This document shows, piece by piece, positions 1 through 64,000 of a DNA stretch of 64,000 nucleotides; within the stretch, counting starts at the first letter, position 1, and each line of letters opens with the position of its first letter. The translations under genes and the position numbers were made by a program. The notes beneath the pieces were generated by a model. It saw only the letters and a program-made list of their open reading frames with translations, did not search any database and was not told where the DNA came from. This DNA is from Bacteroidales bacterium (GTDB lineage Bacteria > Bacteroidota > Bacteroidia > Bacteroidales > Paludibacteraceae): positions 1 through 64,000 of the forward strand of contig SUXC01000009.1 of the NCBI GenBank assembly GCA_015061165.1, read 5' to 3'.

Positions 1-122
1 GCAGCTTAAGGAATATATTGCTTACTATAATAAAGATCGCATCAAGTTACGATTAGGTATGAGTCCGATGCAATATCGATCTAAATATCAATTTTAATAA
101 TCCGTCCAACTTTTTGGGGTCA
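1..122 (+). mobile_element. 3' end of an IS3-family insertion sequence
   Basis: The window opens inside an insertion sequence. The last codons of an IS3-type transposase are followed within 10 bp by a likely terminal inverted repeat at 104-122, which reads TGACCCCAAAAAGTTGGAC on the minus strand. That is a typical IS3/IS150-type end. Everything upstream lies outside the window, so the element may be complete or broken. The base after the repeat (123) is the presumed insertion boundary; the matching target duplication would be outside the window. Confidence 0.75.
2..97 (+). CDS. IS3-family transposase, C-terminal fragment (runs off left edge)
   Basis: Only the last 31 codons are visible, read in the frame starting at base 2 and ending in TAA at 95-97. 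The tail contains YYNKDRIKLRLGMSPMQYR, which matches the ending of IS3-family DDE transposases (OrfB, rve integrase core), where a YYN-R-----G-SP--YR pattern closes the integrase domain. The DDE residues are upstream of the window. The protein would cut and join the IS ends. There is too little sequence to assign a subgroup. Confidence 0.8.
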   Translation, partial: QLKEYIAYYNKDRIKLRLGMSPMQYRSKYQF

Positions 123-193
123 CATCACAAGGCGGCGTCCGAAATTTATCCTCCAACAATCCCTCCTTCAAAATCCATCTGCGGTTATATTTT

Positions 194-314
194 GACCACT
201 GAAATACACGGAACTACACGGAAGCGAGGGGAGATGTCTCAATAAGACAACTTAGACAACAAAACATCAGCATCCTCCGCGTTTCCGTGTCCATCCGTGC
301 TCGTCCGTGGTTGG
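194..314. repeat. CACGGA-type inverted repeat element, copy 1
   Basis: The left arm (194-222) begins GACCACTGAAATACACGGAA. The right arm (278-312) reads TCCGTGTCCATCCGTGCTCG and then CCGTGGT, an imperfect reverse complement of the left arm. The arms enclose about 55 nt without coding potential. The same family recurs at 357-440 and near 55.6-55.85 kb. No other feature is visible from 123 to the promoter at 547. Confidence 0.7.
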
Positions 315-356
315 TATCATTTCCCGCCGACAAAACATCTTTCTGCGGTTATGGTT

Positions 357-440
357 TTAACCACTGAACTACACTGATTTACACTGAACCAAGGATATAT
401 GTATCGTGTTTCCGTGCTCATCCGTGCTTGTCAGTGGTTA
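357..440. repeat. CACGGA-type inverted repeat element, copy 2
   Basis: The left arm starts TTAACCACTGAACTACACTG and the right arm ends CCGTGCTTGTCAGTGGTTA. The outer AACCACTGA/TCAGTGGTT arms pair. This is a shorter relative of the element at 194-314 and ends about 105 bp before the promoter of the next gene. Confidence 0.65.
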
Positions 441-546
441 CATATACTCCCGTTACCTTTTCTTCCGAAAAACCGCCTTTTTCACATATTTTTAACAAAA
501 AATCTACTTTTTGCACTTTTTATTTGTCAATTTGGATTTTTTTTCG

Positions 547-555
547 TACCTTTGC
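547..555 (+). promoter_or_regulatory. Bacteroidota-type -7 promoter element
   Basis: TACCTTTGC matches the Bacteroidota -7 consensus TAnnTTTG. TTTG-containing sequence lies about 20 nt upstream (near 525-533). It implies a start of transcription near 560 and a leader of about 80 nt before the ATG at 640. Confidence 0.75.
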
Positions 556-639
556 GCGCTTTTGGTGTGCAGTATAATTCATTGGGTAATTGTGCTACAC
601 AGAAAGGTACGTTTTTATGCTACATATTTAATCATTATC

Positions 640-1149
640 ATGAAAATTAGACATAACATTATTTTTAGCAATTATTGGCTCATTAGCGGGATAGTGCGTA
701 CCATGTGTGTATGCATTTTCACTGTGATTGGTTTATCATCTGCATCTGCACAAATCTATTCTACAGCGCAGCGTGGCACGCCGTACAATTCATATTCCAA
801 CGAAACGTACGGTTCTTTGTATAATAGCACCACAGATATGCAGCAGGCACAGCCTACCTACAACTCCTACCAATCTACCGTCTATCAGCCCTTTGAGTCT
901 TCTGTACCCAGCGACAACAATCCTGTATTTAGCAATTCGCAGGGAAACAATGATAGACACAATGCCCCTACCAACCGCCGCAATTCAACAGGTTTGCAAG
1001 GAGGTGGTGACCCTGGTACACAAGGTGGTTCCCCTGTTGGCGAAGCATGGGTGATGTTGCTGTTTGCTGCTGTTGCAGCATTGGTGGTCTTTGTTCGCCA
1101 ACGGAAGGCAGCAGTTAGAGGCGAGAGTCCAATATCCAATAGCCAATAA
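640..1149 (+). CDS. Small exported protein with a C-terminal PVGEAW-transmembrane-RQRK tail
   Basis: 169 residues from the ATG at 640. A longer reading to 511 would put the start upstream of the transcription start implied by the promoter at 547-555. The N-terminus has a signal-like hydrophobic segment ending at SASA (about residue 36). The middle is low-complexity, rich in S, N, Q, Y and T. Near the C-terminus comes a GGGDPGTQGGSPVGEAW segment, then a hydrophobic helix and RQRK. This Pro-Gly motif, helix, basic-tail layout resembles a membrane anchor or sorting tail; similar small proteins are common in Bacteroidales but I know of no assigned function. The last residues (SPISNSQ) are encoded by a CCAATAGCCAATA repeat word. 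It lies just upstream of the giant secreted protein and may be co-transcribed with it. Confidence 0.7.
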   Translation: MKIRHNIIFSNYWLISGIVRTMCVCIFTVIGLSSASAQIYSTAQRGTPYNSYSNETYGSLYNSTTDMQQAQPTYNSYQSTVYQPFESSVPSDNNPVFSNSQGNNDRHNAPTNRRNSTGLQGGGDPGTQGGSPVGEAWVMLLFAAVAALVVFVRQRKAAVRGESPISNSQ

Positions 1150-1178
1150 CCACTTGCCCCTCATTTGCCCCTCATCTC

Positions 1179-1222
1179 CATTGGAACCTCATTGGAACCT
1201 GATTGGAACCTGATTGGAACCT
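1179..1222. repeat. Four tandem 11-bp units (CATTGGAACCT)
   Basis: CATTGGAACCT or GATTGGAACCT repeats four times without interruption (1179, 1190, 1201 and 1212). It is preceded by two TGCCCCTCAT units at about 1155-1174. It sits between the two surface-protein genes. Two short palindromes, GTCGCAAAGCGAC, follow near 1272 and 1333. Confidence 0.85.
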
Positions 1223-1354
1223 CACCGAGAGACAATAGAGAAATAACCAAGAGAATATTAAGAAAACGCCGTCGCAAAGCGACATACAACATTACAACTG
1301 AATATCATCAACGTGCCAACAGCACATAAAACGTCGCAAAGCGACAGAGAATAT

Positions 1355-4300
1355 ATGAAAACATTTACCACTTGTGCCGAGAAGAAGGCGAAACAATTTT
1401 TTAACCTATTACAAGGATATACCAAAGGTATACGAATAACTGCCATCCTCATTCTCCTACTAATGGGAGTTAATAATGCGTGGGCGGCTGCTTATATTAG
1501 TGGCGCATCTATTTATTACGAAACAGAGAATGGTGCAACATGGTGGGATGTAGAGGGAACAACTAAAGAATTGGGTACAATATCTACGCTCTATTTGAAA
1601 GGATTTTGGGTAAAAATACTGCCCAATGGTGGAGATGTTTGCCAAAATACAAAAATGTATTATAGAATAAAAGGGACTTCTATATCTGGAGATTATAACA
1701 TTACAAATCCTAACGATTGGAATGCATCCCCTCGTTATTTTGAAACGAGAGACATGAATGTTGATGTATTATCAGGATTAAATGGTGGTACATATACCAT
1801 AGAATTTTGGTTTGAAGGGCATGGCAATAATAATTGTGCTTCTATTTGGTATTCCAACAACAGCAATAACTACAAAATGACATTTACCTATTCTCCTGTT
1901 GTTGATATGTATTTAGCAGGAGATGGATGGTGTGGAAATTCTTGGAGTACCACTAGTGATAATACAAAAATGACCAACAATGGTGATGGAACTTATACAA
2001 AAACCATCTCCGATGTTGATGTTAGCAATCACCAATTTAAAATTAGCGCTTATAACTGGGGGCAACCTCAATATGATGCAGGAGAATATGATGCTTTAGG
2101 ATCTCAAAATGTCTATTCACATTCAGGAAATGATGGCGATAACTTCACATTCAAACCAGTAATGCAAGGCGCTGTAACCATTACTTTGAACACTTTAACT
2201 GGAAGGTTTACAGTTAAATGTGCTACTCCTCTTATTACTTTTGACATGGAAGGTGGAAGTAATGGTACATCCACTCAAGCAGCTTCTTACAAGACTGCAA
2301 CCATCGCGATTACTGTACCTACGAAAACGGGATATACATTTGGAGGTTATTATACTGGAGACAATGGTACAGGAACACAAATCATTGGCACTGACGGAAA
2401 GTGGATTAAAAATAAAACAAACTTCACAGATTCCAATAATCAATGGATTGTAACATCAAACAAAACTCTCTATGCGAAATGGACTGCTACAGAATATACA
2501 ATTACATATAACGACTTATATGGCGTCACACACTCCAACCCTGTAACTTATACCATTGAATCAGAGACTATCACATTTGCAGCACCAACATCACAACGCA
2601 CTGGATACACCTTTGCAGGTTGGAATCCTACTAAAATAGAAAAGGGATCAACAGGCGATAAAACCGTAACTGCGCAGTGGACAGAAATAACATACGCTGT
2701 TACTATTAGTGCTAGTGCCAATGGTTCTGTCAATCCAAGTGGCACCCAACAAGTAGGTGCTTCAGGTCTATCTGTGACCGCTACTGCCAACACGGGTTAT
2801 AAGTTCAAGAATTGGACAGTTACTGACGGTGCTCAAGTAACAGATGCCAATAGCGCCTCTACAACAGTCACAGCTACTGCAGAAGGTACAATTACTGCTA
2901 ACTTTGAGGAAGACTTGAGCACAGGTTGGTACTTAGCAGGTGAGTTTAGCAATAACGGTGATGATGATACAGGATGGAAAACGAACAAAATTGAGTTCCA
3001 AAAAATATCTGGACAAAGTACTGGTACCGTATCATATATAACAATGGATCTTCTACCAACCACTTTTACGGACGACTATAAAATGTCATTCAAAATTGTG
3101 AATGGCGGTAATTGGTATGGTAATAACGGAACATATAAGAAAGCAAATAACAAACAACAATGGCAGTTTGAAACAGATAAAGGTAATTGTAACTTAGAAG
3201 TATCATTACCTGGAACCTACACATTCCGCTTGCAGTCAGATAGTACAACAAATAGCAAAAAGTATATAAGTATTGTATATCCTATTGTTAACCAATTGCA
3301 AGTATATACTGCCAACCCCGCGCACAATGATGCAATAGCAAACTGGGATTGGGACAGCCAAAATGGAGATATTTATACAAAAACGCTCTCACTCAATGCT
3401 AATACAGATTATACCTTCAAGGCAGTTATTAATTCAGCATTTTATGGTCAGGCCACAACCCTAACCCGCGTGAGTTCTTCAGCGACTCTCAATACCAGCG
3501 GTGGAAACGTTACCCTCAGTACTGATATTGCAGGTGACTATATTTTCACATTCAATGCTTCTAACAACCAACTCGCTATCACCTACCCTGAGTACACAAT
3601 AGTACCTATCTACCTTAATTTGAGCGATTTTACAGATTGGGAAAAAGATAATGCATCTTTCAAGATTAAATATGATAACATCACTACTACATTCACTCAA
3701 ATCGGTTGCTCTCACTACTATACCTGCGAAGCACCACAAGAAAAAAACATCACTATCTTCCGCACCGATGGCGCAAGCGAATGGAACCCTATATCAACCA
3801 TAGTTCCTACAAATGCTAATAATTGTTTCAAAGTCACAGGATGGACTACAGGTTCTTGGTCCACCTACACCGAACCAACACACGACATCACTATCAACGC
3901 ACCTGAGAGTGGAACAATCAAAGTGACCATTGGTGGTGTAACTACTACAGTCACTTCTGAAGCTAAAACGATAAGCAATGTAGCGCTCAATGCACAAATG
4001 ACCGTTGCATTCACACCTGCAACGGGCTACGAATTGGGCAAAGCTATCATTCAAATAGGCAACAATGAAAAAGCCAGTGCTGCGGGCACATACACCGTCT
4101 GTGGTCCAACAGAGATTACTGCTTACTTCGTGACAGAAGAAGACCAAGTCGTTTATCTTCGTCCTACTGATGCATGGCTCGCAGATAACGCACGCTTTGC
4201 TGCATACGCCTTCAACCGTTACGCAGGCACCGATGCAGCACGATGGATTGAACTCACCACCAAAGACACAGACTACACTGGTGCTTTCAGTGGTATAATC

Positions 4301-7300
4301 CCCGCAGGATTTAGCCATGTGCAGTTTGTACGCATGCCAGAAACAGGCGACTTCAGTTTCGCTATTGATTCAGCACAAACCCTAAACTATTCCATCCCAA
4401 CCGACGGTATAAACAACCGATTTATACTCGGTTCACAAATAACATCGGGTAGTGATAAAGATAACTATCAAGGTAGTTGGGAGGCAAGCAACACCCCTAT
4501 TTATGGTATCCCTGGCGATTGGCAAGGCAACAAAAACTGGTCTGCTGATGCCTATCCACTAATGGGTCCTAATGGTGAAGTAACCGTCAATATTACTCAA
4601 ACCAATACTACTTTGGGCTTCAAAGTATATAGTTATCCTTATGCAACTACTGATGACGACCAATGGCTTGGCAACAATAGTACAATGGTTCGTGGCGGAG
4701 ATGCCGTGCACGAAGGAGGTTGGACAATGGAGATAAACAAAAACAACTGCGGTTTATACGTAGATATTGCAGGAAATTATATCTTTAATTTCAATATCCG
4801 TAACAAGAAACTTACCGTCCAATACCCTGAACTACCTGTGCCAAGTGCTATCACAGCTACCTCTAAACGCTTATATGATAATACCGAACTTGATTGGTTC
4901 GAAGGCGACGGCACAGAAGCCAACCCATACAAACTCTACTATGACGAAGCTATACGCTTGACTGTGTCACCATTAACAGAAGTGGCAGGATTGACTGCTT
5001 ACTACAAAGTAGGCGACAATGAGGAACAAACATCCAACGTCTTCGATTGGGAAGAAACGATATCTGAACCAACCAAGACAACTATCCAAGCATACTACAA
5101 AAATGCAACAGGCACTTCCACCGAAACCGTCAGCGTTGAAACACCTTATTATATACATATCTCCCTACCTTTCTATTTGATGACAGAACCATCGGGCGAA
5201 ATAAATATTGACCGCGTGGCAGCAGGGGAAAACATCTTAGTACAATTCCGTTCGGATGCTGCTGCTACGGTAGGTTTGTATGTCAAGATAGGCAATGGAG
5301 AAGAACAAAAATTAACAGATATCATAAGTACTATATCTACTGATTACACCCACGATGTTGATAACAACATTGCTCCTTGTATTCTACACTACATTGCACG
5401 TTCTACTGCAGCAGTAAATGGTCGTACATTTGAAGCAACAGTTGATGTGGTTATTTATAAGAATGTGATTATCAAAGTACACGACCCAGAGGGTTGGGTA
5501 AAGAACGCATATATGTGGCGCGACTATAGCGATGCAGTAAAAACACAATGGCCTGGAGAGCCTGTACTGCAAAACTTTGGCACATGGCGCGTATTCAGCG
5601 TGAAATATCCATACTACGACCGCTTCATTGTGAACGACGGAAAAGCAGAAGGTGCCACCCAAACAATTGACTACGTTCTTCCAGCAGATGACACTTGCTA
5701 CGAACTGCTTGCCCCTGCTAACAATGGCTCTTCTGACCCAGCAGACACAGGTAAATATGGATTGCAAGTTGCTGATTGCCCTGGCAACTTGATGGTAAAT
5801 AACATCAAAGACACCACACTCATGGAAGGCGAACAAATCGTCGTAATGCCAGAGGTATTTGTAGGATTGGGATATAAACTGAGCGATGTAGAAATCACAC
5901 ACCTCAATGCAGATAATCCAAGTAGCGTGCGAGTAATGCAATCAGGAAACAACATCATCGTTTCAGGATACGGTATAGGCTCATCAAATGTAACAGTAAG
6001 CTTCACTCTCGGCACTGAAACCATCACTAAGACATTCACAGTGACTGTAGTGAAGAATACACACATTACAATTCAAGTCAAAGTACCAGTTAACTTTGGA
6101 GATGGCAACGATTACCAATGGAAAGACGGTACTAAAATCGGTATTCGCTATTGGGGAACTGGCATTAACGGTACTGACATGACTATGGATTATGCTTACA
6201 CAGATGCAACATATCACTACGCACAAGCACAACTTCCATTGGGCACAGATGATAAGATTAACTTCCACTTCTACTATGAGAGGCATAGTGATGAATATGC
6301 GAAATGGCGTCAGTCTTCAAATGTCACAGCAACTGTCAGCGGATGCTACAAATTAGCACAAGGAAGCGATTATTATCGTAGTGCAACTCGCGACGGTGAC
6401 TACTGCTTCGATGACACCAACTATGCACAATACCAAGTAAAAGTGTTCTTGCCTATAGCAGGTAAAGAGTATAGTTCGAATGTTGTTACTAACACAATAG
6501 ATACATTATCATTCTTTGCTCCAGGACAGAATGAAACGGGCTATCGTGCAGGTACTGTACAATTGTATAAAAACGGCAAAATGGTTGCTGCTATCAATCC
6601 TACTATGTTTGCTGAATCTAATGTGTACACGGCAACTGTTAATGAGACAGGAGATGGACTGGGGAATGTAGCACCTTATTCTGGCAACTTCTACATCCGC
6701 ACATGGGGTACAGACGGAGATATTAATAATATGGGTTGGTATTCTGTGAAAGAATGGAATGCCAGTCAAAAGAAGAGCCGCAGTTTTACCGAGTTCACTT
6801 CACGCGAAGGCGAGTTCTACAACCACTATTGGGTACAAGCAATGAATACAGGCGATTTCGATGGCAAAGATGTAAGCGCTTGTGTAGCAAACGAATACAA
6901 CGATGACCTTGCAGGTAAACTCACCAAAGGCAAAGGTACAGATGAATCTGGCGATATTAAAGTTGGATCAGGCAAAGTTATCAATGTGCGCTTCGGTTAC
7001 GACCCACGCACCAACTATTTCGGTCGTGCTATCATCAAAGGTTCAGAATACGACAACTACCTCAATATCCATTGCGACAACGCATACAAGGATAAGAATT
7101 GTAGCATAAAACTGCCATATGGTACTTCTGGTTTAGAAAATAAAATGCAAGATATCAGTAACTGGTGTTATCAACGCGATTTCTATGTACCAATCACCAA
7201 TAGCAAGCCATCTGCCTCTTTGTATGTTGAGGCAACTTCACCAAGTACAACAATAACCGTAACAGATCACTTGTTAGGTTATGTAATCAACGAAATAACT

Positions 7301-8845
7301 GGCGAAGAAACCACAACCCCAGTACAACGCACAGTGATTGGCTCTGGTACAACCAACGGAACATACTTGATTCGCGTGGTATATGACTTCAAGACCAACC
7401 GTATCATCGCGGCTTGGTTGCCACAAGGCACTGTTGATGTAAAAGAAGATCGCACACTCAATGCTGATGTACTATTCGTGCGCCAAGAAAACAACGAAGT
7501 GCCACAAATACAACTCGCCGAGAATGGTAAGATTCGTAGTTTGGAGAGTATGTACTTTGCGATAGAGTTACTCCGTGGAGATAAAGATAGAAACAACCGC
7601 CGCCAAGAGCAATACTGGTTTACTCTCCCATTCGACTGCAAAGTGGGTAGTATCTCTGGTGTGCATGGATATATGCAAATCTGGGGTATCCAGCGCTATC
7701 GTGGTGACCTCCGCGCACAAAAGGGTTGGTATGCAGAGACACCTACCTTCTGGGAATGGCTCGACACAGAGGATGTGATGCATGCGGGCGAAGGATACCT
7801 GCTCGTATTCGACAAAAAGAACGCACCATGGAATGAAATTGGAATCAATGATGGTGCAGATACCATCTCCATGATGCGTCTCTACTTCCCATCAATGACC
7901 AGCGGATTTGATATGCAGCAACAATCAGCAGAGCAGCTCACTCGCACCTACGAGAACCACACTTGTACTCTAACGCTTCACGATCGTTACTTGCAAGATA
8001 GCAACTGGAAAGTAATCGGAACAACCAGCTACAACAACGCAGGTATCACGGGATATACTATTGATACTGATCCTGAATACGAAGAACTGAGCGATGCACC
8101 AAGCTTCCGCTATTCTTATGAGTACAATTGGGAGAACGGATTCAAATATACTTACACACCTGAAGACGGAAAAACTGCCACCTACAAATCATTCTTTGGC
8201 TATATGGTACAATTTGCTGGTACAATCAATTGGCAACCTATCATGAGCGAGACCGTACCAGAGGGTATTGCTGCGCGCCGTCGCGTGGCAGAGGGCGAAC
8301 GCACATCCTACACTACCCGTCTTGAATTGGCTAATGCCAACGGCGAGAAGCAAGACCAAGCATTCGTGGCATTGGATGAAAAAGCTACTACCACCTTCGA
8401 CCAAAACAAGGATCTCAATAAGATAATCAATGCAGGAAAAGCCAACATCTACACATTGTCGGAGAATATTCCATTCGCAGGTAACACCCTGCCTATGGAG
8501 AAAGTGACCGTGCCAGTAGGTGTGGTGGTAAAAGAGGTAGGCAAATATACCTTCCGCATGCCTGACGGCACAGATGGTATTTCAGTCTTCCTCATCGACA
8601 ATCAAACAGGTATACAAACCAATATGCTCTTGGATGAATATACCGTCATGCTCGATGCAGGTACCTGCGAAAATCGTTTCTACTTGGCTGTCGATCCAGA
8701 CCGCACTGCTACATCTGTGGAGAACATAGGCGAAGAGGCGAAAGGCGAGGAGGCGAAAGACCAGATAAAGAAATTCCTCATCGATGGTCAGCTCTTCATC
8801 CGCACTGCCGACGGCACCTTCGATGCTAAGGGACAGCGTTTGTAA
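1355..8845 (+). CDS. Giant secreted surface protein (2496 aa) with InlB-B-like repeats and starch-binding-like modules
   Basis: The ATG at 1355 gives a long signal peptide with its hydrophobic core at about residues 29-44, ending NAWA. The ATG at 1313 would add 14 residues. Recognisable parts in order: a CBM26-like segment (about 185-290, DMYLAGDGWCGNSW); Listeria-Bacteroides/Flg_new repeats (about 292-445, with GYTFGGYYTG, TLYAKW, GYTFAGWNP); a divergent InlB B-repeat (about 448-520, GYKFKNWTV, ITANFEE); further beta-rich CBM-like modules; a second CBM26-like module (about 1369-1450, VHDPEGWVKNAYMW); and a Big_2-like domain (about 1475-1568). The end carries the SVEN...KKFLIDGQLFI...DAKGQRL module shared with three other proteins in the window. 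Role: probably a cell-surface adhesin or glycan-binding protein; no catalytic domain is recognised. The coding strand contains a GGCGAAGAGGCGAAAGGCGA repeat word near 8729-8757. Confidence 0.85.
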   Translation: MKTFTTCAEKKAKQFFNLLQGYTKGIRITAILILLLMGVNNAWAAAYISGASIYYETENGATWWDVEGTTKELGTISTLYLKGFWVKILPNGGDVCQNTKMYYRIKGTSISGDYNITNPNDWNASPRYFETRDMNVDVLSGLNGGTYTIEFWFEGHGNNNCASIWYSNNSNNYKMTFTYSPVVDMYLAGDGWCGNSWSTTSDNTKMTNNGDGTYTKTISDVDVSNHQFKISAYNWGQPQYDAGEYDALGSQNVYSHSGNDGDNFTFKPVMQGAVTITLNTLTGRFTVKCATPLITFDMEGGSNGTSTQAASYKTATIAITVPTKTGYTFGGYYTGDNGTGTQIIGTDGKWIKNKTNFTDSNNQWIVTSNKTLYAKWTATEYTITYNDLYGVTHSNPVTYTIESETITFAAPTSQRTGYTFAGWNPTKIEKGSTGDKTVTAQWTEITYAVTISASANGSVNPSGTQQVGASGLSVTATANTGYKFKNWTVTDGAQVTDANSASTTVTATAEGTITANFEEDLSTGWYLAGEFSNNGDDDTGWKTNKIEFQKISGQSTGTVSYITMDLLPTTFTDDYKMSFKIVNGGNWYGNNGTYKKANNKQQWQFETDKGNCNLEVSLPGTYTFRLQSDSTTNSKKYISIVYPIVNQLQVYTANPAHNDAIANWDWDSQNGDIYTKTLSLNANTDYTFKAVINSAFYGQATTLTRVSSSATLNTSGGNVTLSTDIAGDYIFTFNASNNQLAITYPEYTIVPIYLNLSDFTDWEKDNASFKIKYDNITTTFTQIGCSHYYTCEAPQEKNITIFRTDGASEWNPISTIVPTNANNCFKVTGWTTGSWSTYTEPTHDITINAPESGTIKVTIGGVTTTVTSEAKTISNVALNAQMTVAFTPATGYELGKAIIQIGNNEKASAAGTYTVCGPTEITAYFVTEEDQVVYLRPTDAWLADNARFAAYAFNRYAGTDAARWIELTTKDTDYTGAFSGIIPAGFSHVQFVRMPETGDFSFAIDSAQTLNYSIPTDGINNRFILGSQITSGSDKDNYQGSWEASNTPIYGIPGDWQGNKNWSADAYPLMGPNGEVTVNITQTNTTLGFKVYSYPYATTDDDQWLGNNSTMVRGGDAVHEGGWTMEINKNNCGLYVDIAGNYIFNFNIRNKKLTVQYPELPVPSAITATSKRLYDNTELDWFEGDGTEANPYKLYYDEAIRLTVSPLTEVAGLTAYYKVGDNEEQTSNVFDWEETISEPTKTTIQAYYKNATGTSTETVSVETPYYIHISLPFYLMTEPSGEINIDRVAAGENILVQFRSDAAATVGLYVKIGNGEEQKLTDIISTISTDYTHDVDNNIAPCILHYIARSTAAVNGRTFEATVDVVIYKNVIIKVHDPEGWVKNAYMWRDYSDAVKTQWPGEPVLQNFGTWRVFSVKYPYYDRFIVNDGKAEGATQTIDYVLPADDTCYELLAPANNGSSDPADTGKYGLQVADCPGNLMVNNIKDTTLMEGEQIVVMPEVFVGLGYKLSDVEITHLNADNPSSVRVMQSGNNIIVSGYGIGSSNVTVSFTLGTETITKTFTVTVVKNTHITIQVKVPVNFGDGNDYQWKDGTKIGIRYWGTGINGTDMTMDYAYTDATYHYAQAQLPLGTDDKINFHFYYERHSDEYAKWRQSSNVTATVSGCYKLAQGSDYYRSATRDGDYCFDDTNYAQYQVKVFLPIAGKEYSSNVVTNTIDTLSFFAPGQNETGYRAGTVQLYKNGKMVAAINPTMFAESNVYTATVNETGDGLGNVAPYSGNFYIRTWGTDGDINNMGWYSVKEWNASQKKSRSFTEFTSREGEFYNHYWVQAMNTGDFDGKDVSACVANEYNDDLAGKLTKGKGTDESGDIKVGSGKVINVRFGYDPRTNYFGRAIIKGSEYDNYLNIHCDNAYKDKNCSIKLPYGTSGLENKMQDISNWCYQRDFYVPITNSKPSASLYVEATSPSTTITVTDHLLGYVINEITGEETTTPVQRTVIGSGTTNGTYLIRVVYDFKTNRIIAAWLPQGTVDVKEDRTLNADVLFVRQENNEVPQIQLAENGKIRSLESMYFAIELLRGDKDRNNRRQEQYWFTLPFDCKVGSISGVHGYMQIWGIQRYRGDLRAQKGWYAETPTFWEWLDTEDVMHAGEGYLLVFDKKNAPWNEIGINDGADTISMMRLYFPSMTSGFDMQQQSAEQLTRTYENHTCTLTLHDRYLQDSNWKVIGTTSYNNAGITGYTIDTDPEYEELSDAPSFRYSYEYNWENGFKYTYTPEDGKTATYKSFFGYMVQFAGTINWQPIMSETVPEGIAARRRVAEGERTSYTTRLELANANGEKQDQAFVALDEKATTTFDQNKDLNKIINAGKANIYTLSENIPFAGNTLPMEKVTVPVGVVVKEVGKYTFRMPDGTDGISVFLIDNQTGIQTNMLLDEYTVMLDAGTCENRFYLAVDPDRTATSVENIGEEAKGEEAKDQIKKFLIDGQLFIRTADGTFDAKGQRL

Positions 8846-8872
8846 GGCCACCCCTCTACCCTGACCTGTGGG

Positions 8873-9100
8873 GCGAGGAGGCGATAAGGCGAGGAGGTGA
8901 GAGGCTCAGATAAGAAAAATGTGACAGTGAGACACTGAGACAGTAAAATTTAAAAAGTATATACACGTGTGTATAATATGTATATAGTTTTAGAAATGCA
9001 CTGTCTCAGTGTCTCAGTGTCTCACTGTCTCAGTGTCAGTCACACTCTTGAAAACCAAAAATAGGCTATCCACCGCTTATCCACCGCTTATCCACCCGAT
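8873..9100. repeat. Intergenic block of three simple-repeat word families
   Basis: The 409-bp gap after the giant gene contains three things. There is a GGCGAGGAGG-type word (8873-8905). There is a 19-bp perfect inverted repeat, GACAGTGAGACACTGAGAC at 8923-8941 against its complement at 9011-9029, inside a longer CTCAGTGT tract. There is a CCACCGCTTATCCACCGCTT tandem (9070-9098). The inverted repeat could act as a weak terminator, but it has no clear T-run and a 69-nt loop. The rest of the gap up to the promoter at 9171 shows nothing else. Confidence 0.75.
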
Positions 9101-9170
9101 AAAACTATATTTAATTGGGGTTTAGAATTGCTACTTGGAAACTACAAAAGTGTTAAAGTTTCCTAAAATA

Positions 9171-9203
9171 TTTGACAGTTCCAAAAAAAAATAGTACTTT
9201 TGC
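9171..9203 (+). promoter_or_regulatory. Promoter of the efflux operon
   Basis: TTTG at 9171-9174, a 20-nt gap, then TACTTTTGC at 9195-9203: the Bacteroidota -33/-7 pair. It is placed to start the tetR-RND operon. The imperfect AT-rich tract over the spacer may hold the repressor operator, but I see no clear palindrome. Confidence 0.8.
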
Positions 9204-9253
9204 ACAGTTTTTGTAAAATGACAAAGCGCACTCACACGTAGGAAGCAACAACA

Positions 9254-9889
9254 ATGATAGACGTAAAAGAAAACATACTCAAAGTGGCAACCACACGTAT
9301 GCAACAAGTAGGCATACGCTCTGTCAGCATAGATGAACTATGCAAAGAATTGGGTATATCCAAAAAAACTTTCTACGTCTATTTCCCCTCCAAAGATGAC
9401 CTCGTAGAAGCCATCCTACTTGCACACGAAGCGAAAATGGTCAACGACGTACAACAACTGGTGGACCGAAAATCTGTCGTACAATGTATTACCGACTGGA
9501 CAAAAATTGCGCGCCAAACCGAAAAATGTACCCACCAAACACCACCTATGCTCTATGACCTAAAGAAATACTACCCCAACCTGCACAAACAACATCTCAA
9601 ACGCATGCGCAACGTGATGAAGCAGTTTTTGGTACAATTTTTGCAAAAAGGTCAGGCAGAAGGCATCTTCCGCAACGCAATAGACATAGAAGTGGCTGCC
9701 ATGCTTATGGTCAATACCCACCTCATGTTGGCAGAATACACCGATAGTCACGAACTCAGTGAACAAGAAATACGCCACATACGCAAAACATCCATGGATA
9801 TTCTCCTGCGAGGTATCTTCACACCCGAAGGACTACTCACATTGGAAAAAGCGGTCAGAAATAGGAACGATAATCATATTAAACCATAA
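9254..9889 (+). CDS. TetR/AcrR-family transcriptional regulator
   Basis: 211 residues. The N-terminal helix-turn-helix (about residues 8-55) contains the typical SIDELCKELGISKKTFYVYF and then PSKDDLVEAIL. The all-helical C-terminal ligand-binding and dimer domain is divergent, as usual. It is the first gene of a run with tolC-like, MFP and RND pump genes. It most likely represses that operon from the promoter at 9171-9203 and releases it on binding a pump substrate. The 6-bp gap to the next gene supports co-transcription. The inducer cannot be predicted. Confidence 0.92.
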   Translation: MIDVKENILKVATTRMQQVGIRSVSIDELCKELGISKKTFYVYFPSKDDLVEAILLAHEAKMVNDVQQLVDRKSVVQCITDWTKIARQTEKCTHQTPPMLYDLKKYYPNLHKQHLKRMRNVMKQFLVQFLQKGQAEGIFRNAIDIEVAAMLMVNTHLMLAEYTDSHELSEQEIRHIRKTSMDILLRGIFTPEGLLTLEKAVRNRNDNHIKP

Positions 9890-9895
9890 TAATAA

Positions 9896-11221
9896 ATGAA
9901 AAAAATTGTATTAAGTCTGTTTGTATTCGCCATTAGTGCGAATATTGTGGCAGCGGATCACGTGATGGCTGCCACCAAGCGAGCACCCGAAAAAGAAGTG
10001 CCCGCTACCCTAAACCTCAGCCTGCAAGAGGCACAAGACTATGCAGTGGCAGAAAACCGCAGTCTGCGTAATGCGGACCTCGCCGTACAAAAAGCGTATG
10101 CCACTCGCTGGCAAACTATCGCAAGTATGCTTCCATCGGTGGATATGTCCTGGGCATACCAATCTATGATGGGCTACAAAATGAACTTCGGCGGCATGCC
10201 CATCGAAATGCCTGACAATGGTACATTCGGTATCACCGCATCCGTAGGTATCAATGGACAAGCGATTGTGGGAGCATTGCTCAACAACACCGCCATTGAG
10301 ATGCAAAAACTGAACCTCGAAATCAGCGAGGATAACCTACGCGCCAACGTAAAATCCAGTTACGCATCTGTCCTCGTATTGGAAGACGTGGTGAAACTGC
10401 TGGACAACTCGCTCAAGAACATTGAACACTTGGCAGCCATGACACAGCGTAGCGTGGAGGTAGGTGCCGCAGAGCAAACAACCGCCGACCAAATCCTCGT
10501 GCGCGTGAATACCTTAAAAAATAATATCAATGCCAACAAACGTTCCACACAACTGGCACTCAATGCCCTAAAAGTGCTGCTGAACGTTCCCGCAGAAACC
10601 GAACTGACACTCACTACCCAACTCACCGACATGTTGTCGGCAGAAGCCATACTGACCTTGCTCGGTCAGGATTTCGTATTAGAGAACAACCTCAGTTACC
10701 AAACCCTTGCCAAAAATGTAGAATTGGCGAAAAAGAATGTACACATGGCAGGTTGGGCATATGGTCCAACAATCGGTGTGGGCTATCAATACAGCGAAAA
10801 AGACTATTTTGGCAAAAAAGAGGGATTCAACATGACCCCACCTAACGCATTGAGCATACAGGTGAGTATGCCATTGTGGTCATCAGGCAAGCGCGCCGCA
10901 GGCGTAGTAGAGAAGAAAATCGCCCTCGAAGAAGCACGCAACACCTTTGAGGAAACCAGCGACAACCTCGGCATTCAAAACGAGCAATTGCGCTATAACC
11001 TGCAAAACGCATTCGAGACCTATACCAACGAGCAAGAGAACATGAGCGTGACACAACGCGTGTTTGACAACACCTCGCTGAAATTCCAACAAGGTGTAGC
11101 CAGCAACCTCGACCTCGTGAACGCCAGCAACGACCTTATTACTGCACAATCCACATACGTACAAGCAGTACTGACACTCGTGAACGCCGAAGTGGAACTC
11201 GAGAAATTCTTGAACCTATAA
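9896..11221 (+). CDS. TolC-family outer membrane efflux protein
   Basis: 441 residues with a signal peptide (KKIVLSLFVFAISANIVAA). It shows the duplicated outer-membrane efflux protein (OEP) pattern: long alpha-helical heptad segments such as LNLSLQEAQDYAVAENRSL at the start of each half, and beta-barrel strands between them. The C-terminal half holds FQQGVASNLDLVNASNDLI, a conserved OEP motif. It would form the outer-membrane exit duct of the tripartite pump encoded with the next two genes. No lipobox is visible, so it is a TolC-like rather than an NodT/OprM-type lipoprotein. Confidence 0.93.
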   Translation: MKKIVLSLFVFAISANIVAADHVMAATKRAPEKEVPATLNLSLQEAQDYAVAENRSLRNADLAVQKAYATRWQTIASMLPSVDMSWAYQSMMGYKMNFGGMPIEMPDNGTFGITASVGINGQAIVGALLNNTAIEMQKLNLEISEDNLRANVKSSYASVLVLEDVVKLLDNSLKNIEHLAAMTQRSVEVGAAEQTTADQILVRVNTLKNNINANKRSTQLALNALKVLLNVPAETELTLTTQLTDMLSAEAILTLLGQDFVLENNLSYQTLAKNVELAKKNVHMAGWAYGPTIGVGYQYSEKDYFGKKEGFNMTPPNALSIQVSMPLWSSGKRAAGVVEKKIALEEARNTFEETSDNLGIQNEQLRYNLQNAFETYTNEQENMSVTQRVFDNTSLKFQQGVASNLDLVNASNDLITAQSTYVQAVLTLVNAEVELEKFLNL

Positions 11222-11236
11222 TTCCAGAAAATAGAT

Positions 11237-11277
11237 TCGGGATTCCCAACTCGGGACTCGGGAGTCGGGAGTCCGAA
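11237..11277. repeat. GGGACTCGGGAGTC simple-repeat word
   Basis: An imperfect tandem of CGGGACTCGGGAGTCGGGAG lies between the OEP and adaptor genes. The same word is found at 40822-40914, 47523-47586 and inside priA at 62731-62762. Confidence 0.8.
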
Positions 11278-11308
11278 TAACATTGATAACTAATTAACAA
11301 AACGATAA

Positions 11309-12316
11309 ATGAAAAAGATTGTATTATTATTTGCAGCCGCTGTTTGTTTGATTTCCTGCGGCAAGAAAGATGCTCAGACGACCCAGCAAGAAGCTGAGCG
11401 CGTGGAGGTAGTAAGCACCATTACCCTCCAAGAAAAAGAGATTGAACGCGTATTCACCGTGTCCACTAACCTACAAGGCTACCTTACCCAAAACGTAGCA
11501 CCATCGCTCACGGGTAAAATCGAACATATCTTCGTGGAAGTAGGCGATGAGGTGAAAGCAGGCGATATGCTTGTGCGCATGGACCAAACACAATACCTCA
11601 CCCAGAAAATCCAACTGGCAAACCTCGAAACAGAGATGGGTCGCTTGGAGGCACTGCTCGAAACAGGTAGCGTGAGCCAACAGACCTACGACCAAACCAA
11701 AGTAGGCTACGACCAACTCAAGCAAAACCTTGCTTTCCTCGAGCAAAACACCTACGTGAAAGCACCTTTTGACGGTGTTATCTCTGCCAAGACCTACGAA
11801 GATGGCGAACTCTATGGCGGTCAGCCCATCGTAGTACTCACACAAGTAAAGAAACTCAAAGCCCTAATCGCTGTGCCAGAGACCTATTACCCACTCATCA
11901 AAGAGGGTATGCGCCTTACCGTGAAGAGCGAAGTGTATCCAGAGGAGACCTTCCCTGCAACTATCGAGGTGGTTTACCCAACCATCGATGCAGCAAGCCA
12001 CACCTTCCAATGCAAAATCGTTATTCCTAACGCCAGCGAGAAACTGCGCGCAGGTATGTACGTAACCACCACCCTTGGACTGGGCAAAGAGAATACCATC
12101 GTTGTGCCTTATCAATCCGTAGAGAAACTCATCGGTTCAAACGAGCGCTATGTGTTCATCAACGAAAATGGCTACGCGAAGCGCGTGAGCGTGAAACTTG
12201 GACAACGCTTCGATGAGAGCATCGAAATCATTGCGCCAGAAATCAAAGCAGGTGTAGAGTACATCAGCGTAGGACAACACAAACTGGTGGACGGCGTGAA
12301 AATTGAAATAAAATAA
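11309..12316 (+). CDS. RND efflux periplasmic adaptor (membrane fusion protein)
   Basis: 335 residues. The N-terminus is a lipoprotein signal with lipobox LISC (Cys about residue 17), so it is probably tethered to the inner membrane. A barrel-sandwich/lipoyl half-motif is seen in GKIEHIFVEVGDEVKAGDML (about residues 68-87). A short helical hairpin and the second lipoyl half follow (YVKAPFDGVISAKTYEDGEL), then a beta-barrel and a membrane-proximal domain (VPYQSVEKLIGSNERYVFI). It bridges the RND pump and the TolC-like duct. The hairpin is short, as in heavy-metal and AcrA-like adaptors of Bacteroidota. Confidence 0.93.
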   Translation: MKKIVLLFAAAVCLISCGKKDAQTTQQEAERVEVVSTITLQEKEIERVFTVSTNLQGYLTQNVAPSLTGKIEHIFVEVGDEVKAGDMLVRMDQTQYLTQKIQLANLETEMGRLEALLETGSVSQQTYDQTKVGYDQLKQNLAFLEQNTYVKAPFDGVISAKTYEDGELYGGQPIVVLTQVKKLKALIAVPETYYPLIKEGMRLTVKSEVYPEETFPATIEVVYPTIDAASHTFQCKIVIPNASEKLRAGMYVTTTLGLGKENTIVVPYQSVEKLIGSNERYVFINENGYAKRVSVKLGQRFDESIEIIAPEIKAGVEYISVGQHKLVDGVKIEIK

Positions 12317-12355
12317 CGAAATGGTAAATAGTAAATCGTCAAATCGTAAATAACT

Positions 12356-15300
12356 ATGGCAATTTATAAAACCGCGATTAAAAATCCCGTAACGACCATG
12401 CTGGTATTCGTTGCGGTGATGATCATAGGTCTATTCTGCTTCGTGCAACTACCTGTGGATCAGTTCCCTGAGATGGACCCACCATACGTGATGGTGATGA
12501 CCACCTATCCCGGTGCATCAGCCTCCGAGATAGAGACCAACGTCTCGAAAATCATGGAGAATAGTTTGACTTCGGTGGACAACCTGAAGTATATCAACTC
12601 AACCAGTAAAGATAATGTCAGTCTTGTAGTATTGGAATTGGAATGGGGGTCCGACATTACGGAAGCCGTCAATGACATACGATCGTTCTGCGACATGGCC
12701 AAGAACCAGTTGCCAGACGGTTGTTCGTCGCCTATGGTGTTCAAGTTCTCATCGAGCACCATGCCAATCTGCCAATATGCTATCACGGCAGATGAGTCGT
12801 ATCCTGCACTCGACAAAATCCTCAACGATGAGGTGATTCCACAATTGAACCAAATCAACGGTATCGGTAACCTGTCTGTAGCAGGTGCACCAGACCGCTA
12901 TGTATATGTGGATATTGACCAACAGAAACTCGACGCGTTTGGCATCTCGCTGGAGCAAGTGGGACAAGTCATCTCCGCCAACAACCTCAACCTCTCATCG
13001 GGTACGGTGAAGATGGAGAAGGAGCAATACCAAATGCAGGTGCGCTCTGAGTTCATAGAGAGTAGCGAGATTGAGGACCTGATGGTGACCATGACCCCAC
13101 AAGGTCAGCAGGTGTTTGTGCGCGACATTGCTACGGTGCGCGATACTATCAAGGACCTCTCATTGGATGAGAAGACCAACGGTCGTGAGGCAGTGCGTCT
13201 GATTGTGGCTAAGCAATCGGGTTCCAACACCGTGCAAGTCTGCGAAGATGTGGACAAAGCATTGAAGAAGATTCAAAAGCAACTGCCTACCGACGTGAAG
13301 ATTCAAGAGATCTACAACTCGGCAGACAACATCCGCAACTCTATCAACTCGCTCGAGGAGTCTGTGCTCTACGCATTGCTGTTCGTGGTGCTCGTGGTGC
13401 TCTTCTTCCTTGGCAGATGGCGTGCGACACTCATCATCTCGCTCACCATTCCAATCTCATTGATTGTGGCATTTATCTACCTGAAGATGGCAGACTCCAG
13501 TATCAACATCATCTCGCTCTGTTCGCTGACAATCGCTATTGGTATGGTGGTGGACGATGCGATTGTGGTGCTTGAGAATATCACCCGCCATATTGAACGT
13601 GGCGAGAGTCCACGCGAGGCATCTATCTATGCTACCAACGAGGTTTGGGTCAGCGTTATCGCTACTACCCTTGTGCTCTGCGCCGTATTCGTGCCACTGA
13701 CCATGATGGAAGGTATGGCAGGTATCATGTTCAAATCATTGGGTTGGATTGTTACCGTAGTATGCTGTACTTCTACTATCATCGCTATCAGTCTTACCCC
13801 TATGCTCTGCTCTAAACTGTTGAAATCCAAGAACTTCAAAGTAGTCAATGGTAAGTTGGTAGATAATAGCGAAAAGAAGTCTTGGTACGATCGCACCGTA
13901 GTCGCACTCCTCGATAAGGTGGACAAGGTTTACGGTAAATCACTGGCATGGTGCTTGCGCCACAAGGCATTGACTATTATTATACTATTTGTGTTCTTTG
14001 GAGCATCGCTCTTGCCATTCATTTTTGGCAAAGTAGGTACCGACTTTATGCAGCAACAGGACAATGCTCGCTTGAACGTAAGCGTAGAGCTGCAACGCGG
14101 TACACGTATTGAGGAGACCCTTAAGACCGCACGCCAATTGGAGGAGCGTTTCACCGTTCTTGTGCCAGAGATTCAGATGATTGCTACCTCTGCGGGTTCC
14201 AACGACGACGACGGTACAGGTGCTATCTTCTCTACCACCATGAACAATACCATCTCTATGACCGTTCGCTTGAACAAGAAATGGGAACGCGAACGCACCA
14301 TCTGGCAAATTGCCGAAGTGCTCCGCCAAGAGATGGCACAATATCCTGAAATCATTGAGTATCAAGCATCAGTTAGCGGTGGTGGTCCTGGTGGCGGAAA
14401 CACCGTGGACATAGAAATCTATGGCTACGACTTTGATATTACCAACCAAATGGCGCAACAAGTCATGGCACTGACCAAGGAGCTGCCTGGCGCACGTGAC
14501 GTCTATGCAGACCGCGATGATGACCGTCCTGAGATTAAGATCGTAGTGGACAAAGAGAAAGCAAGTCGTCTGGGATTGACTTCTGCTACCATTTCTTCTT
14601 ACCTGCGCAACCGCGTGAATGGTATGGCAGTAGGCTTCCTCAAAGAAGATGGCTCGGAGTACGATATCCTCGTGCGTTTGCAAGAGGATGACCGCAACTC
14701 TATCAGCGATGTGCTGGACTTCTCCATCCCTACTCCAACGGGCAAGACCGTCAAACTATCGGAAGTATGCACCGTGGACGAATATTGGGCACCACCTACT
14801 ATCGCGCGTAAGAGTCGTCAGCGTATTGTGACTGTGAAGGTAACACCATTTGAGACCACATTGGGCGAATTGGCACAAGCCATTGAAACACAAGTGCTTC
14901 CTAAAGTTGATTCCCCTGCTGGATACACTATGCGTATCGCAGGTGACTACGAAGACCAACAAGAGACATTCGGCAAGATGGGTATGTTAGGTATGCTGAT
15001 TATCCTGCTCGTATATATCGTAATGGCATCGCAGTTCGAGTCATTCAGCAAGCCTGCTATCATCATGTTCTCCGTGCCATTTGCTCTCTCGGGTGTGATT
15101 ATAGCCCTGTGGCTCACCAACACCTCGTTGGATATGATTGGTGCATTGGGTCTGGTACTCCTCGTGGGTATCGTGGTGAAGAACGGTATCGTGCTGGTGG
15201 ACTATATCAACCTCATGCGCGAGCGTGGACATGACCTCAATGAAGCTATACAGATGTCAGGCGAGAGCCGTCTGCGCCCTGTATTGATGACTGCGTTCAC

Positions 15301-15544
15301 CACAATCCTCGGTATGGTGCCAATGGCAGTAAGCCAAGGTGAAGGTGCCGAGATGTGGCAGCCATTGGGTATAGTCGTTATCGGTGGTTTGACCGTTAGT
15401 ACCTTCCTCACATTGTACATTGTACCTGTAATCTACGGCGCAATGTCTAAGAAAGGCGAACGCGATAAACTCAAGAAAGTACGCGAGAACTTCATCTTTA
15501 TGGACATCAAAGTGGAGGATTGCGAAGAAACTCAAAATTCATAA
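12356..15544 (+). CDS. RND-family efflux transporter, inner membrane subunit (AcrB/MexB-like)
   Basis: 1062 residues, full length for the HAE-1 type. TM1 is near the N-terminus (TMLVFVAVMIIGLFCFVQL) and is followed by the PVDQFPEMDPPYV motif. The proton-relay pair lies in TM4 at VVDDAIVVLENI (about residue 400). The second half repeats the plan, with GLVLLVGIVVKNGIVLVDYI near residue 950. It uses the proton gradient to move amphipathic compounds from periplasm or membrane to the outside through the adaptor and OEP. Gaps of about 40 bp between the genes indicate one operon. The substrate (drug, bile salt or other) cannot be told from sequence. Confidence 0.96.
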   Translation: MAIYKTAIKNPVTTMLVFVAVMIIGLFCFVQLPVDQFPEMDPPYVMVMTTYPGASASEIETNVSKIMENSLTSVDNLKYINSTSKDNVSLVVLELEWGSDITEAVNDIRSFCDMAKNQLPDGCSSPMVFKFSSSTMPICQYAITADESYPALDKILNDEVIPQLNQINGIGNLSVAGAPDRYVYVDIDQQKLDAFGISLEQVGQVISANNLNLSSGTVKMEKEQYQMQVRSEFIESSEIEDLMVTMTPQGQQVFVRDIATVRDTIKDLSLDEKTNGREAVRLIVAKQSGSNTVQVCEDVDKALKKIQKQLPTDVKIQEIYNSADNIRNSINSLEESVLYALLFVVLVVLFFLGRWRATLIISLTIPISLIVAFIYLKMADSSINIISLCSLTIAIGMVVDDAIVVLENITRHIERGESPREASIYATNEVWVSVIATTLVLCAVFVPLTMMEGMAGIMFKSLGWIVTVVCCTSTIIAISLTPMLCSKLLKSKNFKVVNGKLVDNSEKKSWYDRTVVALLDKVDKVYGKSLAWCLRHKALTIIILFVFFGASLLPFIFGKVGTDFMQQQDNARLNVSVELQRGTRIEETLKTARQLEERFTVLVPEIQMIATSAGSNDDDGTGAIFSTTMNNTISMTVRLNKKWERERTIWQIAEVLRQEMAQYPEIIEYQASVSGGGPGGGNTVDIEIYGYDFDITNQMAQQVMALTKELPGARDVYADRDDDRPEIKIVVDKEKASRLGLTSATISSYLRNRVNGMAVGFLKEDGSEYDILVRLQEDDRNSISDVLDFSIPTPTGKTVKLSEVCTVDEYWAPPTIARKSRQRIVTVKVTPFETTLGELAQAIETQVLPKVDSPAGYTMRIAGDYEDQQETFGKMGMLGMLIILLVYIVMASQFESFSKPAIIMFSVPFALSGVIIALWLTNTSLDMIGALGLVLLVGIVVKNGIVLVDYINLMRERGHDLNEAIQMSGESRLRPVLMTAFTTILGMVPMAVSQGEGAEMWQPLGIVVIGGLTVSTFLTLYIVPVIYGAMSKKGERDKLKKVRENFIFMDIKVEDCEETQNS

Positions 15545-15564
15545 TTCAAAATTCATAATTATCT

Positions 15565-15858
15565 ATGAAATCTGTAATGATAGTATTCAATCAAGCCAAC
15601 ACCGAACGTGTGGAGTATATGCTTGATATGTTGGAAATACGCGGTTTTACTTTCTTCGAGGAGGTACAAGGTCGTGGTAGCAAGAATGGCGAGCCACGCC
15701 GTGGTACCCACGCATGGCCAGAGATGAACTCGTGCGTCATCACCATCGTGCCCGACGAGAAAGTGCCAGTACTGCTCGAATCCGTAAAGAAACTCGACAA
15801 ACGCAACGAAGAAGTGGGTGTCCGCGCCTTCATGTGGAATATCGAAGCAACGGTATAA
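15565..15858 (+). CDS. PII-like small protein linked to the RND pump
   Basis: 97 residues, beginning MKSVMIVFNQANTERVEYML. Its size and pattern (beta-alpha-beta, a loop rich in basic and glycine residues at RGSKNGEPRRGTHAWPEM, then VITIVPDEKVPVLLESVKKL) fit the ferredoxin-like PII/GlnB superfamily. There is no classical T-loop uridylylation tyrosine context, so it is a PII-like protein rather than GlnB. It follows the pump by 20 bp and is the last gene of the operon. A signalling role tuned to the transporter is inferred from position, since PII-like proteins often sit next to the transporters they regulate. Confidence 0.75.
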   Translation: MKSVMIVFNQANTERVEYMLDMLEIRGFTFFEEVQGRGSKNGEPRRGTHAWPEMNSCVITIVPDEKVPVLLESVKKLDKRNEEVGVRAFMWNIEATV

Positions 15859-15875
15859 GCAAAAGGCTGAAATAC

Positions 15876-15915
15876 AATCAAATCGCCATTGACGTTGGTC
15901 AATGGCGATTTGATT
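15876..15915 (+). terminator. Perfect 18-bp hairpin after the efflux operon
   Basis: AATCAAATCGCCATTGAC pairs without mismatch with GTCAATGGCGATTTGATT around a GTTG loop. It lies 17 bp after the PII-like stop. The downstream side has only a short T-rich stretch (ATTTGG), so it may work as a terminator in either direction or as an mRNA-stabilising stem. Confidence 0.7.
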
Positions 15916-15961
15916 ATTTGGCTTCCGGAGAGCGGATTCCAGCATCCAGATGTCAGATTGC

Positions 15962-15995
15962 AAAAAAAAGAAACAACCCACAGGTTGCTTCTTTT
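15962..15995 (-). terminator. Rho-independent terminator of tRNA-Asp
   Basis: On the minus strand, AAGAAGCAACC, a loop, and GGTTGTTTCTT are followed by a run of T. It starts just beyond the tRNA 3' end. Confidence 0.85.
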
Positions 15996-15996
15996 G

Positions 15997-16070
15997 CGGT
16001 GCGGACGAGACTCGAACTCGCGACCCCATGCGTGACAGGCATGTATTCTAACCAACTGAACTACCGCACC
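15997..16070 (-). tRNA. tRNA-Asp (anticodon GTC)
   Basis: The minus strand folds as a full cloverleaf. Acceptor stem GGTGCGG/CCGCACC with discriminator G; D-arm with AGTTGGTTA loop; anticodon arm CATGC-CTGTCAC-GCATG giving GTC at 16034-16036; T-arm GCGAG-TTCGAGT-CTCGT. CCA is not encoded (the next bases are CAA). It has its own promoter and terminator. Confidence 0.98.
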
Positions 16071-16105
16071 AAGTGTTATGTCGCGCTTCCTTTTCGAAAG
16101 CGGGT

Positions 16106-16138
16106 GCAAAGGTACTGCTTTTTTTTGACATGACCAAA
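16106..16138 (-). promoter_or_regulatory. Promoter of tRNA-Asp
   Basis: On the minus strand TACCTTTGC (16106-16114) with a TTTGG element about 20 nt upstream (near 16134-16138). It starts transcription about 30 nt before the tRNA 5' end. Confidence 0.8.
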
Positions 16139-16250
16139 TATTTTTCAAAAAAAATGTAATTTTAGGTGCATTTTTTATGATTTAGTAGGTTTTTTGAGAC
16201 ATTGAGAGGTCAAAAGCGAGATTTTTTTTGCATAATTCCTCAAAAAATAG

Positions 16251-16259
16251 TAATTTTGC
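16251..16259 (+). promoter_or_regulatory. Promoter of panB
   Basis: TAATTTTGC fits the Bacteroidota -7 element. TTTTTTTG lies about 20 nt upstream (16223-16230). The implied start near 16265 leaves a leader of about 38 nt before the ATG at 16303 and argues against the longer reading from 16267. Confidence 0.75.
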
Positions 16260-16302
16260 ACTCTAATTGCAAATTGACAATAGTCTAATCGTAAATTATA
16301 TT

Positions 16303-17118
16303 ATGTCTGTGCACACACATAGCACGCGCATGACGACCACTCGTCTGCGCCAAATGAAAACCAACGGTGAGAAAATCGCCATGCTCACCAGTTATGATTT
16401 CACCTTAACCACCCTCTTGGATGAGGCAGGTATTGATATGATTTTGGTTGGCGATAGTGCATCTAATATCGTTTGTGGCAACGCATACACACTGCCTATT
16501 ACGGTAGATGAGATGATTTTCCTCGCTCGCGGCGTAGTACGTGCAGCCAACCATTGTCTCGTAGTACTGGATATGCCTTTTGGCAGTTATCAAGTCAGCG
16601 AAGAAGATGCCGTGCGCAATGCAGTGCGCATGATGAAAGAGTCGGGTGCAGATGCTCTCAAATTAGAGGGAGGCGAAGAGATTCTGCCTGCCATCCGCCA
16701 CATGATACAAGCAGGCATACCCGTGATGGGACACCTGGGACTAACACCTCAGAGTGTGAATCAATTAGGCGGATACGGTCTGCGCGCCAAAGAGGAAGCA
16801 GAGGCTGAAAAACTGCTCCGCGATGCTAAATTGCTGGATGAAGCAGGCTGTTTTGCTATCGTACTGGAGAAAATCCCCGCAGCATTGGCAGAGCGTGTTA
16901 CCAAAGCAGTATCCTGCCCTACTATCGGTATTGGTGCTGGTAACGTAACAGATGGACAAGTGCTCGTGCTACACGACATGTTAGGACTGAACCAAGGATT
17001 CAAACCTAAATTCCTTCGCCACTTTGCCCACTTGGGCGAAGCTGTGAAGGGGGCTGTTGGCGAATATATTGATGCTGTGAAGCAATCCACGTTCCCCAAC
17101 GAATCAGAATCGTACTAA
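16303..17118 (+). CDS. panB: 3-methyl-2-oxobutanoate hydroxymethyltransferase
   Basis: 271 residues from the ATG at 16303. PanB moves a hydroxymethyl group from 5,10-methylene-THF to 2-oxoisovalerate to make ketopantoate, the first committed step of pantothenate and CoA synthesis. The TIM-barrel motifs are clear: MLTSYDFTLTTLLDEAGID, then ILVGDSASNIVCGN (metal-binding Asp), LDMPFGSYQVSEEDA (second metal Asp), ALKLEGGEE (catalytic Glu region), VMGHLGLTPQSVNQLGG and CPTIGIGAGNVTDGQVLVLHD. The length is normal. It stands alone between its own promoter and that of pfp; panC and panD are not nearby. Confidence 0.97.
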   Translation: MSVHTHSTRMTTTRLRQMKTNGEKIAMLTSYDFTLTTLLDEAGIDMILVGDSASNIVCGNAYTLPITVDEMIFLARGVVRAANHCLVVLDMPFGSYQVSEEDAVRNAVRMMKESGADALKLEGGEEILPAIRHMIQAGIPVMGHLGLTPQSVNQLGGYGLRAKEEAEAEKLLRDAKLLDEAGCFAIVLEKIPAALAERVTKAVSCPTIGIGAGNVTDGQVLVLHDMLGLNQGFKPKFLRHFAHLGEAVKGAVGEYIDAVKQSTFPNESESY

Positions 17119-17121
17119 AGA

Positions 17122-17154
17122 TTTGCATATTCCGTAATTTTTTCGTACCTTTGC
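17122..17154 (+). promoter_or_regulatory. Promoter of pfp
   Basis: TTTG at 17122-17125, about 20 nt, then TACCTTTGC at 17146-17154. The transcript would begin near 17160, about 47 nt before the first codon. Confidence 0.85.
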
Positions 17155-17206
17155 CGCGAAATTACGAACCATTAAAACTATTACAACTTTTTAAATTTAT
17201 ACACGT

Positions 17207-18865
17207 ATGACAATGACAAAGAGTCCCTTGCAAATTGCACGCGCTGCGTATCAACCAAAGATGCCAGTAGCATTGCAAGGAAATGTGTGCCTCAAGGAAG
17301 GCGCAAAAACGCAATCCGTAGCGGACCAAGAGGAGATTCAAAAACTCTTCCCTAACACCTACGGTATGCCTATTATTGAGTTCGAACCTGCAGCTCAAGC
17401 AGCTGCTGTAGATGCATTCAACGTAGGTGTGATTCTTTCTGGTGGTCAAGCACCTGGTGGACACAACGTAATTTGCGGTTTGTTTGATGCATTGAAACGT
17501 ATCAATCCTAACAACAAACTCTATGGTTTCCTTGGCGGACCAAGTGGTTTGGTAGATGGCAAGTACGCAGAACTGACTGCTCCTGTGATTGATGAGTATC
17601 GCAACACGGGTGGTTTTGACATCATCGGTTCTGGTCGTACCAAACTGGAAGAGACTTGGCAATTCGACAACGGTATCAAAGTTTGCCAAGATTTGGGTAT
17701 CAAGGCTATCGTTATCATCGGTGGCGATGATAGCAACACCAACGCATGTGTACTCGCTGAGTACTACTTGCAAAAGAACTGCGGTATCCAAGTTATTGGT
17801 TGCCCTAAGACTATCGACGGTGACCTCAAGAACGAGATGATTGAGACCTCATTCGGTTTCGACACAGCTTGCAAGACTTTTGCTGAGCTCATTGGTAACA
17901 TCCAACGCGATGCTAACTCTGCTAAGAAGTACTGGCACTTCATCCGCCTCATGGGTCGCTCTGCCAGCCATATCGCATTGGAGTGCGCATTGCAAGCACA
18001 ACCTAACGTATGCCTTATCTCTGAGGAAGTAGAGGCCAAAAACATGACTCTCAACGAGGTGGTAGAGCAAATTGTTGAGGTAATCGTAGAGCGTGCTAAC
18101 GCAGGCTTGAACTTCGGTACCATCCTTATCCCAGAAGGACTTATCGAGTTTATCCCAGCAATGCGCGTACTCATCCAAGAGCTCAACGATATGCTCGCTG
18201 AGAACGAAGAGTTTGCTGCTCTTGAGGGCGACGATGCTAAACGCGAATACGTGAAGTCTATGCTCACCCCTGCAAGTTGCGAACTCTATCGCAGTCTGCC
18301 AAAGGGTATTGCTAAGCAGCTCACCCTGGACCGCGACCCTCACGGCAATGTGATGGTAAGTCAAATTGAGACCGAGAAACTGCTCATCGAAATGGTACAA
18401 AAACGTCTTGCTCAGCTCAAGGCTGCTGGTACATACAAAGGCAAATTCTCTGCGCTCAACCACTTCTTCGGCTACGAAGGTCGTTGCGCTATTCCATCTA
18501 ACTTCGATGCAGACTACTGCTATAGCCTTGGTAACACCGCTGCTCACCTTATTGCAGCTGGCAAGACAGGTTATATGGCATTGGTGAAGAACTTGACCAA
18601 GCCTGCATGCGAGTGGGTGGCTGGTGGTGTACCTGTAACCATGATGATGAATATGGAGCGTCGCCACGGTAAGATGAAACCAGTAATCCAAAAAGCATTG
18701 GTGGATCTCAACGGTGCACCATTCAAGTATTTGGCTGCTCACCGTGCAGACTGGGCTGACCCACAACTCAGCTATATCTACCCAGGTCCAATCCAATACT
18801 ACGGTCCAGCAGAAGTATGCGACCAACCTACTCGCACACTCATGCTTGAGCAAGAAGGCAAGTAA
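17207..18865 (+). CDS. pfp: Pyrophosphate-dependent 6-phosphofructokinase (long type)
   Basis: 552 residues, the size of the PFP-beta/long PPi-PFK clade. It phosphorylates fructose 6-phosphate reversibly with PPi and so serves both glycolysis and gluconeogenesis. Motifs: [14 protein letters not shown] (substrate loop), GGDDSNTNA at about residue 172, where the Asp in place of the Gly of ATP-PFK marks PPi use, [10 protein letters not shown] with the catalytic Asp, and [11 protein letters not shown]. The start is ATG at 17207; a second ATG two codons on is equally possible. The 10-bp gap to the next gene suggests it is read through into that gene. PPi-PFK is usual in Bacteroidales. Confidence 0.96.
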
Positions 18866-18874
18866 GATTGAGAT

Positions 18875-19570
18875 TTGAGACTCTTGCAACTATTCATATT
18901 ACTGATGGTTTCGGGTATGTGCCACGCGCAGTACTCGAACCATCAATTATATGAAGCCTATCTTACACGCGATATGCGTATATGGCAACAATATATCGTT
19001 TCAACCCATTGGGATAGCCTAAAGGTGGAGGAAAAGAAGCAATTGGTGAACTACGAATATGGTTTCACGGCATATATATTGGGACAGGATCAAGAGGAAG
19101 CACGCAAACACATCTCGCTGTTTGAGCAACACCTCAACGCCCTGAAACATCAGTTGCCACAAGCACAGTACTGCGCGTATCTATCAAGCGTATATACCTA
19201 TAAATTAGGATTAGACAAAAAGCATTTGATGAAATATGCCTCTGGGATATTTGACAACATCAAACGCGCAATGGATTTAGATGATGAAGACCCACTTGTA
19301 CTATCGATGCAAGGAAATGTGGAGTTCTATAGTCCCTTTGGCAGCAAGAAAAAGGCATTGGAATACTATCTGAAAGCAGATAGCATTTACCATCAAATGC
19401 CCAATACTGCCGAACTATGGAACGTGCGGGCGGTGCAAATGACGATTGTACAATGCTTGGCGAAAATGAATAGGGAGGAGGATGCCAAGCAACAATGTAT
19501 GCAGTTTCTTGAGGAAGAACCTGATTGTGTGATCTTTCAAAATCTATTATCCGAACTTACCAACCCATAA
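18875..19570 (+). CDS. Exported TPR-like protein of unknown function
   Basis: 231 residues starting with TTG at 18875; an in-frame stop at 18869 excludes anything longer, and the next ATG (18905) would cut the signal peptide. The start yields a good signal peptide (RLLQLFILLMVSGMCHAQ). The rest is helical, with tetratricopeptide-like spacing: EEARKHISLFEQHLNAL, KKALEYYLKADSIYHQM and REEDAKQQCMQFLEEEPD. It follows pfp by 10 bp, so it is probably translated from the same message. A periplasmic scaffold role is a guess; no enzyme motif is seen. Confidence 0.75.
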   Translation: MRLLQLFILLMVSGMCHAQYSNHQLYEAYLTRDMRIWQQYIVSTHWDSLKVEEKKQLVNYEYGFTAYILGQDQEEARKHISLFEQHLNALKHQLPQAQYCAYLSSVYTYKLGLDKKHLMKYASGIFDNIKRAMDLDDEDPLVLSMQGNVEFYSPFGSKKKALEYYLKADSIYHQMPNTAELWNVRAVQMTIVQCLAKMNREEDAKQQCMQFLEEEPDCVIFQNLLSELTNP

Positions 19571-19608
19571 AACCATCATAGCTCTTAAAACTATTTTAAC
19601 ACTTCAAT

Positions 19609-20118
19609 ATGCGACTGATTAAAAACCCATGGTTAGGTGCAGAAGGCTACCACTGCTTTGGTTGTTGTCCAGATAATCCTTTTGGACTACAAATGAAGTT
19701 TTACGAAGAGGGCGATGATGTAGTATGTATATGGCATCCTTCTTCGCGCTACCAATCATGGGAGAACACGTTGCACGGCGGTGTACAGTCCGTATTGTTG
19801 GATGAAGTTTGTGGTTGGGTAGTTTTTCATAAGTTACAGGCATCGGGAGTAACAGCCAAAATGGAAACACGTTTTCGCAAACCCGTATTAATACGCCAAC
19901 AATTTATTGAATTGCGTGCGCGCTTGCGCGAGATGCGACGCAATATTGCCATCGTTGATGGCGAAATCAGAAGTGCAGAAGGGGAGATTTTGGTGGAATG
20001 TACATGCACTTATTTTACTTTTGATGCGGCACACGCACCCGAGGGGGTGCCTTACCGACCTACAGAACTAATCGGGGAAGAACTGACACGGGAGGAAATT
20101 TTAAATGCTAAATTCTAA
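19609..20118 (+). CDS. PaaI/YbgC-like hotdog-fold acyl-CoA thioesterase
   Basis: 169 residues. The hotdog core shows the HGGVQSVLLDEVCGWV motif (about residues 55-70), typical of PaaI-type thioesterases in which the central helix Asp or Glu activates water to cleave acyl-CoA. The N-terminus has CFGCCPDNPFGLQM, a Cys-rich lead often seen in this subfamily. It lies 6 bp before an acyl-CoA ligase gene, so the pair may balance acyl-CoA formation and release. The chain length is not predictable. Confidence 0.88.
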   Translation: MRLIKNPWLGAEGYHCFGCCPDNPFGLQMKFYEEGDDVVCIWHPSSRYQSWENTLHGGVQSVLLDEVCGWVVFHKLQASGVTAKMETRFRKPVLIRQQFIELRARLREMRRNIAIVDGEIRSAEGEILVECTCTYFTFDAAHAPEGVPYRPTELIGEELTREEILNAKF

Positions 20119-20124
20119 ATTGAA

Positions 20125-21759
20125 ATGAAACACCATTTTTTACATTATATGGATCAAGTGATCCATAATCGTTGGCGAGATATCGCCTTTGTGGATTACG
20201 GGGAGAAAAAACAATACACTCATGGCGAAGTGGCACAACAGGTGCAACGCTTTCACAAATTATTTCGCCTATTAGGTATTCAACCCGGAGATAAAGTGGC
20301 CATTGCCAGTCGCAACTGCTCCAACTGGGTCGTTTCCTACATGGCTATTATGTCATACAAGGCAGTAGCAGTAACACTCTTGCAAGATTTCAAAGCAGAG
20401 GACCTGGCACGACTTTTGGAGCACTCTGATGCTAAAATGCTCATCGTAGGACCATACGTATGGCGTGAATTGCAAAATCAAACGTTACCTGAATTACAAG
20501 CAATAATGTCAATGGATGACTTTTCATTCATTCATCTCGCAGAGCCATACAAAGGCAATGTTGAGCACATAATGAGCGAGCCATCTACACTGACTGAAAA
20601 CACCTTCTTCTCGCTTGTTAGAGATGGCGAAATTGATCTTGATTCGTTGGCACTGATCAACTATACTTCTGGCTCAACCGGTTCGCCCAAAGGCGTAATG
20701 GTTAGCCATCGTTCACTGAGCAACAACACCGAGAATGGCATGCATATCCTACCCGTAGAGCCAGGACAGCGCGTGGTCAGCATGTTGCCTCTGGCACACA
20801 TGTTTGGTCAGTTGGCAGACTTCCTATATCCATTCAGCGCAGGTGCCACCATTTATTACCTCACCAAAGCCCCTACCCCAAGCATTCTGCTCAAAGCAAT
20901 GGCAGATGTCAAACCATACTTGGTAGCTACTGTGCCATTGGTGATTGAGAAGATTCATAAGAAAAAACTTGATCCACTATTGTCTAAACCAGTGCTGAAA
21001 TTCTGCTGGTACACCCCTGGTGTGATGAATCTGATCCGTGCGTATGTCAAGAAGTCGTTGGTGAAAGCCTTCGGCGGACAAGTGCGCTATTTCCTATGCG
21101 GTGGCGCAGCGATGAATCCAATTGTCGAGAAATGCTTGTTGGATGTCAATTTCCCATTATCTATCGGCTTTGGTATGACAGAGTGTGGACCACTGGTGAG
21201 TGGTTTGCCACCTAAATATTTCAAACGCCGCAGTTGCGGTGCACCTGTACCAGGCATGGAGGCAAAGATTGATAATCCTAACGAGAAAGGGGAAGGCGAG
21301 ATTTTGGTTCGTGGCGAAAATGTCATGATGGGTTACTACAAGAACGAAGAGGCCACTAAAGCCGCGTTCACCGAAGACGGCTGGTTGCGCACAGGCGATC
21401 TTGGCTATATGGATAAGAAGCAGAACATCTTTATCCGCGGTCGTATCAAGAGTATGTTCCTTGGCGCAAGTGGACAAAACATCTACCCCGAAGAGATTGA
21501 AGACAAACTCAATAACCAAATGGGCGTGGCAGAATCTGTGGTTGTAGAACGCGAAGGCAAACTCATTGGTTTGGTTTTCCCAGATGAGGAAACCACCAAA
21601 GGTTTCTCACTCGCCGAAGTGGAGCGCATGATGAAAGAGAACTTGAAGAAACTTAATGACTTGCTTCCATCCTACTCGCGTGTACACGACATCGAGGTCA
21701 AACAAGAGCCATTCGAGAAAACACCTAAGAAGAGTATCAAGCGATTCTTGTATAAGTAA
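20125..21759 (+). CDS. AMP-dependent acyl-CoA synthetase/ligase (fatty acid-CoA ligase)
   Basis: 544 residues of the ANL superfamily. It activates a carboxylic acid with ATP to an acyl-adenylate and transfers it to CoA. Motifs: YTSGSTGSPKGVMVSH (A3 P-loop), SIGFGMTECGPLVSG (A5, adenine pocket), GYYKNEEATKAAFTEDGWLR then TGDLGYM (A7) and IFIRGRIKSMFLGASGQNIY (A8 hinge). A C-terminal KTPKKSIKRFLYK carries the catalytic Lys (A10). The overall pattern resembles long-chain fatty acyl-CoA ligases of Bacteroidales. It is co-transcribed with the thioesterase gene and ends before a strong terminator. Confidence 0.93.
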   Translation: MKHHFLHYMDQVIHNRWRDIAFVDYGEKKQYTHGEVAQQVQRFHKLFRLLGIQPGDKVAIASRNCSNWVVSYMAIMSYKAVAVTLLQDFKAEDLARLLEHSDAKMLIVGPYVWRELQNQTLPELQAIMSMDDFSFIHLAEPYKGNVEHIMSEPSTLTENTFFSLVRDGEIDLDSLALINYTSGSTGSPKGVMVSHRSLSNNTENGMHILPVEPGQRVVSMLPLAHMFGQLADFLYPFSAGATIYYLTKAPTPSILLKAMADVKPYLVATVPLVIEKIHKKKLDPLLSKPVLKFCWYTPGVMNLIRAYVKKSLVKAFGGQVRYFLCGGAAMNPIVEKCLLDVNFPLSIGFGMTECGPLVSGLPPKYFKRRSCGAPVPGMEAKIDNPNEKGEGEILVRGENVMMGYYKNEEATKAAFTEDGWLRTGDLGYMDKKQNIFIRGRIKSMFLGASGQNIYPEEIEDKLNNQMGVAESVVVEREGKLIGLVFPDEETTKGFSLAEVERMMKENLKKLNDLLPSYSRVHDIEVKQEPFEKTPKKSIKRFLYK

Positions 21760-21831
21760 GGCGTTGCAGCAAGCTGCAAGTTTAGAGGACGGCTACGCCT
21801 ACAGTTTAGAGTTTAAAGGATCGGTATATAT

Positions 21832-21860
21832 AAAAGACGAGGAGCAAATCCTCGTCTTTT
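21832..21860. terminator. Bidirectional Rho-independent terminator
   Basis: AAAAGACGAGGA and TCCTCGTCTTTT form a perfect 12-bp stem with loop GCAAA. A-run and T-run flanks suit both the plus-strand ligase gene and the convergent minus-strand glycosidase gene. Confidence 0.9.
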
Positions 21861-21908
21861 ATTATCTTTGCCACCCTCCCCCTTTTAGGGGGAGTTGGAG
21901 TGGGCTAC

Positions 21909-23099
21909 TCACTTGCGTGGAGCAGGCACGTAGGTTGGATAGAACACTTGTTGCAAACTATCCACTATGTTGTGATGGTTCTTCAGCAACACATTCGATG
22001 GGAAATAGCACTCACCTGTGATACCTGGGATAGTACGGTTGAGGCGCAACTGACGGCAAATCTCATTGCCTTCGTTCCAAGCCGCAGCCATCTTTGGGTT
22101 ACCCAAGTGGTATGGAGCCATACCAATATACACGCGGCACTTGTCAGTAGCATGTTGAGCCCACCAGTGAGCAAGAATCTCATAATCAGCCACTTTTTTA
22201 CCAATCTCCCAATAGAGTTGTGGTACTACATAGTCAATCCATCCCTTCTCCATCCAGAGGAGAATATCGGCATACAATTGGTCGTAGTTTTGAAGTCCGT
22301 TGGTCTCGCTACCACGAGGGTCGTTCTTCTTATTGCGCCAGATACCAAATGGAGAGATACCAAATTGCACCTCTGGTTTGATACTATTGATAGTATTGCG
22401 CACTTGCTCAATGGCCAAGTTTACGTTGTCGCGACGCCAATCGCCTACGTTGTCAAAGCCACGTGGGTCTTTGGCAAATGCCTCAGCATCTGGGAACTCC
22501 TGACCAGAAACAGGATAAGGATAGAAATAGTCATCCATGTGAATAGCCTGAATATCGTAGCGAGTAACGAGGTCTGCCACCACTTTGCAGAGGAAATCGC
22601 GTGTCTCTTGCAAATGAGGGGCAAAATACCATTGCGTACCATACTTCAAGAACCATTCAGGATGCTTGTGGTAGATGTGATTAGGAGCAATATCCTCTAT
22701 CTTGCTTCCACCGCCTGTTACACGGTATGGGTTAATCCATACGTGTACATCTATACCACGTTTATGTGCCTCGGCGCAAACGAACTCCAATGGGTCGTAG
22801 GTCGCAGCCTCGCCTTGCTTGCCTGTGAGCCAAGCGCTCCAAGGCTCTAACTCCGATTTGTACAACGCATCCGCAGTAGGGCGTACTTGGAAAACGATAG
22901 CATTCAGATTCATCTTTTGGAACTCATCCAACATAGCCACCAAATCGGCTTTCTGTTGCTCATAATTGCCGATAGCCGCCTTAGTTGGAAAATCAATGTT
23001 AGCCACGGTGCTCACCCATGTAGCACGAAAATATGGCTCCGTTGCAAACGACAAGCATGCACAAGCCACAAACAGGGATGTTAAAAAGGTCTTTTTCAT
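21909..23099 (-). CDS. GH10-like glycosyl hydrolase (DUF187/GHL10, YngK-like)
   Basis: 396 residues with a signal peptide (KKTFLTSLFVACACLSFA). The DUF187/GHL10 barrel is clear: YFRATWVSTVANIDFPTK near the start, NAIVFQVRPTADALYKSELE, GIDVHVWINPYRVTGG, and IQAIHMDDYFYPYP with the Asp pair expected in the catalytic region. Members are secreted glycosidases thought to act on peptidoglycan-like or other glycans; the substrate is not established here. It is co-oriented with the esterase gene 40 bp upstream and ends near the shared terminator. Confidence 0.9.
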   Translation of the reverse strand: MKKTFLTSLFVACACLSFATEPYFRATWVSTVANIDFPTKAAIGNYEQQKADLVAMLDEFQKMNLNAIVFQVRPTADALYKSELEPWSAWLTGKQGEAATYDPLEFVCAEAHKRGIDVHVWINPYRVTGGGSKIEDIAPNHIYHKHPEWFLKYGTQWYFAPHLQETRDFLCKVVADLVTRYDIQAIHMDDYFYPYPVSGQEFPDAEAFAKDPRGFDNVGDWRRDNVNLAIEQVRNTINSIKPEVQFGISPFGIWRNKKNDPRGSETNGLQNYDQLYADILLWMEKGWIDYVVPQLYWEIGKKVADYEILAHWWAQHATDKCRVYIGMAPYHLGNPKMAAAWNEGNEICRQLRLNRTIPGITGECYFPSNVLLKNHHNIVDSLQQVFYPTYVPAPRK

Positions 23100-23139
23100 G
23101 TAATGTAGTATTTGTTAATTCTTAATTCAAATTCAGTAA

Positions 23140-23979
23140 TTAGAATATTCGCTGCGCAAATATTTTTAGATAGTCCATCCAATTCTGCCACGAGTGTCCG
23201 CCTGCGGACTCATGGTACTCGTATGGGTATTGTTTTTCATCCAAGTATTGGCGATAAATCACATTGTCTTCGTATAGAAAGTCCTCTACACCACAAGCAA
23301 TCCAATACAATTGTGGAGGATTAGCAAACTGCTGTGCAAGCAGAGTTTCTGTCTGCTGATATGCCGGTTTGTCGGAGAGAGCCAATGCGCTCATCTCTAT
23401 AGTGCGCTCAGCGTGAGGTTGTTTGGTATGTGGCACATATAGTGCGGAGAAGATACCTACATAGTCAAAACTTTGATTGAGCAATGCTGCTGTGTGCATG
23501 GTGTGGAATCCGCCCATAGACAATCCTGCAATAGCGCGATGTTGTTTGTCATTGATGGTACGGTAGTGCGATTCTGTCCACGCGATGAGTTGGCTGAAGT
23601 TCTCTTCGAAGGTGCTTTCCATCCACAACCGCGATTCTGGATTGTAGTGTTTGCCTGTTTGCTCCAGATAGCCATTAGGCATTACTACAATCATAGGTTT
23701 GCACAATTCGTTGGTAATCAGCGAATCGAGGATAGCTTTGGCACAACCTTTGGTTAGCCAACCAGCCTCATCATCGCCACTGCCATGTAGCAGATAAAGT
23801 ACAGGATAATCTTCTTCGGAGGTAGCATATCCTGCTGGCAAATAGACTGCTACACCTGCCTCTCCGATGCTGGAAGGATAGGATGTTACAACGACTTGAC
23901 TCTCTTGGTTTGTAAGTTTTGCCTTTGGGCAACAGCTGATGCATACAATCAGCAATAGGAGTAGTAATTTGCTTTTCAT
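23140..23979 (-). CDS. Esterase-family lipoprotein (alpha/beta hydrolase, PF00756 type)
   Basis: 279 residues. Lipoprotein-like signal peptide with CISCC near residues 13-17. The esterase-D/feruloyl-esterase fold shows YPVLYLLHGSGDDEAGW, MIVVMPNGYLEQTG, the nucleophile elbow AGLSMGGFHTM (Ser about 154), an acid region at ACGVEDFLYEDN, and His in SAGGHSWQNW. It probably cleaves acyl or feruloyl esters on carbohydrates at the cell surface, which suits the glycosidase gene downstream in the same operon. Its substrate is inferred only from family. Confidence 0.9.
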   Translation of the reverse strand: MKSKLLLLLLIVCISCCPKAKLTNQESQVVVTSYPSSIGEAGVAVYLPAGYATSEEDYPVLYLLHGSGDDEAGWLTKGCAKAILDSLITNELCKPMIVVMPNGYLEQTGKHYNPESRLWMESTFEENFSQLIAWTESHYRTINDKQHRAIAGLSMGGFHTMHTAALLNQSFDYVGIFSALYVPHTKQPHAERTIEMSALALSDKPAYQQTETLLAQQFANPPQLYWIACGVEDFLYEDNVIYRQYLDEKQYPYEYHESAGGHSWQNWMDYLKIFAQRIF

Positions 23980-24022
23980 GGTTGTATAAAATTCGAAATT
24001 CTTAATTCAACATTATTTTGCT

Positions 24023-24031
24023 GCAAAGGTA
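24023..24031 (-). promoter_or_regulatory. Promoter of the esterase-glycosidase operon
   Basis: On the minus strand TACCTTTGC, 44 nt before the esterase ATG. TTG-containing sequence lies about 20 nt upstream. Confidence 0.8.
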
Positions 24032-24109
24032 GTGAATTATTTTGAGTTGTGCAAGTGTTTTGTGTGTTTTTTATTCAATTTGTATTTAGGTATTCATATT
24101 TCAGTTCTC

Positions 24110-24177
24110 AAATTCCCTACAGATTTCGGGAGCACCATAAGACATATCTGGGACTTCTATGGGCTTTCTGTAGCTTT
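24110..24177. repeat. Short copy of an intergenic repeat (see 24576-24792)
   Basis: The ends of this 68-bp stretch match the two ends of 24576-24792: CCTACAGATTTCGG against CCTACAAGTTTCGG, and GACTTCTATGGGCTTTCTGT identical in both. The longer copy carries about 150 bp more in the middle, namely the two 77-nt structured units. Confidence 0.7.
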
Positions 24178-24277
24178 CTATAAACGTGTCTCTATAATAA
24201 TGCTGCAAAAATCTTCGGCGCGGAAGTGGTTTTGTGCCGAAAGTTGGAGAATGTGGAGGGTAAAATGGTATATACAA

Positions 24278-24326
24278 CACGCGGGAAGTATAGTATTTAC
24301 AAGACTTCCCGCGTGGGTGTATTTTT
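24278..24326 (+). terminator. Strong hairpin, terminator-like on the plus strand
   Basis: CACGCGGGAAGT (24278-24289) and ACTTCCCGCGTG (24304-24315) pair perfectly around a 14-nt loop. They are followed by GGTGTATTTTTTT. No plus-strand gene precedes it, so it may end an unrecognised plus-strand RNA or serve the minus strand. Apart from this and the repeats, I see no gene from 24032 to 24407. Confidence 0.55.
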
Positions 24327-24407
24327 TTGAAAAAAGTTTTCTTCGCGCGAAGATTATGCCGAAGGTTATGCCGAATGTTTGGCTTAATTATAATAGATTT
24401 ATTCTAT

Positions 24408-24502
24408 CTAAAAGGAAGTGATTCGACTATTGATGAGTCTTTGTAGGCGTCTTTTCCGCTCGATTTTCATACTTTGTGGGGTATTTTTGCGGTTATCCGC
24501 AT
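24408..24502 (-). CDS. Two overlapping tiny ORFs behind an orphan promoter (tentative)
   Basis: Beginning 10 nt after the promoter at 24512-24520, the minus strand reads an 11-codon ORF (MRITAKIPHKV, 24467-24502). This overlaps by ATGA a 20-codon ORF (MKIERKRRLQRLINSRITSF, 24408-24470). The second peptide is strongly basic. Both are short enough to occur by chance. They could be a translated leader-type peptide pair, or the transcript may be a noncoding RNA. No ribosome-binding site can be judged, because Bacteroidota often lack Shine-Dalgarno sequences. Confidence 0.3.
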
Positions 24503-24511
24503 TTTTACCCT

Positions 24512-24544
24512 GCAAAGGTAGTACTTTTTTGTGATATAGACAAA
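24512..24544 (-). promoter_or_regulatory. Orphan promoter in the noncoding block
   Basis: On the minus strand TTTG (24541-24544), exactly 20 nt, then TACCTTTGC (24512-24520): the same geometry as the promoters of known genes in this window. No recognisable gene lies in its path before the divergent promoter at 24023. Confidence 0.7.
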
Positions 24545-24603
24545 TATTTTTATGAATTTGTTGTGTTTTTGCCGAAAATTACCTACAAGTTTCGGAACCT
24601 GAA

Positions 24604-24757
24604 GGAGTGCGACGGAACGCACTCCGAGCGCAGCGCCCAAATAGTCCCCACTCTGAGGAAATAGCGCAAGCATAGATGAAGAAGTGCCTTGAATGGCACT
24701 TCGAGTATTGCTCCCGAACTATCCCCATAGTGAGGAAGTAGAGCAATACATAGAACA
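24604..24757. ncRNA. Two adjacent 77-nt structured units with covarying stem (candidate RNA)
   Basis: Units 24604-24680 and 24681-24757 align without a gap over most of their length at roughly two-thirds identity. Each begins with an 8-bp stem: GGAGTGCG/CGCACTCC in the first and GAAGTGCC/GGCACTTC in the second. The two base-pair changes between the copies are compensatory. Unit 2 has a further 9-bp stem GTATTGCTC/GAGCAATAC, of which only four pairs hold in unit 1. Both share the loop words TCCCCA and TGAGGAA. The transcribed strand is unknown. Confidence 0.5.
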
Positions 24758-24862
24758 GATAACTAAGACTTCTATGGGCTTTCTGTGGCTTTTGTGCTTT
24801 CACTTTTCTTTTTCCCTTTTTTCCGAAGGGATACCGAACCCTTGCCGAAGGAGCAAAAAGCA

Positions 24863-24884
24863 GCGCGGGCATTTTTGCCCGCGC
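24863..24884. terminator. GC-rich hairpin, likely terminator or attenuator
   Basis: GCGCGGGCA and TGCCCGCGC form a 9-bp stem around TTTT. It is 68 nt beyond the end of the minus-strand BspA gene, on the far side from that gene's promoter, so it may end that transcript. It is preceded by AAAAA on the plus strand, which gives a T-run on the minus strand. Confidence 0.65.
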
Positions 24885-24951
24885 CCAAATTCTAAACTAT
24901 AGTACGAAGGATAGCCGCCAAATAGTAGTGAAGCGTCCTCAAAACTCAAAA

Positions 24952-27333
24952 CTATAATTCTACACCCATAACGGTATATGTTTTACCATCTCGCACGATA
25001 ACAAGTTGTCCGTCGCGAATAATCTTTTGAACGTTATTGGTTGTAGAAGTAATATTTTCAACGCTTGTGCCAGTCTTTCCACGAACATTAAATTCTTTCC
25101 AAACGGGAGCAGATTTATATTGTTCTACTGATTCATCTGGTACAATCACAGGAATAGAACGATCTACCTCTTCGAAAGTGCGTGCATCTATTTGTGGTGG
25201 TATAATAGCATTTACCTGTATTTGAGTTAGCTCAGAACATCCTGCAAACCCATTATCTGCAATTGATTGGAGGGAAGCAGGTAAAGTTAAATCTTTGAGA
25301 TATGTACATCCATAGAATGCTGCATGTCCAATTTCTGTTACGCCCTCTGGGATAACTACATTTTTCAATTCGTGGCAATTATAGAATGCCCAATTTCCAA
25401 TTGTTGTTAATTGACCGTTGTTGGCAAAACTGATAGTAGAGAGCAAACGGCAGTTCTCAAACGCACCATCGCCAATTTTTACTGTACTTGAAGGAATAGA
25501 AATTGTTGATACATAATTGCAATTCGCAAATGCAAAAGATCCTATATTATTTAAATTTTCTGGCAATAATATATATTTAATACCATTCTTCTCGGTATTC
25601 CATGGGGCAGATGAAGCAGTAAAATCATACATTTCTCCATAACCAGTAATGAGCAATACACTACTTGAATACTCCCAAGATAAATTGTCACCACATGTTT
25701 TATCTACTTGTGGTGTAGATGCAACTGTTACATTTAGCACATAAATGATACTATCACATTCTGAATTGGCATAAGTTATTGCATCGGTATAAGTTCCGCC
25801 AGCATTGATTTGTTGTCCACGCCATTCGTATGGAAAGTCTTCTTTGCTCAGAGTTATGTTATACTCATTTACAATTGCATCTGGCAAAATTGTTAATTCA
25901 AGTGTTACAACACTATCATTACCTAATGCGTTTTTTAAGGTTTGTGTATAAATGCCCGATTCTGTCAATTCTTGACCATACCAAACATAAGTTCCACAAG
26001 CCACTTCATTGATAGTTACAAAATCTGTTCTACCAGCTCCACTACCTGTTGTAAAATATCCCGAATAAGATTTAATGACGTTATTGTCTTCGTTTGAAAC
26101 TGTAAAATCATAGGAATATTGCGTATCTGTATTTAAGCCTTCTATAGTAAAACGATAACCTGCAACTGTTTTTTCGGCTGTAGTTACGCGCGATTGATTA
26201 TCGCGACTTGGAGCGTAAGATATATTCTTTAATTGTCCTTGTGAATTAAAATTCAAAGAAGCGTATAGTGCATCATCTTGATAAATATCAATTGTGTATG
26301 CTGCTGCATTTGTCTCTTTTTGCCAAGAAAATATAGCCGAATTTGATGTTGTGCTGACTTTTACCCCATTCGTTTTGATAGCAGAAGCTTCAATACATTT
26401 GATGTTCTTGAACATACCAAAAACATCGTCCGATACATATGAATGCAAATAATCGCAAGGAACATATATTGTTGCACCATTTTGATTTATACTACTAAAT
26501 CCCCCACCAGATGAAAAATTAGTCATCGGAGGAATAGCTGAATAACATTTCAATTCCTTCAAATTATAACAGTCATAGAATGCGCTATCTTCAATCAGTG
26601 TGACACTATTCGACAATGTTACAGAAGTTAAATAATGACATTCACTGAATGTTTCTTTTGAAATGGTTGTTGTTGGAAGCGAGATGGATTCAATACCAGA
26701 TTTTGCAAATGCTCTAACACCAATATTTTTTATAGAAGACGGAAGTTCTATACTTTTAAGAGATGAGCAGCCTTCAAAGAATCCCACATAATATGGTCTA
26801 TATTTTGGTTCTCCACATACGATTCTATTCCTACCAGGCATTCCAATAGGGCCATAACCAATAAATTCAAGTTCTATCTCAGCTGCTATCTCTAACAGAT
26901 TATAGGGTAAAACGATTCTTTCTAATGAAGAACAGTTATAAAAAGTTCCTCCTCCTATGTGTGTAACACTATTCGGAATAGTCACAAAGATTAAGGAAGA
27001 GCATTCTTTAAACGCCTTAGCTCCAATACTTTTTATTGTTTCAGGGATAGTAATAGATTCTAAAAAATAGCATCGTTCGAAAGCATGTTCTCCAATATGT
27101 GTTACTGTATAAGTTACCCCATTATGTAAAACAGAAGAGGGAATTGTAGCTACGGTGATATCATAAGTGTTGTTATAATCAACATATTGCGTAGAATAAC
27201 TGCACTCTTTATAAGTTATTTCCACAGAATTATCACTGAGAATGTTGTAATAAAGTCCATCGACTTGGAAATCGTATGCCCAAAGAGGGATTGTGGCAAG
27301 GAGTACTAGTAAAAGAGAAAGTTGTTTTTTCAT
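24952..27333 (-). CDS. BspA-type leucine-rich repeat (LRR_5) surface protein, 793 aa
   Basis: Signal peptide (KKQLSLLLVLLATIPLWA), then a short beta domain and LRR_5 repeats of the form SITIPETIKSIGAKAFKECS up to about residue 290. A fibronectin-III-like module (about 330-425) and two SHxxG-free beta segments (about 440-545) follow. A second LRR_5 block (about 560-720) is introduced by CGDNLSWEY. The C-terminus is TSVENI plus the VQKIIRDGQLVIVRDGKTYT module found on three other proteins here. BspA-like proteins act as adhesins at the cell surface. The gene follows a lipoprotein gene by 20 bp, and both lie behind leader RNA L1. Confidence 0.9.
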   Translation of the reverse strand: MKKQLSLLLVLLATIPLWAYDFQVDGLYYNILSDNSVEITYKECSYSTQYVDYNNTYDITVATIPSSVLHNGVTYTVTHIGEHAFERCYFLESITIPETIKSIGAKAFKECSSLIFVTIPNSVTHIGGGTFYNCSSLERIVLPYNLLEIAAEIELEFIGYGPIGMPGRNRIVCGEPKYRPYYVGFFEGCSSLKSIELPSSIKNIGVRAFAKSGIESISLPTTTISKETFSECHYLTSVTLSNSVTLIEDSAFYDCYNLKELKCYSAIPPMTNFSSGGGFSSINQNGATIYVPCDYLHSYVSDDVFGMFKNIKCIEASAIKTNGVKVSTTSNSAIFSWQKETNAAAYTIDIYQDDALYASLNFNSQGQLKNISYAPSRDNQSRVTTAEKTVAGYRFTIEGLNTDTQYSYDFTVSNEDNNVIKSYSGYFTTGSGAGRTDFVTINEVACGTYVWYGQELTESGIYTQTLKNALGNDSVVTLELTILPDAIVNEYNITLSKEDFPYEWRGQQINAGGTYTDAITYANSECDSIIYVLNVTVASTPQVDKTCGDNLSWEYSSSVLLITGYGEMYDFTASSAPWNTEKNGIKYILLPENLNNIGSFAFANCNYVSTISIPSSTVKIGDGAFENCRLLSTISFANNGQLTTIGNWAFYNCHELKNVVIPEGVTEIGHAAFYGCTYLKDLTLPASLQSIADNGFAGCSELTQIQVNAIIPPQIDARTFEEVDRSIPVIVPDESVEQYKSAPVWKEFNVRGKTGTSVENITSTTNNVQKIIRDGQLVIVRDGKTYTVMGVEL

Positions 27334-27353
27334 TGTTGTTGAAAATTTGAGAA

Positions 27354-27974
27354 TTATTTATGTAATTTTGTAGGATCGTATTTGCTTAAAATACCAGAAC
27401 TGCCATCTTTTAGCAATCCACCATCTACAATAGTATAAATATCGCCGTTGGAAACAAATATCTTATTTGTGTCAATATAGGTATAGGTGTAATAGTTCCA
27501 AGAACCAGTAGTAACATATTCCATATTCCCGAAAATAGGTCCTGCATAAAATTTATAAATTGGCTCGCCATTACCACGACCTTCTATATGTAAAAAACAC
27601 GAAGATTCCTGTATTGCGATGGTGTTTTTGTCAATAATATGAATAACAGGACAGAGGCTATACTTATTCTTATTTAAAAGGTAAAATCTAAAGCGACCAT
27701 GATGCTGCTCTGTTTCGCTCCAACCACCATCTCCACCTATGAATAAATCATATGTTGCATAGTAATAATCATCTTCACCCAAGCGATGATCGAATACATA
27801 CAACAATTCATTGTTGTTAATAGCTTCATTAATTTCGTTAAAATCAGAAGCCTTGGCAGCAGCACTCAAATCAGTGTAATAGCCAGTTAATCCTTTCCCT
27901 AAGCCGTCATTTTCGCAACTTGAGAACATGAACATAGAGCATAGTAGTAGCCCTAAAAATAGATTTTTTTTCAT
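27354..27974 (-). CDS. Lipoprotein of unknown function
   Basis: 206 residues from the ATG at 27974. A reading that begins at 28169 would run through the conserved leader RNA and is rejected. The signal peptide ends in a lipobox, FSSC (Cys about residue 19). The mature part is rich in Tyr, Asp and Gly and probably beta-stranded (YYYATYDLFIGGDGGW, GNMEYVTTGSWNYYTYTYID). I do not recognise the family. It is the first gene behind leader RNA L1 and lies 20 bp upstream of the BspA-type gene, so the two products may work together at the surface. Confidence 0.75.
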   Translation of the reverse strand: MKKNLFLGLLLCSMFMFSSCENDGLGKGLTGYYTDLSAAAKASDFNEINEAINNNELLYVFDHRLGEDDYYYATYDLFIGGDGGWSETEQHHGRFRFYLLNKNKYSLCPVIHIIDKNTIAIQESSCFLHIEGRGNGEPIYKFYAGPIFGNMEYVTTGSWNYYTYTYIDTNKIFVSNGDIYTIVDGGLLKDGSSGILSKYDPTKLHK

Positions 27975-28030
27975 TGTTATTAAATGTTTTGTTGGGAAGT
28001 TGGCTCCAAACACCCCGTTGGTATAATTAT

Positions 28031-28298
28031 AGAAAAAGCGTGGAACCTCTTTTTGCTTATTCTCTACTCTGAGGTACTGGAAAACCTTGTAACAAGAATA
28101 AACAATGAATGCCCACGCCGATATGCTAATCGTTGTGAAGCACAACGAATAATACATACCAAGGGGCATTTATCGCTCTCTTGCTTTGGGTTACGAAAGT
28201 TTCCAGTTTTCAGAGTACCAAAACAAGCGCCAATAAACGCCTTTTATTATGTCTGCTACCCTCCGCCACTGATGTCAGACACCCCTCGGCGCAGGTTC
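28031..28298 (-). ncRNA. Structured leader RNA L1 (candidate regulatory RNA)
   Basis: About 268 nt between the promoter at 28304-28312 and the lipoprotein gene, read on the minus strand. Helices visible: TGTCTG/CAGACA (28276-28281 with 28250-28255), GGCGTTTATTG/CGATAAATGCC (28231-28241 with 28165-28175), the hairpin CGTTGTG-CTTC-CACAACG, and a 3' stem ACCTC/GAGGT followed by CACGCTTTTT. The same blocks in the same order make up L2 at 60137-60486. Nothing in it is clearly coding. It could be a riboswitch-like leader, an attenuator, or a separate RNA ended by the terminal hairpin. Confidence 0.65.
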
Positions 28299-28303
28299 AC
28301 GGT

Positions 28304-28312
28304 GCAAAGGTA
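28304..28312 (-). promoter_or_regulatory. Promoter of L1 RNA and the lipoprotein-BspA operon
   Basis: TACCTTTGC on the minus strand, starting the L1 transcript near 28298. It leaves an unusually long leader of about 325 nt before the first start codon. Confidence 0.8.
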
Positions 28313-28674
28313 GTGAATTATTTTGAATTGAGCAAGGGAAATCACATTTTGAGGCGATTTTTTTGTTTTGAGGATTGGCAACTATTTCAGGAACGCAGTC
28401 AACTTTTTTAGGAATGTAGTCAACTTTTTTAGGGGGCAATCTTAACAAATAGCACTTTTTCAGTTTTGGCGGTCTCAGGGAGTTCTCTCGGTGTTCTCAG
28501 GGTCGTCTCTCGGTGAAATTGGGCAACGGATAAAGAAACGAAAAGAGAAAGAATCTTAAGAAAACGCACTTTTTTCGGCTCCCCTCTTTTTCTAAATCAC
28601 TCTCAGGAATCATACAAAAATACCCGTATTTAGCAAAATATTCGATTTTATTTGCATATATCCAAACTTTTTCG
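28313..28674. other. Divergent intergenic region with a 21-bp tandem repeat
   Basis: It separates two divergent promoters. It holds two adjacent 21-bp units (28389-28409 and 28410-28430) of AGGAAnGnAGTCAACTTTTT type, 19 of 21 identical, and a short CTCTCGGTG repeat near 28494-28517. No gene or strong hairpin is seen. Confidence 0.6.
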
Positions 28675-28683
28675 TAATTTTGC
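28675..28683 (+). promoter_or_regulatory. Promoter of the NifU-like/GGGtGRT pair
   Basis: TAATTTTGC matches the -7 element. The leader (about 28690-28752) contains a 17-bp tandem of the CTAATCAACTAATAAA type before the ATG at 28753. Confidence 0.8.
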
Positions 28684-28752
28684 ACCCGATTATGGAATAT
28701 TGTGCAAATTAACTAATCAACTAATAAACTAATCAACTAATAAACTAAAATT

Positions 28753-29454
28753 ATGATTTACAGCAAAGAGGTACAGGAAATGTGCCAAGTAGCTAAAGGA
28801 CCTAACCATGGTCCAGCTCCAATCCCAGAAGAGGGTAAGTGGGTGAAAGCCAAAGAGATTGCTGACATCTCTGGTATGACTCACGGTATTGGTTGGTGCG
28901 CTCCACAACAAGGTGCGTGCAAACTTAGTTTGAATGTAAAGAACGGTATCATCGAAGAGGCATTGGTAGAAACTATCGGTTGCTCTGGTATGACTCACTC
29001 TGCTGCTATGGCAAGTGAGATCCTCGTGGGCAAAACTATCCTCGAGGCACTCAACACCGACCTCGTGTGCGATGCTATCAATACTGCTATGCGCGAGTTG
29101 TTCCTCCAAATCGTTTACGGTCGTACACAATCTGCTTTCTCTGAGGGCGGTTTGGCTATCGGTGCAGGTTTGGAAGACTTGGGTAAAGGTCTTGTATCTC
29201 AAACAGGTACACTCTACTCTACCAAAGCAAAAGGCGCTCGTTACCTCCAACTCACCGAGGGTTATATCACCAAACAATACTTGGATGAGGACAACGAGAT
29301 CTGTGGCTATGAGTTCGTTCACATGGGTAAGTTCATGGACGCTATCAAGAAAGGCGTACCAGCAGACGAGGCCCTGAAGAAAGTAACCGGAACCTACGGT
29401 CGTACAACCGCAGAGCAAGGTGCAGTTAAATCTATTGACCCACGTCATGAATAA
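28753..29454 (+). CDS. NifU-like iron-sulfur scaffold-type protein, partner of GGGtGRT
   Basis: 233 residues. The central part has the IscU/NifU-N pattern with conserved cysteines: GWCAPQQGACKLSL (about residues 47-60) and ETIGCSGMTHSAAMASEIL (about 75-93). IscU-like proteins use such residues to assemble or carry Fe-S clusters. In anaerobes this subfamily is found directly before a GGGtGRT gene, as here with an 18-bp gap. Its true cargo and role are unknown. The pair has its own promoter and ends at a strong terminator, so it is a two-gene operon. Confidence 0.85.
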   Translation: MIYSKEVQEMCQVAKGPNHGPAPIPEEGKWVKAKEIADISGMTHGIGWCAPQQGACKLSLNVKNGIIEEALVETIGCSGMTHSAAMASEILVGKTILEALNTDLVCDAINTAMRELFLQIVYGRTQSAFSEGGLAIGAGLEDLGKGLVSQTGTLYSTKAKGARYLQLTEGYITKQYLDEDNEICGYEFVHMGKFMDAIKKGVPADEALKKVTGTYGRTTAEQGAVKSIDPRHE

Positions 29455-29472
29455 TCAGAAAGGAGTAAAACT

Positions 29473-30483
29473 ATGATCCGTCCAGTTCAATTTGAATCAC
29501 AAAACCGCCGCGAGGCACAAGTTCTCGCTGCGCTTAACGCACATGGTATTGCTTCTATCGAAGAGGCTAATCAAATTTGCGAGCAATACGGTTTGGATCC
29601 TTACATGACTTGCGAGGAGACCCAAATGATTTGCTTTGAGAACGCTAAGTGGGCTTACGTGGTAGGTACCGCTATCGCTATTAAGAAAGGTTGCAAGAAC
29701 GCTGCTGACGCTGCTGAGGCTATCGGTATCGGTTTGCAAGCATTCTGTATCCCTGGTTCTGTAGCTGACGACCGCCTTGTAGGTATTGGTCACGGTAACT
29801 TGGCAGCTCGTTTGCTCCGCGAGGAGACTGAGTGCTTTGCTTTCTTGGCAGGTCACGAGTCTTTTGCTGCTGCTGAGGGTGCTATCAAGATTGCAGAGAT
29901 GGCTAATAAAGTTCGCCAAAAACCTTTGCGCATTATCCTCAATGGTCTTGGCAAAGATGCTGCTATGATCATCAGCCGTATCAATGGTTTCACCTATGTA
30001 CAAACAGAGTTTGACTACGCTACTGGTAAACTCAATGTTGTGAAAACCAAACCATACAGCAACGGTCCACGTGCTAAAGTAAACTGCTATGGTGCTGACG
30101 ATGTACGCGAGGGCGTGGCTATCATGTGGCACGAGAACGTAGATGTATCTATCACAGGTAACTCTACTAACCCAACTCGCTTCCAACACCCAGTGGCTGG
30201 TACCTATAAGAAAGAGCGCGTATTGGCAGGCAAACCATACTTCTCTGTAGCATCTGGTGGTGGTACAGGTCGTACCTTGCACCCAGATAACATGGCTGCA
30301 GGTCCTGCTTCTTATGGTATGACCGATACGTTGGGTCGTATGCACTCTGACGCTCAATTTGCTGGTTCTTCTTCAGTACCTGCACACGTTGAGATGATGG
30401 GCTTCCTCGGTATTGGTAATAATCCAATGGTAGGTTGCACCGTAGCTTGCGCTGTGAACGTAGCACTTGCTCTCAGCAAGTAA
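29473..30483 (+). CDS. GGGtGRT family protein
   Basis: 336 residues. It contains the name-giving motif in SVASGGGTGRTLHPDNMAAG (about residues 258-277). Further Gly-, Cys- and Met-rich stretches (CYGADDVREGVAIMWHENVD, GNNPMVGCTVACAVNVAL) suggest a cofactor-binding enzyme. The family is conserved among strict anaerobes, always near the NifU-like gene seen upstream, but I know of no confirmed reaction. No signal peptide, so it is cytoplasmic. Strong codon bias similar to groL and gapA suggests high expression (an impression, not computed). Confidence 0.9.
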   Translation: MIRPVQFESQNRREAQVLAALNAHGIASIEEANQICEQYGLDPYMTCEETQMICFENAKWAYVVGTAIAIKKGCKNAADAAEAIGIGLQAFCIPGSVADDRLVGIGHGNLAARLLREETECFAFLAGHESFAAAEGAIKIAEMANKVRQKPLRIILNGLGKDAAMIISRINGFTYVQTEFDYATGKLNVVKTKPYSNGPRAKVNCYGADDVREGVAIMWHENVDVSITGNSTNPTRFQHPVAGTYKKERVLAGKPYFSVASGGGTGRTLHPDNMAAGPASYGMTDTLGRMHSDAQFAGSSSVPAHVEMMGFLGIGNNPMVGCTVACAVNVALALSK

Positions 30484-30505
30484 GATATTATTCTACGATA
30501 CAATA

Positions 30506-30540
30506 ACTCATCGCTCATTCGTGAGCGATGAGTTTTGTTT
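30506..30540 (+). terminator. Terminator with UUCG tetraloop
   Basis: ACTCATCGCTCA and TGAGCGATGAGT form a perfect 12-bp stem around TTCG, followed by TTTTGTTTTT. Confidence 0.93.
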
Positions 30541-30571
30541 TTATATATCAGTCATCGTTCACGAATCATTA

Positions 30572-30605
30572 TCGGGTGGATAAGCGGTGGATAAGCGGTG
30601 GATAC
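30572..30605. repeat. GGTGGATAAGC tandem word
   Basis: GGTGGATAAGC occurs three times in a row, the last imperfect (GGTGGATACC). The reverse complement of the same word lies at about 9067-9098. Confidence 0.8.
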
Positions 30606-30684
30606 CAATTTCTTTAGTGGCACAATTTTTGCCTATAAAATGAAAAATTAAGTTAGTTTTAAGTTTGTTACAGGAAAAAAGCCA

Positions 30685-30693
30685 TAACTTTGC
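30685..30693 (+). promoter_or_regulatory. Promoter of the small membrane peptide and gpx
   Basis: TAACTTTGC with TTTG-rich sequence (AGTTTGTTAC) about 20 nt upstream. The start would be near 30698, 22 nt before the small ORF. Confidence 0.75.
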
Positions 30694-30719
30694 AGCAGAA
30701 TTAATAAATTCACTGCGTT

Positions 30720-30845
30720 ATGGAAGAAAAGCAACCCCAAGAAAGAAGCAAAAAGCAAAAGACAGTACGCTTTTTCGTGATTGTATTTATCTGCCACATC
30801 ATCGGCTTCGCGCTGATATGGTTGGTGCAACATTTTATAAACTAA
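30720..30845 (+). CDS. 41-aa single-span membrane peptide
   Basis: The ORF 30720-30845 encodes a charged N-terminus (MEEKQPQERSKKQKTVR), one hydrophobic span (FFVIVFICHIIGFALIWLV) and a short QHFIN tail. It starts 27 nt after a good promoter and lies 14 bp before the glutathione peroxidase gene, so it is very likely translated from the same message. The N-in orientation is suggested by the positive flank. No family is recognised. It is short enough to be missed by standard gene callers. Confidence 0.6.
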   Translation: MEEKQPQERSKKQKTVRFFVIVFICHIIGFALIWLVQHFIN

Positions 30846-30859
30846 AAACCTAATGCCTT

Positions 30860-31354
30860 ATGACAACTATCTATGATTTCGCGGCACTCACCAATCGCGG
30901 TGTAGAAAAGTCGTTTGCAGACTATCGTGGCCAAGTGCTGTTGATAGTCAATACCGCCAGCAAGTGCGGTTTTACCCCTCAGTACAAAGAACTGGAAGCA
31001 TTGTACCAGAAGTACAAAGACGCTGGTTTAGTGGTGATTGGCTTCCCTTGTGACCAGTTTGCGCACCAAGAGCCAGGCACCGATACGGAGATTGAGCAGT
31101 TCTGCCAAATCAACTTCGGAGTGACATTTCCATTGATGAAAAAGATTGAGGTGAATGGAGAAAACGAGCATCCGCTCTACACCTTCCTGAAAGCGCAAGC
31201 AGGAGGCTGCTTTGGTAGAAAGATTAAATGGAACTTCACGAAGTTTCTCGTTTCGCGCGACGGTAGCGTGATTAAACGCTATGCTCCTGCCACCAAACCC
31301 ATGAAGATTGAGAAGGATATTGTGGAGATGCTGAAAGCGGCAGAGCCGCTATAG
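30860..31354 (+). CDS. Glutathione peroxidase-family peroxidase (thioredoxin-dependent type likely)
   Basis: 164 residues. The catalytic tetrad is visible: Cys36 in NTASKCGFTPQY, the Gln region in GFPCDQFAHQEPG, Trp and Asn in IKWNFTKFLVSRDG. It uses Cys rather than selenocysteine, and a second Cys in FPCDQF could be the resolving residue. Non-animal Cys-GPx enzymes usually reduce hydroperoxides with thioredoxin. Cytoplasmic; no signal peptide. It sits behind a 41-codon membrane peptide in one short operon and ends at the terminator shared with gapA. Confidence 0.94.
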   Translation: MTTIYDFAALTNRGVEKSFADYRGQVLLIVNTASKCGFTPQYKELEALYQKYKDAGLVVIGFPCDQFAHQEPGTDTEIEQFCQINFGVTFPLMKKIEVNGENEHPLYTFLKAQAGGCFGRKIKWNFTKFLVSRDGSVIKRYAPATKPMKIEKDIVEMLKAAEPL

Positions 31355-31416
31355 TTTAGTGAACGGCAGCTGTAGGTGCCTACTGTTTAGAGTTTTTTTT
31401 GATGCCATATAATACG

Positions 31417-31453
31417 AAAAAGAGGCACACTCGTTCGTGAGGTGCCTCTTTTT
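31417..31453. terminator. Shared bidirectional terminator of gpx and gapA
   Basis: AAAAAGAGGCAC and GTGCCTCTTTTT pair with a CTCGTTCGTGAG-type upper stem. A- and T-runs on the two sides suit both convergent genes. Confidence 0.92.
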
Positions 31454-31467
31454 TAAGTGTATTGGGA

Positions 31468-32499
<1,032 letters not shown>

Positions 32500-32591
32500 T
32501 TAATATTAATTTTGTTTATATTTTGTTCTGGAGTTTAGGGGTTTAGAAGTTCTGGAGTACGAAAAGCCAAACCCTATTTCTCAAAGTCGGT

Positions 32592-32600
32592 GCAAAATTA
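32592..32600 (-). promoter_or_regulatory. Promoter of gapA
   Basis: TAATTTTGC on the minus strand, with TTTG about 20 nt upstream near 32620-32640. The leader is about 107 nt. Confidence 0.8.
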
Positions 32601-32683
32601 CACATTTTTTTACAAATACAAAAATTTTTTTACTATTTGTAATATTTATTTTGCAATTTCGCGCATTTTTTTTGAGTCAGCGA

Positions 32684-34312
32684 TTACATCATGCCTCCCA
32701 TACCGCCTGCTGGCATAGCAGGAGCAGGAGTCTCCTCCTTGATGTCGGTAATCACGCACTCAGTAGTGAGGAACATACCTGCGATGCTGGCAGCGTTCTC
32801 CAATGCTACGCGAGTTACCTTAGCAGGATCTACTACGCCTGCAGCTTTCAGGCTCTCATACACATCTGTGCGTGCATTGTAGCCGAAGTCAGCCTCGCCC
32901 GAGCGCACTTTATCCACCACCACAGCACCTTCTTTGCCTGCATTGGCTACGATCTGGCGCAGAGGCTCTTCGATAGCGCGACGGATAATCTCAATACCCG
33001 TTTGCTCATCTTCGTTTTCGCCCTTCAGTCCTTCCAAAGCAGCTTGTGCACGGACATATGCCACACCACCACCTGCCACGATACCTTCTTCGATAGCAGC
33101 GCGAGTAGCACTGAGTGCATCATCCACGCGGTCTTTCTTCTCTTTCATCTCCACCTCGGATGCAGCACCCACATTCAGTTGAGCTACACCACCTGCGAGT
33201 TTAGCCAAACGCTCTTGCAGTTTCTCTTTGTCGTAAGTAGATTTGGTGGTAGCGATTTGCGCCTTGATTTGTCCCACGCGAGCAGCAATAGCCTCTTTCT
33301 CGCCTGCACCGTTCACAATAGTGGTGTTGTCTTTATTCACAGTGATGCTCTCTGCTGTACCGAGCATATCAATAGTTGCGCTCTCCAGTTTGATACCTTT
33401 CTCTTCACTGATGACAGTACCACCTGTGAGGATAGCTATATCCTCCAACATCTCTTTGCGGCGATCACCAAAGCCAGGTGCTTTCACTGCGCAAATCTTC
33501 AGTTGCGCGCGCAAACGATTGACTACCAAGGTGGTCAGTGCTTCGCTATCCACATCCTCAGCTATCACGAGCAGTGGACGACCACTCTGCACAGCAGGCT
33601 CCAATACAGGCAACAACTCTTTGAGGTTGCTGATCTTCTTGTCGTATAAGAGGATATATGGGCGATCCATCTCCACCTCCATAGTCTCTGTATTCGTTAC
33701 GAAATAGGGACTGATATAGCCACGGTCAAACTGCATACCTTGTACCACATCGATAGTGGTGTCCATACCTTTGGCTTCGCCAATAGTAATCACACCATCC
33801 TTGCTCACCATACGCATGGCATCTGCAATCAGTTTGCCAATCTCAGCATCGTTATTGGCAGAGATAGTAGCCACTTGCTCAATCTTATCAAAATCGTTGC
33901 CCACCTCTTCGCTCTGCGCTTTGATATGGGCTACGATAGCGCTGACAGCTTTGTCCATACCGCGCTTGAGGTCCATTGGATTGGCACCTGCGGTTACGTT
34001 CTTAAGTCCCACACTCACAATCGCTTGTGTGAGAACGGTAGCAGTTGTCGTACCATCACCTGCTTGGTCGCCCGTCTTGCTGGCAACCTCTTTCACGAGT
34101 TGTGCGCCCAAGTTCTCTGCTGCATCAGCCAGCTCAATCTCCTTAGCCACTGTCACACCATCCTTGGTGATGTGTGGAGCACCAAACTTCTTATCAATAA
34201 TCACGTTGCGACCCTTAGGACCAAGAGTCACCTTTACTGCGTTTGCCAATTGGTCAACGCCACGTTTGAGGGCATCACGCGCCTCTACATTATAACTGAT
34301 ATTCTTTGCCAT
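32684..34312 (-). CDS. groL: Chaperonin GroEL
   Basis: 542 residues, full length. Class I chaperonin that folds proteins inside a GroES-capped double ring using ATP. Motifs: [44 protein letters not shown] (nucleotide-binding loop with the catalytic Asp), and the flexible C-terminal tail ending in GGMGGMM. It follows groS by about 46 bp in one operon. I see no CIRCE inverted repeat upstream of groS. Confidence 0.98.
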
Positions 34313-34358
34313 AGTAGTTGTAGTTGAAAGTTTAAAGCATAAAGTTTAAAGGCAAGGG

Positions 34359-34634
34359 TTATTTCAAAATTGCCAACACATCGCTTTGACGCATGATGAG
34401 GTATTTCTCGCCCTCATATTCAAGTTCGGTACCAGCATATTTGCCATACAACACAGTGTCGCCCTCTGCGAGCAACATTTTTTCATCTTTTGTGCCTTCG
34501 CCTGCTGCGATTACCTCGCCACGCAATGGTTTCTCTTTTGCACTATCAGGAATAATGATACCACCGATAGTCTTTTCTTCTGCAGCCATGGGCTTAATAA
34601 GCACGCGGTCTGCTAATGGTTGAATTTTACTCAT
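34359..34634 (-). CDS. groS: Co-chaperonin GroES
   Basis: 91 residues from the ATG at 34634; the in-frame extension to 34733 is upstream leader. It caps the GroEL ring. Family signature: [19 protein letters not shown] at the start, the mobile loop [20 protein letters not shown], and [20 protein letters not shown] at the end. It lies first in the groS-groL operon, about 107 bp after the HAD gene. A near-consensus promoter word (CTACCCTTTGG on the minus strand, near 34675-34690) may drive it; it has one extra base in the -7 element. Confidence 0.97.
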
Positions 34635-34741
34635 AGTTATATTAAAGTTAAAAAGTTTTAGTTGTTCTAAAAGTTCCAAAGGGTAGTTATCAAACTTTGT
34701 GCCAAACACATATTGGCAATAGTCTTCTGCCAAATTGTCAG

Positions 34742-35362
34742 TTAATACTCCACCTTGAAGAACGCAGCACCCGTAGCGCGTGCCATATCACCGTCAGTAT
34801 CTTCTCTGTCGCCAATCACCATGCACTCTTGCGGAGTCACCTGCATACGCTCCGCTACTTTGTACATCAGCTCGGATGCAGGTTTCAGTCCTCCCAGTTC
34901 AGGAGCAGAAACCACCCAATCAAATATATCCGCAGACAATCCAATAGCCTCCAACTTCTTCTTAGAGCCCTGATAATCAGTCAAAAGAATCACAGACAGT
35001 CCTTTGCTTCTACAATCGTTAATAAATGGCATTACCCATGGTTGCACAGGATAAAACTTACGCAACAGACGTATAATCAAAGGTACGTATTTTTCATTAA
35101 ACCAACGTTGTGCATATGCCGCAGAATAGCAATGCCCTTTGGCCAATTGCGTGAAGAAAGCGTGGTATAGTGCTTCTTCATTACCTTTCCAAACACCTTT
35201 CAATGCTTTGCGCGCTCGGCGTTCTGCCAACATCATAAACGCCTCATGCGGACGGTAAAAGGGCATACGCGTAATCAGCAAATGCTTGTTATATAGCGTG
35301 CCATCTAAGTCAAATACAATCACTTTCGTATTGGCAGGTATATCGTTAATCGTTGGGAACAT
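34742..35362 (-). CDS. HAD-superfamily hydrolase (phosphatase type)
   Basis: 206 residues. HAD motifs are complete: nucleophile Asp in [13 protein letters not shown] (motif I), VILLTDYQG (motif II, Thr), Lys near [12 protein letters not shown] (motif III), and [20 protein letters not shown] (motif IV). The helical cap after motif I makes it a subfamily I enzyme, likely acting on a small phosphorylated metabolite. It follows rmuC by 14 bp and may be transcribed from the same promoter. The substrate cannot be assigned. Confidence 0.9.
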
Positions 35363-35376
35363 AGGGGAATTATGAA

Positions 35377-36558
35377 TTATGGATTTTGAATATCTGTGCT
35401 GTTATCTTCTGTGAGGACAGGGCGCATTTCTTCAGGTAGTCGCTTATTGGGTGTAACGCCATATTGCAATAGTGCTTCCAGTTTGCTGGACAAATTGCCA
35501 CGTCCTTCACGCAATTGTCCAACGCCCTTGTCGTATGTATTACGCAGCGTATTAATCTGATTGCCGAGTGTCACATATCCTTCGGCAAATGTAGCATACT
35601 TCTCATAAATACCAGCAGCAGCCTTGCGGATTGCTTCGTAATGTTTCTCCTGTCGGGTATTCTGCCAAGTCAAGAAAATCAGGCGTAGCACCACCATCAA
35701 GTTGGTGGGATTGATAATCAACACACCTTTCTGATAGGCTTTCGTACCCAAATGTGCATCATGATTCATGGCAAGAATATAGCTACCCTCATTCGGTACA
35801 AACATCAGCACGATAGGCACTGCATTATCCACCAACTTAGCATAATTTTTCTTTGCCAACTCCTCTACATGCTTCCAAATAGACTCATGATTGGCTTTGA
35901 TAGCCGCCTTGCGTTGGTCATCATCCTCCGCCCCCACATAGTCCGAATAGGCTGTGAGCGACACCTTGCTATCAATGATGATACGTGTACCATCCGCACC
36001 TTTGACCACCACGTCTGGACGAAGATTCTTGCCCTCCTCATCCTTCACATTATCCTGCACAAAGTACTCCGCTCCTTCGCGCAAACCGCTATCATGCAGG
36101 ATATTTGTCAGCACCTGTTCTCCCCAGTCGCCTTGCACTTTTCCGCGATTTTTGAGGGCATTAGCAAGCGTTTGGGTCGTTTTATCGCGCGCTTGGTCAT
36201 GCTCAATAATAGTCTTTATGCTTTGGGCAAGCGATGCGGTATTCTTATCGCTACTCTCTTTGCTTTGCGCCACCAATTCGCGCAGCAAATCCAATTCGCG
36301 TTTGAGCGGTGTCACCACGTGCTGCATATTCTCGGTATTGGCTTTCTTCAGTTGTTCGGTACGCGCCAGCATCTCCTTTTCAAATTGCCCGCGCATACTC
36401 TCGCGCGCGAGGTTCAATTCTGCCTGAAAAGCCTGTTGCTGATTACTCTGCAACAACTGATGTTGCCGCCTTTCATTTCGAATCACAAACCATGCTGCAA
36501 AAGCTGTGATTCCCGCTCCCAACACAATTCCTGCAATAATAGAAAATAAAATCTCCAT
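35377..36558 (-). CDS. rmuC: DNA recombination protein RmuC
   Basis: 393 residues. N-terminal membrane helix (ILFSIIAGIVLGAGITAFAA), then a long coiled coil rich in Q, E and R (about residues 30-130), then the RmuC domain, with VQGDWGEQVLTNILHDSGLR, RPDVVVKGADGTRIIIDSKV and EGSYILAMNHDAHLG. RmuC proteins limit DNA inversions between short inverted repeats, perhaps as PD-(D/E)XK-like nucleases; the E-x-VL...D...DSK pattern is present. That role is of interest in a window so rich in inverted repeats, although no direct link can be shown. Confidence 0.93.
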   Translation of the reverse strand: MEILFSIIAGIVLGAGITAFAAWFVIRNERRQHQLLQSNQQQAFQAELNLARESMRGQFEKEMLARTEQLKKANTENMQHVVTPLKRELDLLRELVAQSKESSDKNTASLAQSIKTIIEHDQARDKTTQTLANALKNRGKVQGDWGEQVLTNILHDSGLREGAEYFVQDNVKDEEGKNLRPDVVVKGADGTRIIIDSKVSLTAYSDYVGAEDDDQRKAAIKANHESIWKHVEELAKKNYAKLVDNAVPIVLMFVPNEGSYILAMNHDAHLGTKAYQKGVLIINPTNLMVVLRLIFLTWQNTRQEKHYEAIRKAAAGIYEKYATFAEGYVTLGNQINTLRNTYDKGVGQLREGRGNLSSKLEALLQYGVTPNKRLPEEMRPVLTEDNSTDIQNP

Positions 36559-36583
36559 ACTATATCATATTCCTTTTCTGACT

Positions 36584-36592
36584 GCAAAGATA
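36584..36592 (-). promoter_or_regulatory. Promoter of rmuC-HAD
   Basis: TATCTTTGC on the minus strand, 26 nt before the rmuC ATG. It is divergent to the namZ promoter. Confidence 0.75.
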
Positions 36593-36665
36593 CTACAAAA
36601 AATGCACATACGCAAGAATTTGACCAATTTTTGTTTATTCACTTGCATATTTCGAAAAAAAGTAG

Positions 36666-36674
36666 TAACTTTGC
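36666..36674 (+). promoter_or_regulatory. Promoter of namZ
   Basis: TAACTTTGC, with TTGCATATTTCG about 20 nt upstream. The start would be near 36680, giving a leader of only about 15 nt before the ATG at 36695 and ruling out the longer ORF reading from 36506. Confidence 0.8.
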
Positions 36675-36694
36675 AGCAAAATTACAACACAAAC

Positions 36695-37921
36695 ATGAAA
36701 CACATTACAACAATCGTAGCAATGCTACTTCTCCTCACCACCAGCGTGAGTGCAGCGAAAGTTAAAACAGGTATCGAAGTTCTTCGCGAGGACGGCTTCA
36801 AAATCCTCGAAGGCAAACGTGTGGGTCTAACCACCAACCCTACGGGTGTAGATAGCCAACTCAAATCCACCATTGACATCCTTTGGGAAGCAGAGAATGT
36901 AAATCTCGTTGCCCTTTACGGTCCAGAACACGGTGTACGCGGTAACGTGCACGCGGGCGACCATGTGGATAACGAAGTCGATCCTAAGACCGGACTGAAA
37001 ATGTATAGCCTCTATGGCAAAACCAGCAAGCCTACCCAAGAAATGATGGATGAGATTGATGTCATGATATACGACATCCAGGACAACGGTTGCCGCAGTT
37101 ACACCTACATCTCCACCCTCGGCAAACTCATGGAGGCATGTATTGAGTTCGACAAGGAGCTCGTAGTCCTTGACCGCCCCAACCCACTTGGTGGCGAGAA
37201 AATCGAAGGTAATGTGGTGGAAGACGGCTACAAGAGTTTTGTCAGCCAATTCCGCATACCTTACGTATATGGTCAGACACCAGGCGAGTTAGCCTTGTAC
37301 CTCAACGCCACCGACTATGAGAACAAATGCAAACTGCACGTCGTAGCCATGAAAGGTTGGAAACGCTCTATGACATGGGACGAGACGGGTCTGGAGTGGA
37401 TTGTGGCTTCCCCACACGTACCACAAGGCAAATCGGCTGTGTTCTATAGCGTAACGGGTATCTTTGGCGAGTTTGGCTATGTCAATATCGGTGTAGGTTA
37501 TACCCTGCCATTCGAGATTATGGGTGCACCATGGATCAACGCCGACAGTTTGGCTACCGCACTCAATGCGCTCCAACTGCCTGGCATTGAGTTCCGTCCT
37601 ATCTACTTCAAGCCCTACTATAGTGTCTTCAAAAGCGAACTCTGTGAGGGTGTACAAATCCATATCCTCGACTATAAGGTAGCCCGCCTCAGCGAGGTGC
37701 AGTTCCTCGTGGTACAAGAGATGATGCGCCTATGGCCTGAGCGCAATTGGTTTGAGCTCTGCAATCAAAAGCGCTTCAATATGTTTGATAAAGTCTGTGG
37801 TACAGGACATATCCGCGAGGCCTTTGGCAAGAACTACCGCTGGGAAGACATCCGCGATTATTGGTACAAAGATGTGGACTGGTACCGCAAAGCAAGTAGC
37901 AAGTATTACCTTTATAAGTAA
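36695..37921 (+). CDS. namZ: Exo-beta-N-acetylmuramidase NamZ-like (DUF1343, GH171)
   Basis: 408 residues from the ATG at 36695, with a signal peptide (KHITTIVAMLLLLTTSVSA). DUF1343 hallmarks: KRVGLTTNPTGVD, VALYGPEHGVRGNVHAGDH, DVMIYDIQDNGCRSYTYIST, LVVLDRPNPLGG and SVTGIFGEFGYVNIGVGYT. NamZ enzymes release terminal MurNAc from peptidoglycan fragments in the periplasm, and Bacteroidota members have been assigned to this activity. Length and motifs are normal. It has its own promoter; the following gene may be separate. Substrate assignment is by family only. Confidence 0.92.
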   Translation: MKHITTIVAMLLLLTTSVSAAKVKTGIEVLREDGFKILEGKRVGLTTNPTGVDSQLKSTIDILWEAENVNLVALYGPEHGVRGNVHAGDHVDNEVDPKTGLKMYSLYGKTSKPTQEMMDEIDVMIYDIQDNGCRSYTYISTLGKLMEACIEFDKELVVLDRPNPLGGEKIEGNVVEDGYKSFVSQFRIPYVYGQTPGELALYLNATDYENKCKLHVVAMKGWKRSMTWDETGLEWIVASPHVPQGKSAVFYSVTGIFGEFGYVNIGVGYTLPFEIMGAPWINADSLATALNALQLPGIEFRPIYFKPYYSVFKSELCEGVQIHILDYKVARLSEVQFLVVQEMMRLWPERNWFELCNQKRFNMFDKVCGTGHIREAFGKNYRWEDIRDYWYKDVDWYRKASSKYYLYK

Positions 37922-38020
37922 TAGTTTAAAGTTTAGAGTTTAAAGTTTAAAGGCCAGGCGGCAAAGCCGCATATCCCGTGCCTTTACACTTTACACCTTA
38001 CACTATACACCCTACACCTC
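37922..38020. repeat. GTTTAAAGTTTAGAG and ACACTTTACACC simple-repeat words
   Basis: The 106-bp gap holds AGTTTAAAGTTTAGAGTTTA (related words at 21802-21819 and 34327-34351) and then ACACTTTACACCTTACACTA plus CACCCTACACC. There is no promoter consensus. Confidence 0.75.
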
Positions 38021-38027
38021 AAGAACA

Positions 38028-40814
38028 ATGAAACGATACATCGAACGACTGGCGTGGGGAACCGATGCAGGTTTCTACCGTCTTATTCCTCAAGAAGTAC
38101 TCCACCCTGCCACTGAGCAGGACATTCAGGCCATCATAGCTCGCGCACACAAGGAGGGTAAACACATCACCTTCCGTGCTGCGGGTACCAGCCTTAGCGG
38201 ACAAGCCATCAGCGATAGCCTGCTTGTGGTATGTGGCAAGAAATGGGAGCAATATACCATTGGAAAAGATGCCCAGACTATCACCCTGCAACCGGGTATT
38301 GTGGGGCAACGCGTAAACGAGATTCTCCGTCCATACGGCAAGTATTTTTCGCCCGACCCTGCCAGCCTCAAATCGGCTATGGTAGGAGGCATCGTGATGA
38401 ACAATGCCAGTGGTATGTGTTGCGGTGTACATGCCAATAGCTATCGTGTATTAAAATCGGTGCGTATCATTCTTCCTGATGGCACATTGCTTGACACGGG
38501 CGACCCTAAGAACCGTGCCGCTTTTGCCATGAGTCATCCACAGTTCCTGCGCAAGATTGAGGAGTTGCGCGACCAAACACGTCGCAACCCTGCCCTCGTG
38601 GAACGAATCAAACGCAAATATAGCATTAAGAACGTCACAGGCTTGACCATACTGCCGTTCGTGGAGTATGACGACCCATTCGATATTATTGCCCACCTCA
38701 TGGTGGGTAGCGAAGGCACATTGGCGTTCCTATCATCTATCACTGTCACTACTGCCGACATCACACCTTTCTCCGCATCGGCATTATTGCTCTTCCCTAC
38801 TACCAAGTCTGCCTGCGAAGCCATCACGGAGATGAAGACTACAGGCATGCTCTCTGCTGCCGAATTCTTCGACCGCAAAGCCATGCAAACGGTCGAGAAA
38901 GACTTCCCCGAACTACAAGACCTACCCGCTGATGCAGGAGCCGTACTTATCCGCACCGATGCTTCCACACCCGAGGAATTGGAGAAAAAGAACAACACCC
39001 TGCAAAAGGTACTGAATAGCTACACTCTCTGCCAAGAGGCTGCCTTCACCAGCGACCCTGCTCTTACCAGCAAGTATTGGGCTATGCGTAGCGGTATCTT
39101 CCCTGCTGTGGGTGGAACACGCGAAGTGGGAACTACTTGCCTCATCGAGGATATTGCCTTCCCTATCGAGCACTTGGCTCAGGCTACACTCGACTTGCAA
39201 CAGCTCTTCCGCGAGCACAACTACCCCGAGGCGGTTATCTACGGTCACGCACTCGAAGGCAACTACCACTTTATCCTCAACCAACGTTTCGACACACCCG
39301 AGGCTATTCAGCAATATGACCGCATGATGCGTGCTGTCGTGGATCTGGTGGTGGACAAATACCACGGTTCGCTCAAGGCCGAGCACGGTACGGGTCGCAA
39401 CATGGCACCTTTTGTGCGTCGCGAATGGGGCGACGATGCCTACCAACTCATGTGCGAAGTGAAGCAGCTCTTCGACCCACACAATATCATGAACCCAGGC
39501 GTTATCTTCAACGAAGACCCTCAATCCTACTTACAACATATCAAGCCATGTCCTAAGGTGCATGAGATGATTGACCGTTGCATCGAATGTGGTTTCTGCG
39601 AGGTCAATTGCGTGGCATGCGGTTTTGCTTTATCCAGTCGCCAGCGTATTGTTGTGCAACGCGAAATGAAACGATTAGAGGAGGCAACGCTCCAGGGCGA
39701 CGAAGCAACAAAGCGAGAGGCTAAGCAACTGCTCAAACAACTGCGCAAGGATTTTGCGCACCTTGGTCGCGACCTTTGCGCAGGCGACGGACTATGCTCC
39801 ACCTCCTGTCCTATCAAGATCAACGTAGGCGACTATATCCACCTCGTGCGCGAACACGATATGGGCAACGCAGGCAAAGCCATTGGCTATTGGGCAGGCA
39901 AGAACCTCGCCACTATTGGCAAGGCGCTCACCCCTATCTTAGGAGTAGCCAATGTAGCCAAGAGCATTATCGGAGATAAACTCACCACCCTTGCAGGCAA
40001 GGCTATGCACTACGGTTCGGGCAGATTAGTCCCACTGTGGACACCATCACTGCCCAAACCTGTTCGCCAAAAAGACATTGCGACAGCCAAGGATTATGGT
40101 GCTGTCCACGGACTCAAAGGACTGCAAGACAAGCGCGTGGTATATTTCCCATCCTGCCTCAACCAACGACTCAGTACAGCCGACAAGCCACTCATCAACG
40201 ATATGACCGAACTGCTCAACAAGGCTGGCTTCGAAGTCATTTTCCCTGCCAACATGGAGAACCTATGTTGCGGTACTATTTGGGAGAGCAAGGGCATGCC
40301 CGACGAGGCACAACGCAAGGCTGCTGAGCTCGAACTCGCATTGCTCAAGGCCAGCGAGAACGGCCGTTTCCCTGTCCTTTGCGATCAAAGTCCATGTCTG
40401 CACCGTATGCGCCATACCATGCAACACTTGCACCTCTACGAGCCTGCCGAGTTCATTGATAAGTTCGTACTTAGCGAATTGGAAATCACGCCATTAGATG
40501 CTTGTATTGCGGTGCATATCACTTGCTCTACCCGCCAGATGGGCTTGGCTGACACTCTCGTGCGCGTAGCGCGTGCGTGTGCTAATAAGGTATTAGTACC
40601 AGAGGAGATTGGCTGCTGCGCGTTCGCGGGCGACAAGGGCTTCACCAAACCCGAGCTCAACGAATGGGCACTACGCAAACTCAAACCACAAATCCAGAAA
40701 GCAGGTGCCACTATGGGTATCAGCAATTCTCGTACATGCGAGATTGGTCTCAGCACCCATTCTGGTATTGAGTATCACAGTATCGCCCATCTTGTAAACC
40801 TTGTAAGCAAATAA
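38028..40814 (+). CDS. FAD-linked oxidase fused to Fe-S/CCG domain (D-lactate or 2-hydroxyacid dehydrogenase type)
   Basis: 928 residues. The N-terminal half is a FAD_binding_4/FAD-oxidase_C flavoprotein: ITFRAAGTSLSGQAISD, FSPDPASLKSAMVGGIVMNN, VGSEGTLAFL, IYGHALEGNYHFI and LKAEHGTGRNMAPFVRREWG. A ferredoxin-like module follows with CIECGFCEVNCVACGF and CAGDGLCSTSCP (about residues 520-600). The C-terminal heterodisulfide-reductase-type CCG domains contain ENLCCGTIWESKG and IGCCAFAGDKGF. Such fusions (GlcD plus GlpC/LldE in one chain) oxidise D-lactate or D-2-hydroxy acids and pass electrons to the quinone pool. D-lactate is the likeliest substrate but is inferred. Confidence 0.9.
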   Translation: MKRYIERLAWGTDAGFYRLIPQEVLHPATEQDIQAIIARAHKEGKHITFRAAGTSLSGQAISDSLLVVCGKKWEQYTIGKDAQTITLQPGIVGQRVNEILRPYGKYFSPDPASLKSAMVGGIVMNNASGMCCGVHANSYRVLKSVRIILPDGTLLDTGDPKNRAAFAMSHPQFLRKIEELRDQTRRNPALVERIKRKYSIKNVTGLTILPFVEYDDPFDIIAHLMVGSEGTLAFLSSITVTTADITPFSASALLLFPTTKSACEAITEMKTTGMLSAAEFFDRKAMQTVEKDFPELQDLPADAGAVLIRTDASTPEELEKKNNTLQKVLNSYTLCQEAAFTSDPALTSKYWAMRSGIFPAVGGTREVGTTCLIEDIAFPIEHLAQATLDLQQLFREHNYPEAVIYGHALEGNYHFILNQRFDTPEAIQQYDRMMRAVVDLVVDKYHGSLKAEHGTGRNMAPFVRREWGDDAYQLMCEVKQLFDPHNIMNPGVIFNEDPQSYLQHIKPCPKVHEMIDRCIECGFCEVNCVACGFALSSRQRIVVQREMKRLEEATLQGDEATKREAKQLLKQLRKDFAHLGRDLCAGDGLCSTSCPIKINVGDYIHLVREHDMGNAGKAIGYWAGKNLATIGKALTPILGVANVAKSIIGDKLTTLAGKAMHYGSGRLVPLWTPSLPKPVRQKDIATAKDYGAVHGLKGLQDKRVVYFPSCLNQRLSTADKPLINDMTELLNKAGFEVIFPANMENLCCGTIWESKGMPDEAQRKAAELELALLKASENGRFPVLCDQSPCLHRMRHTMQHLHLYEPAEFIDKFVLSELEITPLDACIAVHITCSTRQMGLADTLVRVARACANKVLVPEEIGCCAFAGDKGFTKPELNEWALRKLKPQIQKAGATMGISNSRTCEIGLSTHSGIEYHSIAHLVNLVSK

Positions 40815-40821
40815 CTTTTAC

Positions 40822-40914
40822 ATCGGACTCCCGACTCCCGATTCCGCCATTCGGACTCCCGACTCCCGATTCCTGATTCCGCCAATCGGACTCCCGACTC
40901 CCGACTCCCGAAAC
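40822..40914. repeat. GGACTCCCGACTCCCGATTC repeat tract
   Basis: 93 bp of imperfect CGGACTCCCGACTCCCGATT units, the longest tract of this word in the window. It fills almost the whole gap between the dehydrogenase and CYTH genes. Relatives lie at 11237-11277 and 47523-47586 and inside priA. Confidence 0.9.
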
Positions 40915-40918
40915 TACC

Positions 40919-41437
40919 ATGCCCAACATCGAAATTGAACGCAAGTTCCTCGTATTGAACGAGGACTACAAGCAACTGGCTACCAGCAAGTACACCATCA
41001 TCCAAGGCTATATATGCAAGGACGCAGGGCGCACTGTGCGCGTGCGAATACGAACCAACGACGACGGTTCTTCTGTCGCTTTCTTGACCATCAAATCCAA
41101 GCCCAACGCGATGGGCTTCTCTCGCTTCGAGTGGGAAAAGGAGATTGACCCAAGCGATGCCAAGCAGCTCATCCATCTCTGCCTCCCTGGCGTAATCGAG
41201 AAAACCCGTTGGCTCATCCCTGCCACTCCCCCATCGCCAATAGCCAATAACCAATCGCCAATCGCCACTCCCCCATCACCCCACCTCACTTGGGAGGTCG
41301 ATGAGTTCCACGGTCGTTTGGCAGGGTTAGTCATCGCAGAACTCGAGTTGGAGAGCGAAGACCAGGCTTTCGAAAAATTGAGTTTCGTGGGCGAAGAAGT
41401 AACGGGAAATCCGCGCTATTACAACGCAAATATGTAA
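40919..41437 (+). CDS. CYTH-domain protein (triphosphate tunnel metalloenzyme family) with a repeat-encoded insertion
   Basis: 172 residues. The signature EIERKFLV is at the start, followed by VRVRIRTNDDGS, LTIKSKP and WEVDEFHGRLAGLVIAELEL, which form the charged tunnel that binds triphosphate and metal. Related short CYTH proteins hydrolyse tripolyphosphate or act as adenylate/thiamine-triphosphate enzymes; the specific activity is unknown. Between KTRWLIP and LTWEVDEF, where relatives have a tight turn, there is an extra segment (ATPPSPIANNQSPIATPPSP) encoded by the CCAATCGCCAAT repeat at 41224-41288. It is in frame and would lengthen a beta-hairpin loop, so activity may be kept. Confidence 0.9.
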   Translation: MPNIEIERKFLVLNEDYKQLATSKYTIIQGYICKDAGRTVRVRIRTNDDGSSVAFLTIKSKPNAMGFSRFEWEKEIDPSDAKQLIHLCLPGVIEKTRWLIPATPPSPIANNQSPIATPPSPHLTWEVDEFHGRLAGLVIAELELESEDQAFEKLSFVGEEVTGNPRYYNANM

Positions 41438-41496
41438 GAAATGCACTTTTTTTGCCTAAAAATCAAAATAAATTTGGTCAATTCAATAAAAAGTTG

Positions 41497-41505
41497 TAAT
41501 TTTGC
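41497..41505 (+). promoter_or_regulatory. Promoter of the PpiD-like gene
   Basis: TAATTTTGC, with TTTGG at 41473-41477 about 20 nt upstream. The leader is about 50 nt. Confidence 0.82.
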
Positions 41506-41561
41506 AGGTCATTTTGGCGTAGAGTACGCAAAACAACAGAAATAAATAACAATAAAATATT

Positions 41562-43571
41562 ATGACAACATTACAAAGAATTAGAAATCACGGCATTATC
41601 CTGCTCGTTGTAGTAGGTATTGCTATGTTGGCGTTCATTTTGGGCGACTTTTTGAACTCGGGTAGTAGTTTTTTCAATCGTAACCGCGAGAATGTGGGTG
41701 TGATTGCTGGTCACAAGGTTCACTATACCGAGTATGAGGCTGCAAAAGACCAATTGACCGAAGTGTACAAAATCGAAAGTGGCAGCAACGACATCAACGA
41801 AGAACTGACCATCCAAATCCGCAACCAAGTTTGGCAAATGCTTTTGATGGATTATACACTCCGCGAGCAAGCAGGCAAGATTGGTATGGATGTTACGGCT
41901 GATGAGCTCAGCGAGTTGTGCATTGGTGCTAACCCTCACCAACTCATTCGCCAACGTCGCGCTTTCTACGATGAGACTGGCAACTTCAACCGCTTTGCAC
42001 TCATCAATTTCCTCAACTCTATCTCTCAAGAGGCTGAGACTGCCGAGCAAGCTGCTAATATGCAACAAGCCAAGAACTATTGGATGTATTGGGAGAACGC
42101 AGTACGCCTCACCCACCTCCAAGAGAAGTATGTGGACTTGCTCAGCAAGTTGGTGACTGCCAACAATTTAGATGCTAAATATGCGTTCGAGGCAACTCAA
42201 ACCAGCACCAACGTTGAGTTCGTTGAGAAACCATATTTCGCTGTGGCTGATTCATTGGTTAAGGTTACCGAGTCTGACATCAAGAAACTCTACAACGTTC
42301 AAAAAGAGCAATACAAACGCACTCCTAACCGTTCTATCGTATACGTAAGCTTCCCTATCGAGCCATCCGAGGCTGACAATGCCGAGGTTAAGAGACTCAT
42401 GGAGAGCCTTGAGAGCGATTTCCAAACTAAGGAGGACATCACCGCTGTGGTAAACGGCAACTCCGATGTTTTGTACGACGGACGCGACTATTCTGAGACC
42501 ACTATCCCTGCTGAGTATAAGGAATTTGCGTTTGGCAAGGGTGCTAAGAAAGGTCAATTCACCGAACTCACTTTTGCTGATGGCACCTATTCTATGGCTC
42601 GTATCATGGATTGTGGCTATAACAAGTCTGACTCTGTGCAACTCGTTCTCGTGGCTAACGATGACAATACTGAGGACGTAGAACTCGGTTGGTTTGAGGC
42701 ACACGAGCTGCAAAAGGCTATCGCTGACCCTGCTTTCGCAGGCAAAAAAGGCAGCCAATTCACCGTTTCTACAGGTATGGGCGAGCAAACATTCAAGATT
42801 GCTGACAAGAGCAAACCTACTCCAAAGGTTAAGTTGGCTATCCTCAGCCGTAAGGTTACTCCAAGCAGCAAGACATACGGCTTGCTCTACAACGAGGCTA
42901 AGCAATTCATTGTTAATAACAATACCGTTGAACTTCTCCGTCAAACGGCTCAAGAGCAAGGTTTGAGCGTTACTCCTGCTTTTGGTTTGGACGCTAATGC
43001 AGATAAGATCAACGACCTCAAGAATAGCCGTCCTATCGTTCGTTGGGCGTTCGAGGCTACTGAGGGTCAATTGAGCGATGTCTTCGAGTGTGGCGAGCAA
43101 TTTATTGTGGCTGCTTTGACCGAGGTAAACGATGGCGACTATCGTTCTCTTGAGGAGGTTCGTATGGAATTGACCATGCAGGCTACTTCTGACAAGAAGG
43201 CTGACTACCTGATGGCGCAACTCAAGGACGTAAACACGTTGGAGGCTGCTGCTGAGTTGTGGGGTGCTGAGATTCAAACGGCTGAGAATGTCACTTTGGC
43301 ATCTACTCGTTTGGGTGCAGCAGGCATCGAGCCAGCTGTTGTGGGTGCAGCATTGGCATTGGAGAGCAATGCTACTTCTGCTCCTGTTAAGGGTAATGCA
43401 GGTGTGTATATGGTTCGCATTGGCGAGAAGACTGTGACTGAAGGCGAGTTGAATGCTGAGCAAGAGATCAGCAATTTGAACATGCGTACCTCTTATACGG
43501 TTCCTTACCAAGCGATGGCTTTGATTGAGGAGAACGCAGAGGTAGAGGACAACCGCGCACGTTTCCAATAA
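41562..43571 (+). CDS. PpiD/SurA-like periplasmic peptidyl-prolyl isomerase (foldase)
   Basis: 669 residues. One N-terminal membrane span (IILLVVVGIAMLAFILGDFL) anchors a periplasmic body. A SurA_N-type chaperone region (about 40-230) begins with NVGVIAGHKVHYTEYEAAKD. The parvulin-like core is degenerate (LGWFEAHELQKAIADPAFAG). A second substrate-binding half follows. Bacteroidales PpiD-type foldases assist secreted and outer-membrane proteins; whether isomerase activity remains is doubtful given the weak parvulin motif. It has its own promoter and terminator. Confidence 0.88.
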   Translation: MTTLQRIRNHGIILLVVVGIAMLAFILGDFLNSGSSFFNRNRENVGVIAGHKVHYTEYEAAKDQLTEVYKIESGSNDINEELTIQIRNQVWQMLLMDYTLREQAGKIGMDVTADELSELCIGANPHQLIRQRRAFYDETGNFNRFALINFLNSISQEAETAEQAANMQQAKNYWMYWENAVRLTHLQEKYVDLLSKLVTANNLDAKYAFEATQTSTNVEFVEKPYFAVADSLVKVTESDIKKLYNVQKEQYKRTPNRSIVYVSFPIEPSEADNAEVKRLMESLESDFQTKEDITAVVNGNSDVLYDGRDYSETTIPAEYKEFAFGKGAKKGQFTELTFADGTYSMARIMDCGYNKSDSVQLVLVANDDNTEDVELGWFEAHELQKAIADPAFAGKKGSQFTVSTGMGEQTFKIADKSKPTPKVKLAILSRKVTPSSKTYGLLYNEAKQFIVNNNTVELLRQTAQEQGLSVTPAFGLDANADKINDLKNSRPIVRWAFEATEGQLSDVFECGEQFIVAALTEVNDGDYRSLEEVRMELTMQATSDKKADYLMAQLKDVNTLEAAAELWGAEIQTAENVTLASTRLGAAGIEPAVVGAALALESNATSAPVKGNAGVYMVRIGEKTVTEGELNAEQEISNLNMRTSYTVPYQAMALIEENAEVEDNRARFQ

Positions 43572-43637
43572 TCCGCAAATAATCGAATCCTGTAAATATT
43601 CGAATCTATATCGTTGAATTAGATTCATCGATCAACA

Positions 43638-43670
43638 GAGAGTGTGTCATTCCGACACACTCTTTTTTTT
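43638..43670 (+). terminator. Rho-independent terminator
   Basis: AGAGTGTGTC and GACACACTCT form a 10-bp stem with loop ATTCC, followed by TTTTTTTT. Confidence 0.95.
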
Positions 43671-43729
43671 ATCCACCTCTTGCCTCCGCCCTTTGAAGCA
43701 TGATCTTTCCTGATGTTATTTGAGTTGTT

Positions 43730-44383
43730 GTGAATATAGTTCCGTTCCTTGACACCATCATCACACCTGCTGCGCTATGGCATTGCACTACCGCAGACCC
43801 AATGTTGGAAGCACGCTATGGTGTACCACACAAAGCACGCTATATCGAGGTAACCAATGGCGAACTGACTAAACAAGCCATGAAGTATATCGCCAAGAAT
43901 AGTGGCACCGTAGAAGTCCTTGACCTCTCCGCTGCTACTAACACAACTTTGCCATTGGGCGCATTGCTCAACAGCTACCGCTTATCCACCCTTTATCTAC
44001 CCGAGCAGATTGAGGTCATCCCAGAGATGTTGGCAGAGGGTTGTCATAGCCTTGCGGAGATTCTCATTCCTGCCAATGTTACGGAGATAGGCAACTATGC
44101 TTTTGCAGGTTGTACCAATGTATGGCGTATGACGGTAGAGGCTGTTCTGCCACCAAAAGTATATGACAAGACCTTTGATGGCATTGACCGCAGCATTTCT
44201 CTCATCGTACCTGCGGGCAGTGAGGAACTCTACCGCCAAGCCGAGTATTGGAAAGAGTTTTTTATTGAGAACACCAATAACCAATCGCCAAAATCCAATT
44301 GCCAAAAGATCCTCCACGAAGACCATATCCTCATCCTCCGCGAAGGCAAGGTATATACCACCATGGGACAATTGGTAAAATAG
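43730..44383 (+). pseudogene. Truncated LRR_5 surface-protein gene keeping the C-terminal module
   Basis: 217 codons from a GTG at 43730; an in-frame stop at 43721 closes the frame just upstream. There is no signal peptide, unlike all other proteins in the window with this ending, and no promoter. The protein holds only two or three LRR_5-like repeats (SLAEILIPANVTEIGNYAFA) and ends in the shared module (CQKILHEDHILILREGKVYT). The linker before it is encoded by the CCAATCGCCAAAATCCAATT repeat. The simplest reading is the 3' remnant of a larger BspA-type gene; a functional cytoplasmic protein is less likely. Confidence 0.6.
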
Positions 44384-44497
44384 TAAAGAATAGTAAAACT
44401 TAACTGAGTATTACCACATAATTTGCATATACCCAAAAAAGTATAGCGCCCTTATCATAAAAAACTTTCGGCAGACTTTTCACAAAGAATAAGCCCC

Positions 44498-45202
44498 TTA
44501 CTCCCTCACGGTGATGTGAAAACAGGCCTGCTTGTATTCGTACTTAACATAGATACGACCAGCACGCTGTTCGTTGAGAAGGACTTGACCAAGAACGAGT
44601 TTGAGATTATCTTGATGCATATACTCGCGTGTGCGCGTTACTTTATTAAAACGAAAGTATGCCAAGTCAAAGGTGGTGCCATAGTTGTGGCAAGAATTAG
44701 TGGTAGCATTGATGTTACCACTTTTTTGTAGTCGTTTTATATCCTCCTTAGTACGAAGCACACTCGTAACATAAAACTGATAATGAGGCAATCCATTGCG
44801 TTGCAAAATATCAGCAAAGCCCTCGCCTATACGCTCCAATTCCTCCGCCGCAGCAGGCACCAGATACGGAATAGAATGGGTCAGCGAATCCACAATATAA
44901 TTGTCGTTGCTCTCGATACGCTTCAACTGGCTGCGCATACGCACTGCCTCTTGGCGATTCTGCGGAGGTGTTGCCAAACCAATCGCTTTTGCTGCCTGCT
45001 CCTGCTTGGCTTGAGTGTCATTGAACTTTTGCTTATAACTGAAAGTACGACCAGGGTAGGATACCATGGTGTCCTCGATGAGGGTATCGGGAGTTGAGAG
45101 TCGAGAATCCGATTTGCCGCCACAAGCAGACAAAACAAAGATTAGTCCCGCCAACAGCAGGACTAATCTTATGTTCAATAGGTGTTCAATCTGGTTCAAC
45201 AT
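44498..45202 (-). CDS. DUF5715-family lipoprotein, related to M15 D,D-peptidases
   Basis: 234 residues. Lipoprotein signal LLLAGLIFVLSACGG (lipobox LSAC, Cys about 27). The C-terminal half carries a metal-site-like pattern: FYVTSVLRTKEDIKRLQ, then NSCHNYGTTFDLAYFRF (His and Asp) and CFHITVRE (His), which resembles the SxHxxGxAxD and HxH ligands of M15 carboxypeptidases. It may trim peptidoglycan stem peptides from the outer-membrane side. It follows cysS by 13 bp and may be read with it. Confidence 0.8.
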   Translation of the reverse strand: MLNQIEHLLNIRLVLLLAGLIFVLSACGGKSDSRLSTPDTLIEDTMVSYPGRTFSYKQKFNDTQAKQEQAAKAIGLATPPQNRQEAVRMRSQLKRIESNDNYIVDSLTHSIPYLVPAAAEELERIGEGFADILQRNGLPHYQFYVTSVLRTKEDIKRLQKSGNINATTNSCHNYGTTFDLAYFRFNKVTRTREYMHQDNLKLVLGQVLLNEQRAGRIYVKYEYKQACFHITVRE

Positions 45203-45215
45203 TGTTCAATATTGC

Positions 45216-46679
45216 TTACAAACTCCACTCGAAACCATCTTTGGTGTCTTTGATAGTGAAGCCAAGCGCGGTCAGTTCGTTGCGAATCTTATCGCTGGTA
45301 GCCCAATCCTTCTGGCGCTTAGCCTCCAGACGCATATTCAGCAGCATGTCCACTGCGCCTTTGTATGCATCCATACCTGCACCTGCCTCTTGTGCACCGT
45401 CGAGTTGCAAACCAAGAATATCCATTGCGTAGGTCTTCCACACCTCGCGCAGTTCGTTGAGGTCTGCCTCCGAGATAGTGCCTTTGCCATCAAATACGGT
45501 ATTGATAGCACGAGCCGAATCAAAGAGGTGCGAAATCACAATTGGTGAGTTGAGGTCATCGTCCATTGCCTCTTGGCAACGTTCGCGCAGATTACCAATC
45601 TCTACGGTAGAGGTTGCAGATGCTTGCAATTTCATTAGGCGTTGATATGCTTCAGTGAGGCGTGCCAATCCCTTCTCTGCTGCCACGAGCGCATCGTTGG
45701 AGAAGTCCACCGTAGAACGATAGTGCGCTTGCAGAATGAAGAAACGGATAGTCATTGGCGAGAATGGTTGCTCCAGCAACTCGTGCTTGCCCTCAAAGAA
45801 TTGCTCAAGGGTGATGAAGTTGTTGTAGCTCTTACCCATCTTCTTGCCCGCAATGGTAATCATATTGTTGTGCATCCAATAGCGGACACTGTCGTGTCCA
45901 AGGGCAGCACAACTCTGTGCAATCTCTGCCTCGTGGTGAGGGAACATGAGATCCATACCACCACCGTGGATATCAAACTGCTCGCCGAGGTATTTTGTAC
46001 CCATAGCCGAACACTCCATATGCCAACCAGGGAAACCTTCGCTCCAAGGGCTGGGCCAGTGCATGATATGTTCGGGCGATGCCTTTTTCCAAAGGGCGAA
46101 ATCGAAACTGTGCTTCTTCTCTTGCTGACCGTCCAGTTCGCGGGTCTCAGTGACAATATCCTCGAGGTTGCGACCAGAGAGTTTGCCATAAGGATAATCC
46201 TTAGCATACTTCTCCACATCCATATACACACTACCGTTGCTCACATAAGCATAGCCTTTGTCCATAATCTTCTGTACAAAAGCAATCTGCTCAATGATAT
46301 GCCCGCTGGCATGTGGCTCGATAGAAGGTGGCAGCACATTCAGCAGTTCCATATCGCGGTGATAACGATTGGTGAAGTACTGCACCACTTCCATAGGTTC
46401 CAATTGCTCAAGGCGCGCTTTCTTGGCTATCTTATCTTCGCCTTCATCAGCATCGTGCTCCAAATGCCCCACATCGGTGATATTACGCACATAGCGCACT
46501 TTGTAACCAAGGTGCAGGAGATAACGATAGAGAAGGTCAAATGTGATAGCGGGACGCGCGTGTCCCAAGTGTGCATCGCCATACACGGTAGGACCGCAGA
46601 CATACATGCCTACGTGTCCTTCGTGCAAGGGTTTGAAGTATTCTTTTTGACGAGATAATGTATTATAAATCTGAAGCAT
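45216..46679 (-). CDS. cysS: Cysteinyl-tRNA synthetase
   Basis: 487 residues. It charges tRNA-Cys with cysteine. The class I signatures are present: [20 protein letters not shown] with the HIGH-type HLGH, and [13 protein letters not shown] as the KMSKS loop (Met-Gly-Lys-Ser). Zinc ligands are expected at Cys in YVCGPT, Cys in HMECSAMG, and His/Glu in [11 protein letters not shown]. The length is normal. Its start overlaps the nagB stop codon by one base, so the two are probably co-transcribed. Confidence 0.98.
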
Positions 46680-47488
46680 TAGAGCAGTGATTTAGGATCG
46701 AGATTGTTTTTCTCAATGTCTTTGAAGTAGTTGTATGTGCCGACCTTCAACTCAGCGCATGCTGCTTCATCTGCCACGATGATACCATGTTGGTGCATTT
46801 GGAGCGCAGAGATAGTCCACATGTGAGAGATTGGCTCCTCTACAGCGTGTTGCAGCGCACGTGCTTTGTTGTGCCCATTTACCATAATCAGCACCTCTTT
46901 AGCATCCATGATAGTGCCCACACCTACAGTCAATGCAGTCTTTGGCACTTTGTTCACATCGTTATCAAAGAAGCGAGAGTTAGCGATAATCGTATCAGTA
47001 GTCAGTTCTTTCATACGAGTGCGAGAAGAGAGTGAGCTACCAGGCTCGTTGAAAGCGATATGACCATCAGGACCGATACCACCAAGGAAGAGCATGATGC
47101 CACCGTAGTTCTTGATTTTCTCCTCGTAGCGAGCACATTCAGCTGCCAAATCCTCGGCATTGCCGTTGAGGATATTCACATTCTCAGGACGGATATCAAT
47201 ATGCGAGAAGAAGTTCTTCCACATGAAAGTGTGGTAACTCTCGGAGTGGTCCTCTGGGATACCTACATACTCATCCATATTGAAGGTAACGACATTGCGA
47301 AAACTCACCTTACCCTCTTCGTAGAGGCGAATAAGATTACGGTACATACCCAATGGAGAAGAACCCGTTGGAAGACCAAGAACGAAAGGAGTACCCTCTT
47401 TAGGAGCGAACTCGTTGATGCGTTTTGCTACATAATTAGCTGCCCACTCTGAAAGCAGGTCATAATTTTGTTGAATAATCAGTCTCAT
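46679..47488 (-). CDS. nagB: Glucosamine-6-phosphate deaminase
   Basis: 269 residues. It converts glucosamine 6-phosphate to fructose 6-phosphate and ammonia, linking amino-sugar use to glycolysis. Motifs: [19 protein letters not shown] (phosphate loop), [20 protein letters not shown] (with the catalytic Asp), and [20 protein letters not shown] (catalytic Asp and His). The length is as in E. coli NagB. It may take up sugars released by NamZ-type enzymes, an inference from the gene set. Confidence 0.97.
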
Positions 47489-47522
47489 GGTGTAATACGT
47501 TTTATGTTGTTAATAATTTTGA

Positions 47523-47586
47523 TCGGGATTCGGGAATCGGGAGTCGCGACTCCTAATTGAGAATCGGGAATCGCGAGTCGGGACTC
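47523..47586. repeat. GGGATTCGGGAATCGGGAGT repeat tract
   Basis: An imperfect tandem of GGGAATCGGGAGTCGCGACT units fills the gap between nagB and glgB and ends over the glgB stop codon. No promoter for nagB is recognisable within it. Confidence 0.85.
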
Positions 47587-49624
47587 AATCTATTTTCTGG
47601 AGTACCACAGCACTACGAGCGGGGAGATAGAGTTGAAGCCAACCTTTGTTGGCTGGTAAATAACCAGTATCTGGCAGAGTAAAGTGCTCTACCGTATCAT
47701 CCGACAAGCCGAAGCCCGCAAACTCCTTGGCATCGGTATTCAGCACCACTTTGTACTTGCCCGCAGGAACAGGAATACCATAGCCCTCAAAAGACTTGAT
47801 ACCGTTCCAGTTGAAGACAAACACCAAGTCACCACGTTGGTATGCTACCACTTGGTCCCACTCATTATCACATAACTTATCTTCCCATGGCAGGTGCGTA
47901 CCGTATTGCTTATCTTTGACTGGTATCAAATGCTCGCGCAAGAGATGTACCATCTTCTCATCAAACAGATTGAGGCAGGAGTAGAAATAGCGAGGATTAT
48001 CCACCAAACTCCATTGACGGCGCGCATACTTATGGCTCCATCCATTGCCTTGGCGAGGGAAGTCTATCCACTCTGGATGACCGAACTCATTGCCCATGAA
48101 AGTGAGGTAGCCGCCATTAATGGTCGAAGCTGTAACAAGGCGAATCATCTTGTGCAAAGCTATACCGCGATCCACCATATAGGTAGAGTGTCCTTTCTCA
48201 AAGTGCCAATACATATCCGCATCGCACAGGCGGAAGATAATCGTCTTATCGCCCACCAACGCTTGGTCGTGGCTCTCGGCATAGGAGATGGTCTTCTCAT
48301 CCTGACGACGGTTGGTCATTTCATAGAAGATATGTCCTGCCTTCCAATCCTCATCGCGTACCTCCTTGATATACTTAATCCAGAAATCAGGAATACCCAT
48401 CGCCAAACGATAGTCGAAGCCCATTCCTCCATCTTTGATAGGATAAGCCAATCCAGGCATACCAGACATGTCTTCTGCTATCGTGATAGCGTTCTTCTTG
48501 ACTTCGTGTATGAGTTTGTTTGCCAACGTGAGGTAGCATATCGCATCGCCATCTTCATTGCCGTTGTAGTAGCAGGAGTAGTCCACAAAATCCTCGCCTA
48601 AGCCGTGGCTCTGGTACATCATAGAGGTTACCCCATCAAAACGGAAGCCATCAAAGTCATACTCATCCATCCAATACTTGCAGTTGGAGAGAAGGAAGTG
48701 CAGCACCTCATCCTTGCCATAGTTGAAGCAGAGGCTATCCCATGCAGGGTGCTCGCGTTTAGGACCATCGTGGAAATACTGGTAGGTCGAACCATCAAAT
48801 TTGCCCAAGCCCTCCAACTCATTCTTTACCGCGTGCGAGTGGACAATATCCATAATCACATCCATACCGTATGCATGTGCATCAGCTATGAGGTGCTTGA
48901 GTTCCTCTGGTGTGCCTTGGCGAGAGGATACCGCAAAGAAGTTCGACACATGATAACCAAAACTGCCATAATAAGGGTGTTCTTGGATAGCCATGATTTG
49001 GAGGCAGTTGTAGCCTAATTTGGCTATACGAGGTAGTACATCAACGCGAAATTCCTCGTAAGAACTTACTTTCTCCTCCTCGCTTGACATACCAATATGG
49101 CATTCATAAATAAATAGAGGATCGCCCGCTTTGCGGCGTTTTGCACCTTTTACCTTAAGTTTTTCTATTTTTACTGCTGCAGGCTCCCACACTTGTGCAG
49201 AGAAGAGTTTGGTTTGTGGGTCTTGTACCACACGGCGAGCATAACTGGGGATACGCTCTCCTGAGCCACCTTGCCACTCCACCAGCAGTTTATACAATTG
49301 CTCATGCTTGAGCATTTTCTCAGCTAAGGTAATCTCCCACACACCGTTCTCAATAGGTTGCAGGCGGTACGCCTCGTTCTTTTGCCAAGCGTTGCAGTCA
49401 CCTACAAGGTAGATAGCAGTAGCGTTAGGAGCCCACTCGCGCAATACCCATTTCTTGCCCACTTTGTGCAGGCCAAAGAACATGTGACCGTTGGCCCAAT
49501 CACTGAGTTTCTGACCGCCTGTCAGTTTCTTCTCTTGCGCGATGGCGTAGTTATAACGTCCTTCGATTGCAGAAGCGTAAGGACGCAGATAAGAGTCTGA
49601 TTGTATCAGTTTCAATGTCTTCAT
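47585..49624 (-). CDS. glgB: 1,4-alpha-glucan branching enzyme (GH13)
   Basis: 679 residues. It introduces alpha-1,6 branches in glycogen. N-terminal CBM48 domain (about 60-160, WVLREWAPNATAIYLVGDCN), then the GH13 barrel with the nucleophile in YDFDGFRFDGVTSMMY, the acid/base Glu in ITIAEDMSGMPG, and the stabilising Asp in YAESHDQALVGDKT. The sequence resembles the eukaryotic-type branching enzyme found in Bacteroidota rather than E. coli GlgB. It has its own promoter; no other glycogen gene is near. Confidence 0.96.
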   Translation of the reverse strand: MKTLKLIQSDSYLRPYASAIEGRYNYAIAQEKKLTGGQKLSDWANGHMFFGLHKVGKKWVLREWAPNATAIYLVGDCNAWQKNEAYRLQPIENGVWEITLAEKMLKHEQLYKLLVEWQGGSGERIPSYARRVVQDPQTKLFSAQVWEPAAVKIEKLKVKGAKRRKAGDPLFIYECHIGMSSEEEKVSSYEEFRVDVLPRIAKLGYNCLQIMAIQEHPYYGSFGYHVSNFFAVSSRQGTPEELKHLIADAHAYGMDVIMDIVHSHAVKNELEGLGKFDGSTYQYFHDGPKREHPAWDSLCFNYGKDEVLHFLLSNCKYWMDEYDFDGFRFDGVTSMMYQSHGLGEDFVDYSCYYNGNEDGDAICYLTLANKLIHEVKKNAITIAEDMSGMPGLAYPIKDGGMGFDYRLAMGIPDFWIKYIKEVRDEDWKAGHIFYEMTNRRQDEKTISYAESHDQALVGDKTIIFRLCDADMYWHFEKGHSTYMVDRGIALHKMIRLVTASTINGGYLTFMGNEFGHPEWIDFPRQGNGWSHKYARRQWSLVDNPRYFYSCLNLFDEKMVHLLREHLIPVKDKQYGTHLPWEDKLCDNEWDQVVAYQRGDLVFVFNWNGIKSFEGYGIPVPAGKYKVVLNTDAKEFAGFGLSDDTVEHFTLPDTGYLPANKGWLQLYLPARSAVVLQKID

Positions 49625-49670
49625 TGCGTTGTTTTTATCAATTAAGCATTGTTATAATATCTTTTAGCCT

Positions 49671-49679
49671 GCAAAGGTA
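49671..49679 (-). promoter_or_regulatory. Promoter of glgB
   Basis: TACCTTTGC on the minus strand, 46 nt before the ATG. TTTG lies about 20 nt upstream near 49700. Confidence 0.82.
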
Positions 49680-49704
49680 CACTTTTTTTTCGACATACAC
49701 AAAT

Positions 49705-49738
49705 AAAATCGCGCAAAGTTTACTCATTGCGCGATTTT
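49705..49738 (-). terminator. Terminator of the TonB receptor gene
   Basis: AAAATCGCGCAA and TTGCGCGATTTT form a perfect 12-bp stem with a 10-nt loop, 26 bp after the receptor stop. T-runs follow on the minus strand. Confidence 0.9.
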
Positions 49739-49763
49739 GGTGTATTAATTCAGCCTTTAGGCA

Positions 49764-52103
49764 TTAAATCTTTAGATTTATTCCTGCAAAGAACGTGCGT
49801 GGCGTAGCTGGTCCATACACATAACCAGCATCGCGATCCATGCCTTTGTCAATGTCGCGTTGGAAATGGTCGAGCAGGTTCTTTACGCCTGCGTTAATCT
49901 CTAACGTATAATGTTTGTACAGCGGAATATCGTAGCAGAGTTTCACATCCCACTCAAAGAACACGGGTGTCTCTACCTCTTCATCTTCTGGTACGTAGCC
50001 CGCAAAGTGTTGCACGAGCATACTGCCCGTAATCTTGCCATTGGTAACAATGTGAAAATGCTTCAAAGGTTCGATATTGCAGAGGAAGTAGCCATAATGG
50101 TCGGGGGTACGGAACATGCGGCGTTGAGGGGCGATATTGGGATTCTCGCTCCACTGTTCGGGTTCGATATAGCGACTATGATTATACGTGTAACCTGCTT
50201 GGAAAGTGAGCAAGTGACCATATCCTACTTTGGCTTCCACATTCAGTCCTGCCACCCGCGCACCGCTCGCGTTAGTGCGCGTCAGCAGTAGGTTGCCTTG
50301 TGCATCGTGTCCGTTCTCCACAAGAGTAAACACATCGTTGAGTTGGGTAAAAAAGCCTTCAAGGGTGAGATTGAGATCCCATTTGCCTATGCGTTTGTAC
50401 ATATCAATGCTTCCGCTGACAGAGTGGCTGTATTCGGGTTTTAGGTCATCCGCCAAACTGATGAGCGACACTTCGCCTCCCACGGCACCTACGTGCAAAT
50501 CTTCTTCGTAGATCTGTGGTGCGCGGTAGCCACTGGCATAACTCAGACGCAGAATAAGGTCAGCGATTGGTGATGGGTGATTAGCCAAGGGTGTGTATCG
50601 CACATTCGCACGAGGGGAGAAAACAGGTTTCTCCAACAGCGAGTGTTGCTCCAAACGACCTCCCACCAACACCGACAGGTATTTGTTCTTCCACTCATTT
50701 TGCACATATCCTCCGCCCAAATGCACTCGTTGCAGGGTATTGCGGTCGTAACCCAATATCTGATCGCGCAGTTGGTTGTACGAATACTCGGCACCTGCAC
50801 TCAAATCAGCATTCATCCAACCGCATGGGTAAGAGAAGCGATATTGCGCACCCGTTACCGACACAATATCGGTGGACTTGCCATAGGCATTAGGGTTGTA
50901 GTTCGTGCCGAAGTAACTATTACGACCGATATGTTGGAAACTGCTATATGCACTCACAAAATGCTTGTTATCCACCGTGTACATATCCCATTTCATAGTG
51001 GCAGCATCAATGCTATGGCGCAGTTGTTCGCACAGAGGCGATTCGTGGGGTTGCACACTATCTATACCATAGCCACCTCGGCGATACTCCGTAGTATGGT
51101 GATACTCGGCTGTGAGTTTCGAGTAATCCGAAGTCTTAAAGAACGAACGGAATCCTGCCGTAGTACTATTTAATAAAGGAATATCTGAATAACCGTCTTT
51201 GTCGCGGTCGTATTGCTCGCGGTTGCGTTGCACGCCAAAGAGGAAGATACCCGCTTTTTGGCTCTCCGACACCACACTGGCATTCATAGCAGTGTTGATG
51301 TCGTATGTGCCACTTTGCGTGAAGGCAGTAGTATGATTGACATTGAAGAAATTGCGCGAAGGCTCCTTGGTGATGATATTCACCACACCCGCGATAGCAT
51401 TAGCACCATATAGCGCACTACCGCCACCACGAATAACCTCTATTCTGTCCACCATACCCGCGGGCAGTTGCTCCAAGCCATAGACGGATGCCAACGAAGA
51501 GAAGATAGGACGTGAGTCCATCAGAATCTGTGTATATTGACCCTCCAAACCGTTGATACGGATTTGAGGCACACCGCAGTTGGAGCAGGTCTCCTCCACA
51601 CGCAAACCTGTTTGGAAGTTCAGCACATCAGCCATCGTGCTTGAGGTGGTGGACTCAATTATCATGGGCGATACTACATTCACTATCGTAGCCACCTCCT
51701 TTTGTTTGGTTTCATACTTATTGGCTGTTACCACCACATTGTCTATCATAAACGATGCCTCAGCAATGCTCACATTCAATTCCACCAATGTGTCGCGCTG
51801 TAGGGTCAGTGTACGTTTTTCCGTCTCATAACCAATCATCGAGAACACGATGGTCAATTCGCCTTCGGGCAGGTTCTTGAGGTAGAAATGCCCCGATTCA
51901 TCGGTCAAGCACCCCAATGTAGTGCCTTCCACTTGCACATTGACAAAAGAAAGATGCTCGCCTGTGTGAGCATCTAACACGTGTCCTGCGATGTGTGCAT
52001 CCGACTTCTTGTTATGGTGATGAGGGTGCTGTGCCAACAGCACGTTGTGGTAGGACAACATGCCTACCAATAGCATAAAGAAAATAAGAATTTTGTTGTT
52101 CAT
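49764..52103 (-). CDS. TonB-dependent outer membrane receptor with His-rich N-terminus and CSNCG plug motif
   Basis: 779 residues. After the signal peptide comes a short His-rich stretch (HPHHHNKKSDAH). The CarboxypepD_reg domain follows (about 35-115), then the plug (about 130-240) with ETCSNCGVPQIRINGLEG, DSRPIFSSL and RIEVIRGGGSALYGANAIAG, then a 22-stranded barrel ending LRNFFAGINLKI-like with aromatic residues. It imports a ligand with energy from TonB-ExbBD. The His-rich and CxxC features hint at metal or metal-chelate uptake, but this is only a suggestion. The barrel contains LANHPSPIADLILRLSYASG, encoded by a CCAATCGC-type repeat at about 50562-50590. It has a single-gene transcript. 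Confidence 0.93.
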   Translation of the reverse strand: MNNKILIFFMLLVGMLSYHNVLLAQHPHHHNKKSDAHIAGHVLDAHTGEHLSFVNVQVEGTTLGCLTDESGHFYLKNLPEGELTIVFSMIGYETEKRTLTLQRDTLVELNVSIAEASFMIDNVVVTANKYETKQKEVATIVNVVSPMIIESTTSSTMADVLNFQTGLRVEETCSNCGVPQIRINGLEGQYTQILMDSRPIFSSLASVYGLEQLPAGMVDRIEVIRGGGSALYGANAIAGVVNIITKEPSRNFFNVNHTTAFTQSGTYDINTAMNASVVSESQKAGIFLFGVQRNREQYDRDKDGYSDIPLLNSTTAGFRSFFKTSDYSKLTAEYHHTTEYRRGGYGIDSVQPHESPLCEQLRHSIDAATMKWDMYTVDNKHFVSAYSSFQHIGRNSYFGTNYNPNAYGKSTDIVSVTGAQYRFSYPCGWMNADLSAGAEYSYNQLRDQILGYDRNTLQRVHLGGGYVQNEWKNKYLSVLVGGRLEQHSLLEKPVFSPRANVRYTPLANHPSPIADLILRLSYASGYRAPQIYEEDLHVGAVGGEVSLISLADDLKPEYSHSVSGSIDMYKRIGKWDLNLTLEGFFTQLNDVFTLVENGHDAQGNLLLTRTNASGARVAGLNVEAKVGYGHLLTFQAGYTYNHSRYIEPEQWSENPNIAPQRRMFRTPDHYGYFLCNIEPLKHFHIVTNGKITGSMLVQHFAGYVPEDEEVETPVFFEWDVKLCYDIPLYKHYTLEINAGVKNLLDHFQRDIDKGMDRDAGYVYGPATPRTFFAGINLKI

Positions 52104-52143
52104 ATCTATCCGTTAAAATATTTTGTACCTTTCAAAATCGGCT

Positions 52144-52152
52144 GCAAAGGTA
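52144..52152 (-). promoter_or_regulatory. Promoter of the TonB receptor
   Basis: TACCTTTGC on the minus strand, about 41 nt before the ATG. Confidence 0.8.
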
Positions 52153-52298
52153 GTGCATTTTGTCGAAATGAGCAATTTTTTCAGCAAAATTCCCCACTAT
52201 TAGGGATAAGCATCTGCTCTATGATTAGCACTCAGAAGGTAATACCCCTAAAAACAGGTATTTTGTGTTGTTCTCTTGTGTATATGAATATTTTTTAG

Positions 52299-52307
52299 TA
52301 ATTTTGC
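52299..52307 (+). promoter_or_regulatory. Promoter of the hemerythrin-LuxR regulator and M13 peptidase
   Basis: TAATTTTGC, with CTTGTGTAT about 20 nt upstream. The start near 52313 favours the ATG at 52337 over the upstream one at 52265. Confidence 0.78.
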
Positions 52308-52336
52308 AGCGATTTTTGCAAAATACCCATTCATAT

Positions 52337-53209
52337 ATGTACAAGGCTACCGATAAAATATGTGATTTGATGTCGCACGAAGAAGATGCGATACATATCA
52401 TTAGTCGTTTTGGTTTGGAAATGGGTGTAGGCGAGCAAACCATAGCCGAAGCCTGCACTATTCACGGAGTGCATACTCCTACTTTTTTGGCGATTATCAA
52501 TTACAAGGTATTCAAGCACAAAGCGTTACCTGCTGAAGTGGACATACCTACCCTGCAATGTTATCTGCGCAATGCGCACTCCTATTTTTTGGATTTCCGA
52601 CTTCCTTATCTGCGACGCGCACTCATTCAAGCGATTATACCTGCCGATCCTACAACCAAGATTCCTATGCTCATACTACGCTGTTACGATGAGTTTGTAG
52701 AGGAAGTACGCACACATATCGAGCATGAGAACCAAGGACTAATTGAAGAGCATGTCCACGATGACCAAAGAATAACCGACAAACTTACCGAAATCAAGAA
52801 CCTCATCATCAAGTATTACCCCTCCAACAACCTATCGCAAAAGGACATTGCCACATACACGCTCATCAATGTCATGAGCGACCTTTGGCATACCGAACTT
52901 GATTTTGCTGACCATTGCGCCATCGAAGATGAGATATTGCGACCTGCCCTCAGCCAAATACCTGCCGACCAACCCGAGCCTGTGGCTACACAAGAACCCG
53001 AGGCACTCAGCGAACGCGAGAGGGATGTGCTGATTCAGATTGTCAATGGACTGAGCAACAAAGAGATTGCCGACAAACTATTCATCTCTATTCACACCGT
53101 CATGACCCACCGCAAAAACATTACGCGTAAACTCAATATCCACTCCACCGCGGGCTTGACCATTTATGCTATTGTCAATAAACTCATCAATATTGATAAC
53201 CTAAAATAG
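52337..53209 (+). CDS. Hemerythrin-like sensor fused to LuxR-type DNA-binding domain
   Basis: 290 residues. Residues 1-60 resemble the N-terminal domain of RIC/ScdA iron-repair proteins (DLMSHEEDAIHIISRFGLEM, with Cys40 and HGVHTPTF). Residues about 70-205 are a hemerythrin-type four-helix bundle with candidate diiron ligands His81, His127, His130, His193 and Glu197. Residues 223-290 are a GerE/LuxR helix-turn-helix (ALSERERDVLIQIVNGLSNK, SIHTVMTHRKNITRKL). The order suggests a regulator that reads oxygen, nitric oxide or iron state at a diiron site and controls transcription. It lacks a receiver domain. Its gene is co-transcribed with an M13 peptidase, and a TonB receptor gene is divergent. 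Confidence 0.85.
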   Translation: MYKATDKICDLMSHEEDAIHIISRFGLEMGVGEQTIAEACTIHGVHTPTFLAIINYKVFKHKALPAEVDIPTLQCYLRNAHSYFLDFRLPYLRRALIQAIIPADPTTKIPMLILRCYDEFVEEVRTHIEHENQGLIEEHVHDDQRITDKLTEIKNLIIKYYPSNNLSQKDIATYTLINVMSDLWHTELDFADHCAIEDEILRPALSQIPADQPEPVATQEPEALSERERDVLIQIVNGLSNKEIADKLFISIHTVMTHRKNITRKLNIHSTAGLTIYAIVNKLINIDNLK

Positions 53210-53233
53210 ATTAATTACTAAACTATCAACAAT

Positions 53234-55252
53234 ATGAACAAATCAATTGTATTTTTTCTTTCTTTTATGGCACTAACTGCATGTACCAAGACTCAGACCA
53301 CAGGTATCTATCTTGAGAACCTCGATACGACCGCTGTGGCGCAAAACGATTTCTATCAATACGCCTGTGGCGGATGGATGAAGAACAACCCTATTCCCGA
53401 CGAATACAGCCGTTTTGGTTCGTTTGACAAGTTGGGATTGAGCAACCTTGAGCAAGTAAACGGACTGATTGCTGATATCGCAGCAGGGACACATAAGATG
53501 GGTAGTATTCCTCAAAAGATAGGTGATGTATATAATCTGTCGATGGACACCGCACGTCGCAACCAAGAAGGTATTGCACCCGTATTATCCGTATTGCAAG
53601 AGATTGAGAATGTGACCGATAAGGCACAATGGTCTCAGGTACTGGGCAAAGCGATGGACTTTGGATTATGGGCTATGTATGTGGATGCCGATGCTATGAA
53701 CTCGAGCATGAATATCCTGAACGAGTACCAAGCTGGTTTTGCGCTCAGTCAGAAAGATTATTATATTGATGAAGATGAGCATACGAAACATATCCGCGAG
53801 GAGTATGTGAAGCATGTGGAGAAGATGTTTGAGTTGTTTGGTCAGGAGAACGCAGCCGAGAAAGCACAAACCGTACTTCGTTTGGAAACTCGTTTGGCAA
53901 ACGCTGCGCTGAGCAATGTCGAATTGCGCGACCCAGTGGCAAACTACAACAAGATGTCCGTAGAGGAGTTGCAAAAACTCGTTCCTCAAGTGGATTGGCA
54001 GGTGTATTTTGCTGGATTGAATATTGCTCCAGACAGTCTGTCAGTAGGTCAAGTGCGCCACTTGCAAGAGGCAGGCAAGATGCTGGCAGAAGAGTCATTG
54101 GAGGATATGAAGACTTTGTTTACATGGCAAGTGATTGACGGCAGTGCGGACTTCTTGACAGAAGAGATTTTTATGCAGAACTTTGAGTTCTATGGTCGTA
54201 CCCTCAGTGGTCGCCAAGAGCCTACCCCACTCTGGAAACGCGCGGTAGCGATGGTGAATGGTACATTGGGCGAAGCCGTAGGACAGATGTATGTGGAGAA
54301 ATATTTCCCAGAGGAGAACAAAGAGCGCATGATAGGTTTGGTAAAGAACTTGCAAGTGGCATTGGGCGAGCGTATTCAGGCACTGGAGTGGATGTCGGAT
54401 GAGACCAAAGAGAAGGCAATGGAGAAACTGAGCACCTTCACCGTGAAGATTGGTTATCCAGATAAATGGCGCGATTATACCGCTTTGGAGATTGACCCTG
54501 CATTGACTTATTACGCTAATATCCAGCGTGCTGCGAAGTTTGAGCAAGATTATTCGTTGTCATTCTTGGGCAAGCCAGTGGATAAGGATAAATGGTTTAT
54601 GACTCCACAAACCGTAAACGCCTATTACAACCCTGCCACCAACGAGATCTGTTTCCCAGCGGGTATTCTGCAATACCCATTCTTTGATATGAATGCCGAT
54701 GATGCGTTTAACTATGGTGCTATTGGCGTGGTGATTGGTCATGAGATGACCCACGGCTTTGACGACCAAGGTAGTCAGTTTGACAAGGATGGTAACCTGA
54801 TTAACTGGTGGACAGAGGAAGACCGTGCACGCTTTGAGGAGCGCACGAAGGTGATGGAGGAGTACTTCAATGCCATTGAGGTAGCGCCAGGCGTATATGC
54901 AAATGGTGCCTTCACTTTGGGCGAGAATATTGCTGACCATGGTGGTTTGCAAGTGGCGTATCAGGCGTTCCAGAATGCGCAGAAAGCGGCTATTGGCAAT
55001 GGGCAATCGGCTATTGGTACAGTGGATGGCTTCACACCAGAGCAACGTTTCTTCTTGGCGTATGCGAATGTGTGGGCTGGTAATATCCGTCCTGAGGAGG
55101 TATTGCAACGCACGAAGTCCGACCCTCACTCATTGGGCAGATGGCGTGTGAATGGCGCATTGCCACATATCGGCGCATGGTATGAGGCATGGAATGTAAC
55201 TGAGGAGTCGCCATTATATTTGGCTCCAGAGAAGCGAGTAAGTATTTGGTAA
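53234..55252 (+). CDS. pepO: M13-family zinc metallopeptidase (PepO/neprilysin-like), lipoprotein
   Basis: 672 residues. Lipoprotein signal with LTAC (Cys about 17). The M13 N-terminal domain begins DFYQYACGGWMKNNPIPDEY. The catalytic half has the zinc helix VIGHEMTHGFDDQGSQFD (about residue 500; two His and the catalytic Glu) and GENIADHGGLQVAY with the third ligand Glu at about 564. It likely degrades short peptides at the cell surface. In the C-terminal domain, NAQKAAIGNGQSAIGTVDGF contains a repeat-encoded stretch (about 54988-55020) before the conserved FTPEQRFFLAYANVWAG. The gene follows the LuxR-type regulator by 24 bp. Confidence 0.95.
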   Translation: MNKSIVFFLSFMALTACTKTQTTGIYLENLDTTAVAQNDFYQYACGGWMKNNPIPDEYSRFGSFDKLGLSNLEQVNGLIADIAAGTHKMGSIPQKIGDVYNLSMDTARRNQEGIAPVLSVLQEIENVTDKAQWSQVLGKAMDFGLWAMYVDADAMNSSMNILNEYQAGFALSQKDYYIDEDEHTKHIREEYVKHVEKMFELFGQENAAEKAQTVLRLETRLANAALSNVELRDPVANYNKMSVEELQKLVPQVDWQVYFAGLNIAPDSLSVGQVRHLQEAGKMLAEESLEDMKTLFTWQVIDGSADFLTEEIFMQNFEFYGRTLSGRQEPTPLWKRAVAMVNGTLGEAVGQMYVEKYFPEENKERMIGLVKNLQVALGERIQALEWMSDETKEKAMEKLSTFTVKIGYPDKWRDYTALEIDPALTYYANIQRAAKFEQDYSLSFLGKPVDKDKWFMTPQTVNAYYNPATNEICFPAGILQYPFFDMNADDAFNYGAIGVVIGHEMTHGFDDQGSQFDKDGNLINWWTEEDRARFEERTKVMEEYFNAIEVAPGVYANGAFTLGENIADHGGLQVAYQAFQNAQKAAIGNGQSAIGTVDGFTPEQRFFLAYANVWAGNIRPEEVLQRTKSDPHSLGRWRVNGALPHIGAWYEAWNVTEESPLYLAPEKRVSIW

Positions 55253-55268
55253 TTTTGAATTAAGAATT

Positions 55269-55574
55269 ATGATCAAGCACATTGTATTTTTCCGTCTTTT
55301 AGACGAGGCGGAGGGCAAGACAAAGTTAGAGAATGCCCAGATTATTCGTGACGGCTTGCTCGCATTGCGCGAGAAGATTGATATATTGGTGGATGAGACG
55401 GTAGGTATTAATATCCCTAATGCCAAGAACACCGATCATGATATATGTTTGACGTGTACCTTCAAGACATGGGAGGATTTGGATGCGTATGCTACGCACC
55501 CTGAGCATGTGAAGGTGGCGCAGTATATTGGCAAGTGCAAATCCGCCCGTAGCGCCGTGGATTACGAGGAGTGA
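55269..55574 (+). CDS. Dabb (stress-responsive A/B barrel) domain protein
   Basis: 101 residues. MIKHIVFFRLLDEAEGKTK opens the ferredoxin-like dimeric alpha-beta barrel, and the His-rich end (HPEHVKVAQYIGKCKSARSA) matches the Dabb family. Some members are small enzymes, others have no known role. It follows the M13 peptidase gene by 16 bp and is probably in the same transcript. No catalytic role can be assigned. Confidence 0.9.
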   Translation: MIKHIVFFRLLDEAEGKTKLENAQIIRDGLLALREKIDILVDETVGINIPNAKNTDHDICLTCTFKTWEDLDAYATHPEHVKVAQYIGKCKSARSAVDYEE

Positions 55575-55618
55575 TGTGATACCAACCACTGAAAATGCCC
55601 TTTGCGGGAGAAGGTACT

Positions 55619-55716
55619 AACCACTGAAAAGCACGGACAGACACGGACAAACAGAGTTATGTATCCTATGTTCTGTGTTGTTCAGTGAATTTCAGTGGTC
55701 AATATATTACACCACG
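55619..55716. repeat. CACGGA/CACTGAA inverted repeat element, copy 3
   Basis: AACCACTGAAAAGCACGGAC at the left and TTCAGTGAATTTCAGTGGTC at the right, about 98 bp in all. The ends are inverted repeats. It is repeated with about 90 percent identity 128 bp further on. A broken third copy (AACCACTGAAAATGCC) precedes it at 55583. Confidence 0.85.
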
Positions 55717-55746
55717 GAAGGTTATCTTTAAGAGGAAGAAGATACC

Positions 55747-55845
55747 AACCACTGACAAGCACGGACATGCACGGAAAAACAGAGTTATGTGTCCTATGTT
55801 CTGTGTTGTTCAGTGAATTTCAGTGGTCAATACATTACACCACGA
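55747..55845. repeat. CACGGA/CACTGAA inverted repeat element, copy 4
   Basis: The same unit as 55619-55716, shifted by 128 bp. It ends two bases before the tRNA-Pro gene. Relatives lie at 194-314 and 357-440. Confidence 0.85.
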
Positions 55846-55847
55846 TA

Positions 55848-55920
55848 CGAGGAGTAGCGCAGTTGGTAGCGCACCACGTTCGGGACGTGGGGGTCGGGCG
55901 TTCGAGTCGCCTCTCCTCGA
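55848..55920 (+). tRNA. tRNA-Pro (anticodon CGG)
   Basis: Acceptor CGAGGAG/CTCCTCG with discriminator A and the C1-G72 pair typical of bacterial tRNA-Pro. D-arm GCGC-AGTTGGTA-GCGC; anticodon arm CCACG-TTCGGGA-CGTGG giving CGG; T-arm GGGCG-TTCGAGT-CGCCT. CCA is not encoded. It is followed directly by a terminator. Confidence 0.98.
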
Positions 55921-55952
55921 CAGCAAAAGCACCTTTCGAGGTGCTTTTGCTG
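55921..55952 (+). terminator. Terminator of tRNA-Pro (TTCG loop)
   Basis: CAGCAAAAGCACCT and AGGTGCTTTTGCTG form a perfect 14-bp stem around TTCG. Confidence 0.93.
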
Positions 55953-56083
55953 TTGTAGGATGATAGCGACGAGAACGCCACCAAAGGGGTCCCCGAAAAT
56001 TTTTAATTTTTGGGGAAGAGGAGGAATGACGGTCGCCTAATGCTGCGTAGCAGTAGTCAATGCGACAAGTCCATTCCGACGAT

Positions 56084-56160
56084 GAGTCGCCTCTCCTCGA
56101 AAACAAAAGCACCTTTCGAGGTGCTTTTGTTGTTGTAGGATGATAGCGATAAGAATGCCA
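56084..56160 (+). repeat. Duplicate of the tRNA-Pro 3' end plus terminator
   Basis: 56084-56160 repeats 55904-55980 at 71 of 77 positions: the T-arm and acceptor 3' strand, then the TTCG hairpin (56102-56131). One pair of the changes keeps a stem base pair (G-C to A-T). The 103 bp between the copies hold a TCCCCGAAAA...TTTTGGGGA hairpin (about 55990-56017) and no gene. The missing 5' part means no second tRNA forms. Confidence 0.88.
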
Positions 56161-56177
56161 TTATAGTAGTAAAGTGG

Positions 56178-59100
56178 CTATTCCACTATTACTCCCATTA
56201 CGTTATAGGTCTTGCCATCACGGAGGATAAGGAGTTGGTTATCGTGGATAATCTTTTGGCAATTGGTCATTGGCGATTGGGTATGGGTGTTCTCCACAGA
56301 TGAAGGTATAACCGACTCGAACTCAGCAGAGAGGGTCATATTCTCCGAAATCACGAAAGTATAAGGGTTATCCTCCACTTCGTTGCTCCAATGGACAAAA
56401 CGATAGCCGTCATTAGGAATAGCAGTGAGAGTAACGGTATCGCCTACGAGATAGATGCCTGCACCTGTGACTTGACCTTGTATAGCGTCGTATTCCACTG
56501 TAACGGTGCGGTCGTTGGTACTCTGTGTGCGGAACTCGCCTGAATAAGTTTGGAGCGTTTTACCGCTGTTGTCTTTGATGACCAAATTATAACTATAGTC
56601 TGTTCCCTCTTCTAAACCTGTAACGGTAAAGGTGAATCCATTAGCGGCTTGTGTAGCAGCTGGTGCGTGGCGTTGCCCATTGCGTGAAGGAGCGAATGCA
56701 ATGCCCGTCAATTGACCTGCAGCGTTGAAAATGAGCGTACAGAATGCTTCTCCGTCTTTATTGATAGTCAAAGTGTAACTACCTGCATTGGCTACCGTGG
56801 GCCAAGTGATGGTTACATCGTTGAAGGATGGTGTAATGACCATGCCATCGGTTGGGGTTGATTGAGTGCCGATACATTGCATGTTACGGAAATTGCCAAA
56901 GACCATATCTGCTGCATAATAGCGTTGATAGTCACAGAGGATATACAAATAGGCATTATAGTTGATGAACGAGTTTTCTGAAGCAATAGGAGGGAAGAGT
57001 ATGTAGCAATAAATATCAAACAGCATTCTGCATCCGCCGAAGGCATTTTCGCCGATATTTTCGATTGTGCCAGACAGCGTGAGTGTGTTGAGATTTTTGC
57101 ATAAGGTAAAGGCGTTGTTACCAATAGAGGTTGCGCCGTCAAACACTTCAACTGTTTTAACTATATCTCTAAATTGGTACCAAGGCACGCTATCTGCTGC
57201 ATAATCATACATAGCGCCTTCTCCGTGAATGATAATTTTGTCATCGTAGTGTTTCCAATAGAGGTTATCACCACATTTACCATCAAATAATTGGCGGAAC
57301 TCTGCAATGAGTGTGGTGTCTTGAGTTAAATCCAATGTGCGAAGCGCGTCTGTAACGCCGTCTGACCATTGTACGAACTCGTAACCTACATTTGGAATGG
57401 CTTGGAAGGTAGCATTGTCACACTTCTGTTCTTCTATCAGTTCTATTCTACCTGCTGTGGTATCTGATACATTTGTTGTTAAAGAGTAAAGGTTTCCTTC
57501 TGTGAATTTACCCATATAATTTTTCCAAAGAGTATTCTGATAAGAAGATGTTGCTCCACAAGGAACATAACATACTGGTTTGGAGATAAAAGCATTCCGT
57601 CCTAATTGCGGAGGTGTAGGATTACGTGAATAGACTGTGTCAATTGGACAATCATTGAAAGCTTTCTCACCAATAATTGTCACACCACTTCCGATGACAA
57701 CACAAGAAAGAGAGTCGCAAAAAGAGAATGCCGATGCTCCAATGCTCGTTACGCTGTTAGGGATGCTGACGGAGCTAAGGGAAGAGCAACCAGAGAAAGC
57801 ATATCTTTCAATGATCTTCATACTATTCCCAATAGTTAATAAATCCAGTAAAGAACAATCCTCAAAAGCCGCAATTCCAATACTTGTTACGCTGTTAGGG
57901 ATAGTGATAGAGGTAAGAAAAGAACAGTCATCAAAAGCATGCTCTCCAATAGTTAAAACATTTTTACCAATAATTACAGTAGTTAGACTATCTATACTAC
58001 AACTGATGTATCCTGGGATATATTCTACACTATCGCCAAAAGTAATGGATTTAAGAGTGGATTTCGAAGAATCGAAAGGAGATTTATTGTAGTCTATAGA
58101 TGTCTTTGCATTCCATGCAACAGATAAAAGAGAGGAGCAATCATCGAAACTCGTTTGAGCTACACTAGTTACATTACAAGGAATAGCAATAGAAGTAAGA
58201 GAAGTGCAACCAGAGAAAGCATATTCACCTATGCTCGTAACGCTATTAGGGATAGTCACAGAAGTTAGCTTATCCATCTTGCAGCACAAATATGCAGGAA
58301 TATTCTGTACACTGTCTCCTAAAATAAAGGAGGTAATTTGTGAACTAATATCGCAAAATGGTGTATTATAAGAAGAATAACTATCTAAATGATTTTTAAC
58401 ATTCCATGTAACAGAAGTAAGCGAATGGCAACTTTTGAATGCATAACATCCAACTGAATTAAGTCTCTTGGGGAGTGTGATAGCAGTAAGTAAAGAACAA
58501 TCAGAGAATGCATAATCTTCAATTGTAATTAGACTTTCAGGAAGTGTGATAGCAGTAAGTGAAGAACAATCAGAGAACGCGTTATATCCAATTGTAATTA
58601 GACTTTCAGGAAGTGTGATGGCGACGAGCGAAGAGCGTGTAGAAAATGCTTTGGGGCTAATTGCAGTGGTTCCTTCTTTCACATCAATAGAAGTATTTGC
58701 AGGCATATTTCCTTTGTATGTGTATAGTACCTGTCCTATATATATTAAACCATCGGACAGGTTAGCATACCAAGGAGTTCCATCAAAAGCATAACATCCA
58801 ATACTCATTACACTATTTGGGATTGTGACGGAGGTAAGTTTAGAGCAATCATAGAAAGCAGCATCGCCAATACTCGTTACGCTATTGGGGATAACGATGG
58901 AGGTGAGGGAGGAACAATTATAGAATGCATGATCTCCAATAGTAATTAGATATTTGGGAAGTGTAATAGAAGATAAAGAATTACAATTCTCAAAAAAACC
59001 CAAGTGATAGCGTCTTTCAGTTAAAAGAGAATCCAGATTTTCTGGTAAGACAACAGAGGTTAATGCTTCACACCCACTGAACAAACCACCACCTATTGTT

Positions 59101-60074
59101 TGTACAGTATTAGGAAGAACAATAGATATAAGAGATTTACAGTTTTGAAAAACCAACTCTCCAAAACTTGTTACGCTATTGCCAATAATGGCAGAGGTGA
59201 GGGATGAGCAATATTGGAAAGCACCATATCCGATACTTGTTACACTGTTGGGAATAGTGATGGAGGTGAGGGAAGAGCAATTCTCGAATGTATAAACTTC
59301 TATATTTGTTACTCCTTCTGGAATGTTGATTGAGGTGAGGAAAGAGCAAGAAGAGAAAGCTCCTGATCCAATACTTGTTACGCTATTGGGAATAGTAATG
59401 GAGGTAAGGGCAGAACAACCAGAAAAAGCATACTCTCCAATGCTCGTGACACCATTAGGGATGGTGACGGAAGTGAGGGAAGAGCAATCTTTGAAAGTAC
59501 CGCCTGCAATTAATCGGGTGTTCTCTTTAATTACATATATACCAGAAATAGCATCTTTTGCATCTATAAGGCAATTATCAATGTACAATACTTCGTTTTC
59601 CCAATTCGATTCATTGTTATAAATGCCTGTACCAGAGAATGCATCACTTCCAATACTCGTTACGTTGTCAGGGATGGTAATGGAGGTAAGGGAAGAACAA
59701 CCAGAGAAAGTCCCAGCTTCAATACTCGTTACGCTGTTGGGAATAGTAATGGAGGTGAGGGCAGAGCAAGAAGAGAAAGCCATTGCTCCAATGTTTGTTA
59801 CACTTTCAGGGATGGTGACGGAGGTAAGTTTTGAGCAAGAAGAGAAAGCATGACCATCAATACTCGTTACACTATAGGTAATGCCGTTGTAAGTGACGGT
59901 AGAGGGTATGGTAACAATTGTAAAACCAACGTAGTTGTAGGCACTCGTAACCTCCGCTGTATAAGGTTCGGAACTGCTGGTGATATTGTAATAGAGATCA
60001 CCCGAGTAGAAACCATCAGCCCAGAGGGTAGATGTGGCAAAAATTGCCACAATAAATAGAAAAAGTTTTTTCAT
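56178..60074 (-). CDS. BspA-type leucine-rich repeat (LRR_5) surface protein, 1298 aa
   Basis: Signal peptide (KKLFLFIVAIFATSTLWA), then about 25 LRR_5 repeats of the type SLTSITIPNSVTSIGEYAFS up to about residue 850. Next come InlB-B-like modules (about 865-925, GYEFVQWSDGV; about 1205-1260, GYRFVHWSNEV), a CGDNLYWKHYDD LRR segment (about 930-1025) and a fibronectin-III-like module (about 1060-1190) that is homologous to that of the 793-aa protein. It ends with SSVEN and the CQKIIHDNQLLILRDGKTYN module. The linker is encoded by a CCAATCGCCAAT repeat word at 56258-56286. Likely an adhesin exposed on the cell surface. It lies directly behind leader RNA L2. Confidence 0.92.
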   Translation of the reverse strand: MKKLFLFIVAIFATSTLWADGFYSGDLYYNITSSSEPYTAEVTSAYNYVGFTIVTIPSTVTYNGITYSVTSIDGHAFSSCSKLTSVTIPESVTNIGAMAFSSCSALTSITIPNSVTSIEAGTFSGCSSLTSITIPDNVTSIGSDAFSGTGIYNNESNWENEVLYIDNCLIDAKDAISGIYVIKENTRLIAGGTFKDCSSLTSVTIPNGVTSIGEYAFSGCSALTSITIPNSVTSIGSGAFSSCSFLTSINIPEGVTNIEVYTFENCSSLTSITIPNSVTSIGYGAFQYCSSLTSAIIGNSVTSFGELVFQNCKSLISIVLPNTVQTIGGGLFSGCEALTSVVLPENLDSLLTERRYHLGFFENCNSLSSITLPKYLITIGDHAFYNCSSLTSIVIPNSVTSIGDAAFYDCSKLTSVTIPNSVMSIGCYAFDGTPWYANLSDGLIYIGQVLYTYKGNMPANTSIDVKEGTTAISPKAFSTRSSLVAITLPESLITIGYNAFSDCSSLTAITLPESLITIEDYAFSDCSLLTAITLPKRLNSVGCYAFKSCHSLTSVTWNVKNHLDSYSSYNTPFCDISSQITSFILGDSVQNIPAYLCCKMDKLTSVTIPNSVTSIGEYAFSGCTSLTSIAIPCNVTSVAQTSFDDCSSLLSVAWNAKTSIDYNKSPFDSSKSTLKSITFGDSVEYIPGYISCSIDSLTTVIIGKNVLTIGEHAFDDCSFLTSITIPNSVTSIGIAAFEDCSLLDLLTIGNSMKIIERYAFSGCSSLSSVSIPNSVTSIGASAFSFCDSLSCVVIGSGVTIIGEKAFNDCPIDTVYSRNPTPPQLGRNAFISKPVCYVPCGATSSYQNTLWKNYMGKFTEGNLYSLTTNVSDTTAGRIELIEEQKCDNATFQAIPNVGYEFVQWSDGVTDALRTLDLTQDTTLIAEFRQLFDGKCGDNLYWKHYDDKIIIHGEGAMYDYAADSVPWYQFRDIVKTVEVFDGATSIGNNAFTLCKNLNTLTLSGTIENIGENAFGGCRMLFDIYCYILFPPIASENSFINYNAYLYILCDYQRYYAADMVFGNFRNMQCIGTQSTPTDGMVITPSFNDVTITWPTVANAGSYTLTINKDGEAFCTLIFNAAGQLTGIAFAPSRNGQRHAPAATQAANGFTFTVTGLEEGTDYSYNLVIKDNSGKTLQTYSGEFRTQSTNDRTVTVEYDAIQGQVTGAGIYLVGDTVTLTAIPNDGYRFVHWSNEVEDNPYTFVISENMTLSAEFESVIPSSVENTHTQSPMTNCQKIIHDNQLLILRDGKTYNVMGVIVE

Positions 60075-60136
60075 AATTGTTTAATTGAGAGGGTTAATAT
60101 TGATGTTTATTTATTTGCTGTTAGCATATAGACACA

Positions 60137-60486
60137 CAAAAAGCGCAGACCTCGAGTTGTTTATTCGTAACTCGAGGCCTTCGCATGCCCATCAAATCAA
60201 ACAAACAACAGGAAACCTACGCTGATATGACAACATGCTACGCCCTGAATACAAGCATAGTATGGATATAGTCATACCCATAGGCATTTACTGTTACTTT
60301 GGTTTTGATTTGATTGAAAAGTTGCGAAGTTTTCGAGTCACAAACGCAAAGCGTCAAGGAAATTCCATCACGCAAGCGAGATAGAAACCTTGTCAATAAA
60401 CGCTATTCAATATGTCAGAAACCTACCCAAGAAAGACCCATTGCGAAACGCTTTTCGCAGGACATATTTCCCTCCAGCGTAGGAAT
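60137..60486 (-). ncRNA. Structured leader RNA L2 (candidate regulatory RNA)
   Basis: About 350 nt on the minus strand between the promoter at 60491-60499 and the BspA gene. Helices: AATATGTC/GACATATT (60461-60468 with 60409-60416), an inner TGCGAAA/TTTCGCA hairpin, GCGTTTATTG/CAGTAAATGC (60394-60403 with 60284-60293), and a 3' stem CCTCGAGTT/AACTCGAGG (60069-offset pair at 60050-60077 is not meant; the arms are 60150-60158 and 60169-60177) followed by TCTGCGCTTTTT. Blocks and order match L1 at 28031-28298. After the T-run about 63 nt remain before the ATG at 60074. Confidence 0.65.
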
Positions 60487-60490
60487 CGGG

Positions 60491-60499
60491 TGCAAAATT
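60491..60499 (-). promoter_or_regulatory. Promoter of L2 RNA and the 1298-aa BspA gene
   Basis: TAATTTTGC on the minus strand. It gives a leader of about 410 nt before the coding start. Upstream, 60500-60731 holds nothing I recognise. Confidence 0.8.
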
Positions 60500-60731
60500 A
60501 CAACATTTTTTTGAATCATGCAAATTATATGTATATTTTGCTGCATTTTTCTATTCATTAGATTAGGCGTTGCTACCTTATAGAAGTGCTTAATAACTAA
60601 CGAATCACTAACGATTGATAGCGGAAAACAGGTTCTTTTTTTGAAGACAACACAAACAACTTGCGCGGCAATCAACATCATGCCGTGCTCTGGGTTTTCA
60701 ACTAATTTGTCGAAGAACCGAAAACATAAGC

Positions 60732-60767
60732 AAAAAAAAGCCATTTATGCGAATTTTACATAAATGG
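60732..60767 (-). terminator. Terminator downstream of priA
   Basis: CCATTTATG and CATAAATGG pair around a 9-nt loop. On the minus strand they are followed by CTTTTTTTTGC. It lies about 145 bp after the priA stop. Confidence 0.85.
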
Positions 60768-60910
60768 TAAGGGAGTTCTGCTCATAACGATATATTAAGC
60801 AAGCAAAAACATGCAAAAAAAATACGCGGGGAATAAAGGGAAAGTACAGGACAGTAATAGAGTGATAACGGAGTGGTAACGGGAAAGACTGCTGAAAAAC
60901 AAGCAGCCAC

Positions 60911-63220
60911 CTACTGCGGATCGACATCGATGCTCACGACCGTGCCCTTGCAGTCCGATTGCTGCATGACCGCGCGGATACGTTCACGTAGCATCTGTTT
61001 GGCACGCTGCACATTCGCTCCCTGCTCCACACGCAAACGCAACTGGCGGATATGCTGATTCTGACGGCGAGCCACCAAGGGCGTAATCACACCCGATACA
61101 CGCTCGCCAAACACAGTACGCAACGCCTGCCTCAGCACCTCACTACTCCTCTCCAAACGCTGCATATCACGATGGCGCAAACTGAGCACAATCAGCCGAT
61201 GAAATGGGGGAAAACAGAACATTTCGCGCTCACTAAACTGCTGCTCATACAAGCCCCGATAATCATGCTTCGACAAGAGAGCAAACAGCGGATTCTTCGT
61301 ATCAAAGGTCTGTATCATCACCTCGCCCGCACTGCCCGTGCGACCTGCACGACCCGCCACTTGCTCCAACATCTGAAAAGCATGCTCCGCACTGCGAAAA
61401 TCGGGCTGATTCACCAGACTATCTGCCTGCAACACCACCACCAACGACACATCATCAAAATGCAAACCCTTAGTGACCATCTGCGTACCAATCAATATAT
61501 CCACCTCATGCCGTGCGAAACGGTCAATAATCTGCTGATAACCCTCCTTACGGCGCGTAGTATCCAAATCCATACGCGCTACACGTGCCTGAGGGAACAG
61601 CGACTGTATCTCCTCCTCCAATCGCTCGGTACCTACCCCATGCAGTTTCCATGGTGTACCACATTGGGGGCAATGGGCGATTGGCGATTGGCAATTGGCG
61701 ATTGGCGATTGGCAATTGGCGATTGGAGATTGGGTATAACCGCAACTGTGGCAGACGAGGGTATTATTGCTCTTGTGATAGGTCAAACTGACATCGCAGT
61801 TCGGGCACTTAGGCACCTCGCCGCAGTTGGGGCATTGCAAAAAAGGCGCATAACCCCTACGATTTTGAAACAAGATTACCTGCTTGCCACGCGCCAGTTC
61901 CTCGCGCATACGGAACACCACAGGGTCGGCAAAATGGCCGTACATCTCTTTTCGATGATACTGCCGTTGCAAGTCCACCAACGTGATTTTCGGCAATTGC
62001 AGTCCACGAAAACGCTCCGTCATCTCCACCAATCCATATTTCCCCGCCAGCGCATTGTGATACGATTCCACGCTTGGGGTAGCCGTACCCAACAACACGT
62101 TCGCGCCATACCAACGCGACATCATCACCGCCACCGAACGGGCATGATAACGCGGAGCAGGGTCTTGCTGCTTATAACTGGGTTCATGCTCTTCATCCAC
62201 AATCACCAGACCCAAATTGGAGAAAGGCAAGAAGATAGCAGAGCGAGCACCAAGAATGAGGCGAGAAGGCGAAGAGGCGATAGGCGATAGGCTAGAATAT
62301 ATCTCCACCCGTTCATCGTGGCTAAAACGCGAATGATAGACCACCACTTGCTCCCCGAACACCGATTGCAGGCGGTCGGTCAGTTGGGTCGTCAGCGCAA
62401 TCTCAGGCACCAGATACAGTACCTGTTTGCCCCTCTGGAGCATCTGCTGAATCAGGTGAATATACACCTCTGTCTTGCCACTGGATGTTACACCATGCAA
62501 CAGCGTTACAGACTTGTCCTGCCACACACGGTGAATCTGCTCAATAGCCCGTTGCTGTTGTGCATCCAAGGCATGAGGCTCGCGGGTATCCCCCGCATAT
62601 TGTCGCAAACGCGATATAGGACGTTCCTGCTCGCAGAATATCCCCTTGTCAATCATTGTCCGCAGCACTGCACTACCGACCCCACTTGCCTCCAATAACG
62701 CACGCCTCTCCACAGGCATTGAGTAATCAGCCTCCCGACTCCCGAATCCCGAATCCCGACTCATGGTCAAAAACGTCTCCAACAACTTTTGCTGCGACTT
62801 GGCACGGCTGAGCAGACTGAGCGTCAGCTCCTGCTGGCGAGGGTCTAAATGCGTGGGGTTCAACTGGATATACTGCGTCGTGAGTGCCTTATAATCATCA
62901 TCAATAATCCCCGAAGGCAGAGCAGCCGACATCACCTCGCCCAATGTACACATATAATAGTCCGCCATCCATTCCCACAGGAGCAACTGCTCTTTCGTCA
63001 GGATAGGCTGCTCATCCAACACATCCAACACATCGCGCACCTTCACCGTGGCAGGTAAATCGCCCTGATGCCTGCGATAGACCACACCCGTAATCGTTTT
63101 CCTACCTAAAGGCACCAATACCCGCACTCCAATGGGCGGGTATTGCATAGTGGCAGGGACGCTATAGGTATAAACATCCGATATTGCCAACGGCAGAATA
63201 ATATCTACTAATCGATTCAA
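60911..63220 (-). CDS. priA: Primosomal helicase PriA with three repeat-encoded insertions
   Basis: 769 residues. PriA restarts stalled replication forks. N-terminal DNA-binding part (about 1-190), Walker A in LLHGVTSSGKTEVYIHLIQQ, DEEH box in LVIVDEEHEPSYKQQDP, zinc-binding cysteines in CPNCGEVPKCPNCD, CHSCGY and CPQCG, then KLHGVGTERLEEEI and QMVTKGLHFDDVSLVVVL. Three places carry low-complexity stretches encoded by repeat words: RDSGFGSREAD (62731-62762), SSLSPIASSPSR (62259-62292) and QSPIANCQSPIANCQSPIA (61671-61734). The last lies between the CHSCGY and CPQCG pairs. All keep the frame and all key motifs are present, so the protein is probably functional. Confidence 0.95.
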   Translation of the reverse strand: MNRLVDIILPLAISDVYTYSVPATMQYPPIGVRVLVPLGRKTITGVVYRRHQGDLPATVKVRDVLDVLDEQPILTKEQLLLWEWMADYYMCTLGEVMSAALPSGIIDDDYKALTTQYIQLNPTHLDPRQQELTLSLLSRAKSQQKLLETFLTMSRDSGFGSREADYSMPVERRALLEASGVGSAVLRTMIDKGIFCEQERPISRLRQYAGDTREPHALDAQQQRAIEQIHRVWQDKSVTLLHGVTSSGKTEVYIHLIQQMLQRGKQVLYLVPEIALTTQLTDRLQSVFGEQVVVYHSRFSHDERVEIYSSLSPIASSPSRLILGARSAIFLPFSNLGLVIVDEEHEPSYKQQDPAPRYHARSVAVMMSRWYGANVLLGTATPSVESYHNALAGKYGLVEMTERFRGLQLPKITLVDLQRQYHRKEMYGHFADPVVFRMREELARGKQVILFQNRRGYAPFLQCPNCGEVPKCPNCDVSLTYHKSNNTLVCHSCGYTQSPIANCQSPIANCQSPIAHCPQCGTPWKLHGVGTERLEEEIQSLFPQARVARMDLDTTRRKEGYQQIIDRFARHEVDILIGTQMVTKGLHFDDVSLVVVLQADSLVNQPDFRSAEHAFQMLEQVAGRAGRTGSAGEVMIQTFDTKNPLFALLSKHDYRGLYEQQFSEREMFCFPPFHRLIVLSLRHRDMQRLERSSEVLRQALRTVFGERVSGVITPLVARRQNQHIRQLRLRVEQGANVQRAKQMLRERIRAVMQQSDCKGTVVSIDVDPQ

Positions 63221-63241
63221 AATATCAACGCTTCATGCGGA

Positions 63242-64000
63242 CTATTTCTTCGCCCTACGGCTGAACGTGCGTTTTTCCTTAGGGCTATTATCTGTTGTCG
63301 TAATAATCTCTTGGCACTGCTCCTCGGTCAGCGTATCCACATTCACCGAGCGAGGAATCTTGTAGTTGCCCGCAGGGGTCTTGATATATGCACCATATCG
63401 ACCATTCAGCACCTGTATATCACCAAAGACATGCACAGGCAACTGCTGTTGCTGATTCTTCTCTATTAGCGCAATGGCTTGCTCAGGTGTGATAGCATGC
63501 GCATTAATCTGCTTAGGGATACTCACGAACAACTTGCCATAGCGGACATAGGGTCCAAACTTACCTTCACCAATCACCACATCCATGTTATTCCACTGAG
63601 TCAGCGTATAAGGGAACGCGGTACGGAAGAGCTCCAGTGCCTCATCCATGGTGATGGTAAATATACTCTGCCCCTTGAGCAGCGAAGCAAACTGCGGTTT
63701 CTGGTCATCGCTATCGCCAATCTGCACGCACGGACCATTCTTGGTGATACGTGCCAAAACGGGTTCGCCCGTCTCAGGGTGATGACCTATCAAGCGAGCC
63801 GCCATCTTGCCCACAGGCACCTGCTGAATCAGCGGATGGAAAGTCTGATAGAACTCATCTACAGCCTGCACCCAATCCGCCTCGCCCGCAGCAATGGCAT
63901 CAAAACGCTCCTCCGACTGGGCAGTGAAATCATAACTCAATATATGAGGGAAATGTTCCACCAAAAAATCGTTGGTAATGCGCCCTAAGTCGGTAGGCAC
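63242..64000 (-). CDS. topA: DNA topoisomerase I, C-terminal part (runs off right edge)
   Basis: 252 codons are visible and the gene continues past 64000; the first visible codon (GTG) is internal. The visible part begins PTDLGRITNDFLVEHFP, a type IA topoisomerase core segment. It is followed by the C-terminal repeats usual in Bacteroidota TopA, each with a G-FGPYVRYG or GRYGAYIKT core and no zinc fingers, and a basic tail (KEKRTFSRRAKK). TopA relaxes negative supercoils. Its stop codon is 21 bp upstream of the priA start, so the two are likely in one transcript. Confidence 0.95.
   Translation of the reverse strand: MPTDLGRITNDFLVEHFPHILSYDFTAQSEERFDAIAAGEADWVQAVDEFYQTFHPLIQQVPVGKMAARLIGHHPETGEPVLARITKNGPCVQIGDSDDQKPQFASLLKGQSIFTITMDEALELFRTAFPYTLTQWNNMDVVIGEGKFGPYVRYGKLFVSIPKQINAHAITPEQAIALIEKNQQQQLPVHVFGDIQVLNGRYGAYIKTPAGNYKIPRSVNVDTLTEEQCQEIITTTDNSPKEKRTFSRRAKK

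Follow-up and report, generated by a model that had tools for sequence, protein, structure and literature searches.

What are two adjacent 77-nt units, sharing their loop words and differing by compensated changes in their first stem, doing between an esterase gene and the end of a BspA-type gene? They lie in a 64,000-nt stretch of a Bacteroidales genome of the Paludibacteraceae (analysed as a whole and called the window here), and a sequence-only reading had taken them for either a structured RNA or a palindromic repeat, in both cases under selection and not the product of neutral duplication. Our answer, to which we give a probability of roughly 0.6, is that the pair is the two-module form of a BOX-like modular interspersed repeat that belongs to a Bacteroidales genus of the Paludibacteraceae and is moved or exchanged as folded DNA by a putative enzyme.

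The two units are joined head to tail where the sequence-only reading had put them, their bounds (Table 1) being set by covariance model R1, which was built from the eight own-genome copies of alignment A4. Both of the first-stem changes claimed for them are there and compensated, pair 4-23 going from G-C to A-T and pair 10-17 from G-C to C-G, and the loop words TCCCCA and TGAGGAA are kept in both units; the pattern TCCCCAN{2,6}TGAGGAARTAG has two occurrences in the window and none in 100 shuffles. An alignment said to run base for base over most of the length proved a generous description, as the two units agree at 66% of 64 ungapped positions. On the + strand, unit 1 folds with a z-score of -2.6 and unit 2 with one of -7.3, and unit 1 carries one unpaired cell (T.C) in hairpin 2 as well as an A in place of a G in the otherwise usual GA motif. 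Nor is the end of the BspA gene the only neighbour of interest, since the esterase gene also matters: between it and unit 1, 89 nt from the latter, is the promoter-like sequence TTTG...TACCTTTG. With this presumed esterase promoter reading left and the BspA-type gene on the - strand, neither neighbour transcribes the + strand.

Table 1. Features around the two units (positions in the window)
Feature	Position	Strand	Basis or remark
Esterase gene	23140-23979	-	PF00756
Class A element without a module, oriented like the units, 3' arm joined directly to 5' arm	about 24107..24180	+	repeat D1 85%; zero-module row L005
Promoter-like sequence: -33 TTTG, -7 TACCTTTG, region approximate	24490..24520	-	reads left, away from units, to esterase gene
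Class A 5' arm, TACCTACAAGTTTCGGAACC	24580..24599	+	common to module-free and one-module copies elsewhere
Unit 1 of composite, type GGAGTGCGACGGAACGCACTCC	24602..24678	+	R1 E 1.1e-20; alignment A4
Unit 1 hairpin 1: 8 bp, 6-nt loop	24604..24625	+	fold; pair counts
Unit 1 hairpin 2: outer pairs, CC/GG, tandem GA motif (AA/GA here), CCCC loop, 5-nt one-sided bulge	24628..24671	+	pair counts
Unit 2 of composite, type GAAGTGCCTTGAATGGCACTTC	24679..24756	+	R1 E 8.4e-20
Unit 2 hairpin 1	24681..24702	+	unit fold z -7.3
Unit 2 hairpin 2: outer stem GTATTGCTC/GAGCAATAC, CC/GG, GA facing GA, inner stem ACTAT/ATAGT, CCCC loop, 5-nt bulge	24705..24749	+	fold; pair counts
Class A 3' arm, AGATAACTAAGACTTCTATGGGCTTTCTGTGGCTTT	24757..24792	+	repeat D1; 3' arm common to other sites
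BspA-type LRR gene	ends 24952, 195 nt right of units	-	PF13306

Related genomes have matches to pieces of window 24110-24367 in many places. Within the stretch 24107-24367, 3' of the module-free class A element, there is a near-perfect inverted repeat, CACGCGGGAAGT...ACTTCCCGCGTG, at 24278-24315. The closest relative, G062, was considered as a clean empty counterpart of the focal locus and rejected as such: it is 95% identical to the window across 22600-24082 and lacks 24083-24706 yet retains a truncated unit 2, which points to rearrangement rather than clean excision. Nor did copy positions compared between the own genome (G000) and G062 reveal a common site, though the two genomes differ elsewhere by more than the focal 5%.

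Each module runs from hairpin 1 (8 bp, 6-nt loop) through a GAG spacer and hairpin 2 to CATAGA, and hairpin 2 follows a plan of outer stem, CC/GG, GA facing GA, a 5-bp inner stem, a CCCC loop and a one-sided 5-nt bulge. Among the eight copies of A4, both sides are changed in 9 of 21 pairs. From the loci of a pattern scan, 86 matches (71 distinct) have standard pairs in 98.9% of 1450 cells, and in the alignment of the 71, which was fitted to the model and so leans towards pairing, 13 of 21 pairs are changed on both sides and the covariation score was reached by 0 of 500 shuffles; slid controls were 21-55% paired. Double changes are plain also in an unaligned list of 61 other matches. Sequence drifts, then, while the hairpin folds stay, and selection acts on structure. 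A plain repetitive element had been expected to show many copies with random stem changes; copies are indeed many, albeit with stem changes that are compensated and not random. This part of the sequence-only reading therefore stands, the same pairs being kept by double changes across copies and species, and of the two options that it left side by side the palindromic DNA repeat is favoured.

R1 matches were found in 20 of 37 genomes of the genus (1-13 copies in each positive genome) and in none of 24 genomes that represent the order's other families, while close genomes gave 4-17 matches in 7 of 7. Further copies in the own genome had come from a pattern scan, and eight of these make up A4. 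With R1 the own genome yields nine copies of full length, a degenerate one (E 1e-5) and one contig-end piece, besides a match at E 3 that is taken as chance. When genome contigs were scanned for the hairpin-1 pattern, at least 80 loci were returned; among the matches listed, all are from MAGs or isolates of Bacteroidales, Bacteroidia or Paludibacteraceae, and the source, where the title names one, is the herbivore digestive tract. Viral contigs gave 0 exact pattern matches and phage no match, and plasmid carriage was dismissed, one short weak match inside a Serratia traF gene being judged chance. Several copies lie at or near contig ends. The starts of own-genome contigs C19 and C29 carry the same class B sequence (see below), so that these contigs are probably neighbours broken at the repeat.

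The two-unit composite occurs in other places too. We found it at five distinct sites in five genomes (the window, L066, L145, L178 and L265), with the units joined head to tail at TGAAG. Between sites, identity is 88-95% among first units and 92-100% among second units, whereas unit 1 and unit 2 of the same site share only 61-66%. Since first units resemble first units and second units second units, with the two units of one place far apart, the pair is not a local duplication; and since the 1.5-kb flanks of the sites do not align except for short repeat pieces, the composite is old and has itself been dispersed. At a sixth place, L073, the first unit is degenerate.

The module is also part of larger elements. 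Clustering of the right-hand flanks of 134 distinct sites gave two large clusters, with 42 and 29 members, besides ten small ones and 28 singletons. The cluster of 29 (class A) includes the window; its 5' arm ends in GACC and its 3' arm runs to GGGCTTTCGGTGGC. Between these arms the number of modules varies: nine elements without a module were identified by regular expression (ten rows were listed, one of which, L121, has a module just upstream and was not counted) and two more by eye among unsorted rows, 24 elements found by expression plus L121 have one module, and a two-module form is also present. By eye the class A arms have short complementarity only, and in a check for terminal inverted repeats the consensus fold left them unpaired. 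Class B, the cluster of 42, has a fixed make-up about 150 nt long: GTG, the module, GGCG with three hairpins and a GTACAGGGTA loop, and an end in CCGCC. Its 3' domain covaries as well (7 of 17 pairs changed on both sides, 100% of 220 cells paired), and of the 16 matches to a model of this domain, R2, 15 come directly after a module. Hence the module is a portable part, found between at least two different sets of arms.

Some variants and neighbouring repeats may be recorded here. A short form of the unit (49 nt), with a plain, short hairpin 2 that lacks the GA motif and the bulge, occurs at L050, L051, L060, L075, L076, L102, L108, L125, L149 and L174. In four class B elements (L107, L116, L128, L157) a 40-50-nt GGGGTCCCCGACCAATTT...GTGGGGTG palindrome lies within the loop of the first 3' hairpin, and a palindrome like it precedes the short module form in L050, L060, L075 and L076. 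The class B element also often has next to it a different intergenic repeat that is frequent, made up of AAAAAGTGCTTTTTATTAAGATT and then CT-rich sequence (e.g. L068, L162, L170).

At two sites the module is present in one genome and missing from another. Empty L252 and filled L172 are 98.7% identical along 239 bp of the left flank and 96.5% along 171 bp of the right, and empty L238 and filled L180 are 98.0% identical along 398 bp of the left flank. The sequence is GACC-ACCATA-(A/G)GA where the module is missing and GACC-TGAAGG...CATAGAACAAAACA-(A/G)GA where it is present. Filled class A sites thus replace about 6 nt (ACCATA) instead of simply adding a module, so that loss by deletion is as possible as insertion. 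Two further candidates were set aside: L129 and L156 as a filled and empty pair, the right flank of which does not align, and a class B empty site in G085 at pckA, where the difference is confounded by surrounding CT-rich repeats. For target-site duplication, 33 class B sites showed no excess of common flank words, and in class A a direct repeat of 9-10 nt ending in GACC flanks the module at L033 and L121 only.

As to genomic context, the units are intergenic: an ORF of at least 200 aa is overlapped at only 2 of 134 distinct sites. Where both neighbouring genes were found (90 of 134 sites) their orientations are evenly spread (++ 31, -- 26, -+ 17, +- 16). Within 350 nt, promoter-like sites that read away from the unit are present in 46 of 126 left flanks and 25 of 117 right flanks, and sites that read towards it in 9 of 126 and 2 of 117, with shuffle means of 1.8-3.0 (for the 9 of 126 inward count, mean 3.0 and maximum 7). 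The 350-nt flanks replaced 150-nt ones, which are in part taken up by the tails of class A and B, and the outward excess on the left side is present in scans of both lengths. The unit is no terminator, to judge by runs of four or more T within 12 nt 3' of it at 1 of 134 sites and of four or more A on its 5' side at 2 of 134, and an element-borne gene was likewise rejected, there being no widely common neighbour and the largest protein clusters covering 4 of 40 loci. One protein of about 280-300 aa, putatively Bro-N-like, is found near the unit at 4 of 40 loci (L062, L071, L072, L078).

Bias in replication strand is at most weak. The strand that carries the unit is the C-rich one in 15 of the 20 pieces of a first set (p 0.04; 14 of 19, p 0.06, without the C29 contig end), in 20 of 32 of a second (p 0.22; 23 of 35 with the three pieces under 9 kb that the test omits) and in 34 of 51 of both together (p 0.024). 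The test also omits the second, opposite copy in L402, weak hits and contig C1 of G014, and it counts once the two neighbouring copies of G014 C2 and, likewise, the two units of a composite.

Is it then DNA or RNA that folds? In 112 distinct sequences, 2214 cells divide into 2164 Watson-Crick, 22 G.T, 10 A.C and 18 others, whereas 18 tRNAs from the same loci, a small control, have G.T in 28 of 395 cells (7.1%) and A.C in none. G.T is therefore far rarer in the units (1.0%; Fisher p 2e-11; p 0.001 for the ratio), with the reservation that related copies do not contribute independent cells. More G.U would be expected of an RNA that changes through G.U intermediates, so that the constraint looks like Watson-Crick pairing of DNA; and because the GA/GA motif and the loops are conserved in a strand-specific manner, such DNA, if it is read, would be read as the folded + strand. 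Rare wobble, intergenic position, promoters that point away and the lack of preference in gene orientation together favour a DNA hairpin under selection over an expressed RNA, and in appearance the element is a repeat that moves or is moved, not an RNA gene. The conservation of loops, GA/GA and CATAGA on the + strand, as in an RNA, and the 9 of 126 sites with a promoter-like motif reading into the unit are counterpoints to this mobile-DNA reading. So are the lack of target-site duplication around class B, the replacement of ACCATA at filled class A sites and the weakness of the strand bias that single-stranded mobility linked to replication should produce.

On another view the units are a structured non-coding RNA in many copies, acting in trans or in cis, whose + strand would form two hairpins with tandem G.A and bind a protein or ligand. 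It would account for the strong covariation, for loops and a GA/GA motif conserved on one strand and for a multi-hairpin class B domain with its conserved GTACAGGGTA loop. We nonetheless consider it doubtful in view of the scarcity of G.U pairs, promoter-like sites that mostly face outward, units without orientation relative to genes, and modules missing at homologous sites. Rfam 15 speaks in the same sense: only tRNAs reach the gathering score in the window and, in 11 loci searched at E<=5, again only tRNAs do, with no match over a unit even at that E value. Function could also be denied altogether. The units would then be neutral remnants in which the structure is maintained either because template switching corrects quasi-palindromes or because copies convert one another. 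Stem arms that change jointly with few intermediates are what such copying of one arm from the other in replication could yield, but it seems highly improbable as an explanation of loops, GA motif, CATAGA and bulge position, all conserved outside the stems, and of modules that occur in defined arm contexts.

If folded DNA is what is recognised, known systems offer two candidates. A REP/BIME element mobilised by a RAYT (TnpA-REP) transposase would fit dispersed intergenic palindromes, composites and compensated stems; it is very unlikely here, as PF01797 is absent (E<=0.001) from the own genome, for which RAYT/REP was rejected on this ground, and from G014 with its 13 copies (among 61 genomes of the genus the family has a match in 22 and exceeds the cut-off in 18), no GTAG or CGTC tag is seen at the hairpin foot, which in the 61 hits read is TGAAG, and copies number about 10 and not hundreds. 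A folded attC-like site used by a tyrosine recombinase might explain an imperfect hairpin 2 with one-sided bulge and free stem sequence, and equally the head-to-tail joining at TGAAG. We give it very little credence, given that integron integrase (TIGR02249) exceeds its cut-off in 0 of 4 genomes, that weaker matches resemble tyrosine recombinases of the ordinary sort, which each of 14 control genomes shows as well, and that no cassette-like ORF separates the units of the composite. A bolder proposal makes the module a mobile unit coded by its folding alone, for which a putative non-Y1 enzyme of Bacteroidota would read paired single-stranded hairpins regardless of stem sequence and insert, remove or concatenate the module in several unrelated repeat frames, giving rise to mosaic hairpin elements; this we put forward as a tentative and rather unlikely idea.

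For the BOX-like modular repeat that we prefer, the following course of events may be envisaged. The constraint would fall on the + strand when folded as single-stranded DNA, be it at a replication fork or as an intermediate of transfer or transposition. A putative enzyme, supplied in trans and, by the searches above, neither a Y1 (RAYT/IS200) transposase nor a true integron integrase, would recognise the paired hairpins, leaving stem sequence free while pairing and the loop/GA motif are fixed, and it may excise, join or copy the module beside a site of the GACC...AGGAGATCT type or within the whole element. The host would tolerate the copies on account of their position, which is between genes and for the most part upstream of promoters, not within leaders.

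The closest known architecture appears to be BOX, and we file the element by analogy as a small modular interspersed repeat that may work like it. In streptococci, boxB is present in variable number between boxA and boxC, and in S. suis the same boxB lies between two sets of arms with boxE/F variants (PMC3049150). The likeness extends to constant outer arms around a structured inner module in variable number (0-2 in class A), to one inner module in different arm sets (here class A and class B) and to a dispersed, clustered, intergenic habit with strong secondary structure. Yet the phylum is another, and the likeness drawn here is one of architecture; the inner module here is two hairpins with free stem sequence, seen 0-2 times; terminal inverted repeats were not recognised in the present element; and about 10 copies compare with 125 BOX elements in one pneumococcus. 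REP/BIME/REPIN elements are likewise dispersed intergenic palindromes that form composites, have compensated stems and a proposed single-stranded DNA substrate (PMC3733652), but differ from our repeat, which has no GTAG/CGTC tag, no Y1 transposase in its own genome, head-to-tail pairs and low copy number. The BrickBuilt MITE of Porphyromonas gingivalis is nearer in taxonomy (Bacteroidales), is intergenic in about 19 copies and is modular, with a leader, tandem inner repeat and tail (PMC4596501). By its description it differs in that the inner repeat is a 23-nt minisatellite, segments of it hold bidirectional promoter elements and it has small inverted ends (PMC4596501).

Searches of the literature and Rfam found no description of the present repeat family. 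As far as these searches reach, we are thus dealing with an undescribed modular hairpin repeat family of herbivore-gut Bacteroidales, with Watson-Crick covariation that is unusually clean. It also serves as a warning against equating strong covariation with RNA when the sequence is an intergenic repeat. And if it were true that an enzyme reading nothing but folding moves the module, this would be a sign that DNA is mobilised by something other than the RAYT system now known.

Follow-up and report, generated by a model that had tools for sequence, protein, structure and literature searches.

The window (the whole stretch of 64,000 nts of contig SUXC01000009.1, from a Bacteroidales bacterium, that was analysed) contains two loci at which BspA-type genes are preceded by long leaders, termed L1 and L2, both on the minus strand (Table 1). 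As originally predicted, the L1 leader extends over about 325 nts from a Bacteroidota -7 box to the first start codon at 27974; it is followed by the gene of a lipoprotein-like protein, for which no Pfam match was found, and by a second gene of the LRR_5 type. L2 shows the same layout in front of a BspA gene starting at 60074. The ordered blocks said to be common to the two leaders are present, including the 3' stem followed by GCTTTTT, and so are the two stem pairs in which the bases are exchanged and the pairing is kept: helix P1, which is missing from some copies of the family described below, reads GTGTCTG/CAGACAT in L1 and AATATGTC/GACATATT in L2, and helix P2 reads GGCGTTTATTG/CGATAAATGCC and GCGTTTATTG/CAGTAAATGC, respectively. 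L1 and L2 are members of a structured leader RNA family without a counterpart in Rfam 15, where neither gave a match at E up to 5 and where the elements of five other loci gave none. A weak rteR match in locus L230 and a Plastid-ycf2 match over a tRNA in locus L173 are unrelated to the element.

Table 1. Features of the two leaders in the window, and positions of sequences discussed in the text; x joins paired strands.
Feature	Position	Strand	Strands or description	Basis or locus
L1 promoter, Bacteroidota -7 box	28312-28305	-	TACCTTTG	sequence
L1 leader RNA, entire conserved element	28031..28300 (L1 in all: 28031-28310)	-		sequence, BLAST, covariance model
L1 P1	28249..28282	-	GTGTCTG 28282-28276 x CAGACAT 28255-28249	sequence
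L1 P2	28165..28241	-	GGCGTTTATTG 28241-28231 x CGATAAATGCC 28175-28165	covariation-counted helix 1
L1 P3	28180..28227	-	CTTGTTTTGG 28227-28218 x CCAAAGCAAG 28189-28180	covariation-counted helix 2
L1 arm A		-	TACTCTG 28217-28211 x CAGAGTA 28071-28065	covariation-counted helix 3
L1 arm C		-	ACTGGAAA 28207-28200 x TTTCCAGT 28083-28076	covariation-counted helix 4
L1 arm B		-	GTAAC 28194-28190 x GTTAC 28093-28089	arm-pairing search
L1 3' arm strands	28065..28093	-	B' 28093-28089, C' 28083-28076, A' 28071-28065	in P5 loop
L1 P5	28053..28105	-	TTGTTTATTCTT 28105-28094 x GAATAAGCAA 28062-28053	covariation-counted helix 6
L1 P6	28038..28118	-	GCGTGGG 28118-28112 x TTCCACGC 28045-28038	covariation-counted helix 5
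L1 U run, 3' of P6	28033..28037	-	TTTTT	sequence
L1 P0		-	5' strand AAAAGGCG 28245-28238; alternative partner CGCTTTTT 28040-28033	long-hairpin pair count; one-sided variation only
L1 operon gene 1	27354..27974	-	lipoprotein-like, 206 aa	translation
L1 operon gene 2	24952..27333	-	BspA-type LRR_5 protein, 793 aa	domain search
L2 leader	60137..60500	-		sequence, covariance model
L2 promoter box	60500-60493	-	TAATTTTG	
L2 arm A		-	TGACTCGA 60340-60333 x TCGAGTTA 60175-60168	
L2 arm C		-	CTTCGCA 60329-60323 x TGCGAAG 60185-60179	
L2 arm B		-	ATCAAATCAAA 60314-60304 x TTTGATTTGAT 60201-60191	
L2 U run	60142-60138	-		
Gene behind L2	56178..60074	-	BspA-type LRR_5 protein, 1298 aa, LRR_5 E 8e-213	
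TTCTCAGGACCTCAAGGTATG sites	G000:C29:44331-44351, C26:119341-119361, C32:82006-82026			L419, L418, L420
Plasmid copies, P. dorei / P. vulgatus	NZ_CP072250.1:53922-54262 and NZ_CP096966.1:34535-34875			L265

Further copies were found in the same genome by BLAST with L1 and L2, and the covariance-model search that had been suggested as a check for homologs returned at least 24 copies in this 2.47 Mb genome at E<1e-5, with more in other genomes. The model used, R1, describes the 3' half and was built from 15 copies; as model E-values are rough, bit scores (50-110) are the safer guide. Several copies of the genome are cut by contig ends, as expected for near-identical repeats in an assembly. Within the genus, 59 of the 61 sampled genomes carry matches, with up to 33 per genome; at the level of the family, matches were present in 66 of 101 genomes and 25 of 33 genera, and at the level of the order in 54 of 247 genomes and 42 of 173 genera at E<=1e-4. 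A search of GTDB genomes with a DNA pattern located the element mostly in Paludibacteraceae MAGs, and also in Segatella copri, Xylanibacter, Hallella, Leyella, Phocaeicola and Chryseobacterium; the carriers are Bacteroidia from the gut, the rumen and the environment. Matches of the pattern in Lysobacter, Bdellovibrionales and KSB1 (3) were discarded as chance hits, having no R1 match and resembling coding DNA. R2, a model of a compact form, also located the family outside the order, in further families of the class; the three-part arm described below is present in nearly all of 19 compact copies taken from this search. An identical full copy lies before a hypothetical gene on large plasmids of Phocaeicola dorei and P. 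vulgatus. One copy (L071, G000:C26:119134-119293) consists of the 3' half alone and may be a decaying or trans-acting form. A phage origin was rejected, with no BLAST match in 50,697 phage records and a single contig with an exact pattern match in IMG/VR (L416, IMGVR_UViG_2899595130_000004, 7206-7289); the latter appears to carry a full compact copy in front of a gene.

The position of the element relative to genes is nearly fixed. Among the 224 copies with enough flanking DNA, 221 have a co-oriented next gene, and the start codon lies a median of 58 nts beyond the end of the model; upstream neighbours are co-oriented in 98 cases and opposed in 46. Of 211 copies, 118 have a TAnnTTTG box at most 110 nts in front of the conserved GACATA, compared to 14 after shuffling. 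A MITE or other mobile repeat was rejected as an explanation, the orientation being tied to the next gene. An independent small RNA, one of the forms proposed originally, is disfavoured because the position just before a gene is almost invariant. A leader peptide was rejected, because the short ORFs seen by eye close to the 5' end in individual copies do not recur in the others. In two Chryseobacterium loci (L173 and L165), the element starts shortly after the stop codon of a gene resembling tyrosine recombinases, as judged from the translated C-terminus. Some compact copies from other families (L397-L407 and L412) often lie between a divergent gene, with an XRE-like C-terminus in several cases, and a gene resembling those of TonB-linked outer membrane proteins, with a longer gap of about 200-300 nts to the start codon.

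The 200 downstream proteins fall into 105 similarity clusters with no pathway in common, and about two thirds have a signal-peptide-like start according to a crude pattern. They include BspA-type LRR_5 proteins, DUF4988/collagen-like lipoproteins, MBOAT proteins, a Ser/Thr kinase, a DegT aminotransferase, a sigma-factor-like protein, a radical-SAM RiPP precursor and UpxY antiterminators. The location before BspA genes thus holds for L1 (a lipoprotein, then LRR_5) and for L2 (LRR_5) and is not a rule of the family. A UpxY-type cluster follows 16 copies; when candidates from Prevotella and Bacteroidaceae were scanned for UpxY (NF033644), four of five scored above the cut-off and the fifth below. 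A dedicated NusG paralog (UpxY) is encoded in the operon or genome for a minority of copies, in other genomes than that of L1 and L2. The latter encodes just one protein with a NusG domain, apparently the housekeeping NusG, and the RNA-rich relatives G070, G074, G066 and G055 likewise have one each. Dependence on UpxY was consequently rejected for these genomes, and a UpxY-type factor is not needed there.

Covariation was counted in six helices (P2, P3, A, C, P6 and P5) on alignment A3, which comprises 40 sequences aligned with MAFFT without use of structure. Standard pairs occupied 97.7% of the cells, compared to 86.0 in shuffles and at most 49 in slid versions of the structure. Double-sided changes affected 22 pairs and 189 cells (47 cells in shuffles), the covariation score was 0.458 versus 0.222, and none of 500 shuffles reached the observed value on any measure counted here; these counts are not probabilities, as the helices were chosen on A3 itself and the shuffles ignore relatedness. 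Helix A shows double-sided changes in 8 of its 9 pairs with up to four Watson-Crick types, and pairing in helix C holds in each of the 40 sequences. The 3' strand of P2 often reads CAACGGTAGATG (A3 columns 150-160; for instance in L160 and L137); the CGGTAG it contains also occurs in the ops element of E. coli, and may be a coincidence or a pause signal. Combined, co-orientation, promoters, covariation and a family size of more than 250 copies strongly support a leader with a selected structure, in agreement with what had been proposed from the comparison of L1 and L2. Neither outcome named beforehand as refuting, a match to a known Rfam family or a lack of more homologs or of covariation, came about.

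The main feature of the family, overlooked in the original prediction, is a set of copy-specific hypervariable arms. The loop of P3, where the 5' arm strands of L1 lie, contains in order A (8-9 nts), two linker bases, C (7-8 nts), a linker and B (5-13 nts); the loop of P5 contains B', C', GCC or ACC, and A'. The strands A-C-B and B'-C'-A' are complementary within a copy and rarely between copies. In an anchored search, with the positions of A' and C' fixed by a CCT motif, the full A-C-B chain was found in cis in 229 of 251 copies, and about 97% of random 5'/3' combinations had no such chain. The rule is not absolute, as 22 of the 251 copies, including Hallella mizrahii L147, lack a full chain. 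For bodies 94-98% identical, the median score in cis was 25.8, compared to 18.0 when the 3' half was taken from the relative; this comparison used the same maximisation both ways on 158 copies with a clear chain and is not circular. A first cis-versus-trans test with cheap gaps had separated poorly, and helix chains followed by the anchored test were used. G-U pairs amount to 6-7% in A and B and 0.3% in C.

The arms also differ from the rest of the RNA in their rate of change. The identity of A and B stays at about 0.6-0.7, in an alignment free to choose, while the rest of the RNA spans 0.65-0.95; the identity of arm C tracks that of the body. Over ungapped positions, identity in B is 0.28-0.34 until that of the body exceeds about 0.9, and 0.49-0.53 above 0.93. 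Direct examples are L003/L195, L171/L210 and L254/L261, three locus pairs in which both partners precede the same gene: body and gene are about 94-99% identical by eye, and both arm strands have changed in concert. Neutral drift of a stem does not fit these data, because the flanking coding DNA is far more conserved than the arms. The change is not instantaneous, since plasmids of two species have the same arms; hypermutation on short time scales was rejected on the basis of these P. dorei and P. vulgatus plasmids. The same arm set can recur in another species in front of another gene, so recombination may transfer whole elements or arms from one locus to another. No consistent difference was found in how far arms avoid each other within and between genomes, a comparison of low power as arms are near saturation (at body identities of 0.85-0.9, B identity is 0.33 within genomes and 0.34 between). 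The 21-nt sequence TTCTCAGGACCTCAAGGTATG, the C'-A' 3' arm of one of the leader copies, has exact matches at two more loci; both matches lie directly behind the U run of another leader, within the loop of an additional hairpin, and a close version lies behind a leader in a related genome (L340). In trans, this sequence might pair with the 5' arm of the C32 copy.

The two halves of the leader are predicted to fold in competing ways. Alone, the 3' half reaches a median of -35.8 kcal/mol in 80 copies (z of -4.5 relative to dinucleotide shuffles). At least five T follow it in 95% of 243 copies, giving U5-7, and the predicted 3' fold has P6 as its closing helix in 146 of 243; in L1, P6 closes a terminator-like 3' hairpin with a predicted fold of -29.4 kcal/mol. 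The predicted fold of the full-length RNA is one long hairpin joining the halves by a median of 64 inter-half pairs, which beats the separate halves by a median of 11.3 kcal/mol, and by 2.7 when the halves are taken from different copies. The pairs of the long hairpin are 95.4% paired; the helices private to it (AAAAGGCG/CGCTTTTT and the strand exchange) show mostly one-sided variation with few compensatory changes. Of the full-length folds, only about one in two engages the U run with the 5' half. Energy and complementarity argue for this competing fold, to which covariation points weakly.

The computations thus define a leader position, a conserved fold, cis-specific pairing of hypervariable arms and competing folds; from these we infer termination, antitermination, their direction and any trigger. 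The leader RNAs would act in cis on transcription elongation into the operon behind, through four strands, a, b, c and d in order, with two exclusive pairings. In state I, a would pair with b (P2 and P3) and c with d (P5 and P6), and the c.d hairpin followed by U5-7 would cause termination about 50-70 nts before the start codon. In state II, a.d and b.c would be joined in one long hairpin holding A, C and B, in which the U run could also find a partner in a conserved A run (P0), and termination would be prevented. As the A-C-B arms are copy-specific, the halves would lock only within one transcript. Since a stable 3' hairpin with U5-7 competes with a long-range fold, an attenuator is the best fit among the original suggestions of an attenuating or riboswitch-like leader, and since the downstream genes have no common pathway, an elongation module fits better than a metabolite sensor. 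We rate at slightly under an even chance the full proposal, a gene-agnostic transcription attenuator in which two hairpins (terminator) compete with a long hairpin (antiterminator) locked by copy-specific arms. The arms could decide which fold wins when engaged in the a.d pairing. Because minimum-energy folding ignores pseudoknots, A-C-B could instead be a loop-loop (kissing) contact between the two hairpins inside state I.

Attenuation alone does not account for the rapid change of the arms. Private, fast-changing arms suggest a gene switch built so that copies stay unconfused. A class-wide system of self-recognising 'barcoded' leaders, with a common body and mechanism and with private arms, kept changing by diversifying selection, through which each operon is switched only by its own transcript, is conceivable, and we hold it only tentatively.

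Rather than switching locally, the leader might stay with RNA polymerase past the terminators of the operon, as a processive antitermination RNA like put of HK022 or EAR of Bacillus. CGGTAG in the 3' strand of P2 recalls ops, and a UpxY-type cluster lies after 16 copies. In its classes of target, namely adhesins, capsules and secondary metabolites, the family also resembles RfaH, LoaP and UpxY (PMC7593976). However, a terminator-like hairpin and U run make up the 3' end of the element itself, which would be unexpected for put or EAR, there is no Rfam match, and the sole NusG-domain protein of the L1 and L2 genome is NusG-like, so that a dedicated NusG paralog is not the general partner; we regard such a mode of action as unlikely.

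Many invariant unpaired bases, and many copies before surface genes, would also be compatible with a multi-copy riboswitch or a protein-binding attenuator, whose conserved junction bases would recognise a ligand or protein, the arms being ordinary structural stems. c-di-GMP riboswitches are multi-copy in some species. Structural stems should not, however, change on both strands between loci 94-99% identical elsewhere, and this explanation appears quite improbable to us. Copy-specific complementarity would serve equally well for pairing two identical transcripts, and the arms might bring two molecules of one mRNA together by homotypic pairing or assembly, private sequences keeping different mRNAs apart; the full-length fold in cis is already favourable, and we give this little credence. 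Finally, a DNA-level element (a recombinase inverted repeat or a mobile repeat) with the RNA fold as a by-product, which the multiple copies, the contigs ending inside copies and the tyrosine recombinase-like gene just upstream in two Chryseobacterium loci might recall, is highly improbable, as co-orientation in 221 of 224 copies is not expected of a mobile cassette, sites of one recombinase have a common sequence and the arms do not, and the arms do not differ between the two plasmids that carry one copy in common.

The family most probably acts through a known type of mechanism, with leader attenuation as the best fit. The family resembles trp-type attenuators (1:2 and 3:4 versus 2:3) in its four strands, two exclusive pairings and 3' hairpin with a U run before the gene; unlike them, it has no conserved leader peptide and no tie to a pathway, measures 300 nts, is multi-copy and has long-range copy-specific arms. 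ColE1 RNA I/II and CopA/CopT are antisense kissing RNAs with fast-changing loops; in these as in the leaders, hairpin loops with private complementarity diversify fast while the rest is conserved, but the two partners of the leader family lie on one transcript and not on opposite strands. To our knowledge, no leader family with address-like, copy-specific hypervariable helices is known. EAR (Bacillus eps) and put (HK022) are likewise structured nascent RNAs before surface or accessory operons, but the leader family differs in size and fold, has a terminator-like end as part of the element and has no Rfam match. The UpxY-controlled leaders of Bacteroides capsules and RfaH/ops are also leaders of accessory operons with controlled elongation, and some copies of the family lie directly before UpxY; unlike these systems, most copies have no UpxY gene and the genome of L1 and L2 has one NusG-domain protein. 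As UpxY proteins are antiterminators that activate their own capsule operons (PMC7593976), elongation control is a natural common theme. OLE, ROOL and GOLLD, ornate large RNAs forming homo-oligomers (PMC12286853), are large structured bacterial RNAs too, but the leader family is separate from them and without an Rfam match. The family is not described in the literature searched, a set with most subscription papers outside it, and the main text of two recent papers reporting new bacterial ncRNAs makes no mention of Bacteroidota, which is weak evidence of novelty.

With up to about 33 copies per genome, the family would be among the more abundant structured leader RNA families of host-associated Bacteroidia. 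The leaders precede genes that act at the interface with host and phages, namely those of BspA surface proteins and lipoproteins, capsule operons and a RiPP precursor, and the family may represent a lineage-specific control of envelope operons alongside the UpxY system of Bacteroides. The arms evolve far faster than the adjoining coding DNA and yet keep pairing, an uncommon combination, which raises a testable question of RNA self-recognition among paralogs. Cultured carriers, namely Segatella copri, Xylanibacter ruminicola and the Phocaeicola dorei plasmid, open the way to experiments.

Follow-up and report, generated by a model that had tools for sequence, protein, structure and literature searches.

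A conserved, pseudoknotted leader RNA with a terminator-like stem, possibly a transcription attenuator, upstream of BspA-type and other secreted-protein genes in Bacteroidales

The window analyzed here, a stretch of 64,000 nucleotides, is a 64-kb part of a 2.47-Mb Bacteroidales genome, which its relatives place in the Paludibacteraceae and which is distributed over 32 contigs. Between a priA-like reading frame (60911-63220) and the gene of a 1298-aa BspA-type leucine-rich repeat (LRR) protein it carries the leader RNA L2, preceded by a predicted promoter (Table 1). Folded as a single strand, L2 reaches -130.2 kcal/mol, against -93.5 +/- 4.7 kcal/mol for shuffled sequences (z -7.9; 0 of 100 shuffles as stable). 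A second copy in the window, L1, aligns with L2 along its entire length and is matched by two covariance models (E 3e-17 and 1e-12, E-values of these custom models being rough); the 271-aa frame behind it probably has its real start at 27971 (MKKNLFLGLLL). An earlier note on this DNA had given the sizes of the two leaders as 350 nt and about 267-268 nt, which the alignment bears out, and the CCTCGAGTT/AACTCGAGG arms, then TCTGCGCTTTTT, and the 63-nt gap between the T-run and the ATG at 60074 are likewise present as described there. The same note placed the extra sequence of L2 between the central helices; L2 is indeed the longer copy, but the difference comes mainly from about 38 nt inserted into the H3 hairpin loop, together with a longer 5' domain. 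Three repeats were also seen in the window: a run of the 7-base unit GGCGATT inside the priA-like frame (61669-61733), a 128-base direct repeat (1.8 copies, 92% alike; 55609-55844) directly before a tRNA gene at 55848, and an 11-base tandem repeat, TATCCACCGCT / GGTGGATAAGC, at two intergenic sites in opposite orientation (9067-9096 and 30575-30604).

Table 1. Features of the leader RNA L2 and its surroundings in the window, with the second copy L1. Percentages are pairs formed among the copies counted.
Feature	Position	Strand	Basis or remark
Predicted promoter	60524-60493	minus	TTTG (60524-60521) and Bacteroidetes-type -7 box TAATTTTG (60500-60493); sequence
Leader RNA L2	60486-60137	minus	350 nt, predicted start to T-run; homologous copies, covariation, fold z-score
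Segment A CCTACGCTG, 5' strand of P1	60483-60475	minus	Complementary to segment B; P1 90.8% paired in 104 copies
5' hairpin AATATGTC / GACATATT	60468-60409	minus	Sequence; seen by eye in L2 and L159-L161, uncounted
Hairpin H3, GCGT..ACGC	60403-60345	minus	99.3% paired; L2-specific loop insert of about 38 nt at 60392-60355 (alignment)
H4, 5' strand GTGACTCG	60341-60334	minus	Partner 60174-60167; double changes at all 7 counted pairs
Loop CTTCGCA	60329-60323	minus	Loop-loop contact with TGCGAAG (60185-60179); 97.2% paired, double changes at 4 pairs
H7, 5' strand ATCAAATCAAA	60314-60304	minus	Partner 60201-60191; double changes at 8 of 10 pairs
Joining segment CAAAGTAACAGTAAATGCC	60301-60283	minus	Highly conserved order-wide; candidate binding site
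H8 GGTATGAC / GTCATATC	60278-60224	minus	Strands 60278-60271 and 60231-60224; 99.4% paired; apical stem variable
Segment B AGCGTAGGTTTC, 5' strand of H10	60223-60212	minus	H10 99.4% paired; also pairs with segment A
H9, 5' strand GTTGTTTGTT	60209-60200	minus	Partner AATAAACAAC; 98.2% paired, double changes order-wide; pseudoknot with H7 and H4
H7, 3' strand TTTGATTTGAT	60201-60191	minus	Named-helix counts
H6 hairpin GGC..GCC, TGCGAAG in loop	60189-60174	minus	97.1% paired, C-G/U-A changes
H4, 3' strand CGAGTTAC	60174-60167	minus	Part of the left terminator arm of the earlier note
H9, 3' strand AATAAACAAC	60165-60156	minus	Named-helix counts, order-wide changes
Segment C GAGGTCTGCGCT, 3' strand of H10	60153-60142	minus	Pairing probability in the 3' fragment (see text)
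T-run after the stem	60143-60137	minus	77 of 80 diverse copies have four or more T among the last five bases
BspA-type LRR protein gene, 1298 aa	56178-60074	minus	PF13306, E 8e-213
Leader RNA L1	28302-28035 (approximate)	minus	Precedes the 271-aa reading frame, then the 793-aa BspA gene

The leader is far more widespread than the two copies reported earlier, with about 24 in the genome of the window and hundreds across the order. Plain BLASTN with L2 found one other good copy in its own genome (C26:54594-54907). Of 61 genomes searched, 21 had copies, the own genome counted, and these 21 belong to a single genus, which suggested a genus-restricted element, a view that was overturned by covariance models. 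The first of these (R1), representing the 3' half of the leader, recovered L1 and gave about 20 matches in the own genome, and matched 253 of 358 genomes of the family and 39 of 204 genera of the order; the second (R2), built from 80 diverse copies, gave 24 matches at E < 1e-3 in the own genome and matched 96 of the 374 Bacteroidales genomes sampled, with 53 of 199 genera represented. Across the class Bacteroidia, R2 matched 12 of 396 genomes, every one of them Bacteroidales, and the zero matches in sampled genomes of the other orders also serve as a good control for false hits. Low-scoring calls on the opposite strand over real copies, which come from near-palindromic stems, were disregarded. 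A pattern scan of named genomes returned at least 118 stretches, almost all of them carrying the label Paludibacteraceae or uncultured Bacteroidales and many from ruminant or horse gut; the genomes near that of the window include metagenome-assembled ones. One Bacteroidales leader (L123) sits in a bin labelled Holosporaceae (an alphaproteobacterium), probably a binning error. Six copies of the own genome (L174, L175, L242, L245, L246, L248) form a divergent subfamily with GACATATTTAATATAGCGTTATAAGC, often intergenic and lacking a clear promoter.

In the own genome and its close relatives, 130 of 132 scorable copies are followed by a gene in the same orientation (median gap, 92 nt), as are 43 of 43 across the order, where three others had no called gene; the element is thus a leader, and one common to unlinked operons, as the earlier note had supposed. 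A promoter box is a recurrent companion: 109 of 124 copies have TANNTTTG in the 112 nt before them, against 9.9 in shuffles. The suggested link to surface genes also holds, secreted and lipoprotein genes being over-represented: by simple heuristics for gene calls and a crude rule for signal peptides, 84 of 131 downstream genes begin in a signal-peptide-like manner, the background figure being 194 of 539 (p 7e-9). In the own genome, the leader stands before the first or second gene in five of about ten BspA loci, namely those of L1 and L2 (C32), C23:222656, C19:73310 and C19:106003. Downstream families assigned across the copies include BspA LRR, CsgG-like, PEGA, VWA, SPFH, sigma-70 region 4 and NusG-like proteins; no single pathway is common to them, and this mixture therefore gives no clue to a ligand. 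Among individual cases, L193, L208, L212, L221 and L222 precede small HTH proteins that share an EQGRTVTWFA-like motif and are sometimes missed by the simple gene caller, and the NusG-family genes directly behind L199 and L213 are possibly autoregulated antiterminators. Three paralogous operons of the own genome (L167, L169, L170; MKKTIILA.MALAIVAVPA.AQTRKERKAAEK) have each kept the leader, as if leader and gene had duplicated together.

The fold was assessed in 104 non-redundant full-length copies by counting named helices pair by pair. A ten-helix structure with a loop-loop contact and a pseudoknot is 95.4% paired in this set, with double changes at 29 of 62 pairs. Double-change cells number 520, where 500 shuffles give 164.7 +/- 12.5; when the partners are slid as a control, pairing falls to 37-46%. 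RNAalifold, run without pseudoknots, gave a poor consensus and was replaced by these counts and by an unbiased mutual-information scan of 126 close copies (effective number, 113), which ranked the long-range helices at the top and independently picked H4, H7, the loop-loop contact, H6 and H8. The fold is well supported on this evidence, and it amounts to a conserved, covarying domain of the kind expected of a riboswitch. Between its helices, a joining segment resembling GCAACGGTAGATG (at least 10 of 13 positions matched) occurs in 28 of 39 order-level copies, against 1 of 39 when shuffled, and is the best candidate for a binding site.

The 3' end carries a conserved terminator-like stem, also well supported, formed by H10 together with H9 inside the pseudoknot; both helices show G-C/A-U exchanges in 80 order-wide copies. 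This is a stable stem with a T-run immediately after it, as in an intrinsic terminator, and in some copies the run has 3-4 T only. The earlier note had proposed a conditional terminator in the 3' hairpin of L2, and a terminator-like stem with a T-run does exist there, but it is located elsewhere: the CCTCGAGTT/AACTCGAGG pairing is formed in 87% of close copies, three of its seven positions show mismatches in 19-41 of the 104, and at least one fifth of close copies have some mismatch. As a conserved pairing it does not stand, its 3' strand pairing with segment B and CGAGTTAC with the far-upstream GTGACTCG. In the 3' fragment of L2, under a model that excludes pseudoknots, the mean pairing probability is 0.96 for segment C in H10 and 0.003 for the hairpin of the earlier note, which together with the mismatches rules out the latter as the conserved form.

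Segment B, which reads AGCGTAGGTTTC in L2 and GGCGTGGGCTTC in most of the order, has a second partner in segment A. When each divergent copy's own segments were compared with swapped ones, 0 of 10000 permutations matched the complementarity of A:B and 0 of 10000 that of B:C, against 9690 of 10000 for the control of A against C. About 10% of close copies lack the A:B helix P1 or form it poorly, and it is strong in only 21 of 56 divergent ones. Segment C, in turn, is complementary to segment D, the loop of a small hairpin between the T-run and the start codon, with examples such as AGTATCCC with GGGATACT, GATTCCC with GGGAATC and GGCTCC with GGAGCC (own versus swapped, 0 of 20000). The D hairpin (GGGAATC and variants) occurs in L181, L188, L206, L212, L216, L221 and L225 and, in the own genome, in L158, L165, L166 and L168; it is absent from L2, though present in many order-level and some own-genome copies. 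Collectively, the A:B, B:C and C:D complementarities form a series like that of a trp attenuator, in which B:C is the form before the T-run. Mutually exclusive pairings thus lie beside the terminator-like stem, as in the expression platform of a riboswitch, P1 being absent in a minority of copies.

Sequence comparison across the copies supports the family, its leader position, the helices, the stem with its T-run and the alternative pairings. On this basis L2 is, with moderate confidence, a riboswitch-like, cis-acting transcription attenuator of the BspA mRNA and a member of a Bacteroidales-wide family. The predicted promoter would start the transcript near 60486, and the RNA would form a compact domain with its long-range helices, loop-loop contact and pseudoknot. 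If segment B pairs with segment A at the 5' end, the terminator would stay unformed and the gene would be on; if B pairs with segment C instead, B:C and H9 would make up the stem directly before the T-run and transcription would end. In many relatives, loop D, downstream of the T-run, matches C, and their pairing would keep the RNA in the read-through state (A:B plus C:D). A cellular signal stabilizing one of the folds would then set the expression of surface and secreted genes jointly. We infer that transcription ends at the stem, that the alternative pairings exchange with one another and that the response has the sign given here; the driving signal would most likely be a small molecule that binds the conserved joining segments. 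For L2 itself, start site, termination and switching are predictions.

The leader is apparently undescribed. With Rfam 15, the window gave no match at the gathering threshold, and in eleven loci with copies the leader stayed unmatched up to E 1; a chance hit of 18 bits to the fluoride family (cut-off 34, E 0.87), on the minus strand of L156, falls outside the conserved core. Rfam DUF805b motifs were seen close to two leader-bearing loci (L014:282-316, minus strand; L159:2830-2864, plus strand). No description of such a leader was found in the open-licence PubMed Central literature. It would work like an attenuator or a riboswitch, and is assigned to no named class. Riboswitches of the c-di-GMP GEMM class act through intrinsic terminators and serve many extracellular genes; the likeness lies in a 5' leader whose folded domain shares a strand with the terminator and which occurs many times in a genome before diverse secreted-protein genes, whereas the present leader has no Rfam similarity, is about three times larger and was found here in Bacteroidales only. 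The trp-type attenuator has four alternating segments, and the A:B, B:C, C:D scheme, with the terminator among the alternatives, resembles it; however, the leader has no evident conserved leader peptide (on an informal look, match lengths across its ATG-containing part differ by numbers that are not multiples of three), possesses pseudoknots and a loop-loop contact, and has D beyond the T-run. The multi-copy FopS/GibS family of Bacteroides comprises short, trans-acting sRNAs, FopS having a single-stranded 5' region and a lone terminator hairpin (PMC11697453). Our leader is likewise a multi-copy Bacteroidales RNA with a terminator hairpin, but FopS/GibS RNAs act in trans and L2 has no Rfam match; an sRNA of this type working with RbpB was rejected on the same-strand genes (130:2) and on the lack of an RRM_1 match in the own genome. 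A survey of 104 RNAs described Bacteroidales motifs that are mostly in Rfam, among them Bacteroidales-1, Bacteroides-1 and Bacteroid-trp (PMC2864571), structured RNAs of the same bacterial group that none of the eleven loci match.

Instead of a small molecule, a protein could read the signal: a paralog of NusG (UpxY/RfaH/LoaP type), or some other factor that binds RNA, would use the leader as a platform and carry RNA polymerase past the stem. NusG paralogs act in the leaders of Bacteroides capsule operons, and those antitermination leaders resemble ours in being long and in preceding surface-related Bacteroidales operons. Moreover, two order-level copies (L199, L213) directly precede NusG-family genes, judged by their own sequences and two PF02357 matches. 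However, only one NusG-domain gene (197 aa) accompanies the roughly 24 leaders of the own genome, the sole match in a search for a dedicated paralog, and a search there for an RbpB-like RRM protein gave no RRM_1 match; both partners were therefore rejected for this genome, and a protein platform seems unlikely, although a general factor or some other protein may serve. Somewhat less likely again is a static leader whose fold shields the 5' end of the mRNA or fixes the fraction of read-through, with no regulated switch. A conserved fold and a T-run would be expected here too, the downstream functions are mixed, and much of the covariation would also be seen in a very stable leader that does not switch; against it, the mutually exclusive partners of B and C covary, and the joining segments are conserved order-wide far beyond the needs of a plain stabilizer. 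A stand-alone gene for a trans-acting small RNA would explain the flanking promoter box and terminator and the several copies per genome, but in 173 of 175 scorable cases a gene of the same strand follows after a short gap, which is unexpected for a trans-acting RNA; as the main role this is largely refuted and very improbable, although the released leader could act in trans as a by-product. The many copies at unlinked sites might also recall a repeat or mobile element dispersed near genes, a reading that is scarcely credible and is refuted by homology that spans transcription start to T-run, by gene orientation and RNA covariation, and by viral contigs free of a short exact pattern and plasmids and phages free of matches to one diverged copy.

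The riboswitch-like attenuator is thus the reading we prefer. A bolder version of it, which we put forward tentatively and hold to be possible rather than probable, is that the family represents a new class of pseudoknotted Bacteroidales riboswitch of at least 270 nt, with its own terminator, that senses a signal molecule and, in each cell, coordinates some two dozen operons for surface and secreted proteins through alternating A:B, B:C and C:D pairings. The size of the leader and its pseudoknotted terminator would make it an unusual test case for RNA folding that controls transcription, and the family supplies a regulon, a fold model and clear mutants to test. Bacteroidales are abundant in gut and rumen, and little is known of their regulation at the RNA level; if true, the proposal would add a level of global control over what they display to their host and community.
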